Below are positions 1 to 64,000 of a stretch of DNA of 64,000 nt, in pieces (within the stretch, counting starts at the first letter, position 1; the number at the start of each line of letters is the position of its first letter). This DNA comes from Paludisphaera mucosa (GTDB taxonomy: Bacteria; Planctomycetota; Planctomycetia; Isosphaerales; Isosphaeraceae), in NCBI RefSeq assembly GCF_029589435.1, contig NZ_JARRAG010000002.1, positions 62,001 to 126,000 of the forward strand, given 5' to 3'. The translations under genes and the position numbers were made by a program. The notes beneath the pieces were generated by a model. That model did not search any database and had not been told where the DNA came from. It saw only the letters and a program-made list of their open reading frames with translations.

Positions 1-1
1 A

Positions 2-427
2 TCGCTGGAGCGCCGCCCCTCGCTGAAGGGCCTGGGCGTCGACGTCCAGACCCGCGGCGACGTCGCCACGATCACGGGCAAGGTCCCTTCCGCCTACGAG
101 GCGATGCTCGCGTACCGGGCCGTCGAGCAGACCGCGGGCGTCCGCGAGGTCGTCGACGACCTGGAATTCCCCCTGCCCGACGAGGATCATCCCAACCCGC
201 TGCGGACCAAGGGCCGGCCCGACGACCTCGAGCCCTATTTCCTGCACCAGATCCGCCGCCACGCCGGCCAGTCCGCGCACGTCGACCGGGTCCGCGTGCA
301 GGGCGACGTCGTGCAGGTGCGCGGCTCGCTGCCGCCGGCAGAAGATCCGGCGCGGCTCGACGCCCTGCTCCGCTCGATCCCTCTGCTCCGCGATTTCCAC
401 ATCGAATCCACCTTTACGGCCGACTGA
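2..427 (+). CDS. BON-domain protein, 5' end missing
   Basis: The gene enters from the left edge; the frame is open from base 2 to a TGA at 425-427, giving about 141 visible C-terminal codons. The visible part begins inside a BON fold: a short strand with the pattern GDVATITGKVPS is followed by a helix and then GVREVVDDL, typical of BON domains. After a linker a second, weaker copy follows (VQGDVVQVRGSLP, then a helix and LLRDFHI), so the protein appears to carry tandem BON repeats. BON domains are small lipid- or envelope-binding modules, usually in exported proteins. The N-terminus, and any signal peptide, lie outside the window, so the full architecture is unknown. Confidence 0.7.
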   Translation, partial: SLERRPSLKGLGVDVQTRGDVATITGKVPSAYEAMLAYRAVEQTAGVREVVDDLEFPLPDEDHPNPLRTKGRPDDLEPYFLHQIRRHAGQSAHVDRVRVQGDVVQVRGSLPPAEDPARLDALLRSIPLLRDFHIESTFTAD

Positions 428-666
428 ATCGGCCGCCGCGCGACACTGAGAAGGATAGGCGGACTCTCCGCCCCCTCGACGCGACCGCCGGAAAATAGGT
501 CGCAAATCGCGAGGGGGTTTGACCTTGATCGAATCTCGGCGACCCGCTTAGGATGACCTCCCACTCGGGGGGAGTCTCCCCACGCCCGCCTGCGCGCCGG
601 GGATCATCGTCGATCTTCGGACGGGCCGCCATTCGATCACGACGCGAGAAAGAGGATCGACGACGC

Positions 667-2694
667 ATGATCGCCAACAAGGAGGGTGGCGCTCCCCAGG
701 GCACCACGGCCCATTCCTTCATCCGGTCGTCGATGCCCCGAGAGTCGGCCCTCGCCCGCGGCCACGACGCCGCGCTCGACCGGACCCGGAACTGGCTGCG
801 GAACGGCCAGCAGGCCGACGGCCACTGGGTGGGCGAGCTCGAAGGCGACTCGATCCTGGAATCCGAATCCATCCTCCTCATGGCCTTCTTCGGCCGCGAG
901 CGCGAGGAGGTCTGCCGTCGCTGCGCCCGCTACCTGCTGAAGCACCAGCTCCCCGAGGGGGGCTGGCCCAACTATCCCGGCGGACCCGCCGAGATCAGCA
1001 CGTCGGTGAAGGCGTACTTCGCACTGAAGCTCACGGGCACGCCCGTCGACGACCCGGCGATGGTCAAGGCGCGGGCGGCCGTGCTCGCCCAGGGGGGCGC
1101 GGCGGCCTGCAACAGCTTCACGCGGTTCTACCTCGCCCTGCTGGGCCAGATCTCGTACGACGACTGCCCGACCGTGCCGCCCGAGATGGCCCTGATCCCC
1201 TCGCGGCTGGACTTCAGCCTCAGCGCGATGTCGGCCTGGACGCGGTCGATCGTCGTGCCGCTCTCGATCGTCTCGCACTGCAAGCCGGTCCGGAAGCTCC
1301 CCCCCGAGCGCGGGATCCACGAGCTGTTCATCGCCGGCGACAAGCGCTGGAAGAAACCGAGTCAACCGTTCTTCTCGTGGGGCCGGTTCTTCCTGACCGT
1401 CGACCGCGGCCTGAAGTGGGCCGACCGCCTGCTGCCGACCTCGTGGCGTCGTCGCGGGCTCCAGGCGGCGCATCGCTGGATGGTCGAGCACTTCGAGGAC
1501 TCCGACGGGCTGGGGGCGATCTACCCGCCCATGATCTACACGATCCTGGCCCTCAAGTGCCTGGACTACGACGACGATTCGCCGGCCGTGGCCTGGGCCT
1601 GGCGCCAGCTCGACGACCTGCGGATCGAGGAAGGCGACACGACCCGCTTCCAGCCCTGCGTCTCGCCCGTGTGGGACACGGCGATCGCGGCCATCGCGCT
1701 GGCGGACGCCGAGGACGCGACCGACGAGCCCGCCATCGAGAAGGCGGCGGACTGGCTGCTCGGCAAGGAGCTGCGCCGCGGCGGCGACTGGCAGGTGCGC
1801 CGGCCGGGCGTCGAGCCCACGGGCTGGCACTTCCAGTACGCCAACGGCTTCTATCCCGACATCGACGACACGGCCATGGTCCTGATGGCCCTGCTCCGGT
1901 CGTCCGAGGCCGACGAGCCCCGCTTCGCCGAGGCGATCAAGCGCGGCGTCGACTGGCTGCTCGCCATGCAGAACCGCGACGGCGGCTGGGCGGCGTTCGA
2001 CGTCGACATCGACAACGAGGTCCTGACCAAGGTCCCGTTCGCCGACCACAACGCCATGCTCGACCCGAGCTGCGCCGACATCACCGCCCGGGTGATCGAG
2101 GCCCTCGGCGACCTCGGCTACGCCCTCGACCACCCGGCCGTCGCCCGCGGCCTGGACTACCTCTGGCGGACGCAGGAGCCCGAGGGCTGCTGGTACGGCC
2201 GCTGGGGCGTGAACTACATCTACGGCACCTGGCAGGTCCTGCAGGGCCTCAAGGCGATCGACCACCCGATGGACGCCCCGGCGCTCGTGCGGGCGGCCGA
2301 CTGGCTCGAATCGGTCCAGCAGCCGTGCGGCGGCTGGGGCGAGACCTGCCGGACCTACGACGAGCCCGAGCTGAAGGGGACCGGCGCCCCGACCGCCTCG
2401 CAGACCTCCTGGGCGCTGCTCGGCCTGATCTCGGCGGGGCGGGCCTCCTCCCCCGCCGTCGCCCGGGGGATCCAGCACCTGGTCGACACCCAGCTGGAGG
2501 ACGGCTCGTGGGACGAGCCCGAATTCACCGGGACGGGCTTCCCGCGGGTCTTCTACCTGCGGTATCACCTGTACCGGGTCTCGTTCCCGCTCATGGCGAT
2601 CGCCCGCTACGGCCGGGCCGTCGCCCGGGAGCGGAGCCTCGCCCCCGGCGCGCTGGCGAGCCGCATCCCGGCCGACCCCCGGCCGATCGCCTGA
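667..2694 (+). CDS. shc: Squalene-hopene cyclase
   Basis: Cyclises squalene to hopene/hopanol, the committed step of hopanoid synthesis, as a monotopic membrane enzyme. The 675-residue product shows the DIDDTA motif at 398-403; the middle Asp (D400) corresponds to the catalytic proton donor of the family. Several QW-type repeats are visible (QNRDGGW and QQPCGGWGE, among others), and the length fits the family. I chose the ATG at 667. An upstream in-frame ATG at 553 adds 38 Arg/Ser-rich residues unlike the family and sits in a possible -10 (TAGGAT, 549-554). ATG 733 is also possible. hpnH and hpnG follow on the same strand, which supports a hopanoid operon. Confidence 0.95.
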   Translation: MIANKEGGAPQGTTAHSFIRSSMPRESALARGHDAALDRTRNWLRNGQQADGHWVGELEGDSILESESILLMAFFGREREEVCRRCARYLLKHQLPEGGWPNYPGGPAEISTSVKAYFALKLTGTPVDDPAMVKARAAVLAQGGAAACNSFTRFYLALLGQISYDDCPTVPPEMALIPSRLDFSLSAMSAWTRSIVVPLSIVSHCKPVRKLPPERGIHELFIAGDKRWKKPSQPFFSWGRFFLTVDRGLKWADRLLPTSWRRRGLQAAHRWMVEHFEDSDGLGAIYPPMIYTILALKCLDYDDDSPAVAWAWRQLDDLRIEEGDTTRFQPCVSPVWDTAIAAIALADAEDATDEPAIEKAADWLLGKELRRGGDWQVRRPGVEPTGWHFQYANGFYPDIDDTAMVLMALLRSSEADEPRFAEAIKRGVDWLLAMQNRDGGWAAFDVDIDNEVLTKVPFADHNAMLDPSCADITARVIEALGDLGYALDHPAVARGLDYLWRTQEPEGCWYGRWGVNYIYGTWQVLQGLKAIDHPMDAPALVRAADWLESVQQPCGGWGETCRTYDEPELKGTGAPTASQTSWALLGLISAGRASSPAVARGIQHLVDTQLEDGSWDEPEFTGTGFPRVFYLRYHLYRVSFPLMAIARYGRAVARERSLAPGALASRIPADPRPIA

Positions 2695-2781
2695 CCCGTC
2701 CGCACCCCCGTCCATCCCGTCCGATCCGATCCGGTCCGCCCGATTCGGTGCACGCAAGCAGAACAAGGGAGTGATCGCCGC

Positions 2782-3783
2782 ATGCGTTTCCCATTGCAGA
2801 TGACCAGCCGGATCGCCGGTTACATCGCCAAGAAGAAGCTCTCCCGGGCCAAGAAGTTCCCGATGGTCCTGATGCTGGAGCCGCTCCACGCCTGCAACCT
2901 GACCTGCACCGGCTGCGGGCGGATCCGCGAGTATTCGCAGACGATCAAGCAGAAGCTCTCGATCGACGAGTGCCTCGCCGCGGTCGACGAATGCGGCGCG
3001 CCGGTGGTCTCGATCTGCGGCGGCGAGCCGATGATCTATCCCGGGATCGGCGAGCTGACCGCCAAGATCCTGGAGCGCAAGAAGGTCGTCTACCTCTGCA
3101 CCAACGGCATGTTCATCCGCAAGAAGATCGCCGACTTCAAGCCCAGCTCCCGATTCTTCTTCAACGTCCACTTCGACGGCATGCGCGAGAACCACGACAT
3201 CGCCGTCGAGCGCAAGGGCGTCTTCGACGCGGCCGTCGACGGAGTCAAGGCGGCCAAGGAGGCCGGCTTCCTCGTCTGCACCAACACGACGGTCTTCCAC
3301 GAGACCGACATGAACGAGCTGGACGAGCTGTTCGGCTACCTCACGAGCATCGACGTCGACGGCTTCCTGATCTCGCCGGGCTACGGCTACGCCGCGGTCG
3401 ACTCGAAAGACATGTTCATGACCCGCGCCGACATCCGGACCAAGTTCCGGGCGGCCGAGGCCATGTTCCGCAAGTACCGGTTCTACTCGTCGCCGATCTA
3501 CCTGGAATTCCTCCAGGGCAAGCGCGAGCTGAGCTGCACCGCCTGGGCCAACCCCACCCGCAACATCAAGGGGTGGAAGGGCCCGTGCTACCTCATCACG
3601 GACATCCACCACCCGACCTTCGGCGACCTGATCAACAAGACGGAGTGGGAAGACTACGGCCCGGGCAAGGACCCGCGCTGCGAGAACTGCATGATGCACT
3701 CGGGCTTCGAGACCTCGGCCGCCCTGGGCGTCAACAGCCGCCTGGGCGACACCCTCAAGATGGTCAAGTGGCAGTTCCTTTGA
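2782..3783 (+). CDS. hpnH: Adenosyl-hopene transferase (radical SAM) HpnH
   Basis: Couples a 5'-deoxyadenosyl radical to hopene (diploptene) to give adenosylhopane, the first step of extended C35 hopanoid side-chain synthesis. The radical-SAM cluster motif is C38-x3-C42-x2-C45 (CNLTCTGC), followed by the GGEPMIYP segment typical of SAM binding. The 333-residue length and the C-terminal Cys cluster (CENCMMH) match HpnH. The start ATG lies 87 bp after shc with AGGGAG upstream. The next gene, HpnG, begins across this gene's stop codon, so the two are probably translationally coupled. Confidence 0.93.
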   Translation: MRFPLQMTSRIAGYIAKKKLSRAKKFPMVLMLEPLHACNLTCTGCGRIREYSQTIKQKLSIDECLAAVDECGAPVVSICGGEPMIYPGIGELTAKILERKKVVYLCTNGMFIRKKIADFKPSSRFFFNVHFDGMRENHDIAVERKGVFDAAVDGVKAAKEAGFLVCTNTTVFHETDMNELDELFGYLTSIDVDGFLISPGYGYAAVDSKDMFMTRADIRTKFRAAEAMFRKYRFYSSPIYLEFLQGKRELSCTAWANPTRNIKGWKGPCYLITDIHHPTFGDLINKTEWEDYGPGKDPRCENCMMHSGFETSAALGVNSRLGDTLKMVKWQFL

Positions 3784-4541
3784 GCCGACCCGGGGACGCA
3801 CGCCTGGCCCCACCGCCCACCCCGGCCGACGTCGGCGTCGTCATGGCGATGCCGATGGAGGCCGGCCACCTGATCGACAAGCTTTCGAAGGTCCGCCGCT
3901 ACACGGCCCGCTCGCTGACGGTCGTGGAGGGCGAGCTTGAGGGCCGCCTGCTCGTGGTGGTCGCCTCGGGCGTCGGCCCCGCCTCGGCCCGCCGCGGCGT
4001 CGCCCACCTGCTCGACGGCCACCGCCCGCGGGTGCTGGTCTCGGCCGGCTTCGCCGGCGCCCTCGACCCGGCCCTGAACCGCAACGACCTCGTCGTCCCG
4101 CGATCGGTCGCCGACGCCTCGGGCGCGGTCGTCGAGCTGCACGCGAGCGTCGCGGAATCCGTCCCGGGCCTTCGGGTCGTCGACCGCCTGCTCCTGGTCG
4201 ACCGCGTGATCTCCGGCGTCCAGGAGAAGGCCCGTCTCCGCGAGGAGCACCGGGCCGACCTGATCGACATGGAGACCTTCGCCGCGGCCGTCGCCGCCCG
4301 CGACCGCAGCATCCCCTTCTTCTCGCTCCGCGTCGTCAGCGACGACGCCCGGACCGAGCTGCCGCCCGAGATCGGCCGGCTCCTGAACACGACCGGCAGC
4401 TACCGCGTCGGCGCGGCCCTGCGCGCCTTGTGGGGCCGGCCGTCGGCCGTCAAGGACTTCTGGTCGCTCCACGCCCAGGCGATGGCGAGCGCCGACCGGC
4501 TGGCCGACGGGCTCCAGGTCTTCCTGCGGAGCCTGGCGTAG
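3780..4541 (+). CDS. hpnG: Hopanoid-associated phosphorylase HpnG
   Basis: A nucleoside phosphorylase/nucleosidase-fold protein thought to remove adenine from adenosylhopane to give ribosylhopane. The visible features are the first beta strand VGVVMAMPMEA, the central VLVSAGFAGAL, and LIDMETFAAA, whose Met-Glu pair binds ribose in the MTAN/PNP superfamily. No ATG precedes the first beta strand. The internal ATG at 3843 would cut that strand, so translation probably starts at TTG 3780, overlapping the hpnH stop (TTGA), giving about 253 residues. The start is therefore inferred. It ends 6 bp from a convergent gene. Confidence 0.8.
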   Translation: MSRPGDARLAPPPTPADVGVVMAMPMEAGHLIDKLSKVRRYTARSLTVVEGELEGRLLVVVASGVGPASARRGVAHLLDGHRPRVLVSAGFAGALDPALNRNDLVVPRSVADASGAVVELHASVAESVPGLRVVDRLLLVDRVISGVQEKARLREEHRADLIDMETFAAAVAARDRSIPFFSLRVVSDDARTELPPEIGRLLNTTGSYRVGAALRALWGRPSAVKDFWSLHAQAMASADRLADGLQVFLRSLA

Positions 4542-4547
4542 ACTTGG

Positions 4548-5012
4548 TCAGGGCGTCTTCGCCGCGGGGGCCGGTGCCGCGCCGGGCGAGAGCGACCCTC
4601 GGACCGGCTTGGTCGCGGCGGCGGAGGCGCCCGCGCGGACCCGCTGGGCCTGGGCGTCGGGCGCGAGCATGCTGTCGACGCCCATCGTCGCCAGCGGGGC
4701 GACCAGGCACATCAGCAAGGCCCCCAGCCCCAGGGCGTGCCAGGGGTGGAACTGGAGGATCAGCATGAAGGCCCCGACCCAGACGATCCCCTGCAAGACC
4801 GTCCACAGCACGTTCGTCGTGAACATCGACTCGAACGAGGGGTGGAAGTAGGTCATCACCAGGCCCAGGACCACCGAGGCCAGCGTCACCTTCAGCCCGG
4901 CCCGCGGAGTCACCTGGTCGTAGAGGGCGTCCTGCGCGATCTCGACCGCTACGAAGCAGCCGACGAAGGCCACCAGCCAGTAGATGGCGAACGTGAAGAG
5001 CAGGGTCCACAT
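4548..5012 (-). CDS. Small multi-pass membrane protein, unknown function
   Basis: A 154-residue protein starting at ATG 5012 (MWTLLFTF), with GGGA about 9 bases upstream; a TTG at 5027 would add five residues. It has about four hydrophobic segments: 2-24, 40-58, 70-90 and 92-112. The remainder is an Ala/Pro-rich, probably cytoplasmic or periplasmic tail of about 40 residues (AGASAAATKPV, then GAAPAPAAKTP). The helices are reminiscent of DUF1761-type small membrane proteins, but I do not recognise a family with confidence. It is convergent with hpnG and divergent from the TIM-barrel gene at 5190. Confidence 0.6.
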   Translation of the reverse strand: MWTLLFTFAIYWLVAFVGCFVAVEIAQDALYDQVTPRAGLKVTLASVVLGLVMTYFHPSFESMFTTNVLWTVLQGIVWVGAFMLILQFHPWHALGLGALLMCLVAPLATMGVDSMLAPDAQAQRVRAGASAAATKPVRGSLSPGAAPAPAAKTP

Positions 5013-5130
5013 GGGCGGGCGTCCCAAGATGCCGGGCGGTTGATCCGGGTCCTCGTCGAGCGGTCCGACGTATCGTACTCGGAAGCCCCGCGCCGCACCA
5101 CCGGCCCCTGGAGGTTTCGCGCCGAACTGC

Positions 5131-5136
5131 TATCAT
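5131..5136 (+). promoter_or_regulatory. Possible -10 element for the gene at 5190
   Basis: TATCAT sits in the divergent gap between 5012 and 5190, about 54 bases before the start codon. It matches five of six positions of the sigma-70 -10 consensus. No good -35 is seen at the right spacing, so confidence is low. Confidence 0.3.
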
Positions 5137-5189
5137 CGCGGAGAGGGACGCGAACGAGCCTTCCGGACGCGACGCGAGACACGCCCCCG

Positions 5190-6014
5190 ATGATCCGCCT
5201 CAGCGCCTTCGCCGACGAGATCTCCCAGGACCCGGGGGAGCAGATCGACGTCTTGACCCGCCACGGCGTCAAGCACATCGAATTCCGCGCCATCCACGGG
5301 ACCAACGTGCTCGACCTCTCCGAGGAGCAGCACCGGGACTTCCGAGCCCGCCTGAAGGACGCCGGCTTCGGCCTCAGCGCCGTGGGCTCGCCGATCGGCA
5401 AGATCAGGATCACCGACCCCTTCGACGAACACCTCGCCCGCTTCGCCCGGGCCCTCGACGTCGCCGACTTCTACGAGTGCGCCCGCATCCGGGTCTTCAG
5501 CTTCTACATGCCCCCCGGCGACGACCCGGCGATCCATCGCTCGGCCGTGGTCGATCGCATGGCCGAGCTGGCCGAGGTCGCCCTGGAACGCGGCGTCGTC
5601 CTGTACCTGGAGAACGAGAAGGGCATCTACGGCGACCGTGCCGACCGCGTCCACGACCTGCTGACGACGGTGGACTCGCCCGCCCTGACGCACGCCTTCG
5701 ACCCCGCGAACTACGTCGAGGTCGGCCAGGCGATCGACGCGGCCTGGACGCTCCTGCGGCCGTTCGCCGCCCACTTCCACGTCAAGGACTACAGCGAAGA
5801 GCAGCACCGCAACGTCCCCGCCGGCGAGGGGGACGGCCAGATCCCCGTCCTGCTCGAAGACGCCGTACGCCACGGCTACGACGGCTTCGTCGTGCTCGAA
5901 CCCCACCTCACCGTGGCGGAGCTGTCGTACGGGTTCACCGGCCCGGAACGCTTCGCCGACGCGGCCAACGCCCTCAAGCGCATCCTTGACGAGAAATCGA
6001 TCCCGTTCGCCTGA
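5190..6014 (+). CDS. Sugar phosphate isomerase/epimerase-like TIM barrel
   Basis: A 274-residue protein of the AP-endonuclease-2/xylose-isomerase-like TIM-barrel superfamily, which act as cytoplasmic sugar or inositol isomerases and epimerases. Typical metal-ligand strands can be seen: YLENEKGIYGD (Glu ligand), THAFDPANYVE (His/Asp), HFHVKDY (His-x-Lys-Asp) and FVVLEPHL (Glu). No signal peptide is present. The substrate cannot be read from sequence. It is followed 38 bp downstream by a second, Tat-exported TIM barrel, suggesting one transcription unit. Confidence 0.8.
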   Translation: MIRLSAFADEISQDPGEQIDVLTRHGVKHIEFRAIHGTNVLDLSEEQHRDFRARLKDAGFGLSAVGSPIGKIRITDPFDEHLARFARALDVADFYECARIRVFSFYMPPGDDPAIHRSAVVDRMAELAEVALERGVVLYLENEKGIYGDRADRVHDLLTTVDSPALTHAFDPANYVEVGQAIDAAWTLLRPFAAHFHVKDYSEEQHRNVPAGEGDGQIPVLLEDAVRHGYDGFVVLEPHLTVAELSYGFTGPERFADAANALKRILDEKSIPFA

Positions 6015-6052
6015 ACTCCAATCGACCCGCCCTTCCAGCCCAGGAGCCTCCC

Positions 6053-7009
6053 ATGAGTCGTCACGAATCGCTCAACCGTCGCTCGTTCCTCCAAGGCGCC
6101 GCGGCCGGCGGCGCGCTGCTCGGCCTCGGCCTGCGCGGCGGCCTGGCGTTCGCCGCCGACGTCACCGGCGCGCCCAAGTCGGGCAAGATCGGCGACTTCA
6201 AGATCTCGCTGGCCGAGTGGTCGCTGCACAAGGCGCTCCGCGCCAAGAAGATCGACAACCTCGACTTCCCCAAGATCGCCCGCGAGGAGTTCGGCATCGA
6301 AGGGGTCGAGTACGTCAACCAGTTCTTCAAGGACAAGGCCCACGACTCGGTCTACCTGAAAGACCTCAAGAAGCGCGCCGCCGACCACGGCGTCACCAAC
6401 GTGCTGATCATGATCGACGGCGAGGGCGACCTGAGCGCCCCCGAGAAGGCCGACCGCGACAAGGCCGTCGACAACCACAAGAAGTGGGTCGACGCCGCCG
6501 TCGCCCTGGGCTGCCACGCCATCCGCGTCAACACCGGCGAGCACTACACCCCGACCGAGGTGACGAAGGCGGCCGAGGCCTGCGGCGCGCTGGCCGCCTA
6601 CGGCAAGGAGCACAAGATCCACGTCATCTGCGAGAACCACGGCGGCCCGTCCAGCAACCCGGACGCCCTGCTCGCCCTGATCAAGGCCGTCGGCAGCCCG
6701 TACTTCGGCACCCTGCCCGACTTCGGCAACTTCCCCAAGTCCGGCGGCAAGTACTCGATCGACGTCTACGACGCCATCGCCCGCATGATGCCCTTCGCCA
6801 AGGGAGTCTCGGCCAAGAGCTACGACTTCGACGACAAGGGGAACGAGTCCAACCTCGACTTCGGCCGGATCATGAAGATCGTCACCGACTCGGGCTACGA
6901 CGGCTTCGTCGGCATCGAGTACGAGGGCGGCGGCCTGAGCGAGCCCGAGGGGATCAAGGCCACCAAGAAGCTCCTCGAGAAGCTCCGCGGCTCGGAATAC
7001 CACGCCTGA
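6053..7009 (+). CDS. Tat-exported sugar isomerase/epimerase-like TIM barrel
   Basis: A 318-residue protein with an N-terminal twin-arginine signal (NRRSFLQ, residues 9-15), a hydrophobic Gly/Ala/Leu stretch and an AFAAD cleavage region near residues 34-38. The mature part is a xylose-isomerase-like TIM barrel, with metal-site strands seen as VICENHGG, FGTLPDFGNF and FVGIEYEGG. It lies just downstream of a cytoplasmic relative. Tat export implies folding with a metal cofactor before export, a common pattern for planctomycete periplasmic sugar enzymes. AGGAG precedes the ATG by 7 bases. The substrate is unknown. Confidence 0.82.
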   Translation: MSRHESLNRRSFLQGAAAGGALLGLGLRGGLAFAADVTGAPKSGKIGDFKISLAEWSLHKALRAKKIDNLDFPKIAREEFGIEGVEYVNQFFKDKAHDSVYLKDLKKRAADHGVTNVLIMIDGEGDLSAPEKADRDKAVDNHKKWVDAAVALGCHAIRVNTGEHYTPTEVTKAAEACGALAAYGKEHKIHVICENHGGPSSNPDALLALIKAVGSPYFGTLPDFGNFPKSGGKYSIDVYDAIARMMPFAKGVSAKSYDFDDKGNESNLDFGRIMKIVTDSGYDGFVGIEYEGGGLSEPEGIKATKKLLEKLRGSEYHA

Positions 7010-7035
7010 GCGACCGCGACTCCGCATCGATCCGG

Positions 7036-7070
7036 CGCGGACCCGGCCTTGACCGGGTCCGCGTCGTTTC
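7036..7070 (+). terminator. Stem-loop terminator after 6053-7009
   Basis: A perfect 10-bp inverted repeat, GCGGACCCGG (7037-7046) and CCGGGTCCGC (7053-7062), has a 6-base loop and one further C-G pair outside. It is followed by the T-rich GTCGTTTCGT. It sits 27 bases after the TIM-barrel stop and before the polysaccharide locus. The T-tract is weak, as expected in a high-GC genome. Confidence 0.6.
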
Positions 7071-7154
7071 GTAAGGTACGCGACGAAATCGGCGGATTGC
7101 GGCGCGCAGGCCGCGGAGACGCCCCGAGCCACGACGAACGACGACGAATCAGGG

Positions 7155-8099
7155 ATGGAACCCGTGTCGCTCGATCGCACCCAGATCCTGGTGCTCAACT
7201 ACAACGGCCGGGCGCTCCTGCAGGAGTGCCTCCCCTCGGTGATCGAGGCCGCGCGCCGATCGCCCGTCCCCTGCGGGGTCGTCGTGGTCGACAACGACTC
7301 GACCGACGACTCGCTCGCCCGGCTGGCCTTCGAGTTCCCCGACGTCCGCGTCGTCCGCCGGCCCAACCGCGGGCTCGCCTCGTTCAACGACGTGTTGCAG
7401 GAGCTGGACGAGCCCGTCGTCCTGCTGCTCAACAACGACGTCAAGCTCGCCCCCGAAGCCGTCGGCCCGCTGCTCCGCCCCTTCGCGGAAAGGCCCGACG
7501 CGCTCTTCTCAGCGCCCCTCTGCTGGACCTTCGACGGCCGGCTCTACGAGGGGATGCGGACGCGGGTCCGGACGCGGTTCGGCCTCGTGCAGGGGATGTG
7601 CCGCGTGCCGGGCCACGAGGCCCGCATCCACGAGGCCGACCTGACCGCCGCCGCGGGACCCATCCTGGCCGTCGACCGTGCCCGGTTCCTGGCGATCGGC
7701 GGCTACGATCCCATTTACTTCCCCGGCCGCATCGAGGACCTCGACCTCGGCTTCCGGGCCTGGATGGCCGGGCTCCGTGGCTACTACGTCCCCGAGTCGA
7801 CCGCCTACCACAAGGGGTTCGCCACCTTCGCGCCGGAGCTGGGAGAGGCCCGCTGCGACGGCCTGGCGATCCGAAATACGTTGATCTTCGCGTGGAAGAA
7901 CCTCCGCGGCGTGCGGCTGGCGAAGCACCTCGGCTGGCTGGCCGTCCGGCTGGCCCGGGGCGGGCGGGCCTTCCGCCGGGCCTTCCTCGAGGCGGCCTCG
8001 CGTTGGCCCGAGGTCGCCAGGGCCCGAAGCGCCCTGCACGCGGGATCGACCGGCTGGGTCGAGCGCCAGGAGGCGTTCTTCCGCCGCTTCGACTGGTGA
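7155..8099 (+). CDS. Glycosyltransferase family 2
   Basis: A 314-residue GT-A fold glycosyltransferase of the rhamnosyltransferase/WbbL-like GT2 group. The N-terminus shows ILVLNYNGR. It is followed by VVVVDNDSTDDS, binding the nucleotide base, and LLLNNDVKL, which takes the DxD-equivalent position. A later acidic segment, GRIEDLDLGFRAW, carries the ED and Asp residues of the catalytic region. The C-terminal 80 residues are Arg-rich and amphipathic, suggesting membrane association. ATG 7155 is used; GTG 7164 is an alternative. It is the first gene of the eight-gene envelope-polymer run extending to 14799. Confidence 0.88.
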   Translation: MEPVSLDRTQILVLNYNGRALLQECLPSVIEAARRSPVPCGVVVVDNDSTDDSLARLAFEFPDVRVVRRPNRGLASFNDVLQELDEPVVLLLNNDVKLAPEAVGPLLRPFAERPDALFSAPLCWTFDGRLYEGMRTRVRTRFGLVQGMCRVPGHEARIHEADLTAAAGPILAVDRARFLAIGGYDPIYFPGRIEDLDLGFRAWMAGLRGYYVPESTAYHKGFATFAPELGEARCDGLAIRNTLIFAWKNLRGVRLAKHLGWLAVRLARGGRAFRRAFLEAASRWPEVARARSALHAGSTGWVERQEAFFRRFDW

Positions 8100-8194
8100 T
8101 CGCATGACGATCCGGCGGAGGGTCGCGAAGGAATCGCGACGGACGCCGGGTCGAGACCGACCGAGGGGAACGAACGACCGCAGGGAGGCGAAGG

Positions 8195-9265
8195 ATGGCA
8201 GCCGCGGCCCTCAATCTGGTGATCGACGCCCGCCCGCGCGGGCCTCGCGGCCTGCTCGCCGCCGAGGTCGTGCTGGATCGCCCGGTGCTCGCCCGCCTGA
8301 TCGATCAGGCCCTCGCCGCCGTCGGCCCCGGACGCACGATCGCCGTGCTCGCGGGCCGGGGCCAGGCGCCCGACGTGGCCCCCCTGCTCGCCGACGCCGA
8401 GCCCGGCCGCGTCGCCCTGATCGAGGCCGAGCCCGCCGGGCGAGTCGCGGTCGTCCGCACCGACCGCCTCTACGACGGCCGACGCCTCAAGCGGGCCGTC
8501 CGCCTGGGCCGCGACCCCGAGGCCGCCGCCTTCTGGCGGCTCGACGGCCCCGAGGCTCTGGCCGGCGCCGAGCAGGAGTTGAATCGTCGGCTGAACTACC
8601 AGCCCCTGGGCCGATACTGGGCCTTCCCGCTCGCCGACCGCCTCGCCGCGGCCCTGCAGCCGACCCGTGTCGGGCCGAACAGCCTGACGCTCGCCGCGGG
8701 GGGGCTCATGCTCCTGGGCGTCGCGACCGTCGCCTGCGGCGGCCTCGGATGGCCGGGACGCACGGCCACGGCGCTCGCCTTCGCGGCGGCCCTCGTGCTC
8801 GACACGGCCGACGGCCGGCTCGCCCGGCTCCAGGGCTCGTGCTCCGCCTTCGGCCGCTGGCTCGACCAGGTGCTGGACGAGCTGGCCGACCTCGCGCTCC
8901 ACGCCGCGATCGCATGGTCGACGTTCGCCGCGACCGGCTCGCCGGCCTGGCTGGTTTTGGGAATGCTCTTCGCCTCGGGCAAATACCTCTTCCTCATCCA
9001 GTCGCTCACGGGCCAAGTGCTTGAAAAGGCGTCAGCGCCCGCGGCAGGCGAGGCACCCCGGCCGGCGCCGACAATCCGGAATGGCTCGCTCCTCCGATCG
9101 CTCAAGAGGCTCGTCGGGGCGCTGGGCCACGCCGACCTGCGCTGGCATCTGTGGATCGTCCTGGCCGCCGTCGGCCGGCTCGATGTGGCGCTGGCGGTCT
9201 ATGCGTGCTACTTCCCGTTGCGTGCTCTGGCCGGGATCGCGCGGAAGGGGGTGGCGCATGCCTGA
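8195..9265 (+). CDS. CDP-alcohol phosphatidyltransferase with N-terminal extension
   Basis: A 356-residue membrane enzyme of the CDP-alcohol phosphotransferase family. The full signature D203-x2-D206-G-x2-A210-R211-x8-G220-x3-D224-x3-D228 is intact, so it should transfer a phospho-alcohol from a CDP donor. About five or six hydrophobic helices follow residue 165. The first ~150 residues are soluble and are not part of the catalytic domain. Their layout (alternating beta/alpha, then NRRLNYQPLGRY before the helices) resembles the fused cytidylyltransferase of IPCT-DIPPS enzymes, but the nucleotide-binding GxGxR motif is absent. A strong GGGAGGCGAAGG precedes the ATG. The alcohol acceptor is unknown; the neighbours suggest a glycolipid or envelope polymer. 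Confidence 0.85.
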   Translation: MAAAALNLVIDARPRGPRGLLAAEVVLDRPVLARLIDQALAAVGPGRTIAVLAGRGQAPDVAPLLADAEPGRVALIEAEPAGRVAVVRTDRLYDGRRLKRAVRLGRDPEAAAFWRLDGPEALAGAEQELNRRLNYQPLGRYWAFPLADRLAAALQPTRVGPNSLTLAAGGLMLLGVATVACGGLGWPGRTATALAFAAALVLDTADGRLARLQGSCSAFGRWLDQVLDELADLALHAAIAWSTFAATGSPAWLVLGMLFASGKYLFLIQSLTGQVLEKASAPAAGEAPRPAPTIRNGSLLRSLKRLVGALGHADLRWHLWIVLAAVGRLDVALAVYACYFPLRALAGIARKGVAHA

Positions 9266-10022
9266 GCCCCGGATCACCGCCCTGATCGTCGCCCGCAACG
9301 AGGAGGCCAACCTGCCCGGCTGCCTGGCCTCGGTCGCCTTCGCGCACGAGCGGATCGTGGTGGTCGACACGTCGAGCGAGGACGACACCCTGGGCGTCGC
9401 GAGGCGGCTCGCCGACGTGGTGCTGGTCCGCCCGTTCGACGACTTCGCCTCCCAGCGAAACGCGGGCCGCGAGGCGGCCTCGGGCGACTGGATCCTCTCC
9501 ATCGACGCCGACGAGCGCGCGACCCCCGAGCTGGCCGTCGAGATCGCCCGCGCCCTGGTCGACCCGTCGAACCCCCACGCCGGGTTCCGCATCCCGATCC
9601 GTAGCGAGATCCTCGGCCGCCCGTTCGGCTATTCGGGCACGCAGCAGGACCTGCCGCTGCGCCTCTTCCGCCGCGATCGCGGCGCCTGGACGGGACGGGT
9701 CCACGAGACGGTGCAGCTCGACGGGACGACGGGCCGGATGCTGGGGCCGCTGGACCACCGCACGCTGCCCGACGTCCGGGTCTTCCTCCACAAGATCGAC
9801 CAGTACACGTCGCTCGAAGCCCGCGATCTGCACCGAGCCGGGGCCCGCTTCCGGGCGACGGACCTGACGCTCCGGCCGGCCTGGCTGTTCCTCAAGCTCT
9901 ACCTGTACAAGCAGGGGTTTCGCGACGGGCTCGAAGGCCTGATGTTCTGCGCGTTGTCCGGCGTATCGGCGGCCGTCCGCACATGGAAGTTGCGGGAATT
10001 GGACCACATGGAGGTCACATGA
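9258..10022 (+). CDS. Glycosyltransferase family 2, WaaE/KdtX-like
   Basis: A 254-residue GT2 enzyme overlapping the previous gene by 8 bp (ATG within GCATGCCTGA). The motifs ALIVARNEEANLPGCL, VVVDTSSEDDT and ILSIDADERATPE (DAD as the metal-binding DxD) are those of the lipopolysaccharide core beta-1,4-glucosyltransferase WaaE/KdtX subgroup, followed by RLFRRDRGAWTGRVHE. A C-terminal hydrophobic segment (LFLKLYLYKQGF) fits membrane association. It probably adds a sugar to a lipid-linked acceptor. Its stop overlaps the next start as ATGA. Confidence 0.88.
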   Translation: MPEPRITALIVARNEEANLPGCLASVAFAHERIVVVDTSSEDDTLGVARRLADVVLVRPFDDFASQRNAGREAASGDWILSIDADERATPELAVEIARALVDPSNPHAGFRIPIRSEILGRPFGYSGTQQDLPLRLFRRDRGAWTGRVHETVQLDGTTGRMLGPLDHRTLPDVRVFLHKIDQYTSLEARDLHRAGARFRATDLTLRPAWLFLKLYLYKQGFRDGLEGLMFCALSGVSAAVRTWKLRELDHMEVT

Positions 10023-10720
10023 TCTCGGCACACGAGGCGGAAGTCACGTTCCGGTTCGACGCCCTGCACTGGCGTTTCAAGGACGCGCTCGACCCCGAGG
10101 ACTACCGGTTGCGCGGGGTGCTCGACGCCATCGGGCCGGTCGCGGGACTCCGCGTGCTCGACCTGGGCTGCGGCAAGGGCCGGTTCGCCCGCGCCCTGCA
10201 GGACCACGGCGCGACCGTGACGGGCCTCGACCTATCGACGGCGATGCTGGCCGAGGCCGACGGGATCGCCCGCGTCCGCGGCAGCGCCCGCAGCCTCCCC
10301 TTCCCCTCGGGGAGCTTCGACGCCGTGATCGCGGTGGAGGTCTTCGAGCACCTCGACCCGGCGACGTGGGACGAGACGATCGCCGAGGCGAGCCGCGTCT
10401 TAACACCTCGCGGCGCGCTGGCGATCGTCGACAAGAGCCTGGCCTCGTTCAACTCCCAGCGGCCGTGGATGCCGAGCGCCCTCGTGAAGAAGATCGACGA
10501 GCGCCGGGGACGCTGGATGTATCCCTCCGACGGCCCCGTCCGCGAGCGATGGTTCTGGCCCAGCCGGCTGCGCAAGGAACTGTTGAAGTCGTTCGCCGAC
10601 GTCCGGGTCGTGCACCTGCTGTCGCCGGCCGAGAAGCGGCTGATGCTCTTCCGCCGGCTGCCGTCCGCGCGGCTGATGGCTCTGTGGGTCGCGCGGGGCG
10701 GCGGAGGCTCGAATGTCTGA
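10019..10720 (+). CDS. Class I SAM-dependent methyltransferase
   Basis: A 233-residue Rossmann-fold methyltransferase. Motif I VLDLGCGKGRFA, motif II GLDLS and the post-II segment ARSLPFPSGSFDAVIAVEVFEHL are all clear, typical of the UbiE/Methyltransf_11 group. The start ATG at 10019 overlaps the GT2 stop (ATGA); an upstream ATG at 9983 would lie inside the GT2 gene and is unlikely. In this context it probably methylates a sugar or lipid intermediate of the envelope polymer, but the substrate is inferred only from neighbours. Confidence 0.85.
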   Translation: MISAHEAEVTFRFDALHWRFKDALDPEDYRLRGVLDAIGPVAGLRVLDLGCGKGRFARALQDHGATVTGLDLSTAMLAEADGIARVRGSARSLPFPSGSFDAVIAVEVFEHLDPATWDETIAEASRVLTPRGALAIVDKSLASFNSQRPWMPSALVKKIDERRGRWMYPSDGPVRERWFWPSRLRKELLKSFADVRVVHLLSPAEKRLMLFRRLPSARLMALWVARGGGGSNV

Positions 10721-12209
10721 GATCCTCGGGCCGAGGCCGGCCGCGCTCCCCTTCCTCCTGTGGAAGACCCCGCCGGGGCTCGAAACGATCCTGGCGCAGG
10801 AGGGCGTCGCGTTCGAAGTCGTCCGCGACGCGCACCCGTTCGCGTTCCGGGGCGGTCGGTTCGTCCTGTTCGACGGCCGAAGCGAGCCGGCCGCGGCGAT
10901 GCGGTCGCTGCTGACCTCGGCGCACGTCGCGATCGACGTCGACTTCCTCCGCAAGGGGGAGTCCGTCGACCCCTTCCAGGCGCTGATCGACGACAAGCCG
11001 ATGCGCGGCGCGTGGGAAGTCCGGGGCTGGACGCTCCGGGAGCGGGTCTCCCGTCATCCCAAGGCCTGGATCCGCGAACGCCTCATCGAACAGCTCCGCG
11101 ACGTCGTCGCGGCCCACGACGGCGTCTGGATGCGGCTCGCGCCGTTCCCGCACCCGTTCCGCTCGGCGTTCAACCTCCGGGTCGACCTCGACGAGCCCGT
11201 GGCCGAAGACTACTTCCGGTTCGCCCTGGGCCGGAACCTGCTGAACGACTGCTGTACGCACTTCGTCAACACCAACGCCTACAGCGGCGAGCGCGAGGTC
11301 CTGGCCGACCTGGCCGGCCGCGACGCCCAGTCGCACGGGCACTACCACTACGTCTACCGCGACCCCGAGGCCAACCTCCGGAACCTGGAGCGGGCCGACC
11401 GGATCCTCCGCGGGCGGGGCTTCGACGTCGAGGGTTTCGCCGCCCCCCACGGCCGCTGGAACCCCTCGCTCGACGACGCGTTGGAGTCGCTCGGCTATTC
11501 GTATTCGTCAGACTTCCAGCTCGGCTACGACGACCTGCCGTCGTTCCCGTGGAAGGACGGGCGGTTCTCCAGGGTTCTGCAGGTCCCCGTCCATCCCATC
11601 TGCGAGGGGCTCTTCCTCGACGCCGGCGCGAGCGGCGGCCGCTGCGTGGCCGAACACCTCGCGGCCGTGGTCGCCGAGAAGATCGAGGCCGGCGAGCCCG
11701 CGTTCGTCTACGGCCACCCCGAGCGCCGGCTGGGCCGCATGCCCGAGGTTCCGCTCGCCCTGGCCGCGACGCTCGACCGCTATCCCCTCGTCTGGCGGAC
11801 GACCCTGACGGAGATGGCCCGCTGGTGGCGATGGCGGGCCGCCCGCAAGTGGCTGGCCATCCCTCGCGGCCCCGACCGGTTCGAGGTCCAGTTCGAGGAC
11901 TGGGACGCCGACTACCCCCTGGCGCTGGAGATCCAACGTGGCGAGTTTCGCTGCCTGATGCCGCTGACCGGACCCCGGACGATCCTGGACCTGGCCTCGC
12001 TCGCCTACGACCGGCGGCCGACGCCGGCCCGGCGGTTCGTGCGGCCGCCGACGCCCGACCGACGCCCGGCGACGTTCAAGCAGCTCGTCCGGCGGGCGAT
12101 CGACTGGGAGACCGTGACGCCGATCGAGGAGATCTCGCAGGCCACGCTCGCCGGCCGCGTGAAGAAAGGACTTCGGCGCTGGAAACTCCAGAGGACGGGG
12201 ACGGACTGA
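10713..12209 (+). CDS. Polysaccharide deacetylase-family protein (NodB-like)
   Basis: A 498-residue protein whose central part has a carbohydrate esterase 4-like layout. There is an Asp-containing strand (LRVDLDEP), a zinc-binding HxxxH-type segment (QSHGHYHY) and FAAPHGRWNPSLDDAL, resembling the R/PxGRxN motif of deacetylases. No signal peptide is seen, unlike most CE4 enzymes, and flanking regions of about 140 residues on each side are unassigned. It overlaps the methyltransferase by 8 bp and is followed by GT4 as TGATG, so it is co-translated with sugar-transfer enzymes. Deacetylation of a lipid-linked sugar is the likeliest role. Confidence 0.75.
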   Translation: MSEILGPRPAALPFLLWKTPPGLETILAQEGVAFEVVRDAHPFAFRGGRFVLFDGRSEPAAAMRSLLTSAHVAIDVDFLRKGESVDPFQALIDDKPMRGAWEVRGWTLRERVSRHPKAWIRERLIEQLRDVVAAHDGVWMRLAPFPHPFRSAFNLRVDLDEPVAEDYFRFALGRNLLNDCCTHFVNTNAYSGEREVLADLAGRDAQSHGHYHYVYRDPEANLRNLERADRILRGRGFDVEGFAAPHGRWNPSLDDALESLGYSYSSDFQLGYDDLPSFPWKDGRFSRVLQVPVHPICEGLFLDAGASGGRCVAEHLAAVVAEKIEAGEPAFVYGHPERRLGRMPEVPLALAATLDRYPLVWRTTLTEMARWWRWRAARKWLAIPRGPDRFEVQFEDWDADYPLALEIQRGEFRCLMPLTGPRTILDLASLAYDRRPTPARRFVRPPTPDRRPATFKQLVRRAIDWETVTPIEEISQATLAGRVKKGLRRWKLQRTGTD

Positions 12210-13333
12210 TGGACGACCGATCCCTCGAAACCTTCGACACCGCGCCGAACGCCGCCCACTGGCTGGCGACGCGGTCGCAGGGGCCGCCGCCGTCGGGCTC
12301 GGCCTACCTGCACGCCCCCTCGTCCGCCTTCCAGTCGCCGGGCGGCGGCGAGAACCAGTTGATCCAGACGGGCCGTCACCTCGAGGCTCTGGACGTCCCG
12401 GTGCGACTCTTCTCGCCCTGGACCGACCGCCTCGACCACGCGCGACTGCTGCACCTGTTCGGCATGTCCCGCGAGGGCCTGGAGCTGGCGAGGGCGGCGC
12501 GGGCGAGACGGGTGCCGATCGTGGTCTCGCCGATCTGCTGGTACGAGCCGAGGGCCCTCTGGGCGCTCGAACCGACCGCGGCCCGGAAGCTCGGCGCGGT
12601 CGGGGCGTGGGCGATGCGTCGCGCGTTCCGAGGCCTGCCCGGCTGGCGTCGCGAGCTGCTCGCGACGGCCGACCGGGTCCTGCCGAACTCGGACGAGGAG
12701 GCGGACCAGCTCGTCCGGCTCTTCGGCGTCGACCGCGGGCGGATCCGCGTGGTGCCCAACGGCGTGCTGCCGGAATTCGGCTGGGGCTCGCCCCGGCTCT
12801 TCCGCGAGCGCGTGGGCGACTTCGAGTTCGTCCTGTTCGTGGGCCGGATCGAGCCCCGCAAGAACCCGCTGGGCGTGATCCGCGCCGCGCGACGGCTGGG
12901 GCTGCCGCTGGTCGTCGTCGGCGAGGCGCCCCCGCAGCACGAGAACTACGAGAGGCAGTGCCGCCGCGAGGGCGGCGACCGCGTCGTCTGGCTGGAAGGG
13001 CTCGACCACCACGACCCGCTGCTGACGTCGACCTACGCCGCCGCGCGGGTCTTCGCCCTGTGCAGCTGGTTCGAGACGCCCGGCCTGGCCGCGCTCGAGG
13101 CCGCGCTCTCCGGGGCGGCCGTGGTCGTCACGCCGCACGGGTCGACCCGGTCGTATTTCGGCGACCGCGCGACCTACGCGCGGCCGTGGAAGGTCGACGA
13201 GATCGGCGAGGCCCTCTCGCGGGCCTGGCGCGAAGGGCCGCGACCTGGCCTTGCGGCCCACGTCGCTTCGAACTACCTTTGGGACCGCGTCGCCAAGCTC
13301 ACGGCGGAGGTTTATGATCAGGTCGCCGACTGA
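12209..13333 (+). CDS. Glycosyltransferase family 4
   Basis: A 374-residue GT-B retaining glycosyltransferase. The N-terminal domain carries SPGGGENQL, the Gly-rich loop of GT4 enzymes. The C-terminal donor domain has FVGRIEPRKNP, VVVGEAP, WLEGLDHHD, then CSWFETPGLAALEAAL, the E-x7-E-like nucleotide-sugar site. The start overlaps the deacetylase stop (TGATG). The C-terminus overlaps the next gene by 20 bp. Part of the envelope-polymer locus; the transferred sugar is unknown. Confidence 0.87.
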   Translation: MDDRSLETFDTAPNAAHWLATRSQGPPPSGSAYLHAPSSAFQSPGGGENQLIQTGRHLEALDVPVRLFSPWTDRLDHARLLHLFGMSREGLELARAARARRVPIVVSPICWYEPRALWALEPTAARKLGAVGAWAMRRAFRGLPGWRRELLATADRVLPNSDEEADQLVRLFGVDRGRIRVVPNGVLPEFGWGSPRLFRERVGDFEFVLFVGRIEPRKNPLGVIRAARRLGLPLVVVGEAPPQHENYERQCRREGGDRVVWLEGLDHHDPLLTSTYAAARVFALCSWFETPGLAALEAALSGAAVVVTPHGSTRSYFGDRATYARPWKVDEIGEALSRAWREGPRPGLAAHVASNYLWDRVAKLTAEVYDQVAD

Positions 13334-14663
13334 CCTCAAGCCTGTTCGGACCGGGCGCTATCGCTACAGCAAGCTGCGATGGCGGATCCTGGTGCGCGCG
13401 TTCGACGCGGCCGGCGGCCTCGTCGCGCCGATCTGGCGACGGCTGCGGCCCCCCCGCGAGGTCGACGCGCCCCGACGGATCCTCGTCGTCCAGCTCGACC
13501 ATCTGGGCGACGCCGTCCTGACCGCGCCGCTGATCGGGCAGCTCCGCAACGCCTATCCCCAGGCCGAGATCGACGTCCTGGCCTCGCCCAGCAATCACGA
13601 GGTCTTCGAGGCCGACGCCAACGTGACGCGGGTGCGGATCGCCGAGCGGACGTGGTTCGAGCGCAGCCCGTCGCGGCGCGGGCTCGCGGCCGAGGTCTGG
13701 CGGCTCGGCGCCTCGCTCCGCGACGACCGCTACGACCTGGGCATCGACGTCCGCGGCGACGTGCTCTCGATCCTCGTCCTGGCGATCGGCGGCGTCGCGC
13801 GGCGCGTCGGCTTCGCGATGGGGGGCGGCTCGTTCCTGCTGACCGACGTCGCCGAATGGGCGCCCGGCCGCCACGAGGTCCGCTCGCGGCTCGCCCTGCT
13901 CGAACCCCTGGGCGTCGCCCCCGACTTCGGCGGCCGCGCCCTCGTCCACGTCCGCGACGACGACCGCGCCGAGGTCGCCGCCCGCCTGCTCGACGCCTGG
14001 CCCCGCCGCGCCGGCCGCCGCCGCGGCCGCGTCGCGAGGACGGCCCCGGGCCGCGAGTCCGACGCCAGCCTGCAGGCCGAACAGTTTCGTCCCCACCCGC
14101 CCATGCTGGCCGTCCACCTCGGCGCCGGGACGGCCGCCAAGCGCTGGCCGAAGCGGCACTGGAAGGCGCTCATCGAGCGCTTCCTGGGCGACGGCTGGCG
14201 GGTCGTCATCGTGGGCGGACCCGAAGACCCCCCGCTCTCGCGGATCCTGACGCCCGACGACCGGCTCGTCGACTGGTCGGGGCGATTGACCGTCCCCCAG
14301 ACGACGGCCCTGCTCGAACGCGCCGATCTGTTCATCGGCGCCGATTCCGGTCCGGCCCACCTGGCGGCCTCGGCCGGCGCGACCTCGGTGATCCTCTTCA
14401 GCGGCACGAACAACCCGGTCCAGTGGCGGCCCTGGTCGTCGCGATCGCTGGTGCTCCGCAACCGCGTCGCGTGCCGGCCCTGCCACCAGAAGACGTGCCC
14501 CCTGGCCGACCATCCCTGCATGACGGGCCTCGAACCCGACCGCGTCTACCGGGCCGCGCGACGCTGGCTGGCCCGGACGAACCGCACCGAGCCCGCGCGA
14601 GAGGCCTCCCCGTCCCGCGACCTGGAGATCGCCTATGAACACGACTACAACCCTGCGACCTGA
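13314..14663 (+). CDS. Glycosyltransferase family 9 (heptosyltransferase-like)
   Basis: A 449-residue GT9 enzyme of the ADP-heptose:LPS heptosyltransferase family. Seen are RILVVQLDHLGDAVLTAPL at the N-terminus, the donor-site strand LAVHLGAGTAAKRWP, VVIVGGPED, and ADLFIGADSGPAHLAASAG, the hallmark of the family. CRPCHQKTCP near the C-terminus resembles the Cys cluster found in many GT9 proteins. GGAGG lies 4 bases before the ATG at 13314, which sits inside the 3' end of the GT4 gene. About 30 Arg-rich residues between 235 and 265 form a low-complexity insert. It likely adds a heptose-type sugar to a lipid-linked core. Confidence 0.9.
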   Translation: MIRSPTDLKPVRTGRYRYSKLRWRILVRAFDAAGGLVAPIWRRLRPPREVDAPRRILVVQLDHLGDAVLTAPLIGQLRNAYPQAEIDVLASPSNHEVFEADANVTRVRIAERTWFERSPSRRGLAAEVWRLGASLRDDRYDLGIDVRGDVLSILVLAIGGVARRVGFAMGGGSFLLTDVAEWAPGRHEVRSRLALLEPLGVAPDFGGRALVHVRDDDRAEVAARLLDAWPRRAGRRRGRVARTAPGRESDASLQAEQFRPHPPMLAVHLGAGTAAKRWPKRHWKALIERFLGDGWRVVIVGGPEDPPLSRILTPDDRLVDWSGRLTVPQTTALLERADLFIGADSGPAHLAASAGATSVILFSGTNNPVQWRPWSSRSLVLRNRVACRPCHQKTCPLADHPCMTGLEPDRVYRAARRWLARTNRTEPAREASPSRDLEIAYEHDYNPAT

Positions 14664-14799
14664 GCGGAAGGCCCCGTCGGTCGACGCCCGGGGCTGGGTC
14701 GTCCTGGCCTGGGTCGCCGCCTGGTCCGCGGCGTACCTCTACTCGGCCGTGGGGACGCGCTTCCCCTGGCTCCGCTCCTGGATCGACGGCCTCTTCTGA
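14635..14799 (+). CDS. 54-residue single-pass membrane peptide
   Basis: A small gene overlapping the end of the GT9 gene by 29 bp in another frame. The ATG at 14635 has GGAG about 9 bases upstream, and TGA is at 14797-14799. The product starts with a Thr-rich tip (MNTTTTL), then a basic stretch, then a Trp/Ala-rich hydrophobic segment at about residues 21-42, and ends WIDGLF. No homologue is recognised. Translational coupling to the glycosyltransferase suggests a small accessory of the envelope locus; a chance open frame is not excluded, though the clean TM segment and ribosome-binding site argue for a gene. Confidence 0.55.
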   Translation: MNTTTTLRPERKAPSVDARGWVVLAWVAAWSAAYLYSAVGTRFPWLRSWIDGLF

Positions 14800-14812
14800 G
14801 CCCGACGAAAGC

Positions 14813-15190
14813 TCAACGGCCGCCGGCCTCGGCCGCCGCCTGCTTCCAGTCCGAGATGAGCCTGACCAGCTTCACGGAGACGTCGGTGAACGGGCCCCCC
14901 GAGGCCATCGCGTCGGTCGCTTCGGCCTGACGCCCGGCGACGGCCGATTCCAGGACGCCGGCCGCGGCGACGTGGAATTTCGCGTGGAGCGACTTCACCT
15001 CGCGCCACTCCTTCCTCATGCGGTCGGCGAGCGGCAGCGCGTTCAGCCACTTGCCGAACTCGCAGAGGTCGTCGGGACGCACCGTCTCGACGGTCCACTC
15101 GCTTTTCCCGGTCTTGATGGCCTCGCGCAGCCGGAACTTCCACTTGGCGTGGGAGGCGATCGCGTGGTCGAGGCTGGCCGGATCGATCAT
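14813..15190 (-). CDS. Stand-alone CZB (chemoreceptor zinc-binding) domain protein
   Basis: A 125-residue protein consisting almost entirely of a CZB domain. The 3His/1Cys zinc site is complete: H14 (SHAKWK), C43 within CEFGKW, and H69 and H73 (HAKFH). CZB domains normally sit at the C-terminus of soluble chemoreceptors or on diguanylate cyclases, where zinc or oxidation of the Cys-zinc site (for example by HOCl) is sensed. Here no output domain is attached. No chemotaxis gene lies nearby, but a GGDEF protein is encoded at 30186. GAGGGGG precedes the ATG. It is convergent with the small peptide gene. Confidence 0.85.
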   Translation of the reverse strand: MIDPASLDHAIASHAKWKFRLREAIKTGKSEWTVETVRPDDLCEFGKWLNALPLADRMRKEWREVKSLHAKFHVAAAGVLESAVAGRQAEATDAMASGGPFTDVSVKLVRLISDWKQAAAEAGGR

Positions 15191-15330
15191 GGCGGGATCC
15201 CCCTCGAAGGCGGGTCGTCGCGACGAGTCCCGCGACGTCGCGGCTCCCGCTTCGGCTCCACGCTTCTTGATGCGACGAGCGCCAGCATAACGCGCGCGAG
15301 GGGCCGTCGCATCCGCCGAGCGGCGGCGGT

Positions 15331-16098
15331 TCAGGGCCTCGGCCTTGGCGTGGCGTCGCCGGGAGCGAGCCCCAGGACCCAGCGGGTCGACTCGACCCAC
15401 ATGTCGCGGAATTCGGTCCGTTCCCAGACCTCCCGGCGATGGCCCAGGCCGTTGTAGAGCACGCGGCCCTTGCCATACGGCCGAGCCCAGGCGACGGGGA
15501 AATCGCCGCGATCGTGCACGCCTTTCTTGGACCGATCGATGCGATCGGGGTCGAGTCGCAGCAAGATCCGCGCGTCGGCCCGCGAGAAGCCCTGGATCTG
15601 GTAGATTTCGTCCTTCAGCGTGAAGCTCGGCGGGAGGGACCGGAAGCCCGGGAAGTCGCGATCCTCGACGATCAGCGGGGCTTCGAACTGGCCCCAGGGG
15701 TGGCCGTCGAAGGCCCCGCCGAGCATGCGGCGGTACTCGGGCCACGACGGGAACGTGATCGTCGCGCTGTGGACGCCGAGGAACCCCTTGCCGTCGTCGC
15801 GGATGAACGCGAGCAGGTCGGCCTTCTGGGCGTCGTCCATGTCGAGGTCGCCGTCGGTGAAGAAGACGACGGCGTCGAATTTATCGAGGTTCTTCGCCTC
15901 GTATTTCAGCGGCATCTTCGTGATGTTCCCGCAGTCGGTGCGGAGCGTCGCCTCCCACTGCCCCGTGCTCCGGCCCAGGTCGTAGAACGTCGCCATCGCC
16001 GTCGAGACGGCGTCGTGCTGATACCCCTTGCTCTGGCCGACGACCAGCAACCGTTTGGGCTCCTGGGCCGTGGCCGTGGCGACTGATAGCAGGACCAT
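15331..16098 (-). CDS. ThuA-domain protein, probably exported
   Basis: A ThuA-like (trehalose-utilisation, class I glutamine-amidotransferase fold) protein. Typical segments are LLVVGQSKGYQHDAVS, AVVFFTDGDL, GFLGVHSATITFPSWPEY and VYYNGLGH-like VLYNGLGHRREVW. The only ATG in the region, at 16098, gives 255 residues with a very short hydrophobic leader (MVLLSVATATAQ). The frame stays open upstream through RR and more hydrophobic residues, as if the full signal peptide began near 16143, where only a non-standard ATT is available. The 5' end abuts the repeat element at 16166-16312. Role in sugar metabolism is inferred from the family and from the GH20-like, TIM-barrel and second ThuA genes upstream. 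Confidence 0.75.
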   Translation of the reverse strand: MVLLSVATATAQEPKRLLVVGQSKGYQHDAVSTAMATFYDLGRSTGQWEATLRTDCGNITKMPLKYEAKNLDKFDAVVFFTDGDLDMDDAQKADLLAFIRDDGKGFLGVHSATITFPSWPEYRRMLGGAFDGHPWGQFEAPLIVEDRDFPGFRSLPPSFTLKDEIYQIQGFSRADARILLRLDPDRIDRSKKGVHDRGDFPVAWARPYGKGRVLYNGLGHRREVWERTEFRDMWVESTRWVLGLAPGDATPRPRP

Positions 16099-16165
16099 GA
16101 GGGCCGCCGTGGCGGAGCCCCGGATGATGGGGCGACGTACAATGCGGCCGGCGCCGACAGATCCT

Positions 16166-16312
16166 CCTTTCCCCGGGAGAAGGCGCCTCGAAGAGGCGGA
16201 TGAGGGTCGTCGGATTTCGGGAGGGGGTTGGCGTACTGAATGCGCAGGCGGACGCGAAGCGCCGCGACCCTCATCCGGCCCTGCGGGCCACTTTCTCCCG
16301 GCGGGAGAAGGG
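16166..16312. repeat. Palindromic intergenic element, copy A
   Basis: About 147 bp made of three parts. There is a left hairpin remnant (CTTTCCCCGGGAGAAG), and an outer stem GGATGAGGGT (16198-16207) pairing with ACCCTCATCC (16267-16276). Then come two tandem hairpins, GGCCC-TGC-GGGCC and TTCTCCC-GGC-GGGAGAA. A second copy lies at 59669-59811; the last 46 bases match at 41 positions. No transposase lies next to it. It separates two genes of the minus-strand carbohydrate run. It resembles REP/MITE-like non-autonomous elements. Confidence 0.8.
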
Positions 16313-16325
16313 CGGTCGCTGGAAA

Positions 16326-17480
16326 TCATCGGCCTTCCTCCGTCGCCGCGGCGGATTCGCCCTTCGCTTCGAGCTTGCCGACGGCGTCGAAGAGGGCGTG
16401 GAAGCAGGCGACCTCCGACTCGTCGGGCTTCGCGTCCCGGCGCGGAGGGCGGCGGCCGTAGTATTCGTCGATGAAGCCGTCGGCCCCCGACCAGACGGTC
16501 TGGACCATGCCGAGCAGGTGCTTGCGGGTGGCCCGCGACGACCGCTCGCGGAGTTTCGTCATGTCTTCGAGCTGCATCAGGGCGACCGAGGGCTTGCGCC
16601 AGGGGCAGGCGACGACGTCGAGGCCTTTGAGGGCGAACGCGACGGTGGTCGGGTCGGGGCGCACGTAGTGCCAGTCGCAGAGGACGACGTCCTTCGGGAT
16701 CAAATCCACGGCGCGGTGGGTGTCGTTGGTGCTGGCCTCCCACTCGCCCAGTCCGGTCGTCCGGCCGTCGATCAGCCGGTCGGCCCAGATCCAGAGCCGC
16801 CGATTCTTCGCCGCGAGGTGGTCGCGGATCCGCTTGACCTCGTCGGCCAGCAGCACGGAGCGGTCCTTGCCGCCGCAGCGCTCGCATTTGGCCTCGCCGA
16901 TGTAGAAGACCTCGTCGAGCCCGGCGTGGAAGGCGTCGGCCTCGAAGGCTTCGCAGATCTCGTCCACGACCGGGAAGACGACCTCGTGGACCCTGGGGTG
17001 CAGCGGACAGTAGCTCTTGCAGTAGAGTCCGTCCGGGTTGGGCCACTTGTACTTCTCGGGCATCTTCACCCAGGGCGTCTCGTCGAATTCCGGATAGACC
17101 TGGAGCAGCTTGCCCACGTGTCCGGACCAGGACTGATGGCCCAGCAGGTTGACCTGCGGGATGATCCGGATCTTGCGCTTCTTGCAGACCTCGACCAGCT
17201 TCGCGGCGTCGGCCTTCGACAGGCCGTCGGCCGAGGCCAGCTCGGGGCGGCTGGCGTACTGGTAGTTGAAGTCGACCCGCAGGATCAGGGTGTTGACGTG
17301 TCGCGGGGCCAGCTCCAGCTCGATGAACCTGGCGAACTCGTCGACCCGCTTCGGGCTCGGCGACGCGATGCAGAGGCCCCGCACCGGCAGGACCGCGTCC
17401 AGCCGGTCGGGCTCGTCGGCCCGCGCCGCGGCGGCGAGTCCCGCGAGCACGATCAGGCCGAGGGCCGCGAATCGGCTCAT
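16326..17480 (-). CDS. Glycoside hydrolase family 20-like protein, exported
   Basis: A 384-residue protein with a signal peptide (MSRFAALGLIVLAGLAAAARA). The mature part is a TIM-barrel hydrolase resembling beta-N-acetylhexosaminidase catalytic domains. The segment H185-A-G-L-D189-E190 corresponds to the HxGxDE motif, whose Asp-Glu pair performs substrate-assisted catalysis; IIPQVNLLGHQSW matches the preceding strand. CERCGG suggests a small metal or disulfide site. The start ATG overlaps the upstream TIM-barrel stop (ATGA). It probably releases hexosamine-type sugars in the periplasm. The short length means the usual beta-sandwich domain of GH20 is absent. Confidence 0.78.
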   Translation of the reverse strand: MSRFAALGLIVLAGLAAAARADEPDRLDAVLPVRGLCIASPSPKRVDEFARFIELELAPRHVNTLILRVDFNYQYASRPELASADGLSKADAAKLVEVCKKRKIRIIPQVNLLGHQSWSGHVGKLLQVYPEFDETPWVKMPEKYKWPNPDGLYCKSYCPLHPRVHEVVFPVVDEICEAFEADAFHAGLDEVFYIGEAKCERCGGKDRSVLLADEVKRIRDHLAAKNRRLWIWADRLIDGRTTGLGEWEASTNDTHRAVDLIPKDVVLCDWHYVRPDPTTVAFALKGLDVVACPWRKPSVALMQLEDMTKLRERSSRATRKHLLGMVQTVWSGADGFIDEYYGRRPPRRDAKPDESEVACFHALFDAVGKLEAKGESAAATEEGR

Positions 17481-18445
17481 CGCGCCACCCCGCTTCCCAC
17501 GGCGGACTCCGCCTCGATCAGGTTCCGCATGAACTCGGCGGCGAGGCGGGCGTTCTCGTGGGCGTACTCGATCCCGACCGTCCGGCCGTCGACGACGGGG
17601 AGCTGGTGGCACAGCTCGTAGCCGATGTAGCCGTCGTAGCCGATGGCGTTCATCGAGCGGGCGAAGTCGCGATAGTAGCGCTCGGTGTCCTCGCCGACGA
17701 CGCCGTCGTTGCGCTCGAAGCCGTGGATCGAGCCGTCGGCCCGGCGCTCGAACTCGCCGCCGAAATGGGTGAGCACCTGGAGGTCGCCCACCTCGCGCGC
17801 CGCGGCGTCGATCGCCGGGCCGCTGCGGTCGGGCATGAGGGGGGCGTCGAGGCAGACCTTGAGGTGCGGCGAGTCGACCTCGCGGACCATCTTCAAGACG
17901 TCCGTGTGGTCCTTGATGAGCGGCTTGTGGTTCTGGAGGCAGAGCGTGACGCCGGCCTCGGCCGCGTACCGCGAGCACTCGACGAGGGCCTCGCGGCACC
18001 ACCCCCAGATCTCGTCGTGCGAGAACTTCTCGTGGACGATCGGCCAGTAGCCCTCGGCGATGTCGTAGGTGGCGAGCTGCGGGTGCCGGGTCACGCCCCA
18101 CCAGGCGAGGAACACGCGGAGCGTCGGCGCGCCCATGTCGGCGGTCATCCGGATCAGCTCGCGGAGGTAGCAGATCTGGGCCTCGCGGACCTCGGGCACG
18201 GGGTTGCTGAAGTCGTTGTTGGCGGCGACGGCGTAGATCGGCACGCCACGGTCGCGGGCCAGGCCGGCGAGGTCGCGGCACCGGCCGGTCGGCCAGTCGA
18301 GCGGGTTGCCGTGGGGGCGCTTGCCGTCGATCTCGATGCCGTCGTACCCGAATTCCGCCGCCTTCTCGATCATCTCGGGCAGGGTCAGCGCCTCGCCGCG
18401 GTACCACATGCCCAGATACGTGATGCTGTAGAGGCCGATCTTCAC
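17477..18445 (-). CDS. Sugar phosphate isomerase/epimerase-like TIM barrel
   Basis: A 322-residue cytoplasmic TIM-barrel protein of the xylose-isomerase-like superfamily. Metal-ligand strands are visible as LCLQNHKPL, VCLDAPLMP, VLTHFGGEF and YIGYELCHQLP. The start is GTG 18445 with AAGGAG 9 bases upstream. It lies 18 bp downstream of the double-ThuA gene and overlaps the GH20-like gene by 4 bp, so these three form an operon. The likely role is isomerisation or epimerisation of a sugar released by the neighbouring hydrolase; the substrate is not readable. Confidence 0.8.
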   Translation of the reverse strand: MKIGLYSITYLGMWYRGEALTLPEMIEKAAEFGYDGIEIDGKRPHGNPLDWPTGRCRDLAGLARDRGVPIYAVAANNDFSNPVPEVREAQICYLRELIRMTADMGAPTLRVFLAWWGVTRHPQLATYDIAEGYWPIVHEKFSHDEIWGWCREALVECSRYAAEAGVTLCLQNHKPLIKDHTDVLKMVREVDSPHLKVCLDAPLMPDRSGPAIDAAAREVGDLQVLTHFGGEFERRADGSIHGFERNDGVVGEDTERYYRDFARSMNAIGYDGYIGYELCHQLPVVDGRTVGIEYAHENARLAAEFMRNLIEAESAVGSGVAR

Positions 18446-18463
18446 GACGAGGCTCCTTGGAAT

Positions 18464-19819
18464 TCAGTCGAGCTTGCGGGCCGACCAACGGACCGCGTTG
18501 TGGACGAGTCTGCGATATGACGGGTGGGTGTAGGCCGACGGCCCGTGGCCGAGCTGCACCGCGACGACCCGCGCCGTCGTGCAAGGGCCGACCCAGGCCA
18601 GGATCGGGTCGCTGGCCGGGGCGTCGGTGGTCAGCAGGGGCCGATCCTTCTCGGATCGGTACAGATTCTTGTAGGCCTCGTCGCGGACCAGGAACGGGCC
18701 CACGCCACGCAGGACGGGGTGCTCGCCGGCCGGGACGACGAACATCTCGACGCCGTCCATCACGGCGGACGACGGCGCGTCCCCCTCGCGCTGGAGCCGG
18801 TACCGGCCACCGACGACCTCCTCGGACCACCAGGCCCACGACTGGAAATCGAGCAGGGCGTGGTGGAGCACGACGATCCCCTTGCCGGCCTCGACGAACG
18901 CCCGCAGGTTCTTGCGGGCCTCCTCGTCGAGGTCCCGGGTGAAGTCGTAGAAGACGACGACGTCGAATATGTCGCGGACGTCCTTCTTGAAGGCCTCGGC
19001 CGCCGTCTCGACCGGCAGCGCGTCGAGCCCCTCGACGCCGTCGAACAGGCCGTAGAAGGAGGCGTCATGGAAGTGGCCGCCGGTGATCAGGAGGGCTCGG
19101 ACCGTGGGCGGCGCCTTGGCGACGTCGGAGCCCACGGCCCCCGTCGCGGCCCACTCGCAGGCGCGGGCCAGCAGCATTCCCATGTGGGGCTCATGCAAGG
19201 CGGCGGCGTCGCGACCCAGGGCGAGCGCGGCCACCCGCCCCGCACCGTGCGTTCGAGCGGCGAGGACTGGGGCCTTTTCGGCCCCGGCGACGGCCAGCGT
19301 CTCGCCCCCGGGGACGGCGACGACGGCCGGGACGGGGCCGACGGTGCGAATCTCGCCCGGTAGACCGGCGACGATCGGGTGCTCGGGGTGGACGATCGCG
19401 ACGGCTAGCAACGCTGCTGGCCCGATCGGGACGGAGCCCGCGTGGAGCGGCGAAAGGTCCGCGGCGGCCGACGGCCCGCAGACGCCGCCGCATGCGACGA
19501 CGAGGCCTTTGCCCAAGGCGACGAAGTCCGCGAGGGCCTTCGCGGTCGCCGCGTCGCCCGCGCCGCCGTCGTCGACGACCAGGTCGAAGCCCTCGAACGT
19601 CCTCGCGCCAAGGCCGACGGGCGTCTCGCAGACGCGGACGTCGAATCGGCCCGAGCGCTCGAGGAGGCGTTTCAAGACGGGCCGCGACGCCCGGCGATCG
19701 AGATCGTCCGAGCCGCCGAGGATCAGCACGCGGATCGGCGCGGCGGCCGCGGCCGCCGCGGCGAGGATGAGGAACGCCAGCGCGAACAGGACCTTGCGGG
19801 GGCGACGGTTTCCGAGCAT
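18464..19819 (-). CDS. Exported protein with two ThuA-like domains
   Basis: A 451-residue protein with a signal peptide (VLFALAFLILAAAAAAAA, ending near residue 27). The N-terminal half (IRVLILGGSDDLDRR, GFDLVVDDGGAG, GLVVACGG) is a degenerate ThuA/GATase-1-like domain. The C-terminal half (VRALLITGGHFHDASFY, DVVVFYDFTRDLD, GIVVLHHALLDFQSW) is a full ThuA domain. Duplication within one chain is seen directly. AAGGAGG lies 10 bases before the ATG. It is the first structural gene of the minus-strand carbohydrate run, just downstream of the PAS-AraC regulator, which may control it. Confidence 0.8.
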   Translation of the reverse strand: MLGNRRPRKVLFALAFLILAAAAAAAAPIRVLILGGSDDLDRRASRPVLKRLLERSGRFDVRVCETPVGLGARTFEGFDLVVDDGGAGDAATAKALADFVALGKGLVVACGGVCGPSAAADLSPLHAGSVPIGPAALLAVAIVHPEHPIVAGLPGEIRTVGPVPAVVAVPGGETLAVAGAEKAPVLAARTHGAGRVAALALGRDAAALHEPHMGMLLARACEWAATGAVGSDVAKAPPTVRALLITGGHFHDASFYGLFDGVEGLDALPVETAAEAFKKDVRDIFDVVVFYDFTRDLDEEARKNLRAFVEAGKGIVVLHHALLDFQSWAWWSEEVVGGRYRLQREGDAPSSAVMDGVEMFVVPAGEHPVLRGVGPFLVRDEAYKNLYRSEKDRPLLTTDAPASDPILAWVGPCTTARVVAVQLGHGPSAYTHPSYRRLVHNAVRWSARKLD

Positions 19820-19860
19820 GGGAGTGCCCTCCTTCGCCCGGACTATACCGCCGCCGCCGG

Positions 19861-20661
19861 TCAGGGATCTTGTGCCTCGACGCCAGCGTTTGGAACAGGA
19901 CCGTCGCGGCGCGAATAGTGGGCGCGGTACTCGCGCGGGGTGCGGCCGAACCAGCGGCCGAATTCGCGGGTGAAATGGCTTTGATCGGCGAACCCGCAGG
20001 CCGCGGCGATCTCGGCCAGCGACTGCCGCGTCGTCACCAGCGCGCGGGCCGCCAGCCGGATGCGGAGCCGGCGCAGGTATTTCTGCGGCGTCGTGTGCAG
20101 CTCGTCCTGGAACCGCCTTTCGAAGGCGCGTACCGACATGTGGGCGATCGCCGCGAGCCGGGCGTTGGTGATCGGCTCGGCGAAATGGTCGCGGAGGAAG
20201 GCCAGCACCGGCCCCAGCCCGGACAGGGTCGCGACGGCCGCGTCCGGCTCGGCGAGCTTCCGCGTCAGCCCGGCCGTGGCGACGACCTCGCCGCGTCCGT
20301 CGTAGAGCGGGATCTTGTTCGTCATGCTCCAGACCGTCCGCCCGTCGGGCTGGCCCACCAGCTCGATCCGGTCGACGATCCGCCGGCCGCCCAGCACATA
20401 CTCGTCGTCCATCCGGAACTGGTCGGCCAGGAACGGCGGCGAGACCTCGTAATCGGTCTTCCCCACCACCTCGCGTGCGTGCGGCCCCGCCTCCGCGGCC
20501 CCTACGCCGAACGCGTGGTTCAGCAGGAAGGCCCGGTTCACCCAGCGATACCGCCCCTCGCGGTCTTTCACCCAGACGACCACGTCGTCCAGGCAGTCGA
20601 ACAATTCCGCGAGCTGCAGGAAGCCCCGGAGTTCCGTCGTTCCGGGCGGGATGGCCGTCAC
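19861..20661 (-). CDS. PAS-domain AraC-family transcriptional regulator
   Basis: A 266-residue regulator. Residues ~14-125 form a PAS domain (VVVWVKDREGRYRWVN, DDEYVLGGRRIVDR), and residues ~165-255 form the two helix-turn-helix units of AraC (LAAIAHMSVRAFERRF, then SLAEIAAACGFADQSHFTREF). I chose GTG 20661 because GAGGAGG sits 8 bases upstream; ATG 20706 would add 15 Gly-rich residues. The next gene on the same strand, 41 bp away, begins the ThuA/TIM/GH20 run, so it is probably the local activator. The ligand of the PAS domain is unknown. Confidence 0.88.
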   Translation of the reverse strand: MTAIPPGTTELRGFLQLAELFDCLDDVVVWVKDREGRYRWVNRAFLLNHAFGVGAAEAGPHAREVVGKTDYEVSPPFLADQFRMDDEYVLGGRRIVDRIELVGQPDGRTVWSMTNKIPLYDGRGEVVATAGLTRKLAEPDAAVATLSGLGPVLAFLRDHFAEPITNARLAAIAHMSVRAFERRFQDELHTTPQKYLRRLRIRLAARALVTTRQSLAEIAAACGFADQSHFTREFGRWFGRTPREYRAHYSRRDGPVPNAGVEAQDP

Positions 20662-20768
20662 CGATGCGCCTCCTCTTCCGTTCCCTATTCCGCCGAGCCA
20701 CGCCATCGTCCCGCAGGACGAGACGGGCCGCCAGATCCCATCAGGGCGACGGGCGGATCTGCCGTCCC

Positions 20769-20797
20769 TCGCCACCGCCTCGTCGTTCCGGCATAAT
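20769..20797 (+). promoter_or_regulatory. Candidate promoter of folD
   Basis: TCGCCA (20769-20774) and CATAAT (20792-20797) are spaced by 17 bases in the divergent gap between the AraC gene and folD. The -10 matches five of six consensus positions and the -35 four of six. The predicted leader is about 45 bases. Confidence 0.42.
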
Positions 20798-20848
20798 GGA
20801 GCCCGCGGAGGATGCTCGACCAACCACGCCGAACGGGGATGACGACAC

Positions 20849-21724
20849 GTGCCTGCTGAGATCCTGGATGGGAAGGCCCTGGCCGAGCGGGTCCGCGGCG
20901 AGCTGGCGGTCGAGGTGGCGGAGTTCCGCGACCGGACGGGGATCACGCCGGGGCTCTCGGTGGTGTTGGTCGGCGAGGATCCGGCGAGCCGGGTGTACGT
21001 CCGCAACAAGGAGAACGCCGTCAAGGCCGCCGGGATGCACGGCGAGGTGATCCGGCTGCCGGCCGAGACGACCCAGGCGAAGGTGCTCGCCACCGTCGAC
21101 CGCCTCAACGCCGACACGGCCGTCCACGGCATCCTCGTCCAGCTCCCGCTGCCGAAGTACCTCGACCCCGCCGAGGTGATCGAGCGCGTCGACCCGCTCA
21201 AGGACGTCGACGGCTTCAACACGGTCAACGTCGGCCTGCTCGCCCAGGGGAACCCCCGGTTCGTCCCCTGCACGCCGCTCGGCATCATCGAGCTACTCAA
21301 GGACGCCGGAGTCGAGACCCGGGGCGCGCACGTCGTGGTGCTCGGCCGCTCGCAGGTCGTCGGCAAGCCGGTGGCGCTCCTGCTGCTGCAGAAAGGCAAG
21401 GGGGCCGACGCCACCGTGACCGTCTGCCACACCGGCACGAAGGACCCGGCCCGGTTCGCCCGCGAGGCCGACGTGCTGATCGCCGCGATGGGCCAGCCCG
21501 AGGCGGTCAAGGCCGACTGGGTCAAGCCCCACGCCGTCGTCATCGACGTGGGGATCCACCGCAAGGCCGACGGCAAGCTCTGCGGCGACGTCGACTTCGC
21601 CGAGGTCGCGGAGGTCGCCGGCAAGATCACGCCCGTCCCCGGCGGCGTCGGGCCGATGACTGTGGCCATGCTCCTGCGCAACACCCTGTTCGCCGCCAAG
21701 CTCTCCGCCGAAAGCCGAGGATGA
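20849..21724 (+). CDS. folD: Bifunctional methylenetetrahydrofolate dehydrogenase/cyclohydrolase
   Basis: Interconverts 5,10-methylene-, methenyl- and 10-formyl-tetrahydrofolate in the cytoplasm. The 291-residue length is standard. Visible are the catalytic YVRNK (Y50, K54), the substrate loop HGILVQLPLP, DVDGFN, PCTPLGI and the dinucleotide-binding segment VVLGRSQVVGKP, ending with PVPGGVGPMT. The start is GTG 20849 with GGGGAT upstream. The next gene begins 4 bp after the stop, so the two are co-transcribed. Confidence 0.96.
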   Translation: MPAEILDGKALAERVRGELAVEVAEFRDRTGITPGLSVVLVGEDPASRVYVRNKENAVKAAGMHGEVIRLPAETTQAKVLATVDRLNADTAVHGILVQLPLPKYLDPAEVIERVDPLKDVDGFNTVNVGLLAQGNPRFVPCTPLGIIELLKDAGVETRGAHVVVLGRSQVVGKPVALLLLQKGKGADATVTVCHTGTKDPARFAREADVLIAAMGQPEAVKADWVKPHAVVIDVGIHRKADGKLCGDVDFAEVAEVAGKITPVPGGVGPMTVAMLLRNTLFAAKLSAESRG

Positions 21725-21728
21725 GGCC

Positions 21729-22568
21729 GTGATCCGCCTGGGAATCTGCAATGAGCTGTTCGAGGGCTGGGACCTCGCCGAGGTCTGCCGGACCGTCCGA
21801 GGCCTCGGCTACGACGGCCTGGAGATCGCCCCCTTCACTCTCGCCCCGCTCGTCACCGACCTGTCGGCCGACCGTCGCCGCGAGATCCGCCGCATTATCG
21901 AGGATTCCGGCCTGGCCACGATCGGCCTGCACTGGCTGCTCGCCAAAACCGAGGGATTCTATCTCACTTCGCCAGACCCCGCCGTCCGCCGCCGAACCGG
22001 CGACTACCTCATGGTCCTGGCTGAGGCCGCCCGCGATCTCGGCGGGTCGCTCATGGTGCTGGGCTCGCCGAAGCAGCGCGACCTGCTCCCGGGCGTTTCG
22101 TACGAACAGGCGGAGGGATACGCCCTCGAAGTCTTCCAGCGAATCATGCCGAGCGTCGGCGACCTCGGCATCGACCTCTGCCTGGAACCCCTGGCCCCCT
22201 CCGAGACGAACTTCCTGAACACATGCGCCCAGGCCGAGGCGCTCATCGCCAGGGTCGACCACCCGCATTTCAAGCTCCACATGGACGTCAAGGCCCAGAG
22301 CGGCGAGGTCGAGGCGACCGTCCCCGAGCTGATCCGCCGCCACGCCGCCAAGGCCGGCCACTTCCACGTCCAGGACGTCAACCTGAAAGGTCCGGGAATG
22401 GGCGACGTCGACTTCGCCCCGATCCTCAAGTCGCTCGTCGCATCCGGCTACGAACGCTGGGTTTCGGTCGAGGTCTTCGATTTCTCGCCCGGGGCCGAGG
22501 AGACCGCCCGCCGCAGCATCGATTGCCTGCGGCGCGAACTCGACGCCGCGTATGCGAAGCATGCCTGA
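21729..22568 (+). CDS. Sugar phosphate isomerase/epimerase-like TIM barrel
   Basis: A 279-residue TIM-barrel protein (GTG start) related to the xylose-isomerase-like superfamily, especially the D-psicose/tagatose-epimerase and hydroxypyruvate-isomerase-like group. Metal-binding strands appear as LCLEPLAPSETNF (Glu), KLHMDVKAQ (His/Asp), HFHVQDVN (His) and WVSVEVFDF (Glu). It follows folD by 4 bp. The link to folate metabolism is not obvious and may be simple operon sharing. The substrate is unknown. Confidence 0.8.
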   Translation: MIRLGICNELFEGWDLAEVCRTVRGLGYDGLEIAPFTLAPLVTDLSADRRREIRRIIEDSGLATIGLHWLLAKTEGFYLTSPDPAVRRRTGDYLMVLAEAARDLGGSLMVLGSPKQRDLLPGVSYEQAEGYALEVFQRIMPSVGDLGIDLCLEPLAPSETNFLNTCAQAEALIARVDHPHFKLHMDVKAQSGEVEATVPELIRRHAAKAGHFHVQDVNLKGPGMGDVDFAPILKSLVASGYERWVSVEVFDFSPGAEETARRSIDCLRRELDAAYAKHA

Positions 22569-22752
22569 TCCAATCGACCCAGCTTCGCCACGCGATCAAG
22601 TTTGCACGCTCGCCCGGATTTGTAAATTTGTACAGTATCCAATTGCGGGCGGCGGCCGAGTATTGGTATTGTGGCGATCTCAGGAGTTGCTTTGATCTGC
22701 CGTGGCCGGATGCCGAGCGGTTGATGAACAGGATGGGAGCTGGGGCCCAGCG

Positions 22753-27290
<4,538 letters not shown>

Positions 27291-27343
27291 TCGGTGGCCC
27301 GCGTCGTCGTCCTCACGCCCCGAGAGCCAGGAACCCCCAGCCC

Positions 27344-28336
27344 ATGCCGATCATCGAAGTCGAGGACCTCACGAAGACGTACCGCGTCTTCCAGAAGAAC
27401 GAAGGGCTCCTCGGCGCCCTCCGCGGCCTCTATCGCCGCGAGTACAAGGAGGTCAAGGCGGTCGACCGCATCGGCTTCGCCATCGAGCCCGGCGAGATGG
27501 TCGCGTTCCTCGGCCCCAACGGCGCGGGCAAGACCACGACGCTCAAGATGCTCTCGGGCCTGATCTACCCCAACGGCGGCGACGCCCGGGTGCTGGGCTT
27601 CACCCCCTGGCGCCGCGACGACGCCTTCCGCCGCCAGTTCTCGCTGGTGATGGGCCAGAAGAACCAGCTCTGGTGGGACCTCCCCGCCGGCGACAGCTTC
27701 CAGCTCCACCGCGAGATCTACTCGATCCCCAAGGACGAGTTCGACCGGACCCTGTCCGAGCTGATCGAGCTGCTGGGGGTCGAGAAGCTGACCCGCCAGG
27801 CCGTCCGCGAACTCTCGCTGGGCGAGCGGATGAAGATGGAGCTGATCGCCGCCCTGCTGCACGGCCCCAGGCTCCTGCTGCTCGACGAGCCGACCATCGG
27901 CCTCGACGTCGTCGCCCAGGCGGCCATCCAGAAATGCCTGCGCGACTACCACGAGCGGCGGGGCGTGACGATGCTCCTGACGAGCCATTACATGCGCGAC
28001 GTCGAGGCGCTCTGCGACCGCGTCATCGTCATCACCCAGGGGAAGATCGTCTACGACGGCCCGCTCGCCGGCATCGTCGAGCGGTTCGGCGAGTCGAAGC
28101 TGGTGCGGCTCCAGTTCGAGGGCCCCGCGCCCGAGGGGCTGGAGCGCTACGGCGAGGTCGTCCGCCGCGAGGGCCCGTTCGCCGACGTCCGCATCGAACG
28201 CTCGCGGGTGGCGGAGGTGCTCGGCGCGGTGCTCAACCGCCACGCTTTGGCCGACGTCAGCGTGGAGGACCCGCCGCTGGAAGAGGTCATCGCCAAGGTC
28301 TTCGAGGAGGCCCGGCTCGCCCATGAAGCCGCTTGA
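27344..28336 (+). CDS. ABC-2 type exporter ATP-binding protein
   Basis: A 330-residue ATPase of the NatA-like group (COG4586 type) that drives an ABC-2 exporter. Walker A is GPNGAGKTT, the signature is LSLGERMKMEL (as in this subgroup rather than LSGGQ), and Walker B is LLLLDEPTIGLD, followed by the switch His in LLTSHYMRD. A C-terminal ~90-residue accessory domain ends the protein. The next gene overlaps by 14 bp and encodes a permease, and a second permease follows. The substrate is unknown. Confidence 0.92.
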   Translation: MPIIEVEDLTKTYRVFQKNEGLLGALRGLYRREYKEVKAVDRIGFAIEPGEMVAFLGPNGAGKTTTLKMLSGLIYPNGGDARVLGFTPWRRDDAFRRQFSLVMGQKNQLWWDLPAGDSFQLHREIYSIPKDEFDRTLSELIELLGVEKLTRQAVRELSLGERMKMELIAALLHGPRLLLLDEPTIGLDVVAQAAIQKCLRDYHERRGVTMLLTSHYMRDVEALCDRVIVITQGKIVYDGPLAGIVERFGESKLVRLQFEGPAPEGLERYGEVVRREGPFADVRIERSRVAEVLGAVLNRHALADVSVEDPPLEEVIAKVFEEARLAHEAA

Positions 28337-29213
28337 CGCCCTCGCCCCGATCGACGGGGACCTCGACCTGACGGCCTCGCACCGCCCCCGTCCCGGCTTC
28401 GCCGACTCGATGGTCAAGTACGCGCGCATCTTCCGCGTGTCGCTCATCGAGAGGATGACGTACCGCAGCGATTTCCTCCTGGGCACGATCCTCCGGTTCC
28501 TGCCGATCATCACCACGATCCTGCTCTGGCGGGCGATCTACGAGGGCTCGGGCCAGGCGGTCCTGGGCGGGTTCAACTACCGGGAGATGATCGCCTACCT
28601 GCTGCTGACCAACATCAGCCGGTTGTTCTCGAGCATGCCCGGCCTGGCGGCGGGCATCGCCCGCGACGTCCGCGAGGGGACGCTCAAACGCTACCTGCTC
28701 CAGCCGCTGGACCTGATCGGGTTCCTGCTCTCGTCGCGGGTCGCGCACAAGGTCGCCTACATCACGATGTCGTTCATCCCCTACGCCGGCCTCTTCTACG
28801 TCTGCCGGGGCTACTTCGACGGCTTCCCCGACGCCCTCACGATGGCGGCCTACGCCGTCTCGCTCATCCTGTCGTTCATGGTCGGCTTCTACTTCGAGGC
28901 GAGCGTGGGAATGGTGGGGTTCTGGTTCCTGGAAGTGACGTCGGTCCTCTACATCGTGATGACGCTCAACTTCTTCGTCTCGGGCCACATGCTGCCGCTC
29001 GACCTGCTGCCGCAGCCGTGGTCGGGCCTGCTGAAAGTGCTGCCGTTCCAGTACATGGCGTATTTCCCCGCCGTGGTCTTCCAGGGCAAGATCCGTGGGG
29101 TCGAGCTGGCCCTGCACCTCGCGCTGGAACTCTTCTGGGCGGTCGCGTTCCTGCTGCTGGCGAAGGGCCTCTACCGCGCCGGGCTGAGGCGCTACAGCGC
29201 GTACGGAGGCTGA
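28323..29213 (+). CDS. ABC-2 type permease, first subunit
   Basis: A 296-residue membrane protein with about six predicted transmembrane segments and a cytoplasmic N-terminus of about 35 residues. Its layout (YARIFRVSLIERMTYRSDFL, GTLKRYLLQPLD, then alternating hydrophobic segments) fits the COG4587 ABC permease family, which pairs with a COG4586 ATPase and a COG3694 permease. That is the order seen here. It overlaps the ATPase gene by 14 bp and is 4 bp from the next permease, so all three subunits are made together. Confidence 0.87.
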   Translation: MKPLDALAPIDGDLDLTASHRPRPGFADSMVKYARIFRVSLIERMTYRSDFLLGTILRFLPIITTILLWRAIYEGSGQAVLGGFNYREMIAYLLLTNISRLFSSMPGLAAGIARDVREGTLKRYLLQPLDLIGFLLSSRVAHKVAYITMSFIPYAGLFYVCRGYFDGFPDALTMAAYAVSLILSFMVGFYFEASVGMVGFWFLEVTSVLYIVMTLNFFVSGHMLPLDLLPQPWSGLLKVLPFQYMAYFPAVVFQGKIRGVELALHLALELFWAVAFLLLAKGLYRAGLRRYSAYGG

Positions 29214-29217
29214 TCTC

Positions 29218-30030
29218 GTGATCGCAGGCGCAACCCGATACGGCCGGATGCTGGGCGGACTGGCCCGCTACACGCTGGCCCGCGAGATGGCCTTCCGGGG
29301 AAACTTCCTGGTGAAGGTGTCGGTCGAGCTGCTCTGGATGGGCATCATGATCGCCTTCTACCGCACCGTGTTCGGCAAGACGAGCAGCATCGCCGGCTGG
29401 AGCGAGCCCGACTACTTCTTCTTCGTGGGCTGCTTCTTCGCCCTGAACGGGGTGATCGAGACCCTCTTCCTGGAGAATTGCAACGAGTTCGCCGAGCTGG
29501 TCCGCACCGGCGACCTCGACTTCCTGCTGCTCAAGCCGATCGACGAGCAATTCCTGATCTCCTGCCGCCGCATCGACTGGGGGACGGCGCCCAACCTGGT
29601 CATGGGGGCCGTCCTCATGGCCGTGGCGCTCGTCCAGAAGGGGTGGGAGTTCGACCCGACGCGGGTGGCGGCCTTCTTCGCCACCTTCGCCTGCGGGGTC
29701 GCCATCGCCTACAGCTTCATGATGATCCTCACCTCGGTCTCGGTCTGGATGGTCCGCAACCAGAGCCTGATGGAGATGTGGTGGCTCTTCTCGAGCCTCG
29801 CCCGCTACCCCCGCGAGATCTTCGCCGGCCGCGGGGCCGAGCCGCTGGGCAAGTTCTTCACGTTCGTCATCCCCATCCTGCTGGTCTCGAACGTGCCGGC
29901 GAACGTCATGGTCCGCGTGCTCGACCCGAGGATGGTCGCCTGGACCGCCGCGGTCGCCGTGGCCTCGCTTTGGGTCAGCCGGCGATTCTTCCAGGTCGCG
30001 CTCCGCTCCTACCGCAGCGCCAGCAGTTGA
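29218..30030 (+). CDS. ABC-2 type permease, second subunit
   Basis: A 270-residue, roughly six-helix membrane protein (GTG start) of the COG3694 permease type. The motifs EMAFRGNFLVKV near the N-terminus and LVRTGDLDFLLLKPID in the first cytoplasmic coupling region parallel the LLQPLD segment of its partner. Together with 27344 and 28323 it should form a heterodimeric exporter. Many such systems export lipids, peptides or polysaccharide precursors. Nothing here identifies the substrate. Confidence 0.87.
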   Translation: MIAGATRYGRMLGGLARYTLAREMAFRGNFLVKVSVELLWMGIMIAFYRTVFGKTSSIAGWSEPDYFFFVGCFFALNGVIETLFLENCNEFAELVRTGDLDFLLLKPIDEQFLISCRRIDWGTAPNLVMGAVLMAVALVQKGWEFDPTRVAAFFATFACGVAIAYSFMMILTSVSVWMVRNQSLMEMWWLFSSLARYPREIFAGRGAEPLGKFFTFVIPILLVSNVPANVMVRVLDPRMVAWTAAVAVASLWVSRRFFQVALRSYRSASS

Positions 30031-30185
30031 GCCCGCCGCACGAACCAAGATTCGCGCGGTAGCGGACCAAGCATGACCTAGGATTCCCGTGTTGGGCGGG
30101 ACGGCCGAGGTGCAGTGCGCGCCTCCTCGGTCTTGGTCGACGGCTCCGCGCCGTCGTGCTCGGGGATACTCCAGGAGGTCGAGCC

Positions 30186-30974
30186 GTGGTCGACGCGGAA
30201 TCAACGTGCGAGGCCCCACGGGAAGACGCGACGGCGTCCGCAGAGTCGCGATGCGATCCGGAAGGAAGCGGCGGTCGGGAGAGCGTGGCGACGGCCCTCG
30301 AGCCGGCCCTCCTGGCGGAGATCCACCACCTGCGGTCGAGGCTGGAGGAGGCCTATGCGACCATCGACGCGCTCCGCGTCCACAGGACGAACCTGGAGGG
30401 CGACCTGCACGACCTGAGGCGGGTGGCGGCCACCGACGGCCTCACGGGCCTCTGGAACCGCCGGTTCCTGGTCGATTCGCTCAACATCTCGTTCTCGTTC
30501 GCGTTGCGTCACCGGCTGCCGCTGTCGATCGTGCTGCTGGACGTCGACCACTTCAAGTCGTTCAACGACGGCTACGGCCACGCGGCCGGGGACGTCGTGC
30601 TCCGCGACGTCTCCGCGGTCGTCCAGGCCGCCGCCCGCAGCCACGACGTCGTGGCGCGGTACGGTGGCGAGGAGTTCGCCATCCTGCTCCCCGGGACGGG
30701 GCGCCCCGGCGCGGTGACGATGGCCGAGCGGGTCCGGCTGGCGCTGGCCTCGCGGAGATGGCCCCTGGGCCCCATCACCGCCAGCCTCGGCGTGGCCACC
30801 CTCCGGCACGAAGAGGGGGTCTCGCAGGTCACGGCCGAGGGCCTGGTCGAGGCGGCCGACCTCGCGCTGTATCAGTCGAAACGCCTGGGACGCAACCGGG
30901 TCAGCCACGCCGACGACCTCGTCCGCCCCCCCTCCCCCGCCGGCCACGAGGTCAAGGCCGCCGTCGGCTGTTGA
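30186..30974 (+). CDS. Diguanylate cyclase (GGDEF)
   Basis: A 262-residue soluble protein. The N-terminal ~45 residues are polar and unstructured, then a coiled-coil of about 35 residues (LLAEIHHLRSRLEEAY) leads into a GGDEF domain. The active site is G160-G-E-E-F164, a functional GG(D/E)EF variant. The inhibitory I-site R151-x2-D154 lies five residues upstream, so feedback control by cyclic di-GMP is expected. TGLWNRRFL and LDVDHFKSFND are intact. AGGAGG lies 7 bases before GTG 30186, which decides the start over GTG 30156. No transmembrane or sensory domain is present, so the coiled coil may control dimerisation. Confidence 0.92.
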   Translation: MVDAESTCEAPREDATASAESRCDPEGSGGRESVATALEPALLAEIHHLRSRLEEAYATIDALRVHRTNLEGDLHDLRRVAATDGLTGLWNRRFLVDSLNISFSFALRHRLPLSIVLLDVDHFKSFNDGYGHAAGDVVLRDVSAVVQAAARSHDVVARYGGEEFAILLPGTGRPGAVTMAERVRLALASRRWPLGPITASLGVATLRHEEGVSQVTAEGLVEAADLALYQSKRLGRNRVSHADDLVRPPSPAGHEVKAAVGC

Positions 30975-30999
30975 CCCCCTCCCTCGCAGGCTCGATACT
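30971..30999 (+). promoter_or_regulatory. Candidate sigma-70-type promoter of phoR
   Basis: TTGACC (30971-30976) and GATACT (30994-30999) are separated by exactly 17 bases, overlapping the stop codon of the diguanylate cyclase gene. The predicted start of transcription is about 40 bases before the phoR start codon. Confidence 0.55.
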
Positions 31000-31047
31000 G
31001 CTGGGGCGTGATGATGGGATGAACCGCCCGGACCTCGGTGGATCGTG

Positions 31048-32370
31048 ATGGCGTACGTCGTATCGGCCCTCGTCCTGGTCCTGGCGTCCGCCGCCGCCGC
31101 GGTCGCCCTGCGACGGGCGCGGGCGGCCGGCGAGGTCGCGATGGGCCTGGTGCGGCTGGCCGAGGGTCGGCGCGCCCGGCCGGTGCTCGCGCGGCCCTGG
31201 GGCGGGCCCGACGCCCTGGTCTCGGCCTTCAACGCGACGGCGCCCGAGATCCACGACCGCATCCAGCGGCTCGAGGCCGACCGCCAGCAGCTCCGGGTCG
31301 TGCTGGGTGCGATGGCCGAGGCCGTGCTCGCCGTCGATCCCCGGCGCCGCCTGCTCTTCGCCAACGCCAGCGCCGACGCCCTCTTCGGCCTGGACGGGTC
31401 GTCGGTGGGCCGCCTGATGCCCGAGCTGATCCGCAGCCCCCAGGTGCAGGAGGCCGTCGAGTCGACGTTCCGCGCGGCCCATCCCGACGCCTACCTCGCC
31501 GAACTGACGCTGGCGGGCCGCGAGGGCCTCCGGGCCTCTTCGCGGATCCTGGCCGTCCGGGGCTCGCCGCTGCCCGGCAAGCCCCCCGCCGGCGCGGTCC
31601 TGGTCTTCCACGACGTCACCGACCTGAGGCGGCTGGAGCGGATGCGCCAGGACTTCGTCGCCAACGCCTCGCACGAGCTGAAGACCCCGCTGGCGTCGAT
31701 CAAGGCGTACGCCGAGACCCTGCTCGACTGGGCGCTCGAGGATCCGGCCGTGAACCGGCGGTTCGTCGAACGGATCGACGAGCAGGCCGACCGGCTCGAC
31801 TCCCTGATCCACGACATGCTCAGCCTCGCCCGGCTGGAGGCGAATCAGGACGTCTTCCGGCACGACCCCCTGGGCCTGGCCGCCGTCCTGGGCCGCTGCG
31901 TCGAGGCTCATCGCGACCGGGCCGAGTCCGGCGACCTGACCCTGGAGTTCGACGTCGACGCGCTCGACGCCGGGGCGACGATCCTGGCCGACGAGGAGGC
32001 GGTCCGCCAGATCTTCGACAACCTGATCGACAACGCGATCAAGTACACGCCGCCTGGGGGCCGGGTGGGGGTCGTCGGCTCGGCCTCGGCCGCCGAGATC
32101 GTCGTCGCGGTGAGCGACACGGGCCTCGGCATCCCCCGCGAGGAGCAGGCGCGCATCTTCGAACGCTTCTACCGGGTCGACAAGGCCCGGAGCCGCGAAC
32201 TGGGCGGCACCGGGCTCGGCCTGGCCATCGTCAAGCACCTGGTCTCGTCGCTCCAGGGGCGGGTGGAGGTGACCAGCCGGCTCGGGGCCGGGTCGACCTT
32301 CACCGTCCGGCTGCCCCGGGCGCAGGCCCCCGCCCCGTCGCCGACGTCGACGGCCGCCGAGGCGGGCTGA
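31048..32370 (+). CDS. phoR: PhoR-like sensor histidine kinase
   Basis: A 440-residue membrane histidine kinase. It has one N-terminal transmembrane helix (residues ~3-21), a short HAMP-like stretch, a PAS domain (~90-190, VLGAMAEAVLAVDP), HisKA with the phospho-acceptor H209 (NASHELKTPLASI), and a HATPase domain (DNLIDNAIKYTPPGG, DTGLGIP, GGTGLGLAIVKHL). This is the PhoR architecture. phoB and pstSCAB lie 1.5-9 kb away on the opposite strand, making it the likely partner. ATG 31048 is used; GTG 31045 differs by one residue. It is convergent with trxB, 12 bp apart. Confidence 0.82.
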   Translation: MAYVVSALVLVLASAAAAVALRRARAAGEVAMGLVRLAEGRRARPVLARPWGGPDALVSAFNATAPEIHDRIQRLEADRQQLRVVLGAMAEAVLAVDPRRRLLFANASADALFGLDGSSVGRLMPELIRSPQVQEAVESTFRAAHPDAYLAELTLAGREGLRASSRILAVRGSPLPGKPPAGAVLVFHDVTDLRRLERMRQDFVANASHELKTPLASIKAYAETLLDWALEDPAVNRRFVERIDEQADRLDSLIHDMLSLARLEANQDVFRHDPLGLAAVLGRCVEAHRDRAESGDLTLEFDVDALDAGATILADEEAVRQIFDNLIDNAIKYTPPGGRVGVVGSASAAEIVVAVSDTGLGIPREEQARIFERFYRVDKARSRELGGTGLGLAIVKHLVSSLQGRVEVTSRLGAGSTFTVRLPRAQAPAPSPTSTAAEAG

Positions 32371-32382
32371 GCCGCCGACGGC

Positions 32383-33414
32383 TCATTTGTGCTGCGTCTC
32401 CAGCCAGCGTTCGCAATCCATCGCGGCGGCGCACCCCGAGCCGGCGGCGGTGATCGCCTGGCGGTAGTGGGTGTCGACGACGTCGCCGCAGGCGAAGACC
32501 CCCTCGACGCTCGTCGCCGAGCCGTAATTCGGCAGCGCGTCGAGCAGCCCGGCGGGAGCGCCGGCGTCCTTCCAGGAGAGGGCCGACCGGGTCAGGACGT
32601 AGCCCTCGGGGGTGGTGGCGACCTGGTCCCGGAAGATCGTCGAGTTGGGGTCGTGGCCGATGGCCAGGAACAACCCGTCGATCTTCAGGTCTCGCGTCGA
32701 GCCGTCCTCCGTCGAACGGAGGCGGACGCCTTGCAGGTGGGGGGCGCGCGGGGAGGCGTCGCCGAGGATCTCCTGGACGGCGTTGCCGAGGGCGTATTCG
32801 ATCTTGGGATGGCCCTTGAGCCGGTCCTGCATGATCTTCGACGCCCGCAGCTCGTGACGGCGGTGGATGAGGGTGACCTTGGTGGCGAACCGGGTGAGGA
32901 AGGTCGCCTCCTCGATGGCCGAGTCGCCGCCGCCGACGACGGCGATCTCCTTGCCCTTGTAGAGCGCCCCGTCGCAGGTGGCGCAGGTGGTGACGCCGTT
33001 GCCGCGATAGGGGCCCTCGATCCCCAGCCAGCGGGCCGAGGCCCCGGTGGCGATGATGACCGAGTCGGCGGTGTAGGTGCGAATCTCGCCGCTGGAGGGG
33101 TCGCCGCTGGGGTCGTCGGTGGTCTTGACCGTGAACGGCCGCCGCGAGAAGTCGACCTCGAAGGCCGTCTCCCAGCGGGCGTCGGCGCCGAACCGCTGGG
33201 CCTGCTTGCGCATCCGGTCCATCAGCTCGGGCCCCTCGACGCCGTCGGGGAAGCCCGGGAAGTTGTCGACCGTCGTCGTGAGCGTGAGCTGCCCGCCCGG
33301 CTCCTTGCCCTCGAAGACCAGGGGGGCCAGGTTGGCGCGCGAGGCGTAGATCGCGGCGGTCAGACCGGCGGAACCCGAACCGATGATGATCACGGCCGAA
33401 TGTGCAGCAGACAT
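32383..33414 (-). CDS. trxB: Thioredoxin reductase
   Basis: A 343-residue FAD/NADPH flavoenzyme that reduces thioredoxin. The FAD motif is IIIGSGSAGLTAA (the second residue of the loop is Ser where GSGPAG is usual). The redox-active disulfide is CATC in VTTCATCDGAL. The NADPH motif is VVGGGDSAIEEA, and GVFACGDVVD closes the FAD site. An insert of about 12 residues after FTVKTTDD is rich in Asp/Pro/Ser. AAAGGGTG precedes the ATG. It is divergent from csrA across a 284-bp gap with dyad sequences. Confidence 0.92.
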   Translation of the reverse strand: MSAAHSAVIIIGSGSAGLTAAIYASRANLAPLVFEGKEPGGQLTLTTTVDNFPGFPDGVEGPELMDRMRKQAQRFGADARWETAFEVDFSRRPFTVKTTDDPSGDPSSGEIRTYTADSVIIATGASARWLGIEGPYRGNGVTTCATCDGALYKGKEIAVVGGGDSAIEEATFLTRFATKVTLIHRRHELRASKIMQDRLKGHPKIEYALGNAVQEILGDASPRAPHLQGVRLRSTEDGSTRDLKIDGLFLAIGHDPNSTIFRDQVATTPEGYVLTRSALSWKDAGAPAGLLDALPNYGSATSVEGVFACGDVVDTHYRQAITAAGSGCAAAMDCERWLETQHK

Positions 33415-33573
33415 CGTCACCCTTTCCGAGCGAGGCGGGCGGGGCCGCGTCGTCCGCAAGTCCGACGGGATCGAACCTTGCGAAGGCGGCCACCGGGATC
33501 GGGACGCGTCGGGACGTGGTGCCGGACGCCGGCGTCCCGGGGAAATTCCGCGCAATCTCGCCGATCGACTCCC

Positions 33574-33599
33574 AATCCTAGGGGGTCGTGACCTAGATT
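33574..33599. promoter_or_regulatory. Imperfect dyad between trxB and csrA
   Basis: AATCCTAGG (33574-33582) and CCTAGATT (33592-33599) form an inverted repeat with one extra base in the left arm and a 9-base centre. It lies in the divergent trxB/csrA gap, which is otherwise very GC-rich. It could be an operator or part of overlapping promoters (TAGGAT on the minus strand, TAGATT on the plus strand). Confidence 0.3.
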
Positions 33600-33698
33600 T
33601 CCAGCAGGGTCCCCTGACGGGCGGAGCCGGGCGCCGCCGCGGCGAGGGCCGCGGGGGCGGGCAGAAGCCGTCAGGGACGACCGGGGGGACGCGACGCC

Positions 33699-33953
33699 AT
33701 GCTGGTCTTGACGCGGAAACTCATGGAACGGCTCTACATCGGCGACGACGTCTGCGTGACGGTCGTGCGGCTGGAGGGGGGCCAGGTGCGTCTGGGCATC
33801 GAGGCCCCGCGCGAGATCGCCGTCGTCCGGGCGGAGCTCGTCCCCGAGCGGGCGACGCCGCCGAGGCCGGCCCACCACGACGGCGGCGAGGTCAGGCGCC
33901 CACCAGCCTCGGCTCGTGGAACCGATACCCCACGCCGCGAACCGTCTCGATGA
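33699..33953 (+). CDS. csrA: Carbon storage regulator CsrA
   Basis: An 84-residue RNA-binding translational regulator. The N-terminal 50 residues match CsrA: MLVLTRKLMERLYIGDDV, then VRLGIEAPREIAVVRAEL. R6 lies in the first RNA-binding strand and the VRAEL segment in the second. The tail is about 20 residues longer than usual and polar. Those codons overlap the 3' end of phoB, read on the other strand, by 62 bp (33892-33953). GGGGGGA precedes the ATG. CsrA dimers bind GGA motifs in mRNA leaders. Confidence 0.93.
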   Translation: MLVLTRKLMERLYIGDDVCVTVVRLEGGQVRLGIEAPREIAVVRAELVPERATPPRPAHHDGGEVRRPPASARGTDTPRREPSR

Positions 33954-34599
33954 GGTCGCCGGCCTCGCCGAGCTTCTTCCGCAGGCTCTTGATGTGGACG
34001 TCGATCGTCCGCTCCAGGACGACGGCGTCCTCGCCGATGGCGGCGTCCATCAGCTCGTAGCGGGTGAACGCACGGCCGATCTGGCGGAGGAGGACCTCCA
34101 GCAGCCGGAACTCCGTGGGGGTCAGCACCAGCTCCTGGTCGCGATGGAACGCGCGATGGCTGTGGCGGTCGATGACGACCCCCTGGCTGACGATCTGGGA
34201 TCCGGTGGGGGTCTCCTCGCGGGACTCGGCGCGGCGCAGCTCTTTCTTGATCCGCTGGATCAGGACCTTCATGCTGTACGGCTTGGTCACGTAGTCGTCG
34301 GCGCCGGTCGCGAAGCCCACGAGCTGGTCGGACTCCTCGCCGCGGGCGGTGACCATGATGACGGGAACGTCCTTCGTGCGGGCGTTCGCCTTCAGCTCGC
34401 GACACACGTCGAGGCCCCCCTTCAGGGGCAACATCAGGTCCAGGACGATCAGGTCGGGCGTCTTGAGCTGGGCCTGCCGCAGCCCCTCGACCCCGTCGCC
34501 GGCCACGATCGCCTCGTAGCCCTCGCGCTCGAGGTTGGCGCGGAGGATCTCCACCAGCGCGGGCTCGTCTTCCACGATCAGGATCTTCGGCTTGGGCAT
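33892..34599 (-). CDS. phoB: PhoB-like response regulator
   Basis: A 235-residue OmpR/PhoB-class regulator. The receiver domain has E10/D11, the phospho-acceptor D54 (VLDLMLP) and the conserved Thr/Lys (VTKPYS). The C-terminal winged helix has LTPTEFRLLEVLL and RTIDVHIKSLRKKLG. I use ATG 34599; upstream in-frame codons read through a Pro/Arg-rich stretch. Three 11-bp-spaced repeats resembling a Pho box lie 86-115 bases upstream, with TATACT between, which predicts autoregulation. phoR is on the other strand. The 3' end overlaps the csrA tail by 62 bp. Confidence 0.88.
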   Translation of the reverse strand: MPKPKILIVEDEPALVEILRANLEREGYEAIVAGDGVEGLRQAQLKTPDLIVLDLMLPLKGGLDVCRELKANARTKDVPVIMVTARGEESDQLVGFATGADDYVTKPYSMKVLIQRIKKELRRAESREETPTGSQIVSQGVVIDRHSHRAFHRDQELVLTPTEFRLLEVLLRQIGRAFTRYELMDAAIGEDAVVLERTIDVHIKSLRKKLGEAGDLIETVRGVGYRFHEPRLVGA

Positions 34600-34659
34600 G
34601 TTCGTCGAGTCCCGGGCCCTGGTCGCGGGCGGGCGGCCCGCATGAGTCGTGCCGATTCC

Positions 34660-34665
34660 AGTATA
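34660..34665 (-). promoter_or_regulatory. Candidate -10 of phoB
   Basis: TATACT on the minus strand lies 19 bases downstream of the last Pho-box-like repeat and about 60 bases before the phoB start. It matches five of six -10 positions. No -35 hexamer is apparent, as expected for a PhoB-activated promoter. Confidence 0.45.
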
Positions 34666-34684
34666 AGGATCGGCGCGTGCCCGC

Positions 34685-34714
34685 GATGAATCCCGCGTGA
34701 AGAAATCATGAAGC
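34685..34714 (-). promoter_or_regulatory. Pho-box-like direct repeats upstream of phoB
   Basis: On the minus strand the site reads CTTCATG-ATTT-CTTCACG-CGGG-ATTCATC: three 7-bp units with 4-bp spacers (11-bp period). The plus-strand ATGAA/GTGAA/ATGAA cores fall at 34686, 34697 and 34708. The geometry equals that of PhoB-binding Pho boxes, and the units match those ahead of pstS at 40823-40851. The site overlaps the stop codon of the amidohydrolase gene. Confidence 0.65.
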
Positions 34715-35932
34715 GGCCGCGGTATCGTCCTTTCCATCGCCCGCGAAGGCGTGCGCCATCATAACGGCCGAGCGGGCGAGGATCTTGGCCCCCAGGACCA
34801 GGGCCCGCTCGTCGATGTCGAACGAGGGCGAGTGGAGGTGGTGGACGGCCCGGCCCGGCCCGGCCACGCCGAGCCGGAGCATGCAGCCGGGGGCCAGGGA
34901 CAGGTAGCCGGAGAAGTCCTCGCCGCCCATGCTGGGCAGGCGGATCTCGTCGAGGTTCTCCGGGCCCACGACCTCGCCGGCGGCGCGGGTGCAGAGGGCC
35001 GTCACGGCGGGGTCGTTGAAGACGCCTTCCGTGCAGTTGTTCAGGCTCAGCTCGAACGTCGTCTCGGTCGCCGCGCCCAGGCCGTCGGCGATCTGCTTGA
35101 GCCGCTCGGCGACGCGCTGGGAGGACTGCCGCGAGAGCGTGCGGATCGTCCCCCTGAGGACGGCCTCGCCGGGGATGACGTTGGCGTTCGTCCCGGACTG
35201 GATCGAGCCGAAGGTGACGACCGTGGGGTCGCGGGAGTCGACGCTCCGGGGGATCGCCTGGTAGACGGTGGTCAGGAACTGGCAGGCGGCGAGCAGCGGG
35301 TCGCGCGCCAGGTGGGGTCGCGCCGCATGGCCGCCCACGCCGCGCACGACGACGTCCAGGTCGTGGCAGAAGGCCGTCAGTTCCCGGGCCCGGCAGCCGA
35401 CGCGGCCGACGGGCCGTTCGGGGTCGACGTGAAGGGCCGCGACGGCCTTGACGCCCGCCATCGCGCCGGCGGCGACCATCTCGTAGGCGCCCTCGCCGAC
35501 CTCCTCGGCCGGTTGGAACACCGCGCGCCAGCAGTTCGGCGCGGGCAGGACCCCGCGGCAGGCCCAGAGGGCCTCGGCCGCCCCCAGGGCCATCGCGGCG
35601 TGGGCGTCGTGGCCGCAGGCGTGCATCACGCCGTCGCGGGCCGAGCGATAGGCGACGTCCTTGGCGTCGGCGATGGGCAGGGCGTCGATGTCGGCCCGGA
35701 TGGCCGCGAGCGGGCCGGCCGAGTCGTCGAGGGCCCCCGCCAGGATCCCCCTGCGAGACGAGACGACGGAAAACGGCACGCCGGACTCTTCAAGCCGCTC
35801 GGCGAGGAACCGCGTCGTCTGGTATTCCTCGCGGCTGGGCTCGGGGTTCACGTGCAGGTGGCGGCGCACCTCGCGCAGGCGGTCGGCCCGCGAATCGATG
35901 CAGCGGTCCAGCGCGAGGCGCCAGTCGGTCAT
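34706..35932 (-). CDS. M20-family amidohydrolase (hippurate hydrolase-like)
   Basis: A 408-residue cytoplasmic metallohydrolase of the M20D/amidohydrolase group that removes acyl or amino-acid groups from amides. Metal-site segments are visible: DIDALPI, MHACGHDAHAAM (Cys-Gly-His-Asp, metal ligands), FQPAEEVGEGA (catalytic Glu pair), ALHVDPE and LPSMGGEDFSGY. The dimerisation domain lies at about 185-300 (GVGGHAARPHLARDP). No signal peptide. It sits between the GT25 gene and phoB on the same strand; whether it is in the Pho regulon is unclear. The substrate is unknown. Confidence 0.9.
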   Translation of the reverse strand: MTDWRLALDRCIDSRADRLREVRRHLHVNPEPSREEYQTTRFLAERLEESGVPFSVVSSRRGILAGALDDSAGPLAAIRADIDALPIADAKDVAYRSARDGVMHACGHDAHAAMALGAAEALWACRGVLPAPNCWRAVFQPAEEVGEGAYEMVAAGAMAGVKAVAALHVDPERPVGRVGCRARELTAFCHDLDVVVRGVGGHAARPHLARDPLLAACQFLTTVYQAIPRSVDSRDPTVVTFGSIQSGTNANVIPGEAVLRGTIRTLSRQSSQRVAERLKQIADGLGAATETTFELSLNNCTEGVFNDPAVTALCTRAAGEVVGPENLDEIRLPSMGGEDFSGYLSLAPGCMLRLGVAGPGRAVHHLHSPSFDIDERALVLGAKILARSAVMMAHAFAGDGKDDTAAAS

Positions 35933-35966
35933 GATCGGGAGAGTCCCTTCGAGACGGGGAGAGGCT

Positions 35967-36677
35967 TCAACGCCTCAGCCGACGCCTGACCCGTCGGGCC
36001 CCCTGCGCCATCGAGTGCAGGCCCGGGACCTTGTCGAACCACCGCGTGGAGATGTCGCTCGACGAATTGCGCTGCGTGCCCAGGTTCGGCACGGCGACCA
36101 GGGTCGACACGTCGGGGTTCTTGTCGCGGAAGATGCTGTAAGCCCCGTCCACGTGCATCGGGCCGCCGTCGGGATGCCCGGTCGGCCGTCCCAGGATCGC
36201 CTCGAGGTGGTCGACGAGTCGCAGGACGACCTCGCGCCGGATCGCCACGAAGTGCGCCGTCTGGACCGCGCCCCGATAGGGCTGGAGCGGGACGCCCGGA
36301 TCCTCGGGAAGGCCGGTCAGGATGTGGCCGAAATACGCGAACCCCCAGTCCTCGCGGGCCAGGATCGCGGCGAGGGCGTCGCCGCGGCGGACGAAGTCGG
36401 GGTCGATCTCCAGGTCGTCCTCCATGATCAGCACGCTGTCCGTGCACACCTCGGCCGCCCGCTTCAGGACGCCGAGGTGGCTGAGGAAGCATCCCCGGAC
36501 CCCCAGGCTGGGGAACCCTTCGGTCGTCTCGGGGCGGATGCCCGGGAAGAACTCGACGCGCCGCTCCCAGTCCGTCAGGCCGACGCGGTCGAACATCGCC
36601 CGCGTTTCGCGGCGGCGATCCGCTCGTTGCGGGAGGTTGATGACGTAGGCCCGGGAGAAGGACTCGAGGAGGCTCAT
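35967..36677 (-). CDS. Glycosyltransferase family 25
   Basis: A 236-residue GT25 (LPS biosynthesis/collagen-type) glycosyltransferase. Motifs are AYVINLPQRADRR at the N-terminus, GVRGCFLSHLGVLK, and LIMEDDLEI, whose Glu-Asp-Asp is the catalytic/metal site. The C-terminus is strongly basic (ARRVRRRLRR), suggesting membrane contact. The ATG at 36677 starts 8 residues before the conserved core; a GTG at 36728 would add 17 residues. It lies between pstB and the amidohydrolase. It may modify an envelope glycan; a link to phosphate starvation is only positional. Confidence 0.8.
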   Translation of the reverse strand: MSLLESFSRAYVINLPQRADRRRETRAMFDRVGLTDWERRVEFFPGIRPETTEGFPSLGVRGCFLSHLGVLKRAAEVCTDSVLIMEDDLEIDPDFVRRGDALAAILAREDWGFAYFGHILTGLPEDPGVPLQPYRGAVQTAHFVAIRREVVLRLVDHLEAILGRPTGHPDGGPMHVDGAYSIFRDKNPDVSTLVAVPNLGTQRNSSSDISTRWFDKVPGLHSMAQGARRVRRRLRR

Positions 36678-36800
36678 CGCGAATCCGGAGGGGGTGTCGG
36701 GCGGGAGGCGGAGCGCCTGGATTTCCACACGCCAGCTTAGGACCCGCCCGTTCGGCCGTCAAGGCGAAGCGAGCGGGCGTCGCCGCGGGGGCCGTCGGAC

Positions 36801-37691
36801 TCAGCCGATGCGGCCGGTGATGTAGGCCTCGGTCCGGGGATCCTTGGGATTGGTGAACAGGATGTCGGTGGGGCTGAGCTCGACGAGGATGCCGGTCCGC
36901 TGGCCGTCGCCGGCGGCCTCGTCGGGCATGAGGCAGGCGGTCAGGTCGCTGACGCGGCGGGCCTGCTGCATGTTGTGGGTGACGATGACGATGGTGTAGT
37001 CGTCCTTGAGGTCGTCCATCAGGTCCTCGACCCGGGCCGTCGAGATCGGGTCGAGCGCCGAGCAGGGCTCGTCCATCAGGATCACCTCGGGCTCGACGGC
37101 CAGCGTGCGGGCGATGCAGAGCCGCTGCTGCTGGCCGCCGGAGAGCGCCATCCCCGAGTGGTGGATCTTGTTCTTGACCTCCTCCCAGAGCGCCGCCCGC
37201 CGCAGGGAGCGCTCGACCAGCTCGTCCATGTCGCCCCGGTAGCCGTTGATCCTCGCGCCCCAGGCGATGTTGTTGTAGATGCTCTTCGGGAAGGGGTTGG
37301 GCTTCTGGAAGACCATGCCGATCCGCCGCCGCAGGCCCACGGCGTCGACCTTGGGTCCGGCGATCGACTCGCCGTCGAACCGGACCTCGCCCTCCATCCG
37401 GCAGTCGGGGATCAGGTCGTTCATGCGGTTGAAGCAGCGCAGGAGCGTGCTCTTGCCGCAGCCCGAGGGGCCGATCATGGCCGTGATCTTGTGGCGGGGG
37501 ATGTCGATGTCGATGCCCTTCAGGGCCAGCGAGGAGCCGTACCAGACGTGCAGACCGCGGGTCTGCAGGACCACGGGGTCGGCGGGCGGGGGCGAGGACG
37601 GATCGTCGCGCGACGTCGCGGCCCCCGGGGGGGCGGGAGGGCCCGGCGGGGGAGTCGTGCCGTCCTTCACGAGGGTCTCGGGGGCGTTCAT
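36801..37691 (-). CDS. pstB: Phosphate ABC transporter ATP-binding protein PstB
   Basis: The 296-residue ATPase of the high-affinity phosphate importer. Walker A is GPSGCGKST, the signature LSGGQQQRL, Walker [14 protein letters not shown], and the switch His lies in [22 protein letters not shown] is diagnostic for PstB. The first ~40 residues are an added Pro/Ala/Ser-rich leader absent from the E. coli protein. It is last in pstSCAB, 44 bp after pstA. Together with PhoU (not in the window) it normally also signals to PhoR. Confidence 0.95.
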
Positions 37692-37735
37692 GGACCGATC
37701 CGGGGTTGGGGATGCGCGTCGTCCGTCGGCCCGGT

Positions 37736-38683
37736 TCAGCGGCCGCGGCGGAAGCGGTTGCGGATGAGGATGGCGACGGCGTTCATCGACAGCAGCAGCA
37801 CCACCAGGATCAGGATGCCGCCCGCGGCGACCGCCTGGAACTCCCGATCGGGCTCCTTGGCGTAGTTGTAGATCTCGACCGGCAGCGCCGTGTAGCGGTC
37901 GAGCGGGCCGCGGGGCGCCCGCAGCAGCGAGCCGGCGGCGCCCACCATCAAGAGCGGCGCCGTCTCGCCGATCGCCCGCGACAGGCCCAGGATCGTGCCC
38001 GTCATGATGCCCGGCAGGGCCGCCGGCAGGACGTGGCCGCTGACGACCTGCCAGCGCGTCGCCCCCAGGGCCAGGGCGGCCTGGCGGAGCGACGCCGGCA
38101 CCGTGCGGAGCGCCTCCTGGGTCGTGATCACCAGGGTGGGAAGGATCAGCAGGCCGAGCGTCAGGACCCCCGCCAGGAGCGACGGCCCCAGGGCCAGGCC
38201 CTTCATCCCGAAGGCCCGCACGAAGAGCGCCAGGCCGAGGATGCCGTAGACCACCGAGGGGACGCCCGCCAGGTTGGCGATGTTGGTCTGGATCACCCGC
38301 CGCGCCCGCCCCTCCGGCATGTACTCCTCCAGGAAGACCCCGGCCCCGATCCCCACGGGGATGCCGATCGCCGTGACCAGCCCCAGCAGCCAGAGGCTGC
38401 CCACGAGCCCGACGTGGTAGCCGGCCGCGGCGGGGGTGCTCGACTGGCGGCCGGAGACCAGGCGCCGCAGCAGCGAGCCCAGCTCGCTCAAGTTGGCCGC
38501 GACGTCATGCCAGGGGGGATGGGGGGGCCCCGACAACGCGGCCGCGAGGATCGCCCCCATCAGCACGGTCAGCACGACCACGCCCGTCAGCGTCGCCAGC
38601 AGGCAGGCCGCGCCGAAGATCGGCCCCAGCCAGCGCCGCATCCGCCGATGCGGCCGGAACGCCCCGGCCGACGCGTCGCTCAT
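37736..38683 (-). CDS. pstA: Phosphate ABC transporter permease PstA
   Basis: A 315-residue inner-membrane permease with about six transmembrane helices. The family segments [32 protein letters not shown] and the EAA-type loop [25 protein letters not shown]... (only its beginning quoted) are present, with [15 protein letters not shown] after it. The start overlaps the pstC stop as ATGA. It pairs with PstC to form the channel driven by PstB. Confidence 0.95.
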
Positions 38684-39687
38684 TGGTAGACCTCGCGGTA
38701 ACGCCTGAGCACCAGGCTGGAGATGACGTTGAGCGTCATCGTGATGCCGAACAGGGCCAGCCCCACCGCGAACAGCGACAGGTACTTCGCCGAGCCGTAG
38801 GCGGCCTCGCCGCTGATGACCTGGACGATGTAGGTCGTCATCGTCTCGACCGAGGTCAGCGGGTTGAGCGTGATCTGGGGGATCATCCCGGCCGCCAGCA
38901 CCACCGCCATCGTCTCGCCGACGGCCCGGCTGATCGCCAGGATGAACGACGCCACCACCCCGGAGAGCCCCGCCGGCAGGACGATCCGCGTCGAGACCTC
39001 GAACTTGGTCGCCCCCAGCCCGTACGCCGCCTCGCGCAGGCCCGAGGGGACGGCCGAGAGCACGTCCTCGCTCAGCGACGAGACCAGCGGCACGATCATC
39101 ACCCCGACCACGACGCAGGCCGACAGGGCGTTGAACTGGTCGACCCGCACGCCCAGGGGCTCCAAAATCGCCTTGAGGACCGGCGTGACCAGCAGCAGGG
39201 CCAGGTAGCCGTAGACGATCGTCGGCACGCCGGCGAGCAGCTCCAGGGTCGGCTTGAGAACCGACCGCACGACCCGCGGGGCGTACTCGCTCAGGTAGAT
39301 CGCGCTCATGAGCCCGATCGGCAGCGCGATGCACGACGACCCGAAGGCGATCAGGAAGGTCCCCCAGACCAGCGGCAGGATGCCGAACTTCGGCGGCAGG
39401 GCGTCCGGCTTGAGCACCGCCCCCAGCAGGAAATCGCCGACGCCGATCTTCGCCTTGAGGAAGAACTCGACCGTCTGCACCGTGAGGACGAGCAAGATCC
39501 CCAGCGTCGTGAGCACGGTGATGAGCCCGCACAAACCGAGCACGACCGGCGCGAGCAGCTCGGCGACGGCCGAGGCCCGCGACTGGCCGCTCCACGCGTC
39601 GTCCTGCGAAGAAAGGGCGGTCGGCGGGCTCGGCGGCGCTTTGGGGGTCACGGTCGCATCCGGGGAGACGGGACGTTCGGGCGGCAT
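38680..39687 (-). CDS. pstC: Phosphate ABC transporter permease PstC
   Basis: A 335-residue inner-membrane permease. It has a ~40-residue cytoplasmic Pro-rich N-terminus, then about six helices. Diagnostic segments are AIYLSEYAPR, LLAGVPTIVYGYLALL, the coupling loop GLGATKFEVSTRIVLPAGL and SRAVGETMAVVLAAG. I use the ATG at 39687, 7 bp after the pstS stop; the frame continues upstream into pstS but those residues are Pro/Arg-rich and overlap pstS. It partners PstA. Confidence 0.94.
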   Translation of the reverse strand: MPPERPVSPDATVTPKAPPSPPTALSSQDDAWSGQSRASAVAELLAPVVLGLCGLITVLTTLGILLVLTVQTVEFFLKAKIGVGDFLLGAVLKPDALPPKFGILPLVWGTFLIAFGSSCIALPIGLMSAIYLSEYAPRVVRSVLKPTLELLAGVPTIVYGYLALLLVTPVLKAILEPLGVRVDQFNALSACVVVGVMIVPLVSSLSEDVLSAVPSGLREAAYGLGATKFEVSTRIVLPAGLSGVVASFILAISRAVGETMAVVLAAGMIPQITLNPLTSVETMTTYIVQVISGEAAYGSAKYLSLFAVGLALFGITMTLNVISSLVLRRYREVYQ

Positions 39688-39694
39688 CGCTCGC

Positions 39695-40699
39695 TCAGGG
39701 GGTCGCGGGCGTCTTGGCGGCCGGCTCGGCCGAGCCGGCACCCGGCGCCGCGGTCAGCCGGGCCAGCGCCGCCTTGGCCGCCTGGCATTCGTCCGCGCTC
39801 GGGGGATCGTATCCCCCCTTCACGGCGAGAGTCGAGACGTTGTCCAGGTAATACGACAGGAATCGCCCCATCTCGGGCCGCCGGGCCGCGGAATTCTTGA
39901 CGAACAGGTAGAGGGGCCGCGAGAGCGGCTTGTACGACTTGTCGGCGATCGTCTCGGGGCTGGGGACGACCGCCGGAGCGTCGGCCGTCGCCTGCACCGC
40001 CAGGGCCCGCAGCTTCTCCTTGTTGGCCGCGTAGTACGCGTAGCCGAAGTAGCCCAGGCCGTCCGGGTCGCCGGCGACGCCGTTGACCAGGATGTTGTCG
40101 TCGGAACTCTGCTGGACGCCCTCGCGCTGGCTCTTGGCCTTGCCGACGATCGCCTCGGTGAAGAACTCGTAGGTGCCCGAGTCGTTGTCGGGGGAGTAGA
40201 GGATGATCGGCCGATCGGGCCACGAGCCGTCGAGGTCTTTCCAGGTCTTGAGCGTCGAGCCCGGCTCCCACAACTTTTTGATCTGCTCGACCGTCAGCGA
40301 TTTGACGAAGTCGTTCTTGGCGTTGACCGTCAGGGTGATGCCGTCGTAGCCGACCAGCAGCCGAGTCCATTCAATCCCCTGGCTGCGGGCCTTCTCCGCC
40401 TCCTCGGGCTTGGCGTCGCGCGAGGCGTCGACGATGTCGACCTCGCCCTGCAGGTAGCGTCCGAAGCCGCCGCCGGTGCCGTGGTTGTCGACGACCACCG
40501 TCACGTCGGGGTCGACCGCCGCGAACCCCTCCTGCGCCGCCTTGCTGATCCGGTAGACGGTGCTGGAGCCGTCGATGATGATGGTCGGCGCGGGGGTCGA
40601 GGCATCGTTGGCTGCGCCGCCGCCCCCGCCGCATCCCCCGACGACGCCGAGGGCCGCGCCCAGGGCCAGGAGCCGAAATCGTTCACGCCAGGGCCGCAT
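39695..40699 (-). CDS. pstS: Phosphate-binding lipoprotein PstS
   Basis: A 334-residue periplasmic phosphate-binding protein anchored as a lipoprotein: a basic n-region, hydrophobic LLALGAALGVVGG and the lipobox Cys at C23. A Gly-rich tether follows. Phosphate-binding segments are IDGSSTVYRI, NHGTGGGFGRYL, SRDAK and DNDSGTYEFF. It is first in pstSCAB and lies about 124 bases downstream of Pho-box-like repeats, so induction under phosphate limitation is predicted. An Ala/Pro-rich tail ends the protein. Confidence 0.95.
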   Translation of the reverse strand: MRPWRERFRLLALGAALGVVGGCGGGGGAANDASTPAPTIIIDGSSTVYRISKAAQEGFAAVDPDVTVVVDNHGTGGGFGRYLQGEVDIVDASRDAKPEEAEKARSQGIEWTRLLVGYDGITLTVNAKNDFVKSLTVEQIKKLWEPGSTLKTWKDLDGSWPDRPIILYSPDNDSGTYEFFTEAIVGKAKSQREGVQQSSDDNILVNGVAGDPDGLGYFGYAYYAANKEKLRALAVQATADAPAVVPSPETIADKSYKPLSRPLYLFVKNSAARRPEMGRFLSYYLDNVSTLAVKGGYDPPSADECQAAKAALARLTAAPGAGSAEPAAKTPATP

Positions 40700-40807
40700 G
40701 GATCGCTGATCCTTCGTCTCGAGGAGAGGGTGCGAGTCTTCCGCCGGACGGACCGGCCCGCCCGGGGGAACACCTCGCGATTGTCCGCGAGCCCGCTCCG
40801 CCCGTCC

Positions 40808-40851
40808 AGTCTATCGCGCCTTCATGAAGTTCATATGAAGTCGACGTGAGG
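40808..40851 (-). promoter_or_regulatory. Pho-box-like repeats and -10 upstream of pstS
   Basis: Read on the minus strand the site is CCTCACG-TCGA-CTTCATA-TGAA-CTTCATG: three 7-bp units with 4-bp spacers (40823-40851). After 9 bases comes TAGACT (40808-40813) as a possible -10. This spacing, with the Pho box in place of a -35, is that of PhoB-activated promoters. The same repeat type lies ahead of phoB at 34685-34714. Confidence 0.72.
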
Positions 40852-40971
40852 ATGGGCGGAGTCCGGCGGATCGGCGAACTTCCGGGGCGATTCTCCCGCG
40901 ACGGCGATACACTGGAAGGGCGGCGCTCGCCGAATCCCTCTTTCATTCCCCTGGCTGGTGGACGGCACGCG

Positions 40972-41397
40972 ATGATCGTGGTCAACGACCGGGTGACGCT
41001 CGACGAGGCGGAACTCGAATTCGAGTTCATCCGCTCATCCGGCCCCGGCGGGCAGAACGTCAACAAGGTCTCGACGGCCGTGCGCCTCCGGTTCGACGCG
41101 ACCAACTCGCCGTCGCTCCCGGAGGACGTGCGGCGCCGCCTCATCACCCAGGCCGGGCGACGGGTCGGCGGCGACGGCTTCCTGTCGATCCTCGCCCAGG
41201 CCGAGAGGACCCAGGAGTCGAACCGGCGCGACGCCGTCGAACGCCTGGTCGAGATGATCGCCAAGGCCTGCGAACGCCCCAAGCCCCGCCGCCCCTCCCG
41301 CCCCACCCTCGGCTCCCAGAAGCGCCGGCTGGCCTCCAAGAAGAAGCACAGCGAATCCAAGTCGCGGCGGAAAGACCCCGGCGCGCACGAGGAATGA
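40972..41397 (+). CDS. arfB: Alternative ribosome-rescue factor / peptidyl-tRNA hydrolase ArfB
   Basis: A 141-residue release-factor-like protein that frees ribosomes stalled on truncated mRNA by hydrolysing peptidyl-tRNA. The catalytic G26-G27-Q28 lies in SSGPGGQNVNKV. The C-terminus is a long basic tail (SKKKHSESKSRRKD) that in ArfB reaches into the empty mRNA channel. No codon-recognition domain is present, which separates it from RF1/RF2. The ATG at 40972 gives the family length; an upstream in-frame ATG at 40846 falls in the Pho-box region. It is divergent from pstS. Confidence 0.92.
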   Translation: MIVVNDRVTLDEAELEFEFIRSSGPGGQNVNKVSTAVRLRFDATNSPSLPEDVRRRLITQAGRRVGGDGFLSILAQAERTQESNRRDAVERLVEMIAKACERPKPRRPSRPTLGSQKRRLASKKKHSESKSRRKDPGAHEE

Positions 41398-41418
41398 TTT
41401 CCGCCGGCCCGCAGGCTC

Positions 41419-42252
41419 TCAGGCAGCGGCCGGACGGCCTTCGAGGACCAGCCGTTCGATCCGTTCTTCGTCGCCGCGCAGCCGCATCCAGAGCGCGACG
41501 CCCCCCGCGAGCAGCCCCAGGCTGATGAGCATCGAGACGGTGACACCGGCGAAGACGCCTGGGTCGTCGGCGCGGAGCACTTCGACGGGCCAGCGGGTGA
41601 TCGGGTAGGCGATCATCAAAAGCGCCATCACCTGGCCGGGGCGGCGGCGATACGGGAAATAGGCCGTCAGGACGACGAGCAGGACGAGGCCGCCGAGCGA
41701 GGCGATTAACTGGGTCGGATGGACCGGGAGCGACCACGGGGCGTCGGGCGGGATCAGGCCGTGGTCGACATGCTCGGCCCAGGCGTGCGAGCCGTAGGGG
41801 AAGCGGACGCCCCACGCGGCGCGGGTGACGGCCCCGTGGCAGCAGCCGTTGAGGTGGCAGCCGATCCGCCCGAAGAACGCGCCGACCGCCAGTGCGGGGG
41901 CGACGACGTCGGCCATTTTGAGGAACGGGAAGGGTCGCCGCCGGTAGTAGAGCAGCGTCCCGCCCAGGCCGCCCAGAATGCAGCCGTAGAATACCCCGCC
42001 CCCTTCCCAGGCCTTGAAGACGTCCAGGACCGAGTGGATCGACCCGGGATAGACGATCACGAAGAGGGCCCGGGCGCCGACGACGCCGCCCAGGAAGAGC
42101 CAGGTCGCCAGCTCGTACACGGCGTCTGCGTCCATCCCCTCGCGGCGCGCCCGCCAGACCGAGATCCCCAGCGCCGAGGCGCAGGCCAGGGCCATCATCA
42201 GTCCGTAGGCGTGGACCTTGAAGCCGAGGGCCTCGAACAAGATCGGTTGCAT
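41419..42252 (-). CDS. lgt: Prolipoprotein diacylglyceryl transferase
   Basis: A 277-residue, seven-helix inner-membrane enzyme that adds diacylglycerol to the lipobox Cys of prolipoproteins. HAYGLMMALA and GARALFVIVYP match the family, as does GGGVFYGCILGG. The signature GRIGNFxNGE of E. coli is here GRIGCHLNGCCHG: the Arg is kept but the Asn and Glu positions are replaced and two Cys added. This variant may be lineage-specific. AAAGGA precedes the ATG. Several lipoproteins in this window (PstS, 50275, 55020) would be substrates. It lies downstream of mqnE. Confidence 0.88.
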   Translation of the reverse strand: MQPILFEALGFKVHAYGLMMALACASALGISVWRARREGMDADAVYELATWLFLGGVVGARALFVIVYPGSIHSVLDVFKAWEGGGVFYGCILGGLGGTLLYYRRRPFPFLKMADVVAPALAVGAFFGRIGCHLNGCCHGAVTRAAWGVRFPYGSHAWAEHVDHGLIPPDAPWSLPVHPTQLIASLGGLVLLVVLTAYFPYRRRPGQVMALLMIAYPITRWPVEVLRADDPGVFAGVTVSMLISLGLLAGGVALWMRLRGDEERIERLVLEGRPAAA

Positions 42253-42348
42253 GGCCGCGTCCTTTCGGCGAGGGGGCCGGCGCGCGTCGTACGCGCCGGG
42301 GTCGTCGGGAGGATGCCAGCGGGGGCGGCGGCGGGCAAGGCCAATCAA

Positions 42349-43497
42349 TCAGGAGTTCAGAATCGCGAGCGAGGGCGTCTGGATCTTGGCGCCGGCGGAC
42401 CAGCGGCCCCCCTCGCGGCGGATCTCGCGGTAGAGCGTGTCGCGCTCGATGGGGACGCGGCCGGCCTCCTCGATCAGGCGGCGGATCTCGGCGACGGTCG
42501 CCTCCTGGGGCGTCTCGGCGCCGGCCTCGTGGTAGATCTTCTCGTGGACCACGGTGCCGTCGATGTCGTCGGCCCCGAACGAGAGGGCCACCTGGGCGGT
42601 CTTCAGGCCGAGCATGACCCAATACGCCTTGATGTGCGGGAAGTTGTCGAGCATCAAGCGGCTGATGGCCATCGTCTTGAGGTCCATCATCCCCGAGGGC
42701 CGGGGGATGTCGGCCATCTCCGAGTTGTCGGGGTGGAAGGCCAGCGGGATGAACGTCTGGAACCCGCCGGTCTCGTCCTGCAGTTCGCGGAGCCGGACCA
42801 TGTGGTCGATCCGATGGACGGGGCCGTCGATGTGGCCGTAGAGCATCGTGGCGTTGGAGTGCAGCCCCAGCCGGTGGGCCGTGCGGTGGACGTCGAGCCA
42901 CTGTTCGGTGGTCGCCTTGGCCCCGCAGATCTTCTCGCGGACCTCGGGATGGAAGATCTCGGCCCCGCCGCCCGGGAGGCTCCCCAGGCCGGCGTCGATC
43001 AGCCGCTTGAGGACCTCCTCGGTCGAGACCCGGGTGATCTTGGCGAAGAACTCGACCTCGACGGCCGTGTACGCCTTCACGTGGATCTCGGGGTCGACCT
43101 CCTTGATCCAGCGGATGACGTCGCAGTAGTAGTCGAGCTTCAGCTTGTGGTGCAGCCCGCCCACGATGTGGATCTCGGTCGCCCCCCGCTCGCTCGCCTG
43201 GCGGGCGCGCTCGACGACCTGGTCGCGGTACATGACGTAAGCCTTGGGCTCGTCGAGGTCGGCCCGGAAGGCGCAGAAGTCGCAGGTGTAGACGCAGACG
43301 TTCGTCGGGTTGATGTGCGTGTTGACGTTGTAGAACCCGAGGTCGCCGTTCTTCCGCTCGCGAACCAGGTTCGCCAGCGCGCCGATCTCCAGGATGTCGC
43401 GCGACGCCTCCAGCGCCAGCCCGTCGTCGAAGCTGAGCCGCTCGCCGGCCTCCACCTTCTCGCGAATCACCTTCAGACGAGCCACGTCGTCGGCCAT
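42349..43497 (-). CDS. mqnE: Aminofutalosine synthase MqnE (radical SAM)
   Basis: A 382-residue radical-SAM enzyme that condenses 3-[(1-carboxyvinyl)oxy]benzoate with SAM to give 6-amino-6-deoxyfutalosine in the futalosine route to menaquinone. The cluster motif is C68-x3-C72-x2-C75. Family segments include HINPTNVCVYTCDFCAF, GATEIHIVGGLHHKL, LIDAGLGSLPGGGAEIF and TAHRLGLHSNATMLYGH. GGGAG precedes ATG 43497; ATG 43509 is less likely. A good promoter lies at 43556-43584. MqnA, B, C and D homologues are not in this window and must lie elsewhere. Confidence 0.94.
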   Translation of the reverse strand: MADDVARLKVIREKVEAGERLSFDDGLALEASRDILEIGALANLVRERKNGDLGFYNVNTHINPTNVCVYTCDFCAFRADLDEPKAYVMYRDQVVERARQASERGATEIHIVGGLHHKLKLDYYCDVIRWIKEVDPEIHVKAYTAVEVEFFAKITRVSTEEVLKRLIDAGLGSLPGGGAEIFHPEVREKICGAKATTEQWLDVHRTAHRLGLHSNATMLYGHIDGPVHRIDHMVRLRELQDETGGFQTFIPLAFHPDNSEMADIPRPSGMMDLKTMAISRLMLDNFPHIKAYWVMLGLKTAQVALSFGADDIDGTVVHEKIYHEAGAETPQEATVAEIRRLIEEAGRVPIERDTLYREIRREGGRWSAGAKIQTPSLAILNS

Positions 43498-43555
43498 GTC
43501 CGCTCCCATCCTCGAACGATATCGGTTCAACCCGCCGGTCGGGGCGGTTTCTCGA

Positions 43556-43584
43556 ATTTTAGTCGTGATTGAATCATACGGCAA
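43556..43584 (-). promoter_or_regulatory. Candidate sigma-70-type promoter of mqnE
   Basis: On the minus strand TTGCCG (43584-43579) and TAAAAT (43561-43556) are separated by exactly 17 bases in a locally AT-rich stretch, about 60 bases before the mqnE start. The -10 matches five of six consensus positions. Confidence 0.52.
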
Positions 43585-43694
43585 CACCTGCCGAGACGTC
43601 GCGGCGGAAGCCGGCGAAACGTTCGACGACCAAGCCGCCCCCCGGGCCGGCCTCGCGGACGTTCGCCCCTTCCGCGCAACCCCGACGGGCCGGT

Positions 43695-44483
43695 TCATCG
43701 CCGCGGTCGCGACCTCGTCCGCGAGACGACGGGCGACTTCTTCTCCAGGTACGTCCGCTCGGCCTTCGCGAGCGCCTTCAGGGCGTTGCCGAACTCGGGC
43801 GTCGGTCCGAGTTTCAGTCCGCCCAGCTTCGCTTTTTCCAGCGCCTGGAACGCCGACTTGACCGCGGGGTCGACGTCCAGCTCGTCGTATCGCCTCACGA
43901 CGGCGTCGGCCGCCTCGCGGAATTCCGCCAGGGCGGTCCGCACGGCTTCCAGGCTCTTCTGCATCTCGGCTTCCAGGGCCTTCTCGTCCTTGGGCGTCTC
44001 GGACCGGGCGGCCCGCTGCAGGGAAGCGATCTCGACCAGATTCGCCCGCACCCAGGCGCGCTGGGTGTTCACCTGGGCCAGGTACGCCTGGCCGCCGAAT
44101 CCGGTCTGGCCGAAACTCCCCTGTTCGAAGCCCCCCTGACCGAACCCGCCGGGCTGGAACCCCTGCGGGTTGACCTGCTGGTCGAGGTCGCTCAGCGTGT
44201 TCTGCAGCTCGACCCGGCTCGCTTCCAGTTGGGCGAGTTCCTCGGCGGCTGCATCGGCCCGGCTCTTGCGCTCGACGTTCGCCGCGTGACCGGCCAGCAC
44301 GGGACGGGCCGCCTTCCACTTCTCCAGCGCCGCCTGCTCCGCCTCGATCACGAAGAAGCGGCCCGACCTCGTCAGCCCCTTCTCCTTCAGGGCGGCGACG
44401 GCCGGCGCGTCGGCCGCCTGGCTCGGGGAGGAGGCGAGAGCGACGAGCGACAGTGACAGGACGAGGTGTTGGAATCGCAGCAC
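43695..44483 (-). CDS. Secreted coiled-coil protein with Gly-Phe repeats
   Basis: A 262-residue protein of unknown function. It has a signal peptide (LVLSLSLVALASSPSQA, cleavage near residue 23). The mature part is largely alpha-helical and charged, typical of coiled coil, interrupted at about residues 107-130 by five short Gly-Phe units (GGFGQ, GGFEQ, GSFGQ, TGFGG types). The start is GTG 44483 with GGGAGG 7 bases upstream. It lies between mqnE and ubiA on the same strand, separated from ubiA by 143 bp. No family is recognised. Confidence 0.65.
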   Translation of the reverse strand: MLRFQHLVLSLSLVALASSPSQAADAPAVAALKEKGLTRSGRFFVIEAEQAALEKWKAARPVLAGHAANVERKSRADAAAEELAQLEASRVELQNTLSDLDQQVNPQGFQPGGFGQGGFEQGSFGQTGFGGQAYLAQVNTQRAWVRANLVEIASLQRAARSETPKDEKALEAEMQKSLEAVRTALAEFREAADAVVRRYDELDVDPAVKSAFQALEKAKLGGLKLGPTPEFGNALKALAKAERTYLEKKSPVVSRTRSRPRR

Positions 44484-44626
44484 CGCTGCCTCCCGGTCCG
44501 GGACGTTGAAGCCGACGAAGGGAACCCTCTACTGGAGGAATCGCCGATTCGCGACTACGGCGCGCCCCATGTCCGGGGATTTCCGGGAAATGGCGACCGC
44601 CTCGTCCCGGTGCAGCGGCCGTCGCC

Positions 44627-45505
44627 TCAGAGGAAGAGGTCGAACAGCGTCACGACCAGCAGGCCCATGCTGATGATCACGTTGACGTGGAAGAACGCCA
44701 GGTTGACGCGGTCGAGGTCGTCGGGACGGACCAGGGAGTGCTCGTAGACCAGGAGCACCGCCGCGGCGGCGACGCCGACGTAATAAATCGCGCCCAGCGG
44801 GTATGAGACGCCCAGGCCGATCAGGGCCGCGACCATGAGCGCGTGGCAGAACGCCGCGAGCCGGAGCGCGCCGGCGACGCCCAGCCGCGCGGGGACGCTG
44901 TTCAGGCCGACGCTGCGGTCGTACTCGGCGTCCTGGCAGGCGTAGATCAGGTCGAAGCCGGCGACCCACCAGAAGACGGCCAGGCCCAGCCAGGCCGGGG
45001 CCCAGGCGATGTCGCCCCGCAGGGCGATCCAGGCGGCGATCGGCGCGAGGCTCAGCGACGCCCCCAGCCAGAAGTGAGCCAGGCTGGTGAACCGCTTCGT
45101 GTACGAGTAGCCCAGCAGCCAGAGCAGCACCGGCACGGCCAGCCGCAGCGGCCAGGGGTTGGGCAGGAAGAGTAGCGTCGAGGCGACGAAGGCCGCCGCG
45201 CAAAGGACGGTGAAGAGCGCGACGGCCGCCGGGCTGAGCGCCCCGCGGGGGATGTGTCGCCCCGCCGTGCGGGGGTTCCCGGCGTCGACGTCGCGGTCGA
45301 CGAGGCGGTTGAAAGCCATGGCCGCCGACCGCGCGGTCGTCATGCAGAGCAAGATCCCCAGCCAGTCGCGAGGCCGCCCTCGCAGACCTTCCGGCCCGCA
45401 GGCCGCGAGCAAGGCGCCCATGAGCGCGAACGGCAGGGCGAACAGCGTGTGGCTGAACCGCACCAGCTCCAGGTAGTCGCGGACGCGCCGCAGGGCGATC
45501 GACAT
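44627..45505 (-). CDS. mqnP: UbiA-family prenyltransferase (MqnP-type)
   Basis: A 292-residue, roughly nine-helix integral membrane prenyltransferase. The first Asp-rich motif NRLVDRDVD and the second region CQDAEYDRS bind the Mg-prenyl diphosphate; GYSYTKRFT and HFWLGASLSLAPIAAW are typical of the UbiA subgroup. With mqnE, UbiX and MenG nearby, the likely substrate is 1,4-dihydroxy-6-naphthoate (MqnP role) rather than 4-hydroxybenzoate. The ATG at 45505 lies 4 bp after the SDR stop; GTG 45529 is an alternative. Confidence 0.87.
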   Translation of the reverse strand: MSIALRRVRDYLELVRFSHTLFALPFALMGALLAACGPEGLRGRPRDWLGILLCMTTARSAAMAFNRLVDRDVDAGNPRTAGRHIPRGALSPAAVALFTVLCAAAFVASTLLFLPNPWPLRLAVPVLLWLLGYSYTKRFTSLAHFWLGASLSLAPIAAWIALRGDIAWAPAWLGLAVFWWVAGFDLIYACQDAEYDRSVGLNSVPARLGVAGALRLAAFCHALMVAALIGLGVSYPLGAIYYVGVAAAAVLLVYEHSLVRPDDLDRVNLAFFHVNVIISMGLLVVTLFDLFL

Positions 45506-45509
45506 GGGA

Positions 45510-46379
45510 TCAGCGAGCCTTTCCAGCACGTCCCGAGGCCTGGTCGACGTGGAAAATCCGGGTGACGAGCCAGTCCCCCAGCGCCGGGAACGCCCAGGCC
45601 AGCGCCCCCATCGCCCGGAACGGCCAGACCATGCGGCGAAGGACGGACAACCGGCGTCTGGGACGGTCGATCAGGCCCGCGACCCGCCGCGCCACGTCCT
45701 CGACGTCGGCCGTCATCCAGGCCGAGGGGGTCTCCACCACCGGGTGCGCCTGGGCCCCGTCGCGGGCGAGTTTCTGGAAGGCCTCGGTGAACTCGGTCCT
45801 GATCGGGCCGGGCTCGACGAGGCAGACCGTCACGCCGTCGGGCCGCAGCTCGCGGCGGAGGGCGTCGTTCCAGTAGGCGATCCCGGCCTTGGTCGCCCCG
45901 TAGGCCCCTAGCGCCGAGTTCGCCACGCAGGTGATCGCCGAGCCGATGTTGATCACCGTCCCCCGCCGCGCGGTCAGCGAGCCGACCAGGTGCCGCGTCA
46001 GCAGCAGCGGGGCCCGAAAGTTGACTGCGACCTGCTGTTCGAGGTCCTCGACCGGGGCGTCGGCGAAGAGCGTCGGCAGCCCGAGGCCCGCGTTGTTGAT
46101 CAGCACGTCGACGCCCCCGAACCGCTCGACGGCCTCCTTCGCCACAAGAGCGCAGGCTTCGGTTTGGGATAGGTCGGCCGGGATCGTCAGGACGTCCACC
46201 CCCGGCGCAAGCCGCTTCAGCTCGTCGCCCAGCGCGGCCAGGCGATCCTCGCGCCGCGCGACCAGCGCGAAGGCCGACGCCTTGCCGCGCCGGGCGATCT
46301 CGCGGGCGATGGCCGCTCCCAGGCCGGACGAGGCGCCGGTGATCAGGACGACGCGGCCGGCGGGTTGAGCATCCGGCAT
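45510..46379 (-). CDS. Short-chain dehydrogenase/reductase
   Basis: A 289-residue classical SDR. The cofactor motif TGASSGLG, the NNAG motif and the catalytic S-Y-K set (INIGSAIT, then YGATK) are intact, and Arg residues after the second strand suggest NADP(H). The C-terminal 50 residues contain a hydrophobic Trp/Phe-rich stretch (MVWPFRAMGALAWAFPALG) like that of membrane-associated SDRs. It sits between ubiX and ubiA with 3-4 bp gaps, so it is in the menaquinone operon. Whether it acts on quinone precursors is unknown. Confidence 0.88.
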   Translation of the reverse strand: MPDAQPAGRVVLITGASSGLGAAIAREIARRGKASAFALVARREDRLAALGDELKRLAPGVDVLTIPADLSQTEACALVAKEAVERFGGVDVLINNAGLGLPTLFADAPVEDLEQQVAVNFRAPLLLTRHLVGSLTARRGTVINIGSAITCVANSALGAYGATKAGIAYWNDALRRELRPDGVTVCLVEPGPIRTEFTEAFQKLARDGAQAHPVVETPSAWMTADVEDVARRVAGLIDRPRRRLSVLRRMVWPFRAMGALAWAFPALGDWLVTRIFHVDQASGRAGKAR

Positions 46380-46382
46380 GGT

Positions 46383-46997
46383 TCAGCCCCCCTCCCCTTC
46401 GCCCCAGCGCGGGATCAGCCGGTTGGCGACGCCGAGCTGGTCGCAGATCCGGCCGACGACGAAGGCGACCATGTCTTCGAGCCCCTTCGGCCGATGATAC
46501 CAGGCGGGCGAGGCGGGCAGGACGATCGCCCCGGCCCGCGTGACCTGCAGCATGTTCTCCAGGTGGACGAGGCTCAAGGGGGTCTCGCGCGGGACCAAAA
46601 TCAGCTTGCGGCGCTCTTTCAGGTGCACGTCGGCCGCGCGGGTGACGAGGTTCGTCGTGATCCCGTGGGCGATCGAACCCAGCGTGCTCATGCTGCACGG
46701 GACGACCACCATGCCGGCCGTCAGGAACGAACCGCTGGCGATCCCCGCGGAGAAGTCGCGGTGATGGTGATAGATCAAGCGACCCGGCCCGACCTCGCCC
46801 AGCCAGGCGGCCGGGTCGAAGGCGTTGAGCTTCGGGGCCAGGCCGACCTCGGCCAGCATCACCTCGACGGCGCTCGGGCTGATCGTCAGGTGGACCGTCC
46901 GGCCCAGCCCCAGGAGCGTCCGCAGCAGGGCGAGCGCGTAAGGCGCGCCGCTGGCCCCGGTGATCGCGACGACCAGGGGGAGCCCGTCGTCGGTCAT
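46383..46997 (-). CDS. ubiX: Flavin prenyltransferase UbiX
   Basis: A 204-residue enzyme that makes prenylated FMN, the cofactor of UbiD-type decarboxylases. Seen are VVAITGASGAPYA, the FMN-binding and substrate segments PCSMSTLGSIAHG, and LVPRETPLSLVHLENML. In futalosine-type menaquinone synthesis UbiX and UbiD homologues (MqnM, MqnL) decarboxylate the naphthoate intermediate; UbiD is not in the window. The start ATG overlaps the MenG stop (ATGA). Histidine-rich LIYHHHRDF is also present. Confidence 0.92.
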   Translation of the reverse strand: MTDDGLPLVVAITGASGAPYALALLRTLLGLGRTVHLTISPSAVEVMLAEVGLAPKLNAFDPAAWLGEVGPGRLIYHHHRDFSAGIASGSFLTAGMVVVPCSMSTLGSIAHGITTNLVTRAADVHLKERRKLILVPRETPLSLVHLENMLQVTRAGAIVLPASPAWYHRPKGLEDMVAFVVGRICDQLGVANRLIPRWGEGEGG

Positions 46998-47770
46998 GGC
47001 CGCGCCGGCGGCTTGACGCCGACGTAGAGCGTGGCGATCCCGAAGGTCAGCGGGTGCATCTCCAGGTCGACCAGCCCGCGCGAGCCCATCAAGTCGAGCA
47101 GATCCTGACCGTCGGGGAATTCCAGGACCGTCTTGGGCAGATAGTGGTACGCGGAATCCTCGTTGGGCGCGACCGCCTGGCCGATCCGGGGGAGGATCTT
47201 GCGGAAGAACCCGAGGTAGATCGGCCCCAGGACGCGGCCCCGGGGGCGGGAGAACTCCAGGACGGCCACCTTGCCGCCGGGCCTCGCCGCGCGGATCAGC
47301 TCGTCGAGGCCGGCGACCGTGTCGCGCACGTTGCGGAGGCCGAACGCGACGCTGACCACGCCGAACGCGTCGCTGGGGACGGGCAGGTGCTGGGCGTCGC
47401 CCTCGACGAGGGTGATGCGGCCCTCGGCCCCGATCTTCCGTATCTTCTCGTCGCCGACGAGGAGCATCTCGCGGCAGAAGTCGGCCCCGACGATCGGCGA
47501 GCGTCCCTTCCCGGCCCTGTCGTACTCGATCGCCAGGTCGGCGGTGCCGGTGCAGCAGTCCAGAACCGGGTCGCCGGGCGTCGGGGGCACCGTCCGGGTC
47601 GTGAACCGCCGCCACGAGCGGTCGATGTTCAGGCTCAGCAGGTGGTTGAGCAGGTCGTACCGCTTGGCGATCGACGCGAACATCCGCCGGACGCGCTGGT
47701 TCGACTTGTCCTCGGACGATGACGGGGCGGCGGGGGCCGGCGGGGCCGTCGCGGGTTCGGATAGGGGCAC
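46994..47770 (-). CDS. menG: Demethylmenaquinone methyltransferase (UbiE/MenG)
   Basis: A SAM-dependent methyltransferase that performs the last step of menaquinone synthesis. FASIAKRYDLLNHLLSL at the N-terminus, VLDCCTGTADLA (motif I; Cys-Cys where Val-Gly-Cys is usual), DAQHLPVPSDAFGVVSVAFGLRN and VAVLEFSRP define the UbiE/MenG family. The start is uncertain: GTG 47770 gives 258 residues with a short Pro/Ala leader, and TTG 47812 is also possible. Codons further upstream lose the GC-rich third-position pattern and are probably non-coding. It is the first gene of the MenG-UbiX-SDR-UbiA operon. Confidence 0.88.
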   Translation of the reverse strand: MPLSEPATAPPAPAAPSSSEDKSNQRVRRMFASIAKRYDLLNHLLSLNIDRSWRRFTTRTVPPTPGDPVLDCCTGTADLAIEYDRAGKGRSPIVGADFCREMLLVGDEKIRKIGAEGRITLVEGDAQHLPVPSDAFGVVSVAFGLRNVRDTVAGLDELIRAARPGGKVAVLEFSRPRGRVLGPIYLGFFRKILPRIGQAVAPNEDSAYHYLPKTVLEFPDGQDLLDLMGSRGLVDLEMHPLTFGIATLYVGVKPPARP

Positions 47771-47994
47771 GGGGCGTCGTCCGCTGGGGTCGTCGGGGTT
47801 GGGTGGAGACAAGTCATTGTTGCCTCGACACCGCCTCCCGACAAGTCGACGCGCGACCGCCGGCGGCCCCGCAGGTTCGCCCCAGACCTGAACCGAGATC
47901 GAAAATCGTCGTGGGTGCATCATGACGGCATAGGCTTCGCTAAGCTGAAGACGCATTCATCGACCTATTCAGAAATCCGTCCGACGAGGTGAAC

Positions 47995-49071
47995 GTGCCC
48001 GCGGCGACATCCCCCGCTTCTCGCAGGCTGATGTGGGCCGGCCTCGTCCTGGCCGCGACGACGGGGCTCGCGCCGGCCCGCGTCGGGGCCGGCCCGGACG
48101 GGCCGATCGCCGGGCCGCTCCGCCTGGAAGGGATCCACTGGCCGGGCGAAGGGGGCGCGCGGATCGAGATCTCGCTCGGGGTCTACCTGATCGACTTCGC
48201 GCGCATCAACCTGCGCGAAGAGTCGTTCGACATGGCGGCCTATCTCGACACCGCCTGGACCGACCCGACGCTGGTCCTCAAGCCCGAGGAACGGCGGGGC
48301 AAGGTCCGACGCTACCGGCCCGGCCAGATCTGGGCCCCGGCGCTCGAATTCGTCAACGCCGTCGAGCAGGTCAACGCCGAGCGCGAGGGGGACCTCTACG
48401 TGGACGACGACGGCCGGGTCGCCCAGCGGATCCGGTTCAGCCACAAGTTCCAGTCGCCGCTGCGGCTCAAGCGGTTCCCGTTCGACGAGCAGACGCTGAC
48501 CGTCGTGGTCTCGGCGTTCGACCCCTTCGCCAAGGACCTCAGGCTGATCATCGACCCCAAGAGGGTCGGCAAGCTGTCGGAAGCCTCGGTGACGGACTGG
48601 AACATCGAGGCGGTCTCGGCCCGCATCGAGCCCGACCGCGACGAGGGCCCGAGCGACGAGCGCCTGATGTTCGACGTGGACATCAGCCGGCGGTACACGT
48701 TCTACGTCTGGCGGGTCCTGCTGCCGATGAGTCTCCTGGTCGTGGCGTCCTGGATCGTCTTCTGGTTCGAGCCCACGAACCTCCAGCCCCAGGTCAGCAC
48801 CGGGCTGGCCATCCTCCTGTCGCTGGTCACGTTCACGTATGCGATCGACTTCTCGCTGCCGAAGGTGGCCTACCTGACCTTCATCGACCGCTACACGTTG
48901 ACCTCGTTCCTGTTCGTCCTCGCGGTCATCTTCTCGGTCTCGGCGATCCACGTGGTCATCCGCCGCGACGGGGTGGAGCGGGCGCTCAAGCTGCAAAAGG
49001 CGGCCCGATGGGTGTTCCCGCTGGCCTTCGTGATCTCGGGGCTCGCCGTCGCCGCGTTCTCGTTCGCCTGA
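47995..49071 (+). CDS. Bacterial pentameric ligand-gated ion channel homologue
   Basis: A 358-residue member of the Cys-loop receptor superfamily (GLIC/ELIC-type). After a signal peptide (~1-34) comes the beta-sandwich ligand-binding domain, with VYLIDFARINLREESFDM, YLDTAWTDP, WAPALEFVN and the loop FPFDEQTL. The two Cys of eukaryotic Cys-loops are absent, as in other bacterial members. Four helices follow: TM1 ~237-258, the pore-lining TM2 ~264-286, TM3 ~293-322 and TM4 ~339-358. The M3-M4 loop is only about 16 residues. GTG 47995 has GAGGTG 5 bases upstream; GTG 47989 is an alternative. It is divergent from menG and convergent with the metalloprotease gene. Ligand and ion selectivity are unknown. 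Confidence 0.9.
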   Translation: MPAATSPASRRLMWAGLVLAATTGLAPARVGAGPDGPIAGPLRLEGIHWPGEGGARIEISLGVYLIDFARINLREESFDMAAYLDTAWTDPTLVLKPEERRGKVRRYRPGQIWAPALEFVNAVEQVNAEREGDLYVDDDGRVAQRIRFSHKFQSPLRLKRFPFDEQTLTVVVSAFDPFAKDLRLIIDPKRVGKLSEASVTDWNIEAVSARIEPDRDEGPSDERLMFDVDISRRYTFYVWRVLLPMSLLVVASWIVFWFEPTNLQPQVSTGLAILLSLVTFTYAIDFSLPKVAYLTFIDRYTLTSFLFVLAVIFSVSAIHVVIRRDGVERALKLQKAARWVFPLAFVISGLAVAAFSFA

Positions 49072-49089
49072 TCGGCCCGGGAGTCCGCC

Positions 49090-50154
49090 TCAGGCCCGAA
49101 CGTCCGCCGCCCTCGGCCCCCAGCCCAGCTCGCCGGCGGTCAGGGGGTCGACGCGCAGTTCGGAGAGCCGCTCCGATTCCAGCCGCATGACGTCGCGGCG
49201 GGTCACGCTCCCGGGCGGGAAGCGGGAGAGGGGCCAGCCGTACTTGTCCTCGGCGCCGAAGAGGTGCATGACCTCGTGCGCCAGCACCCCCGCGCGAGGG
49301 ACGGGGGGTCGGATCAGGGGCTCGGTGAAGTTGGCCTGCCGGGCGTGGCAGAAGGCCAGGCTGACCCCGTCGAGTTCGGTCCGGTCGAGCGGCACGGCGT
49401 ACGACCGGCCCGCCAGCCGCAGGTGCAGCAGCCAGGCGACGGTCGCCCCGGGCAGTCGCGCGGCGACCTCCTGGACGAAGTCGACCGCGTCGCGGAACCC
49501 CAGCGTCGCCGCCGCCCGACTCATGATGGTCAGGGCGCGGGCCGTCGAGTCGGCCTCGAACAGGCCGACCTCCCCCCCGCTCTGCGCGACGACGACGTCG
49601 GTTTCGGGCGTGGGATCGCCGTCGACCTGGAAATAGACGTCCGCCAGACCCACCCCCAACGCCGCGCCGTAGCGGCCGGCCTGTTCTTCCATCCACCTCG
49701 CGGCGCGTCCCAGCGAGGCCAGGTGCCGGGCGATCTCCTCGTCGCTCCATGCCCGTCCGTCCGCCCCCACGAACAGCGAGACCAGCACGATCCGGCCCCG
49801 CAGCGGCGGGCACGCGACCCTCCGCCAGGGCATCGCCGGCCGCACCTCGGCCCGCTGGTCGTCTCGGAACGGCCCGAGGTACCGGAAGTAACGCGGAGCG
49901 TGGGGGTTGGGCTCCCGGGGCTCCATCGGGAGTTCGACCGGGCCGAGGGCCGGGTTCGCGATCGGCCCCCTCGCGACGCCGGTCGCCAGGGGCCGTGATT
50001 CGCGCCGGGCCCGGAGGATCAGCCGGATCAGCTCGACCGTCAGGAGGACGAGGCCCGCGCCGCCCAGGATCGCCCAGATTCGCAGATCCACCGGCTCCTC
50101 GGCGGCCCAGGCCAGCGGAGATGGGGCGTTCGGGGGGAATCCGACGGCGGGCAT
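49090..50154 (-). CDS. Membrane-anchored HEXXHXXGXXD zinc metalloprotease
   Basis: A 354-residue protein with one N-terminal transmembrane helix (~27-49, IWAILGGAGLVLLTVELI) and a large extracytoplasmic or cytoplasmic domain. The zinc site is H293-E294-V-M-H297-L-F-G300-A-E-D303. This is HEXXHXXGXXD, with Asp as a possible third ligand as in snapalysin-type peptidases. A Met-turn-like VTRRDVM follows. I do not recognise a named family. The start at ATG 50154 is chosen over TTG 50193. It is convergent with the ion-channel gene (18 bp) and divergent from the phosphoesterase gene. Confidence 0.68.
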   Translation of the reverse strand: MPAVGFPPNAPSPLAWAAEEPVDLRIWAILGGAGLVLLTVELIRLILRARRESRPLATGVARGPIANPALGPVELPMEPREPNPHAPRYFRYLGPFRDDQRAEVRPAMPWRRVACPPLRGRIVLVSLFVGADGRAWSDEEIARHLASLGRAARWMEEQAGRYGAALGVGLADVYFQVDGDPTPETDVVVAQSGGEVGLFEADSTARALTIMSRAAATLGFRDAVDFVQEVAARLPGATVAWLLHLRLAGRSYAVPLDRTELDGVSLAFCHARQANFTEPLIRPPVPRAGVLAHEVMHLFGAEDKYGWPLSRFPPGSVTRRDVMRLESERLSELRVDPLTAGELGWGPRAADVRA

Positions 50155-50274
50155 GGGGTCGTCTCGCGGGGGAAAGGGCGTCGCTCCCGGCAAATCGCCA
50201 TTTGAAGAGTCGGCCCGATGCGGTATCTATCTTTCGCGATGGAGCGTCGCCAGATCCAGGAGGGACGGCGGATC

Positions 50275-52245
50275 ATGCACGTTTGGAAGCGAGTCGGGTG
50301 GTGGGTCGTGTTGCCGACGCTGGCGTGCTGCGCCGGCTGCCGGGAATCCACGCCCGTCGAGAACCTGCCCGGCGTCCGCAAGTCCCTGGACGCCGTCGGC
50401 GTCCGGCTCAGCGCGGTCAAGTCGGAACGCGAGCTGACCGTCGCGGCCAGCCGACAGGCGAAGCTCCTCCCCTGGCTCCAGCGTTCCGAACGCGACGCCC
50501 TGGGACGCAACTCCGTACGATTCCAGGCCCCCGGCCCGGTGATGGTCGCCGTCGCCGCACCGCGAGGCTCGACGCCGTTCTGGGTGGGAGATCAGGGCTT
50601 CCGGCCGTCGGGCCTGACCTTCCAGGTCGAGGGCCGGCCGTGGGACGTCCACCGCAAGACGTTCCCTCCCGGCTGGGTCGGGCTGGGCGTCAACGGCCTG
50701 GATCGCTCCCCCGAGGAGCATTACGTCGCCTTCGTGCGCGCCGTCCCCGGACACCCGCCGCTCGCCGCCGACGCGCTCCAACTGGCTCCCGACCCGGACT
50801 TCGAATGGAAGGCGGTCGCCGCGCGCAACGGCGCCAGCGCCGCGAACGACGGCCGGCGGACGATCCGCGAGCTGCCCGCCGAGCTGGACGGCTCGATCCT
50901 GCTCCAGCCGGCGCACGACCGCCGCCACGGGGCCATGCTGGCCGGCGGCCGGGTCTGGAAGACGCACTCGCCCTCGGCCGACCAGCCCGACCAGGTCGTC
51001 ATCAGCCTGAGCGACGACCCGACGCGGCGGCTCGTGTGGAGCTGGCGGACCGCGCCCGACGTCGAGTCGAGCGTCGTCCGGATCGCCCCCGCGAAGTACC
51101 AGACTCCCGAGGACGACCCGACCTCCCCGCCCGACCTCGTCGGCATGCGGATCGTCGAGGGGGACTCCCGGCTGGTGCGCTCGCCCGGCCTGCTCAACGA
51201 CCCGGTCATCCGTCGCCACGCGGTGACCGTCGACGGCCTCGAGCCCGACACGATGTACTACTACTCCGTCGGCGACGGCGCCCCCCGCAACTGGGGCTCC
51301 TGGCGGACCGTCAAGACGGGCCCGACGCGGCCGAAACGGCTCGAGTTCCTCTACCTCGGCGACGCCCAGACCGGCTTCGAGGGCTGGGGCGCGCTCGTCA
51401 CCGCCGCCTTCCGCCGGCACCCGGGCATGGACTTCATCTTCCTGGCCGGCGACCTCGTCGACCGCGGCAACGAGCGGACCAACTGGGACCACTTCTTCCT
51501 CCGCGCCGCGCCCGTGTTCGACCGCGTGACCGTCATGCCCGCGGTCGGCAACCACGAATATCTCGACCAGGGCCCTCGGCTGTACAACGCCTTCTTCCGG
51601 CTTCCCCAGGACGGGCCGCCCGACACGACCGCGGGGTTGGTCTACAGCTTCCGCTACGGCGGCGCGTTCTTCGCCGTGCTCGACAGCACCGCGGCCGTCA
51701 TGAGCGAGACGCAGGCCCGCAAGCAGGCCGAGTGGCTCGACGAGGCCCTCGCGAACGCCCACGCCGACTGGAAGTTCGTGGTCTTCCACCACCCGATCTA
51801 CCCCTCGCACCCGACCCGCGACAACCCGGTCATCCGCGAGCACTGGGTCCCCGTGTTCGACCGCCACCACGTCGACATGGTCCTGCAAGGCCACGACCAC
51901 GCCTACCTCCGGACTCCCCCGATGCGCAATCATGAGCGCGTCTCGACTTCCGAAGAGGGCACGACCTACGTCGTCGCCGTCTCGGGCGACAAGTTCGTCC
52001 TGGACCAGCCCCCCCGCCCTTACATCGAGGTCGGCCGCACCGAGGTCTCGACCTACCAGACGATCGAGATCGACGAGCCCTCGCGCCGGCTGACCTTCCG
52101 CGCCTGGACGATCGACGGCGGCATCGCCGACTCGTTCGTCATCCAGAAGCCCGCCCCCGACCCCCGCCGCACGCTGGCGAAAGGGTCGTCCAACACCCAG
52201 GTCAAGCAAGTCGCCGGCTCCGACGACGCCCCGGACCGCCGCTGA
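50275..52245 (+). CDS. Purple-acid-phosphatase-like metallophosphoesterase, lipoprotein
   Basis: A 656-residue exported phosphoesterase. The leader ends with Cys residues (ACCAGC, 17-22) consistent with a lipobox. The N-terminal ~250 residues are unassigned, then a fibronectin-III-like domain (LVWSWRTAPDVESSVV, TVDGLEPDTMYYYSVGDG), as in purple acid phosphatases. The catalytic domain has GDAQTG, GDLVDRGN, GNHEY, HHPIYPS and GHDHAY, giving all five metal-binding blocks. GGAGGGA lies 9 bases before the ATG. It could release phosphate from esters at the cell surface. I saw no clear Pho box upstream. Confidence 0.88.
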   Translation: MHVWKRVGWWVVLPTLACCAGCRESTPVENLPGVRKSLDAVGVRLSAVKSERELTVAASRQAKLLPWLQRSERDALGRNSVRFQAPGPVMVAVAAPRGSTPFWVGDQGFRPSGLTFQVEGRPWDVHRKTFPPGWVGLGVNGLDRSPEEHYVAFVRAVPGHPPLAADALQLAPDPDFEWKAVAARNGASAANDGRRTIRELPAELDGSILLQPAHDRRHGAMLAGGRVWKTHSPSADQPDQVVISLSDDPTRRLVWSWRTAPDVESSVVRIAPAKYQTPEDDPTSPPDLVGMRIVEGDSRLVRSPGLLNDPVIRRHAVTVDGLEPDTMYYYSVGDGAPRNWGSWRTVKTGPTRPKRLEFLYLGDAQTGFEGWGALVTAAFRRHPGMDFIFLAGDLVDRGNERTNWDHFFLRAAPVFDRVTVMPAVGNHEYLDQGPRLYNAFFRLPQDGPPDTTAGLVYSFRYGGAFFAVLDSTAAVMSETQARKQAEWLDEALANAHADWKFVVFHHPIYPSHPTRDNPVIREHWVPVFDRHHVDMVLQGHDHAYLRTPPMRNHERVSTSEEGTTYVVAVSGDKFVLDQPPRPYIEVGRTEVSTYQTIEIDEPSRRLTFRAWTIDGGIADSFVIQKPAPDPRRTLAKGSSNTQVKQVAGSDDAPDRR

Positions 52246-52316
52246 CTTCGTGATCCAAGGCAAGTCGGAACTCCTGATCCGGCCGATGACGATCGCCCCG
52301 AATCCGCCGCTTCCCG

Positions 52317-52345
52317 TTGGACAAAGCGGCTCGGACCGTGTCCAA
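52317..52345. promoter_or_regulatory. Inverted repeat upstream of the DUF900 gene
   Basis: TTGGACA (52317-52323) and TGTCCAA (52339-52345) form a perfect 7-bp inverted repeat with a 15-base centre, about 100-130 bases before the start codon at 52446, in a 200-bp gap between same-strand genes. Possible operator; no known site is matched. Confidence 0.32.
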
Positions 52346-52445
52346 TGCGGATTACCCAGAGCCCGCAGAGCCCCGAAATCGAGGTCCCACGCTTCGGAAG
52401 GACTTCGCTAGGGACGACGGCACGTAGGCGACTCGCGGAGGCAGC

Positions 52446-54107
52446 ATGAGACGGCGTCGCTTCGGTCCTGGACCGATCCTCGTGGGGATGGTCGCGCTCC
52501 TCGGTTCGTCGTCGTTCGGCCAGCTCAGCCTGGCCCCGCCCCCCAGGGCCACCCTGCTCCGATTGACGCTGACCCCGAACGGCTCGCAGGATCCTCCGGG
52601 AGACCGGCTGACCGCGAGCATCCTGCTTTATCCGGGGATCGAGCGGGTGGACCTGCAAGTCCATGCGGTCGCGGAGACCCCGCCGGCCCCTCCTGGCACC
52701 CCGCCCACCCCGCCGAATTACCTCAAGGCCAGGGGGGAGGCGTTCCGGGGCCCGGAAGGCCGGTTCCGGATCGCGAGTTCGTCGGCCCGGCCGGGCGGCG
52801 GCGGCATCGTGGAGACGTCCATCGTCGTCCCGCACGCCGCCATCGACGTCGGCCCTGATGTCGGGTCGATGCGCTACACCCTGATGGGCAGGATCGGCGA
52901 AGACGAGGTGTTCTTCGCCTCCACCCGATGGATTCTGCCGCCGGGCCGCCGCCCCGCGACCGGTCCGGTCGTCCTCGACCTCCCCTCGCCCGTCGCGCCG
53001 GGGAAGACCATGCCCTCGCCCGGGGGCGAGGCCAAGACCTTCCCGGGGGCGCAGGCGCCCGCGGCCCCGACCCGGGTGGTCCCGCACGAGTCGCCGTTCG
53101 TCGAGCTGCACAAGCGATCGGTCCTGTTCGCCACGAACCGGAGGGTGAGGGCGGAGGCCGGCCCCCCCTCGGCGCGCTTCGGCGACGAACTCGGCGCGAC
53201 GCTCCGCTACGGCTCGTGCCTGGTGAACATCCCGCTGGAGTCGCACCAGCGCGGCAGGCTGGAGTTGCCGGGCCGTTTCAGCCGCCCCGACCCGGCGTTG
53301 TACTTCCTGATCGACGCCACGAACATGCTCGACGAACGGGGCTTTCGCGACATCATGCGGGGCGGCGACACCCGCGGCGACGCGCTCGTCTACGTCCACG
53401 GCTTCAACACGCCGTTCGACTTCGCGGTGGTGCGGCTGGCGCAGATCGTCCAGGACCTCAAATTCGCGGGGATCCCCATGGTCTTCAGCTGGCCGTCGCT
53501 GGGGTCGGCCTGGGATTACGGCCAGGATCAGGCGAACGCCGAGTGGAGCGTCAAGGACCTGACGACCGTCCTGAAGCAGGTCGTCGACGAGCGGGCGTCC
53601 CGGCCGGCGGCGTCGCGGGGCAAGGTCCACGTCATCGCCCACAGCCTGGGGAACCGCGTCACCCTGCGGGCGCTCGCCGCGCTCGACGCCCAGCTCCCGG
53701 CCGGATCCTCGCCGTTCGGGGAGATCGTCCTGGCGGCGCCGGACGTCTCGGTCGACGAGTTCACGCGGCTGCTCCCCGCGGCGAGGCGGCGTTCGGAACG
53801 GGTCTCGCTCTACTTCAACCCCAACGACAACGCCCTGCTCGCCTCCGAGATCCGCCACCCCGGCGAGCCCCGCGCGGGCCGCGCCGGCCTCTTCCTCGAC
53901 GGCCTGGACAGCATCGACGCCAGCCGGGCCGACACCTCGCTGCTCGGGCACGGATACTGGGCCGAGGTGAGGCCGTTGCTGGCCGACTTGCAGATCCTCA
54001 TCAACCTCGGCTGGCCCCCCGACCGCCGGGTCCCCACGCCCCTCGAAGCGATCACCGGCGCCCACCCCTACTGGGCCTTCCCCGCGGAGACGGCGTTCGG
54101 CCCCTGA
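52446..54107 (+). CDS. Exported DUF900-type alpha/beta hydrolase
   Basis: A 553-residue protein with a signal peptide (PILVGMVALLGSSSFG). Residues ~30-230 are a Pro-rich, beta-strand region without a recognised family. The C-terminal ~320 residues match the DUF900/COG4782 esterase family: VYVHGFNTPFDFAVVRL, MVFSWPSLGSAWDYGQD, the nucleophile Ser in IAHSLGNRV and LAAPDVSVDEF. KRSVLFATNRR precedes the domain, as is usual. GGAGGCAGC precedes the ATG. The substrate is unknown. Confidence 0.85.
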   Translation: MRRRRFGPGPILVGMVALLGSSSFGQLSLAPPPRATLLRLTLTPNGSQDPPGDRLTASILLYPGIERVDLQVHAVAETPPAPPGTPPTPPNYLKARGEAFRGPEGRFRIASSSARPGGGGIVETSIVVPHAAIDVGPDVGSMRYTLMGRIGEDEVFFASTRWILPPGRRPATGPVVLDLPSPVAPGKTMPSPGGEAKTFPGAQAPAAPTRVVPHESPFVELHKRSVLFATNRRVRAEAGPPSARFGDELGATLRYGSCLVNIPLESHQRGRLELPGRFSRPDPALYFLIDATNMLDERGFRDIMRGGDTRGDALVYVHGFNTPFDFAVVRLAQIVQDLKFAGIPMVFSWPSLGSAWDYGQDQANAEWSVKDLTTVLKQVVDERASRPAASRGKVHVIAHSLGNRVTLRALAALDAQLPAGSSPFGEIVLAAPDVSVDEFTRLLPAARRRSERVSLYFNPNDNALLASEIRHPGEPRAGRAGLFLDGLDSIDASRADTSLLGHGYWAEVRPLLADLQILINLGWPPDRRVPTPLEAITGAHPYWAFPAETAFGP

Positions 54108-54226
54108 GGGATTCTCCGGCCGGCGGAGGGTTGCCACGGCCTCGCCGCCGCGACACCATGGTGACGCACGGCCCGCGCCAGGGGCCGATCGCCCGGGACA
54201 CGAGCGACGCACCCAGGAGCCCCATC

Positions 54227-54979
54227 ATGTCGAAGACGCGATTCGCCCTCCTCGCCACCCTGGCCTTCGCGACGGCCCCCGCCGTCCGGGCCGGCGCCCC
54301 CGCCGACGGCGAGGGCTTCACCCCGCTGTTCAACGGCAAGGACCTCGCCGGCTGGACCGCGCCCGAGGGCGACGGCGGCCACTGGAAGGTCGTCGACGGC
54401 GCCATCGACTACGACGCCCTCAGCGAGGCCAAGGGGGACAAGAACCTCTGGACCGAGCGCGAGTACGGCGACTTCATCCTGAAGATCGACTGGCGGCTGA
54501 AGGAAGCCCCCTACATCAACAAGGGCATCCCCTACATCCTGCCCGACGGAACCCACGCCAAGGACATCCACGGCAAGGAGATGAAGCTCGCCCTGCCCGA
54601 CGCCGACTCGGGCGTCTTCCTCCGCGGCGACGGCAAGTACCAGGCCAACATCTGGTGCTGGCCCGTCGGCTCGGGCGAGATGTACGGCCTGCGCACCGAG
54701 GCTTCCACCTCCCCCGAGCTGCGCGCCGCCGTCACCCCCAAGCACCAGGCCGACAAGCCGATCGGCGAGTGGAACCATTTCGAGATCACCGTGAAGGGCA
54801 AGACGGTCACGACCGTACTCAACGGCGTCGTCGTCGTCGACAAGGCGACGATCCCCGACCTGCCCGCCAAGGGCCGCCTCGCCCTCCAGCACCACGGCGG
54901 CAAGAACAAGGCCGGCGAATGGGCGGGGCCGCCCAGCCTCGTCCAGTTCAAGAACATCGCGATCAAGACGCTGGACTGA
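54227..54979 (+). CDS. Exported DUF1080 (3-keto-disaccharide hydrolase-type) protein
   Basis: A 250-residue secreted protein of the DUF1080 family, which is expanded in planctomycetes. A signal peptide (FALLATLAFATAPAVRA, ~22 residues) is followed by GFTPLFNGKDLAGW, YGDFILKIDWRL, DSGVFLRG, WNHFEITVKGKTVTTVLNG and ALQHHGG, the usual concanavalin-like order. Related domains cleave 3-keto-glycosides; others are only carbohydrate-binding. No partner oxidoreductase lies next to it. It is followed 40 bp later by a HEAT-type lipoprotein gene. Confidence 0.9.
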   Translation: MSKTRFALLATLAFATAPAVRAGAPADGEGFTPLFNGKDLAGWTAPEGDGGHWKVVDGAIDYDALSEAKGDKNLWTEREYGDFILKIDWRLKEAPYINKGIPYILPDGTHAKDIHGKEMKLALPDADSGVFLRGDGKYQANIWCWPVGSGEMYGLRTEASTSPELRAAVTPKHQADKPIGEWNHFEITVKGKTVTTVLNGVVVVDKATIPDLPAKGRLALQHHGGKNKAGEWAGPPSLVQFKNIAIKTLD

Positions 54980-55019
54980 CCCGGGACCCGGCCGCCCGAG
55001 CCTCGACACGGACCTGAAC

Positions 55020-56387
55020 ATGTTCATGCGAACGGCCTTGATCGGGTTGATGCTCGCGGCGGCGTCGGGCTGCGGCCGCGCGCCGGACGCCGCCGCCCCC
55101 CCGCCGGCGGCCCCGAACGTCGTCGCCGCCCCGCCCCCCCCGACGGCCGGCGGCGACGACGAGGATCGCACCGAGCGTCGCCTGCGCGAGGAGGCGGAGG
55201 GCTGGGACGACGCGATCCTCGCGCGCGAGGTCGAGACCTTCGTCTTCGACGGCGGGTCGGACGAGAAGGTGCTGAAGCAGCTCGGCGCGCGCGTCCACGC
55301 GGCCGCCCTGGAGATCCTCGGCGACGCGGCCGACGCGGGCGCCCAGCCGTTCCGACGCGTCTGCCGCCTGTTCGGCGACGCCCCGCCGGCGTCGGTCGTG
55401 GATCCGCTGGCCCGCTACGCCGAGTCCCCCGTCGCCGAGATCCGCGAGGAAGCGGCCTTCGTCCTGGGCCGCGCCGGCCTCCCCGAGGCCGTCGCCCCGC
55501 TGAAGAAGATCCTCGGCGGGGCCGACCGCGAGGCCGCCGAGCAGGCGCTGCTGGGGCTCCAGATGGCGCTCCGCGACGGCCGCCCGGGGCTCGACATCCG
55601 GCCCAGCCTGTACGAGGACGTCCGGAAGCTGGTCGAGGCCGGGTCCTGCGACGCCTACGCCGCCGACGTGCTGGTGCGCCTGGATCGCGACCGCGCCGCC
55701 GCCTACCTGCTCTCCGACGATTACTGGAAGGCGCGGCCGTCCTCGTTCCCCCGGGCCCTCCACGCCCTCGCCGACGTCCAGATCCCCGCGCCCGTCGAAC
55801 GCGTCCGCCCGCTGATCGCCGAGCTGGAGAAGGCCGACCCCAAGGAGCCGGTCCGGGCCGCGCTCGATGGGGCCTACCGTCTGCTCGGCCAGGCCCGGGT
55901 CCCCGAGGACCGCGAGTTCCTCGAAGCCCGCACGGCCGGGGGCGACGGCGCGGCCGCGATGAAGGGCCTGCTCGCCTTCCACGATCTGGAGGGCTTCGAC
56001 GACCGCCTGTGGGAGACCGACTCCTCGACCTGGAACGGCTCGCAGAAGCTCGCCGCGGCCGTCCTGATGCTCGACATGGAGGTCCTCAACGGCGGCTTCG
56101 ACCAGTACTTCGTCAACTCCAGCGGCGACCGCTGGAAGGAGGCCGTCGAGGGCCTCCGCGAGATGGGCTCCGTGGAACTCGCCGGCCTGCTGAACGAGGC
56201 CGTCGCCCGCTTCGGCGCGACGCCGCCGTCGGCCGATCGCGCGACCCGGCTCGACCAGCTCGACGCGATCGCCAGGGCCGACGCCGACGCCTTCGACCCG
56301 ATCGACGACCGCTGGTACGAGTCCAAGGAGAGCGTCGACGTCCTGACGGGCCGGTTTGTAATCGCCCACGCCGCGGATTTTCGATGA
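55020..56387 (+). CDS. HEAT-repeat lipoprotein with C-terminal DUF4375 domain
   Basis: A 455-residue protein with a lipobox leader (LMLAAASGC, Cys18) and a Pro/Ala tether. Residues ~60-310 are alpha-helical repeats of HEAT type (VVDPLARYAESPVAEIREEAAFVLGR-like units, partly quoted). The last ~140 residues match DUF4375/DMP19: LAAAVLMLDMEVLNGGF, DQYFVNSSGD and LREMGSVELAGLL. This combination is seen directly. The DUF4375 domain is usually cytoplasmic, so placing it on a lipoprotein is unusual. The function is unknown. Confidence 0.75.
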   Translation: MFMRTALIGLMLAAASGCGRAPDAAAPPPAAPNVVAAPPPPTAGGDDEDRTERRLREEAEGWDDAILAREVETFVFDGGSDEKVLKQLGARVHAAALEILGDAADAGAQPFRRVCRLFGDAPPASVVDPLARYAESPVAEIREEAAFVLGRAGLPEAVAPLKKILGGADREAAEQALLGLQMALRDGRPGLDIRPSLYEDVRKLVEAGSCDAYAADVLVRLDRDRAAAYLLSDDYWKARPSSFPRALHALADVQIPAPVERVRPLIAELEKADPKEPVRAALDGAYRLLGQARVPEDREFLEARTAGGDGAAAMKGLLAFHDLEGFDDRLWETDSSTWNGSQKLAAAVLMLDMEVLNGGFDQYFVNSSGDRWKEAVEGLREMGSVELAGLLNEAVARFGATPPSADRATRLDQLDAIARADADAFDPIDDRWYESKESVDVLTGRFVIAHAADFR

Positions 56388-56444
56388 GCGTCGCCCGTCG
56401 CGATTCGCCCGTTACGTCGTATAGTAATGCGCAGTCGGCCGCGA

Positions 56445-56516
56445 GGGGCTCGGACGGGCCATCTCAGGCTGGAGCCTAACCAACCGCCCGACGGCCCCGG
56501 AAATCAACATTTTTTT
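56445..56516 (+). terminator. Branched stem-loop ending in seven T residues
   Basis: In the 388-bp gap 56388-56775, GGGGC (56445-56449) can pair with GCCCC (56494-56498), and CGGGC (56455-56459) with GCCCG (56486-56490). The loop holds an inner hairpin AGGCT-GG-AGCCT. T7 follows at 56510-56516. It may terminate transcription from 55020-56387. A TATAGT hexamer at 56420-56425 also allows a short separate RNA. The rest of the gap holds only the promoter at 56668. Confidence 0.4.
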
Positions 56517-56667
56517 GAGCGAACGGACCCAATTTCGACGGCCGCGCGCGGTCTGCAACGGCCAATTTGATAAGCCTTTAGGCGGACGACGCCTCGGCCG
56601 GGGCGGTCCGAGCGGACCCGAACGGAGCCGGCCCGCGGCAAAGGCGGCGGGTCCGAATTCCAGCGGA

Positions 56668-56696
56668 TTGACACGCTCGTGCGGGCGTCGGATAGT
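56668..56696 (+). promoter_or_regulatory. Sigma-70-type promoter of the ExbB/ExbD module
   Basis: A perfect TTGACA (56668-56673) is followed after 17 bases by GATAGT (56691-56696), four of six -10 positions. The start codon of the ExbB-like gene is about 80 bases downstream. This is the closest match to a consensus promoter in the window. Confidence 0.62.
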
Positions 56697-56775
56697 GAAT
56701 CACGGGTCGACGGTCGGCGCAGGTCACGTCGGAAATCTTCGGCATTCCTGGGCGAGTCAGGCGAGGGGGCGGCAC

Positions 56776-57696
56776 ATGCGTCTGCGACAGGGGATCCGCC
56801 GGACGGGCGGGGCTTGGCTGGCGTTCTCGGCGGCGACGGCCTTGCTGGCCTGGCTGGCGGCCGGAGGCGCGGCGCGGCTCTCGGCCCAGGAGCCGGCGAA
56901 GGAAACGGCCCCCCCGGCCGCGGAAGCCCCGGCCCCCGCGCCGGCCCAGCCCGAAGCGGCCGCTCCGCCCGCGGACGGCAAGGCCGAGGAGCCCGCCAGG
57001 GCCGAAGGTGCCGCGACGCCCGCCGCAGAAGGGACCGCCCCGGCCGCGCCCGAGAACATGCTGCAGTGGGCCATCCGCGCCTCGGGGCCGATCGGCGTCT
57101 TCCTCGTCTTCCTGTCGGTCTACTTCACCGCCCTGGTCATCCGCCTGTTCATCGAGTACCGCGTGACCGAGGCCGTGCCGCCTCCGCTGGTCGAGAAGCT
57201 CGAGGCGGCGATCCGCGACAAGAAGTTCCAGGAGGCGTACGACCTCTGCCGCGACAACGACTCGTTCCTGGCCCGGCTGGTGCGGACCGGGATCGCCAAC
57301 CTCCCCAACGGCCGCGCCGAGGCCAAGGAGGCGATGGCCACGACGTCGGCCGAGATCGTCACCGAACTGGAGATGAAGATCAGCTACCTGGCCACGATCG
57401 GCACGCTCGGCCCGATGATCGGGCTGGTGGGCACGGTCTGGGGCATGATCGAGAGCTTCCGCGAGATCGCCACCGCCGCCGGCGCCCAGCCCCGGCCCGA
57501 CAAGGTGGCCGCCGGCATCTCGACGGCCCTGTTCATCACGCTCGAGGGCGTCTCGCTGTCGGTGCCGGCGATCTTCTTCTTCGCCTTCTTCCGCAACCGG
57601 GTCGCCGCGATGACCATCGAGGCCAACCGCGTCGCCGACCGCACCATCAACTCGCTGGTGACGGCCGCCAAGACCACCTCCAAGCCCACGGCCTGA
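56776..57696 (+). CDS. MotA/TolQ/ExbB proton-channel protein
   Basis: A 306-residue inner-membrane protein. It has a long N-terminal part with a signal-like hydrophobic segment (~15-35) and an Ala/Pro/Glu-rich linker (~40-92). The ExbB/TolQ core follows, with TM helices near 102-124, 218-240 and 257-280. SYLATIGTLGPMIGLVGTVWGMI is the conserved pore-lining region, and EGVSLSVPAIFFF the third helix. It should form a pentamer around ExbD dimers to use proton motive force. GAGGGGG precedes the ATG. Two ExbD-like genes follow; no TonB or TolA is adjacent. Confidence 0.9.
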   Translation: MRLRQGIRRTGGAWLAFSAATALLAWLAAGGAARLSAQEPAKETAPPAAEAPAPAPAQPEAAAPPADGKAEEPARAEGAATPAAEGTAPAAPENMLQWAIRASGPIGVFLVFLSVYFTALVIRLFIEYRVTEAVPPPLVEKLEAAIRDKKFQEAYDLCRDNDSFLARLVRTGIANLPNGRAEAKEAMATTSAEIVTELEMKISYLATIGTLGPMIGLVGTVWGMIESFREIATAAGAQPRPDKVAAGISTALFITLEGVSLSVPAIFFFAFFRNRVAAMTIEANRVADRTINSLVTAAKTTSKPTA

Positions 57697-57737
57697 ACGC
57701 CGGTCGAGCCGAGCCCGAAGCCCGGAGGGACGCCACG

Positions 57738-58211
57738 ATGAGCGGGGGAGTGATCTCCAAGGAGAAAGCGGAGCCGAACCTCACGCCGCTGCTGGACATC
57801 GTGTTCCAGCTGATCACCTTCTTCATGCTCGTCATCAACTTCGCCAGCGACAACTACGACCAGCGCGTCAACCTCCCCGACGCCGGCTCCGCCCGGCCGG
57901 TGGAGGACGACGCGCGGATCTCCGAGGACCGCCTGGTCCTCAACGTCGACTCCGAGGGCCGGCTGCTCCACGGCGACGAGGCGCAGGGGATCGACGCGGC
58001 CGTTCAGACGATCCGACACCAGGCCGACCTGGTGAAGCTGGGCCTCAAGGCGTCGGGCGTCAAGTTCGACGCGGCCACGGGCTCGCTCCCCACGACCATC
58101 ATCCTCCGCGCCGACAAGGAGACCTCCTTCGGCGCCGTCCTGGGGATCATCAAGGCGTGCCAGGCCCAGGGCTTCCGCAAGTTCGCCCTCAAGGCCATGA
58201 TCCGCAGCTGA
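57738..58211 (+). CDS. ExbD/TolR-family protein, first copy
   Basis: A 157-residue protein with a short cytoplasmic N-terminus, one transmembrane helix (~18-37, LLDIVFQLITFFMLVI) and a periplasmic domain. The membrane Asp, D20 in NLTPLLDIVFQL, is the proton-carrying residue of the family. The C-terminal domain (TIILRADKETSFGAVLGII) is the TolR/ExbD fold. It lies 41 bp after the ExbB gene. A second ExbD follows, so the channel may contain an ExbD heterodimer. Confidence 0.9.
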   Translation: MSGGVISKEKAEPNLTPLLDIVFQLITFFMLVINFASDNYDQRVNLPDAGSARPVEDDARISEDRLVLNVDSEGRLLHGDEAQGIDAAVQTIRHQADLVKLGLKASGVKFDAATGSLPTTIILRADKETSFGAVLGIIKACQAQGFRKFALKAMIRS

Positions 58212-58261
58212 TTAAACAGGTCGGAATCCGTCGATCGATCGTTCAAGCAGGGGGGCCGGCC

Positions 58262-58768
58262 GTGGCGCGTCGAGGCGGTGGGATCGAGATGGACGGGCCC
58301 GACGTGCCGGTCGCGCCGATGCTCGACATGGCGTTCCAGCTCCTGACGTTCTTCGTCCTGACCTACCGCGCCGCGCCGGTGGAGGGGCAGTTCGTGATGA
58401 ACCTGCTCCCCGCCCAGCCCGCGACCTCGATGGCCGCGGCCCCCGCCGAGGCGTCGGCCGCCAACGACCTGCCGGCCACCCTGCGGACCCTGCCCGTCGT
58501 CCTGAGGGCCGACGACGCCGGCCGATTGGCGCAGGTCAGCATCGCCGAGGTCGACGTCTCGAACGACCCGAAGGCCCTGGAGCAGGAGCTCGACCGCCAC
58601 TTCCTGGACCCCGACGCCCCCTTCGACCAGACCCTCATCAAGGTCGACCCCAACCTGCGCTACGCCGAGCTGATGACGATCATCGACGCCTTCACCAACG
58701 CGTTCGTCAAGGCGAAGAAGGAGCCCAAGCTGAGCTTCGACGAGCTGCGGGGCGACGACGGAGGCTGA
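58262..58768 (+). CDS. ExbD/TolR-family protein, second copy
   Basis: A 168-residue divergent ExbD (GTG start with a G-rich ribosome-binding site). The membrane Asp is kept as D22 in PMLDMAFQLLTFF. The periplasmic part differs from the first copy: it has an Ala-rich linker (~50-68) and a C-terminal YAELMTIIDAFTNAF instead of the usual ending. It lies 50 bp after the first copy and 6 bp before the next gene, so four genes are co-transcribed. Two unlike ExbDs with one ExbB suggest an asymmetric pair inside the pentamer. Confidence 0.82.
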   Translation: MARRGGGIEMDGPDVPVAPMLDMAFQLLTFFVLTYRAAPVEGQFVMNLLPAQPATSMAAAPAEASAANDLPATLRTLPVVLRADDAGRLAQVSIAEVDVSNDPKALEQELDRHFLDPDAPFDQTLIKVDPNLRYAELMTIIDAFTNAFVKAKKEPKLSFDELRGDDGG

Positions 58769-58774
58769 GCCGCC

Positions 58775-59647
58775 ATGGCCATGGATCGACCGAGCCCGTT
58801 CTTCCGCGGGTCGGAGCTGCCCCGCCTGGCCCTGCTGGCGGCCGTGGCGCTCGCCGGCTGGGGCGCCGTCTGGTACTTCGCCAACCGGCCCCCCGGCCCC
58901 GCCCCCGAGCCCCCGCTCCGTGCCGGGGCCCCGCCCGTCGCCGTCGAGCCCGACCGCTCCGAAGTCTTCGAGACCGTGACCGACCGCACGCCGATGACGT
59001 TCCGCGACAACGCCGCCTACGCCTACCTGCTGGAGAAGGCCCGCGCCCATTCCCCGACCGAACTCGCCGCCCAGGCCCGCCGCGACGTCTTCCTGACCCA
59101 CCTGTGGGAGCGGCCCGAGCACTACCGCGGCGTCCCCGTCCACATCCAGGGCGCGGCGCTCCGGGTGGCCCGGTTCGAGTCCAAACTCAGCAAGACCGGC
59201 TGGCTCTACGAGGCCTGGGTCGTCACCCCCGACGCGCGCCGCTATCCCTACGACTGCGTCTTCGAGCAGCCCCCGGACGGGTTCCCGATCGGCACCGAGA
59301 TCAACGAGCGGGTGGCCTTCAACGGCTACTTCCTCAAGGTCATGAAGTACCAGGCCGCCGACGTCGCCCGGGGCGCGCCGGTGCTCGTGGGCAAGCTCGG
59401 CTGGGAGCCCCGCCCCGCCGACTCGCCCGTCAAGGAGTCGAACAAGGTCCTCTACTGGTCGATGGTCGTCGTCGGCGTCCTGTTCCTCGTCTCCCTGGCG
59501 CGCTGGGTCTCCCAACTCCTGCACTACCTCACCTTCCCCCGCCGCAACGGCACGCCCTCGCGCACCTTCCCCGACGAGATCCCGCCCGACGACCTGCAAG
59601 CCTGGGTCGAGTCGCAAGGCGACGACGAGGACGCGGCGCCGCCGTGA
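58775..59647 (+). CDS. Two-helix membrane protein of the ExbB/ExbD module
   Basis: A 290-residue protein of unknown function. TM1 is at about 17-37 (ALLAAVALAGWGAVWYF) and TM2 at about 228-250 (MVVVGVLFLVSLARWV). Between them is a ~170-residue domain expected in the periplasm (HYRGVPVHIQGAALRV, WVVTPDARRYPYDCVFEQ). The C-terminus is cytoplasmic and acidic. It follows the second ExbD by 6 bp. It has no TonB/TolA-like extended Pro region; it may be a novel force-transducing or load-bearing partner, but this is inference. Confidence 0.62.
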   Translation: MAMDRPSPFFRGSELPRLALLAAVALAGWGAVWYFANRPPGPAPEPPLRAGAPPVAVEPDRSEVFETVTDRTPMTFRDNAAYAYLLEKARAHSPTELAAQARRDVFLTHLWERPEHYRGVPVHIQGAALRVARFESKLSKTGWLYEAWVVTPDARRYPYDCVFEQPPDGFPIGTEINERVAFNGYFLKVMKYQAADVARGAPVLVGKLGWEPRPADSPVKESNKVLYWSMVVVGVLFLVSLARWVSQLLHYLTFPRRNGTPSRTFPDEIPPDDLQAWVESQGDDEDAAPP

Positions 59648-59668
59648 TCCGGATCCCGATGAGACGCG

Positions 59669-59811
59669 TTTCTCCCGCCGGGAGAAGTTGACGCGCAGCG
59701 GTGGATGAGGGTCGACGGAGTTCGGAAGGCGTGACGGAACACAAAGGCGTCCTCGAAGCGCCATAACCCTCATCCGGCCGTTCCGGCCACCTTCTCCCGG
59801 GGGGAGAAGGG
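59669..59811. repeat. Palindromic intergenic element, copy B
   Basis: About 143 bp with a left hairpin TTCTCCC-GCC-GGGAGAA. An outer stem follows: GGATGAGGGT (59703-59712) pairs with ACCCTCATCC (59766-59775). Two right hairpins, GGCCG-TTC-CGGCC and TTCTCCC-GGG-GGGAGAA, complete it. It sits between convergent genes, where it could also act as a two-way terminator. It is homologous to copy A at 16166-16312, and differences in the right arm keep all stems. Confidence 0.82.
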
Positions 59812-59840
59812 ATGATTGCACCTGGTTGCCTTGATGCGTA

Positions 59841-60410
59841 TCAGTCGGCCTCGATGGCCAGCTTGAGGGTCAGCACGACCTTCCGGGGGTGCTTGGGATC
59901 CTTGGCGTCGGCCTCGAGTTCCTGGGTCTCGTAGCGGAGGAGGACGACGTCCTCGCCGGGCTTGGGGGCGACGGGCTTCTCGATCCGGGTCGTGGAGCCG
60001 GCGAAGGCCTTCCAGCCCCACCATAGGGCGTCCGGGGGCAGCGCGATCCCCGAGCCCCCGCGCGAGGCCTCGGAGTGGATGCGGAGCTGGAGGTCCGACG
60101 GGCGGAGGAAGAACAGGATCTTGCCCCGGTCCGCGCCCGGCGTCTTGTTGGCCTCCTTGACGAGCAGGATCTCCTTCTTGCTGACGGTCTTCTGGCCCAC
60201 CTCCTCGGCCTCCAGCCAGCACTTCGGGCGGCCCCCCTCGTACTCGAAGACCCACGCGCCGATGCCCAGGAAGTCGGCCAGGTCCTCGGCCGAGAGCGAG
60301 CTGCTGCGGACCGTCCCCGCGGGCCGGGGCTCCTCGGCGAGGGCCGGAACGGGCGTCGGGCAGAGCGTCGCGAAGACGAACGGGAGGGAGAGGACGAGAG
60401 CGCGTTTCAT
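59841..60410 (-). CDS. Secreted protein, unknown function
   Basis: A 189-residue protein with a signal peptide (ALVLSLPFVFATLCPTPVPALA, cleavage near residue 25). The mature domain is rich in beta strands (GAWVFEYEGG, KILFFLRPSDLQLRI, VVLLRYETQELE, VVLTLKLAIE), suggesting a compact beta-sandwich. No family is recognised. It is downstream of the small membrane protein gene and the GTPases on the minus strand, with a 40-bp gap. The 3' end faces repeat copy B. Confidence 0.6.
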   Translation of the reverse strand: MKRALVLSLPFVFATLCPTPVPALAEEPRPAGTVRSSSLSAEDLADFLGIGAWVFEYEGGRPKCWLEAEEVGQKTVSKKEILLVKEANKTPGADRGKILFFLRPSDLQLRIHSEASRGGSGIALPPDALWWGWKAFAGSTTRIEKPVAPKPGEDVVLLRYETQELEADAKDPKHPRKVVLTLKLAIEAD

Positions 60411-60450
60411 CGAGAGGGTCCTGGTAGGGTGACGGCCGGAGGGGCCGGGA

Positions 60451-60891
60451 TCATTCGGGGGTCTCGTCGACGGGCACGAGCACGTTGCGGCTCTGGAGCA
60501 GGCCGACGAGGCCGTCGAACCGCCAGCGGCCGTCTTCCTCGACGAGCTGGTAGACGAAGCCCGTGCGGTTCGTGGGGCAGATCCAGACGCCGGCGCCCTG
60601 CCGCCACGCCTGGAAATTCTTGCCGATGTAGCGCGGGAGGCCCACGATCCCCCCCTCGGCCGCCGGCCGGATCGGGTGCGAGGCCAGGTAGCGCGTGGTG
60701 TAGTAGGGCCGCGCGGCCTCGATCCGCGCCGGATCGGCCAGGTCGGGCCGGTTGGCGAGGGCGATCAGCTCGGAATAGGCCCGGACCGCCTGGCGCACGG
60801 GGCGGGTGGCGACGACCTCGAAGGCGAGGCCCCCGGCCAGCACGGCGACGCCGGCCGCGACGATCAGGACGTTGCGCGCCTTGGGGCTCAT
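60451..60891 (-). CDS. Small membrane-anchored protein of the GTPase cluster
   Basis: A 146-residue protein with one N-terminal helix (~8-28, VLIVAAGVAVLAGGLAFEVVA) and a soluble domain (YTTRYLASHP, GVWICPTNRTGFVYQLV, WRFDGLVGLL). The soluble part looks like an NTF2- or SnoaL-like small alpha/beta fold, but this is weak. Its ATG overlaps the upstream GTPase stop (ATGA), so the two are translationally coupled and probably act together. No family is recognised. Confidence 0.62.
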   Translation of the reverse strand: MSPKARNVLIVAAGVAVLAGGLAFEVVATRPVRQAVRAYSELIALANRPDLADPARIEAARPYYTTRYLASHPIRPAAEGGIVGLPRYIGKNFQAWRQGAGVWICPTNRTGFVYQLVEEDGRWRFDGLVGLLQSRNVLVPVDETPE

Positions 60892-62330
60892 CGCTTGAGC
60901 TGCGACTTCAGCTCGTCGCGGAGGCGATCGACGATCGAGTCGGCCTTGGCCTGGGCGAGGAGCTCCTGGACGACCGTCTTGACGCCGCGCGGGCCCCATT
61001 GCCCCCCCTGCCTCAGGTACGTGCCGGCGGCGCGGCCGATGACGTACGAGGCCGACGACGACGCCACGGCCTGCGTCAGCCCGATCGCCCCGTAGCCCAG
61101 GGCCGTCAGGGGCGCGGCCAGGCCGCCGGACATCACGGTCAGGCCCGCCATCGACGCCTTCACGCCGCTGCCGACGAGCCGGGTCGCCACCTGGATCAGG
61201 CCGGTCGCGCCCAGGGCCAGGCTCATGTCGCGGACCAGCCGGACGGCGGCCGACCGCGAGAGGGGGATGCCGTAGACCCGGCTGAGCGCCAGGATCATCG
61301 CCACGTCGACCGCGAGGCCCCCCGCCAGGTCGGCCACCGGGATCGGGTTGAGCGCGACGGCCGCCCCCTTCGCCAGCGAGTAGTTCCAGATCAGGCGGTT
61401 CGCGGCGTCCTCGCGGATCCGCACCTTGCGCTCGAGGATCTCGGCGTGGAGGTCGCCGGCGGTCAGCAGGGTGTTGAGCGCCACGAGCGCCTTGCCCTCG
61501 CGCTCCAGGACGTCGAGGATCCGCACCTTCAGGGGCTCGATCAGGGGGGCGGGGCGCTCCCACTCGGTCCGGGTCGCGCCGTCCGGGGTCCGTACCTTGA
61601 CCAGGACCGGGTCGGGCCGTGCGGCGCAGAGGACGACGTCCTCGGGGCGGACGAAGCCCTTCACGCGCTCGTCCTCCAGCATGGCGTGGATCGCGTCGCG
61701 GTCGGCGTCGGGGTAGCGGTCGACCTGGTTGAAGACGAGCAGGATCGGCTTCTTGTGGCGGCGAAGCTCGATCAGGGCGTCGATCTCGATCCGCTGCATA
61801 TCGCCCGAGACGACGAACAGGATCAGGTCGGCGCGACGGGCGGCGTCGCGGGCCTGGGCCTCGCGGACCTCGCCGCCGACCTCGTCGATGCCGGGGGTGT
61901 CGACCAGGATCAGGCGGGCCTCCGGGAACCCGCCGCCGCCCGATTCGGCCCACTCCTGGGTCGAACGCCGGACGGTCGTGCCGTGGGTCGCGCCGACCTC
62001 GAAAAGGTCGCGGCCGAGGAGGGCGTTGAGGACCGACGACTTGCCCCGGCTGACCATCCCGAAGGCGACGATCTCGACGGTCGTCTCGTCGAGCTTCACG
62101 GCCAGCTCGCGGAGCCGGGCCAGCTCCGGGGCCATCGCCTTCGCTTCCTCGGGCGTGAGCTGGAGGGCGTCGAGCGTGGCCTTCAGGCTGTCCCGGGCCC
62201 GCTCGACGGCGTCGGGCGAGGTCGTTCCGGCGGCGACGTCCGCGGCGTGCTGCAGGTCGTCGAGCAGCGGGCCGAGCGCCCCGGCCCCGGCGTCCTGATC
62301 GGGCTTCTGACCGCCCGGCGTCGTACCCAT
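60888..62330 (-). CDS. Era-like GTPase with C-terminal membrane-associated domain
   Basis: A 480-residue GTPase. G1 is GMVSRGKSS, G3 DTPGID and G4 N201-Q-V-D204 (Gln in place of the usual Lys). The C-terminal ~180 residues have a DUF697-like set of hydrophobic helices (NPIPVADLAGGLAVDVAMILALSRVYG, quoted in part). The N-terminal ~70 residues are helical. Its paralogue is encoded 33 bp upstream. The small membrane protein gene is coupled to its stop. Such proteins are usually linked to membrane stress or remodelling, but no function is proven. Confidence 0.82.
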   Translation of the reverse strand: MGTTPGGQKPDQDAGAGALGPLLDDLQHAADVAAGTTSPDAVERARDSLKATLDALQLTPEEAKAMAPELARLRELAVKLDETTVEIVAFGMVSRGKSSVLNALLGRDLFEVGATHGTTVRRSTQEWAESGGGGFPEARLILVDTPGIDEVGGEVREAQARDAARRADLILFVVSGDMQRIEIDALIELRRHKKPILLVFNQVDRYPDADRDAIHAMLEDERVKGFVRPEDVVLCAARPDPVLVKVRTPDGATRTEWERPAPLIEPLKVRILDVLEREGKALVALNTLLTAGDLHAEILERKVRIREDAANRLIWNYSLAKGAAVALNPIPVADLAGGLAVDVAMILALSRVYGIPLSRSAAVRLVRDMSLALGATGLIQVATRLVGSGVKASMAGLTVMSGGLAAPLTALGYGAIGLTQAVASSSASYVIGRAAGTYLRQGGQWGPRGVKTVVQELLAQAKADSIVDRLRDELKSQLKR

Positions 62331-62363
62331 TCGGAATATCCCTTCGACGTCGCGTCGGCTGCC

Positions 62364-63923
62364 TCAGGAGGCGTGGCGGTCCGGGACCGGGGCGGCCTTG
62401 CGGCGAACCTTGGACAGGAAGCGGTCGATCGCCTGGCGGGCGAACTCCTGGAGGAAGTCGGCCCGGCTGTTGGCCTCGAACTGCCGGAGCACGGCCCCCT
62501 CGATCCCCTCCGGGCCCCAGGTCTCGCCGTCCCGGAAGTAGTCGGCCAGGGTCTTGCCGGCGATCCGGGCGAGATACGCCATCGTGACCGCCTGCACCGC
62601 GCCCGCCGCCACGAAGGTCGTCGGCGTCCGCTTGAAGACCCCCGCGACGACCGACGACGCGGCCTCGACCAGGCCGACCTTGAGCATCGCCTGCGCCAGC
62701 CGCCCGCCCAGCGCCCGGAGCCTCGCCGCGCCCGGATCGAGATCGTAGACCCGCGCCAGGTCGGCGATCAGGTCGAGCTGCACGGCCGCGCCCTGCAGCA
62801 GGTTCAGGGCCGGGACGGGGTTGGCGAAGACGGTCGTCGCCGTGACCCACTGGTAATGATCCACCAGCTCGTCGCACTTGAGCCGACGTTCGGCGTCCAG
62901 CGTCGACTCGGCCTCGCGGCCCAGCAGCCGGGTCTTGAGCAGCAGGTTGGCGACGCGGAGCAGCCGCCCCTCGTTGGCGAGCACCCGGGCGATCCGGTCG
63001 CGGAGGGCCTGGACGTCGGGATCCTGGACCTCGTAAACCGTCTGGGACGAGCCGTCGGGCTGCATGACGCGGACCGGGATCGGCCGCGGGGCGGCGGCGA
63101 TCGTCACCACGTCGTCGGCCGGCACGACGCCTTCCACCCGGCTGCGGATCCGGGCGAGGATCGCCGTCCGGTCGGCGTCGGGGAAGCGATTCTTCTTGTT
63201 GAAGACGACGATCGTCCGCTTGCCCAGCCTGGCCAGCTCGTTCAGGGCGGCGTATTCGCCCCGGACCAGGTCGTGGTCGACGACGAACAGCAGCAGGTCG
63301 GCCCGCTGGGCCAGCCGCCGCGCGTCCTGCTCGCGCTCGCCGCCGCCCAGGCCCGCCTCGGAGAGGCCCGGCGTGTCGACCAGGCGGACGATCCCCTCGA
63401 CGCCTTCGAGCGTGTAGACGTGGTTCTCGCCCTGACGCGTCGTCCCCATGACGGCCCCGGTCGCGCCCACCTCGCGGCCGATCAGGGCGTTGATGAGCGA
63501 CGTCTTGCCGGCCGAGACCGTGCCGAAGACGACGACGTCCAGCTCCGACGTCGTGGCGACCCGGCCCTCGTCCAGCCGGTCCAGCTCGCCCCGCAGCTCC
63601 TCGCGCCGGCGGACGTCGCGGATCTTCTCGATGTGCTCCCGCGCCCGGGCCGCCTGCAGCTCGGCGGCCTCGGCCAGCGAGACGGGGTCGAGCGGCGGCG
63701 ACTCCTCGCGCTCGTCCCGGCCCTCGGCCTTGCGCGTCGCGAGCGCCGTCCATCCGGCCCAGGCGAGGGTCAGGGCCACGGCCAGGCCGAGCGGGATCAG
63801 GAGCGCCGGCTTCCCGCCGCCGAGACGGTCGCCGCTCATCGCGACGGCCAGGAAGAGGGCCGCGGCCGTCAGAGCGGCGGCGAGGGGGATGAGGAGGCTT
63901 TGAGAGAGGCGCGAGGGTCGCAT
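62364..63923 (-). CDS. Membrane-anchored Era-like GTPase, paralogue
   Basis: A 519-residue GTPase with two N-terminal transmembrane helices (~11-30 and 40-62), a helical linker and a G domain. G1 is GTVSAGKTS, G3 DTPGLS. G4 is N242-K-K-N245: the Asp that reads the guanine base is replaced by Asn (codon AAT). The C-terminal domain (NPVPALNLLQGAAVQLDLIADLARVY, quoted in part) is the same DUF697-like unit as in the neighbouring GTPase. The layout is otherwise collinear with the paralogue, so they arose by duplication. Confidence 0.82.
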   Translation of the reverse strand: MRPSRLSQSLLIPLAAALTAAALFLAVAMSGDRLGGGKPALLIPLGLAVALTLAWAGWTALATRKAEGRDEREESPPLDPVSLAEAAELQAARAREHIEKIRDVRRREELRGELDRLDEGRVATTSELDVVVFGTVSAGKTSLINALIGREVGATGAVMGTTRQGENHVYTLEGVEGIVRLVDTPGLSEAGLGGGEREQDARRLAQRADLLLFVVDHDLVRGEYAALNELARLGKRTIVVFNKKNRFPDADRTAILARIRSRVEGVVPADDVVTIAAAPRPIPVRVMQPDGSSQTVYEVQDPDVQALRDRIARVLANEGRLLRVANLLLKTRLLGREAESTLDAERRLKCDELVDHYQWVTATTVFANPVPALNLLQGAAVQLDLIADLARVYDLDPGAARLRALGGRLAQAMLKVGLVEAASSVVAGVFKRTPTTFVAAGAVQAVTMAYLARIAGKTLADYFRDGETWGPEGIEGAVLRQFEANSRADFLQEFARQAIDRFLSKVRRKAAPVPDRHAS

Positions 63924-64000
63924 TCCGTGAGGGTACTCGCCTGGGGCGGGGTGCGTCGAGACACCCTATGATTGTGGCGACGTCCCACGGCCCCCCGCCA

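Follow-up and report, generated by a model that had tools for sequence, protein, structure and literature searches.

Layout and domains of the locus

In the 64,000-nucleotide stretch of Paludisphaera mucosa DNA that we analysed (the window), two GTPase genes, here called A and B, lie in tandem on the minus strand and are followed by a small third gene, C:

62364..63923, minus strand: gene A, GTPase with a predicted membrane anchor and DUF697 (519 aa; PF01926 62.2 bits, PF05128 116.3 bits)
60888..62330, minus strand: gene B, GTPase with DUF697 (480 aa; PF01926 61.3 bits, PF05128 105.1 bits)
60451..60891, minus strand: gene C, small predicted membrane protein (146 aa; one N-terminal membrane helix by hydropathy)

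The gap between A and B is 33 bp (62331-62363), and the start of C overlaps the stop of B by 4 bp (ATGA). Pfam and NCBIfam profile searches with C returned zero matches; C is recognisable 3' of B at most loci of the window's own family, the Isosphaeraceae. A 189-aa open reading frame with a signal-peptide-like start (59841-60410, minus strand) comes after C and may share the operon. ExbB/TolQ-like and ExbD-like genes lie just past A-B-C on the opposite strand (56515-59647, plus), and an ExbB-like gene is likewise found near the GTPase cluster at locus L048. Other neighbours, recognised by eye, are a Wza-type export protein and a phosphatase-like protein.

The features of the A protein, all encoded on the minus strand, are:

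63840..63896, minus strand: hydrophobic helix 1, aa 10-28 (Kyte-Doolittle 2.44; helix 5-32 in the AlphaFold model)
63750..63806, minus strand: hydrophobic helix 2, aa 40-58 (Kyte-Doolittle 1.87; helix 35-70 in the AlphaFold model)
63501..63524, minus strand: G1 motif GTVSAGKT, aa 134 (motif reading)
63366..63377, minus strand: G3 motif DTPG, aa 183 (motif reading)
63189..63200, minus strand: G4 motif NKKN, aa 242-245, with Asp245 changed to Asn (AAT here, GAC in 5/5 congeners)
62469..62933, minus strand: DUF697 domain, aa 331-485 (Pfam profile)

Those of the B protein are:

62037..62060, minus strand: G1 motif GMVSRGKS, aa 91 (Arg invariant in own-family B, 30/30)
61890..61901, minus strand: G3 motif DTPG, aa 144 (motif reading)
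61719..61730, minus strand: G4 motif NQVD, aa 201-204 (Gln invariant in the own family, Lys in a second family)
61608..61625, minus strand: G5 motif AARPDP (third residue Arg or Lys in 30/30 own-family B)
60945..61460, minus strand: DUF697 domain, aa 291-462 (Pfam profile)

A hydropathy scan of B gave no N-terminal membrane helix. Both proteins score well above the Pfam cut-offs for MMR_HSR1 and DUF697 (DUF697: 116.3 and 105.1 against 27.7), so the G4 readings lie in a real GTPase domain rather than in a chance string. The motif strings given in the reading made from the sequence alone are exact, NKKN in A and NQVD in B, with G1 and DTPG intact within the GTPase domain of each. The AlphaFold models of A (pLDDT 87) and B (pLDDT 79) superpose well on G domains of the Era type (for A, Z 19.5 with an rmsd of 2.6 across 163 residues); in a second structure search with A (VIA), the list was filled by G-domain matches.

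Co-inheritance of A and B

In a midpoint-rooted tree of 118 proteins, some of them on long branches, the B proteins of the own family form one group (support 99) and those of the second family another (99), and the two fall together; all A types, with cyanobacterial relatives, lie on the opposite side of the midpoint root (97). This topology indicates that the split between A and B is probably older than both families. Of 37 own-family genomes, 27 carry both A and B, one carries A only, at a contig end, and nine carry neither (G010, G013, G016, G017, G022, G024, G027, G030 and G036), a co-occurrence with a Fisher P of 8e-8 that is uncorrected for relatedness. Judging by the nine genomes without it, some lineages can do without the pair. 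Sampling of 149 genomes from the second family gave matches in 73, for the most part two per genome and usually side by side. A and B are thus an old co-inherited pair whose separate clades span two families, and the description of collinear paralogues is supported. Co-inheritance and adjacency together make a common function likely, and a heterodimer of A and B is plausible on this pattern of inheritance.

The spacing of the pair varies. At most loci of the own family (e.g. L041, L042 and L101), A and B are separated by an amidase-like gene with the amidase signature; it is not there in the window's genus or in a few others, and the genomes of the window's genus hold only distant amidases elsewhere. 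A close amidase copy is found elsewhere in genomes G007 and G008. In one genome (G025), A and B lie apart on the chromosome. In a few own-family members (L039, L048, L052 and L060) a third DUF697-type GTPase lies 3' of B, with the P-loop GLINAGKS or GIINAGKS and a canonical NKxD.

Origin and meaning of the two G4 changes

The sequence-only reading had interpreted NQVD and NKKN as complementary defects of a pair and had proposed aligning homologues to see whether each motif is conserved by position. We read G4 from aligned homologues, 140 of A type and 62 of B (30 own-family and 32 outside); in cyanobacteria, a regular expression alone gave a few false odd motifs, which the aligned reading removed. 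This revealed NKxD in 139 of the 140 A-type relatives, namely 28/29 in the own family, 7/7 extra own-family paralogues, 75/75 in cyanobacteria and 29/29 in other planctomycete groups, the sole exception being the NKKN of the window. In all five congeners the motif of A is NKKD. Own-family B proteins have NQ[VI]D in 30 of 30 cases, those outside the family 29 NKxD and three TKxD (n=32), and the G4 Asp is kept in 62/62 B homologues. The two odd motifs therefore differ greatly in phylogenetic depth, the Gln of B being family-wide and the Asn of A private to one genome, and the combination of NQxD in B with NKxN in A was found in zero other genomes surveyed. Positional conservation was thus borne out for NQxD and failed for NKxN, and the canonical motif in every other A relative read is the very observation that the sequence-only reading had set against a paired change. 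Because the change in B is far older and is shared by species with a canonical A, the Asn and the Gln did not arise together.

The Gln of B comes with further changes around the nucleotide. All 30 own-family B proteins have an Arg before GKS in the P-loop (29 GMVSRGKS, one GMVGRGKS) and a basic third residue in G5, whereas second-family B proteins have the P-loop GEISTGKS and mostly Asp, Gln or His at that G5 position. As this set is found in all own-family B proteins and is missing from the second family, the change from Lys to Gln arose once, in an ancestor of the family, and became fixed. The Gln/Arg/Arg set is consequently a single evolutionary event, and the idea that the basic residues compensate for the lost Lys has one independent case.

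In Ras, the G4 Lys (Lys117) is in contact with both P-loop and ribose; substituting it accelerates nucleotide exchange and leaves hydrolysis in place (PMC8295990; also PMC8916776). Natural exceptions that do without this Lys include Cdc42, TCL and RhoH (PMC8295990). Recognition of guanine depends chiefly on the G4 Asp, with the Lys serving as a wall of the pocket (PMC7952092). In the PDB chains of human Cdc42, G4 reads TQID, so a GTPase can have Gln at the G4 Lys position and still use guanine normally, and since B keeps the base-reading Asp it should still prefer guanine nucleotides. That B had lost its Lys as a defect is accordingly not evident: the same substitution occurs in Cdc42, and the basic residues of B at G1 and G5 are specific to its clade. 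By analogy with these GTPases, B would still be a guanine-nucleotide GTPase, perhaps a fast-exchanging one, possibly compensated by its new basic residues. We consider it improbable that the Lys-to-Gln change turned B into a pseudo-GTPase or shifted it to ATP. A precedent exists in SpoIVA, where a degenerate G4 made an Era relative an ATPase (PMC7952092); the guanine-versus-adenine choice there hinges on the G4 Asp and a G5 Glu (PMC7952092), however, and required loss of the former and gain of the latter, whereas B keeps its Asp in every homologue, has Arg or Lys in G5 and intact G1 and G3, and shares its Gln with Cdc42.

The Asn of A is a late singleton, for which an assembly error, drift or a locally altered function may be responsible. 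The AAT of Asn245 is the only AAT codon in gene A, which has nine AAC codons elsewhere. Among congeners, gene A is under purifying selection (dN/dS 0.19-0.45); its 519-codon frame is intact in the window, 4 of 113 near-invariant columns are altered, and its end branch in the tree is not long, being shorter than those of the congeners. Five of the 12 changes unique to this copy fall in aa 241-270, around G4 and the following helix (P ~0.0008 for the block, ~0.013 over 18 blocks, for a block picked post hoc that includes the Asn itself), and changes also fall within the normally conserved KLRERL stretch. In one congener (G001; L032, around 7889-7994), a 1-nt frameshift interrupts gene A between the segments for G3 and G4, with B intact; the genus thus shows either errors or a relaxation of constraint on A. 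Gene conversion was considered as a source of the A G4 and set aside: a 151-bp stretch matched itself, a short stretch of B and chance-level sequences in the genome.

The NKKN could stem from an error of sequencing or assembly, or from a private and mildly deleterious mutation. We rate this somewhat below even odds; it is also compatible with our preferred explanation of the locus. The motif is unique among 140 relatives, its codon is the odd one in the gene, and the frameshift in G001 affects the same gene. Against this, two bases separate AAT from the GAC of the congeners, such that one wrong base would require GAT as the true codon, and adjacent unique changes are not expected from a single base error; this clustering leans against a lone sequencing error in A. 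That A is decaying in this species as an incipient pseudogene, leaving B to act alone, appears unlikely. The loss of an otherwise invariant Asp, the altered KLRERL stretch and the frameshifted copy in G001 would fit such decay, yet the intact frame, the few altered near-invariant columns, a dN/dS well below 1 and the short end branch oppose it, and A and B are otherwise lost together rather than singly. Constraint and branch length led us to reject the pseudogene reading.

The change from Asp to Asn in NKxD switches Ras to xanthine nucleotides (PMC7952092), and this hallmark of xanthine-selective GTPases is present in A in this genome only. By the Ras precedent, a preference of A for XTP is possible, confined to the one genome. 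The sequence-only reading went further and proposed a heterodimer of unequal nucleotide use with one subunit conditional or regulatory; spelled out, the inequality would be by design, B working on GTP and A being xanthine-selective or regulatory in this species. The intact G1 and G3 of A, its purifying selection, the clustering of its unique changes near G4, which fits a local functional change, and the behaviour of Ras speak for such a division of labour. It is nonetheless improbable, as NKxN occurs in none of the other A-type proteins read and the older change in B, common to species with a canonical A, had a separate origin. Less probable still is a scheme in which A responds to xanthine nucleotides, as might happen in purine stress, and B, its base pocket rebuilt by the Gln in G4 and an Arg in each of G1 and G5, needs no exchange factor to cycle GTP.

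Proposed module and its relation to known systems

Taken together, our analysis suggests, with a probability of about 0.58, that the locus encodes an old pair of DUF697 membrane GTPases forming a hetero-oligomeric module, in which the Gln of B evolved with other changes in the pocket and the Asn of A is unlinked to it. From co-inheritance and gene order, A and B would most likely work at the inner membrane as one hetero-oligomeric machine driven by GTP, with C as a putative accessory. A would be anchored by its two N-terminal helices and B not, each with the helical DUF697 after the G domain. B would bind guanine nucleotides with lower affinity and probably exchange them faster, unless its new basic residues compensate, and the best reading is of a membrane-anchored A and a faster-exchanging B as partners in one module. 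If the base call is right, A in this genome may bind GTP more weakly and perhaps accept XTP, judging from Ras; its Asn would not be a co-evolved counterpart of the Gln of B.

The observation that opened this analysis was correct and its interpretation as paired defects is unsupported; what stands is that A and B are inherited together and that NQxD runs through the whole family. A fixed, clade-wide change of the guanine pocket can be told apart from a private one here, and B offers a natural case of G4 Lys-to-Gln accompanied by newly acquired basic side chains in G1 and G5. The analysis also documents two uncharacterised DUF697 GTPases that form an ancient, jointly inherited pair and are amenable to tests in a planctomycete; a new nucleotide-sensing principle is not demonstrated by the pair.

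The papers on DUF697 that were consulted describe no function for it. The PF05128 family, which includes the YcjF-type TIGR01620, shares DUF697 with A and B, and B also matches TIGR01620 weakly; what sets A and B apart is that DUF697 is fused to an Era/Der-type G domain and that they form a tandem pair. The best NCBIfam model for both is slr1306_fam (NF049994; A 283.8 bits, B 152.2 bits), and A aligns over most of it yet stays below the curated cut-off of 490. Synechocystis slr1306 is named a putative CO2-concentrating component in the title of Zhang 2008, as cited in PMC5472144. We did not carry the slr1306 phenotype over to A and B, as both fall under the cut-off and two cyanobacterial relatives that we checked also reach only ~282 bits.

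Bacterial dynamin-like pairs such as Campylobacter DLP1/DLP2, and LeoA, are likewise GTPase paralogues, and many bacterial dynamin-like proteins function as hetero-oligomers (PMC6162298). A and B score 44.2 and 49.5 bits against Dynamin_N (cut-off 27), with the best stretch covering only the first 34 profile positions, at the P-loop end, and MMR_HSR1 outscores Dynamin_N in both. Compared with DLP1/DLP2 and LeoA, A and B are shorter and have DUF697 as their helical part, and their full-length models match LeoA, mitofusin, BDLP, IniA and IRG weakly (TM 0.20-0.32, large rmsd). These low scores make a dynamin-like mode of action a weak proposition, and membrane remodelling, suggested by analogy, is a lead to follow rather than a finding. 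An anti-phage role was set aside, as the PADLOC LeoA/LeoBC matches lie mainly in the G-domain region and the neighbours seen are non-defence genes.

For the nucleotide pocket, the closest parallels come from other GTPases. The TQID of Cdc42 has, like B, a natural Gln for the G4 Lys with the Asp kept, although Cdc42 belongs to a different GTPase family and has Thr rather than Asn at the first G4 position. SpoIVA is, like A and B, a TRAFAC protein with a degenerate G4 (PMC7952092). In SpoIVA neither Lys nor Asp is left and the protein uses ATP (PMC7952092); A and B have each lost a single one of the two, at separate times and in separate lineages.
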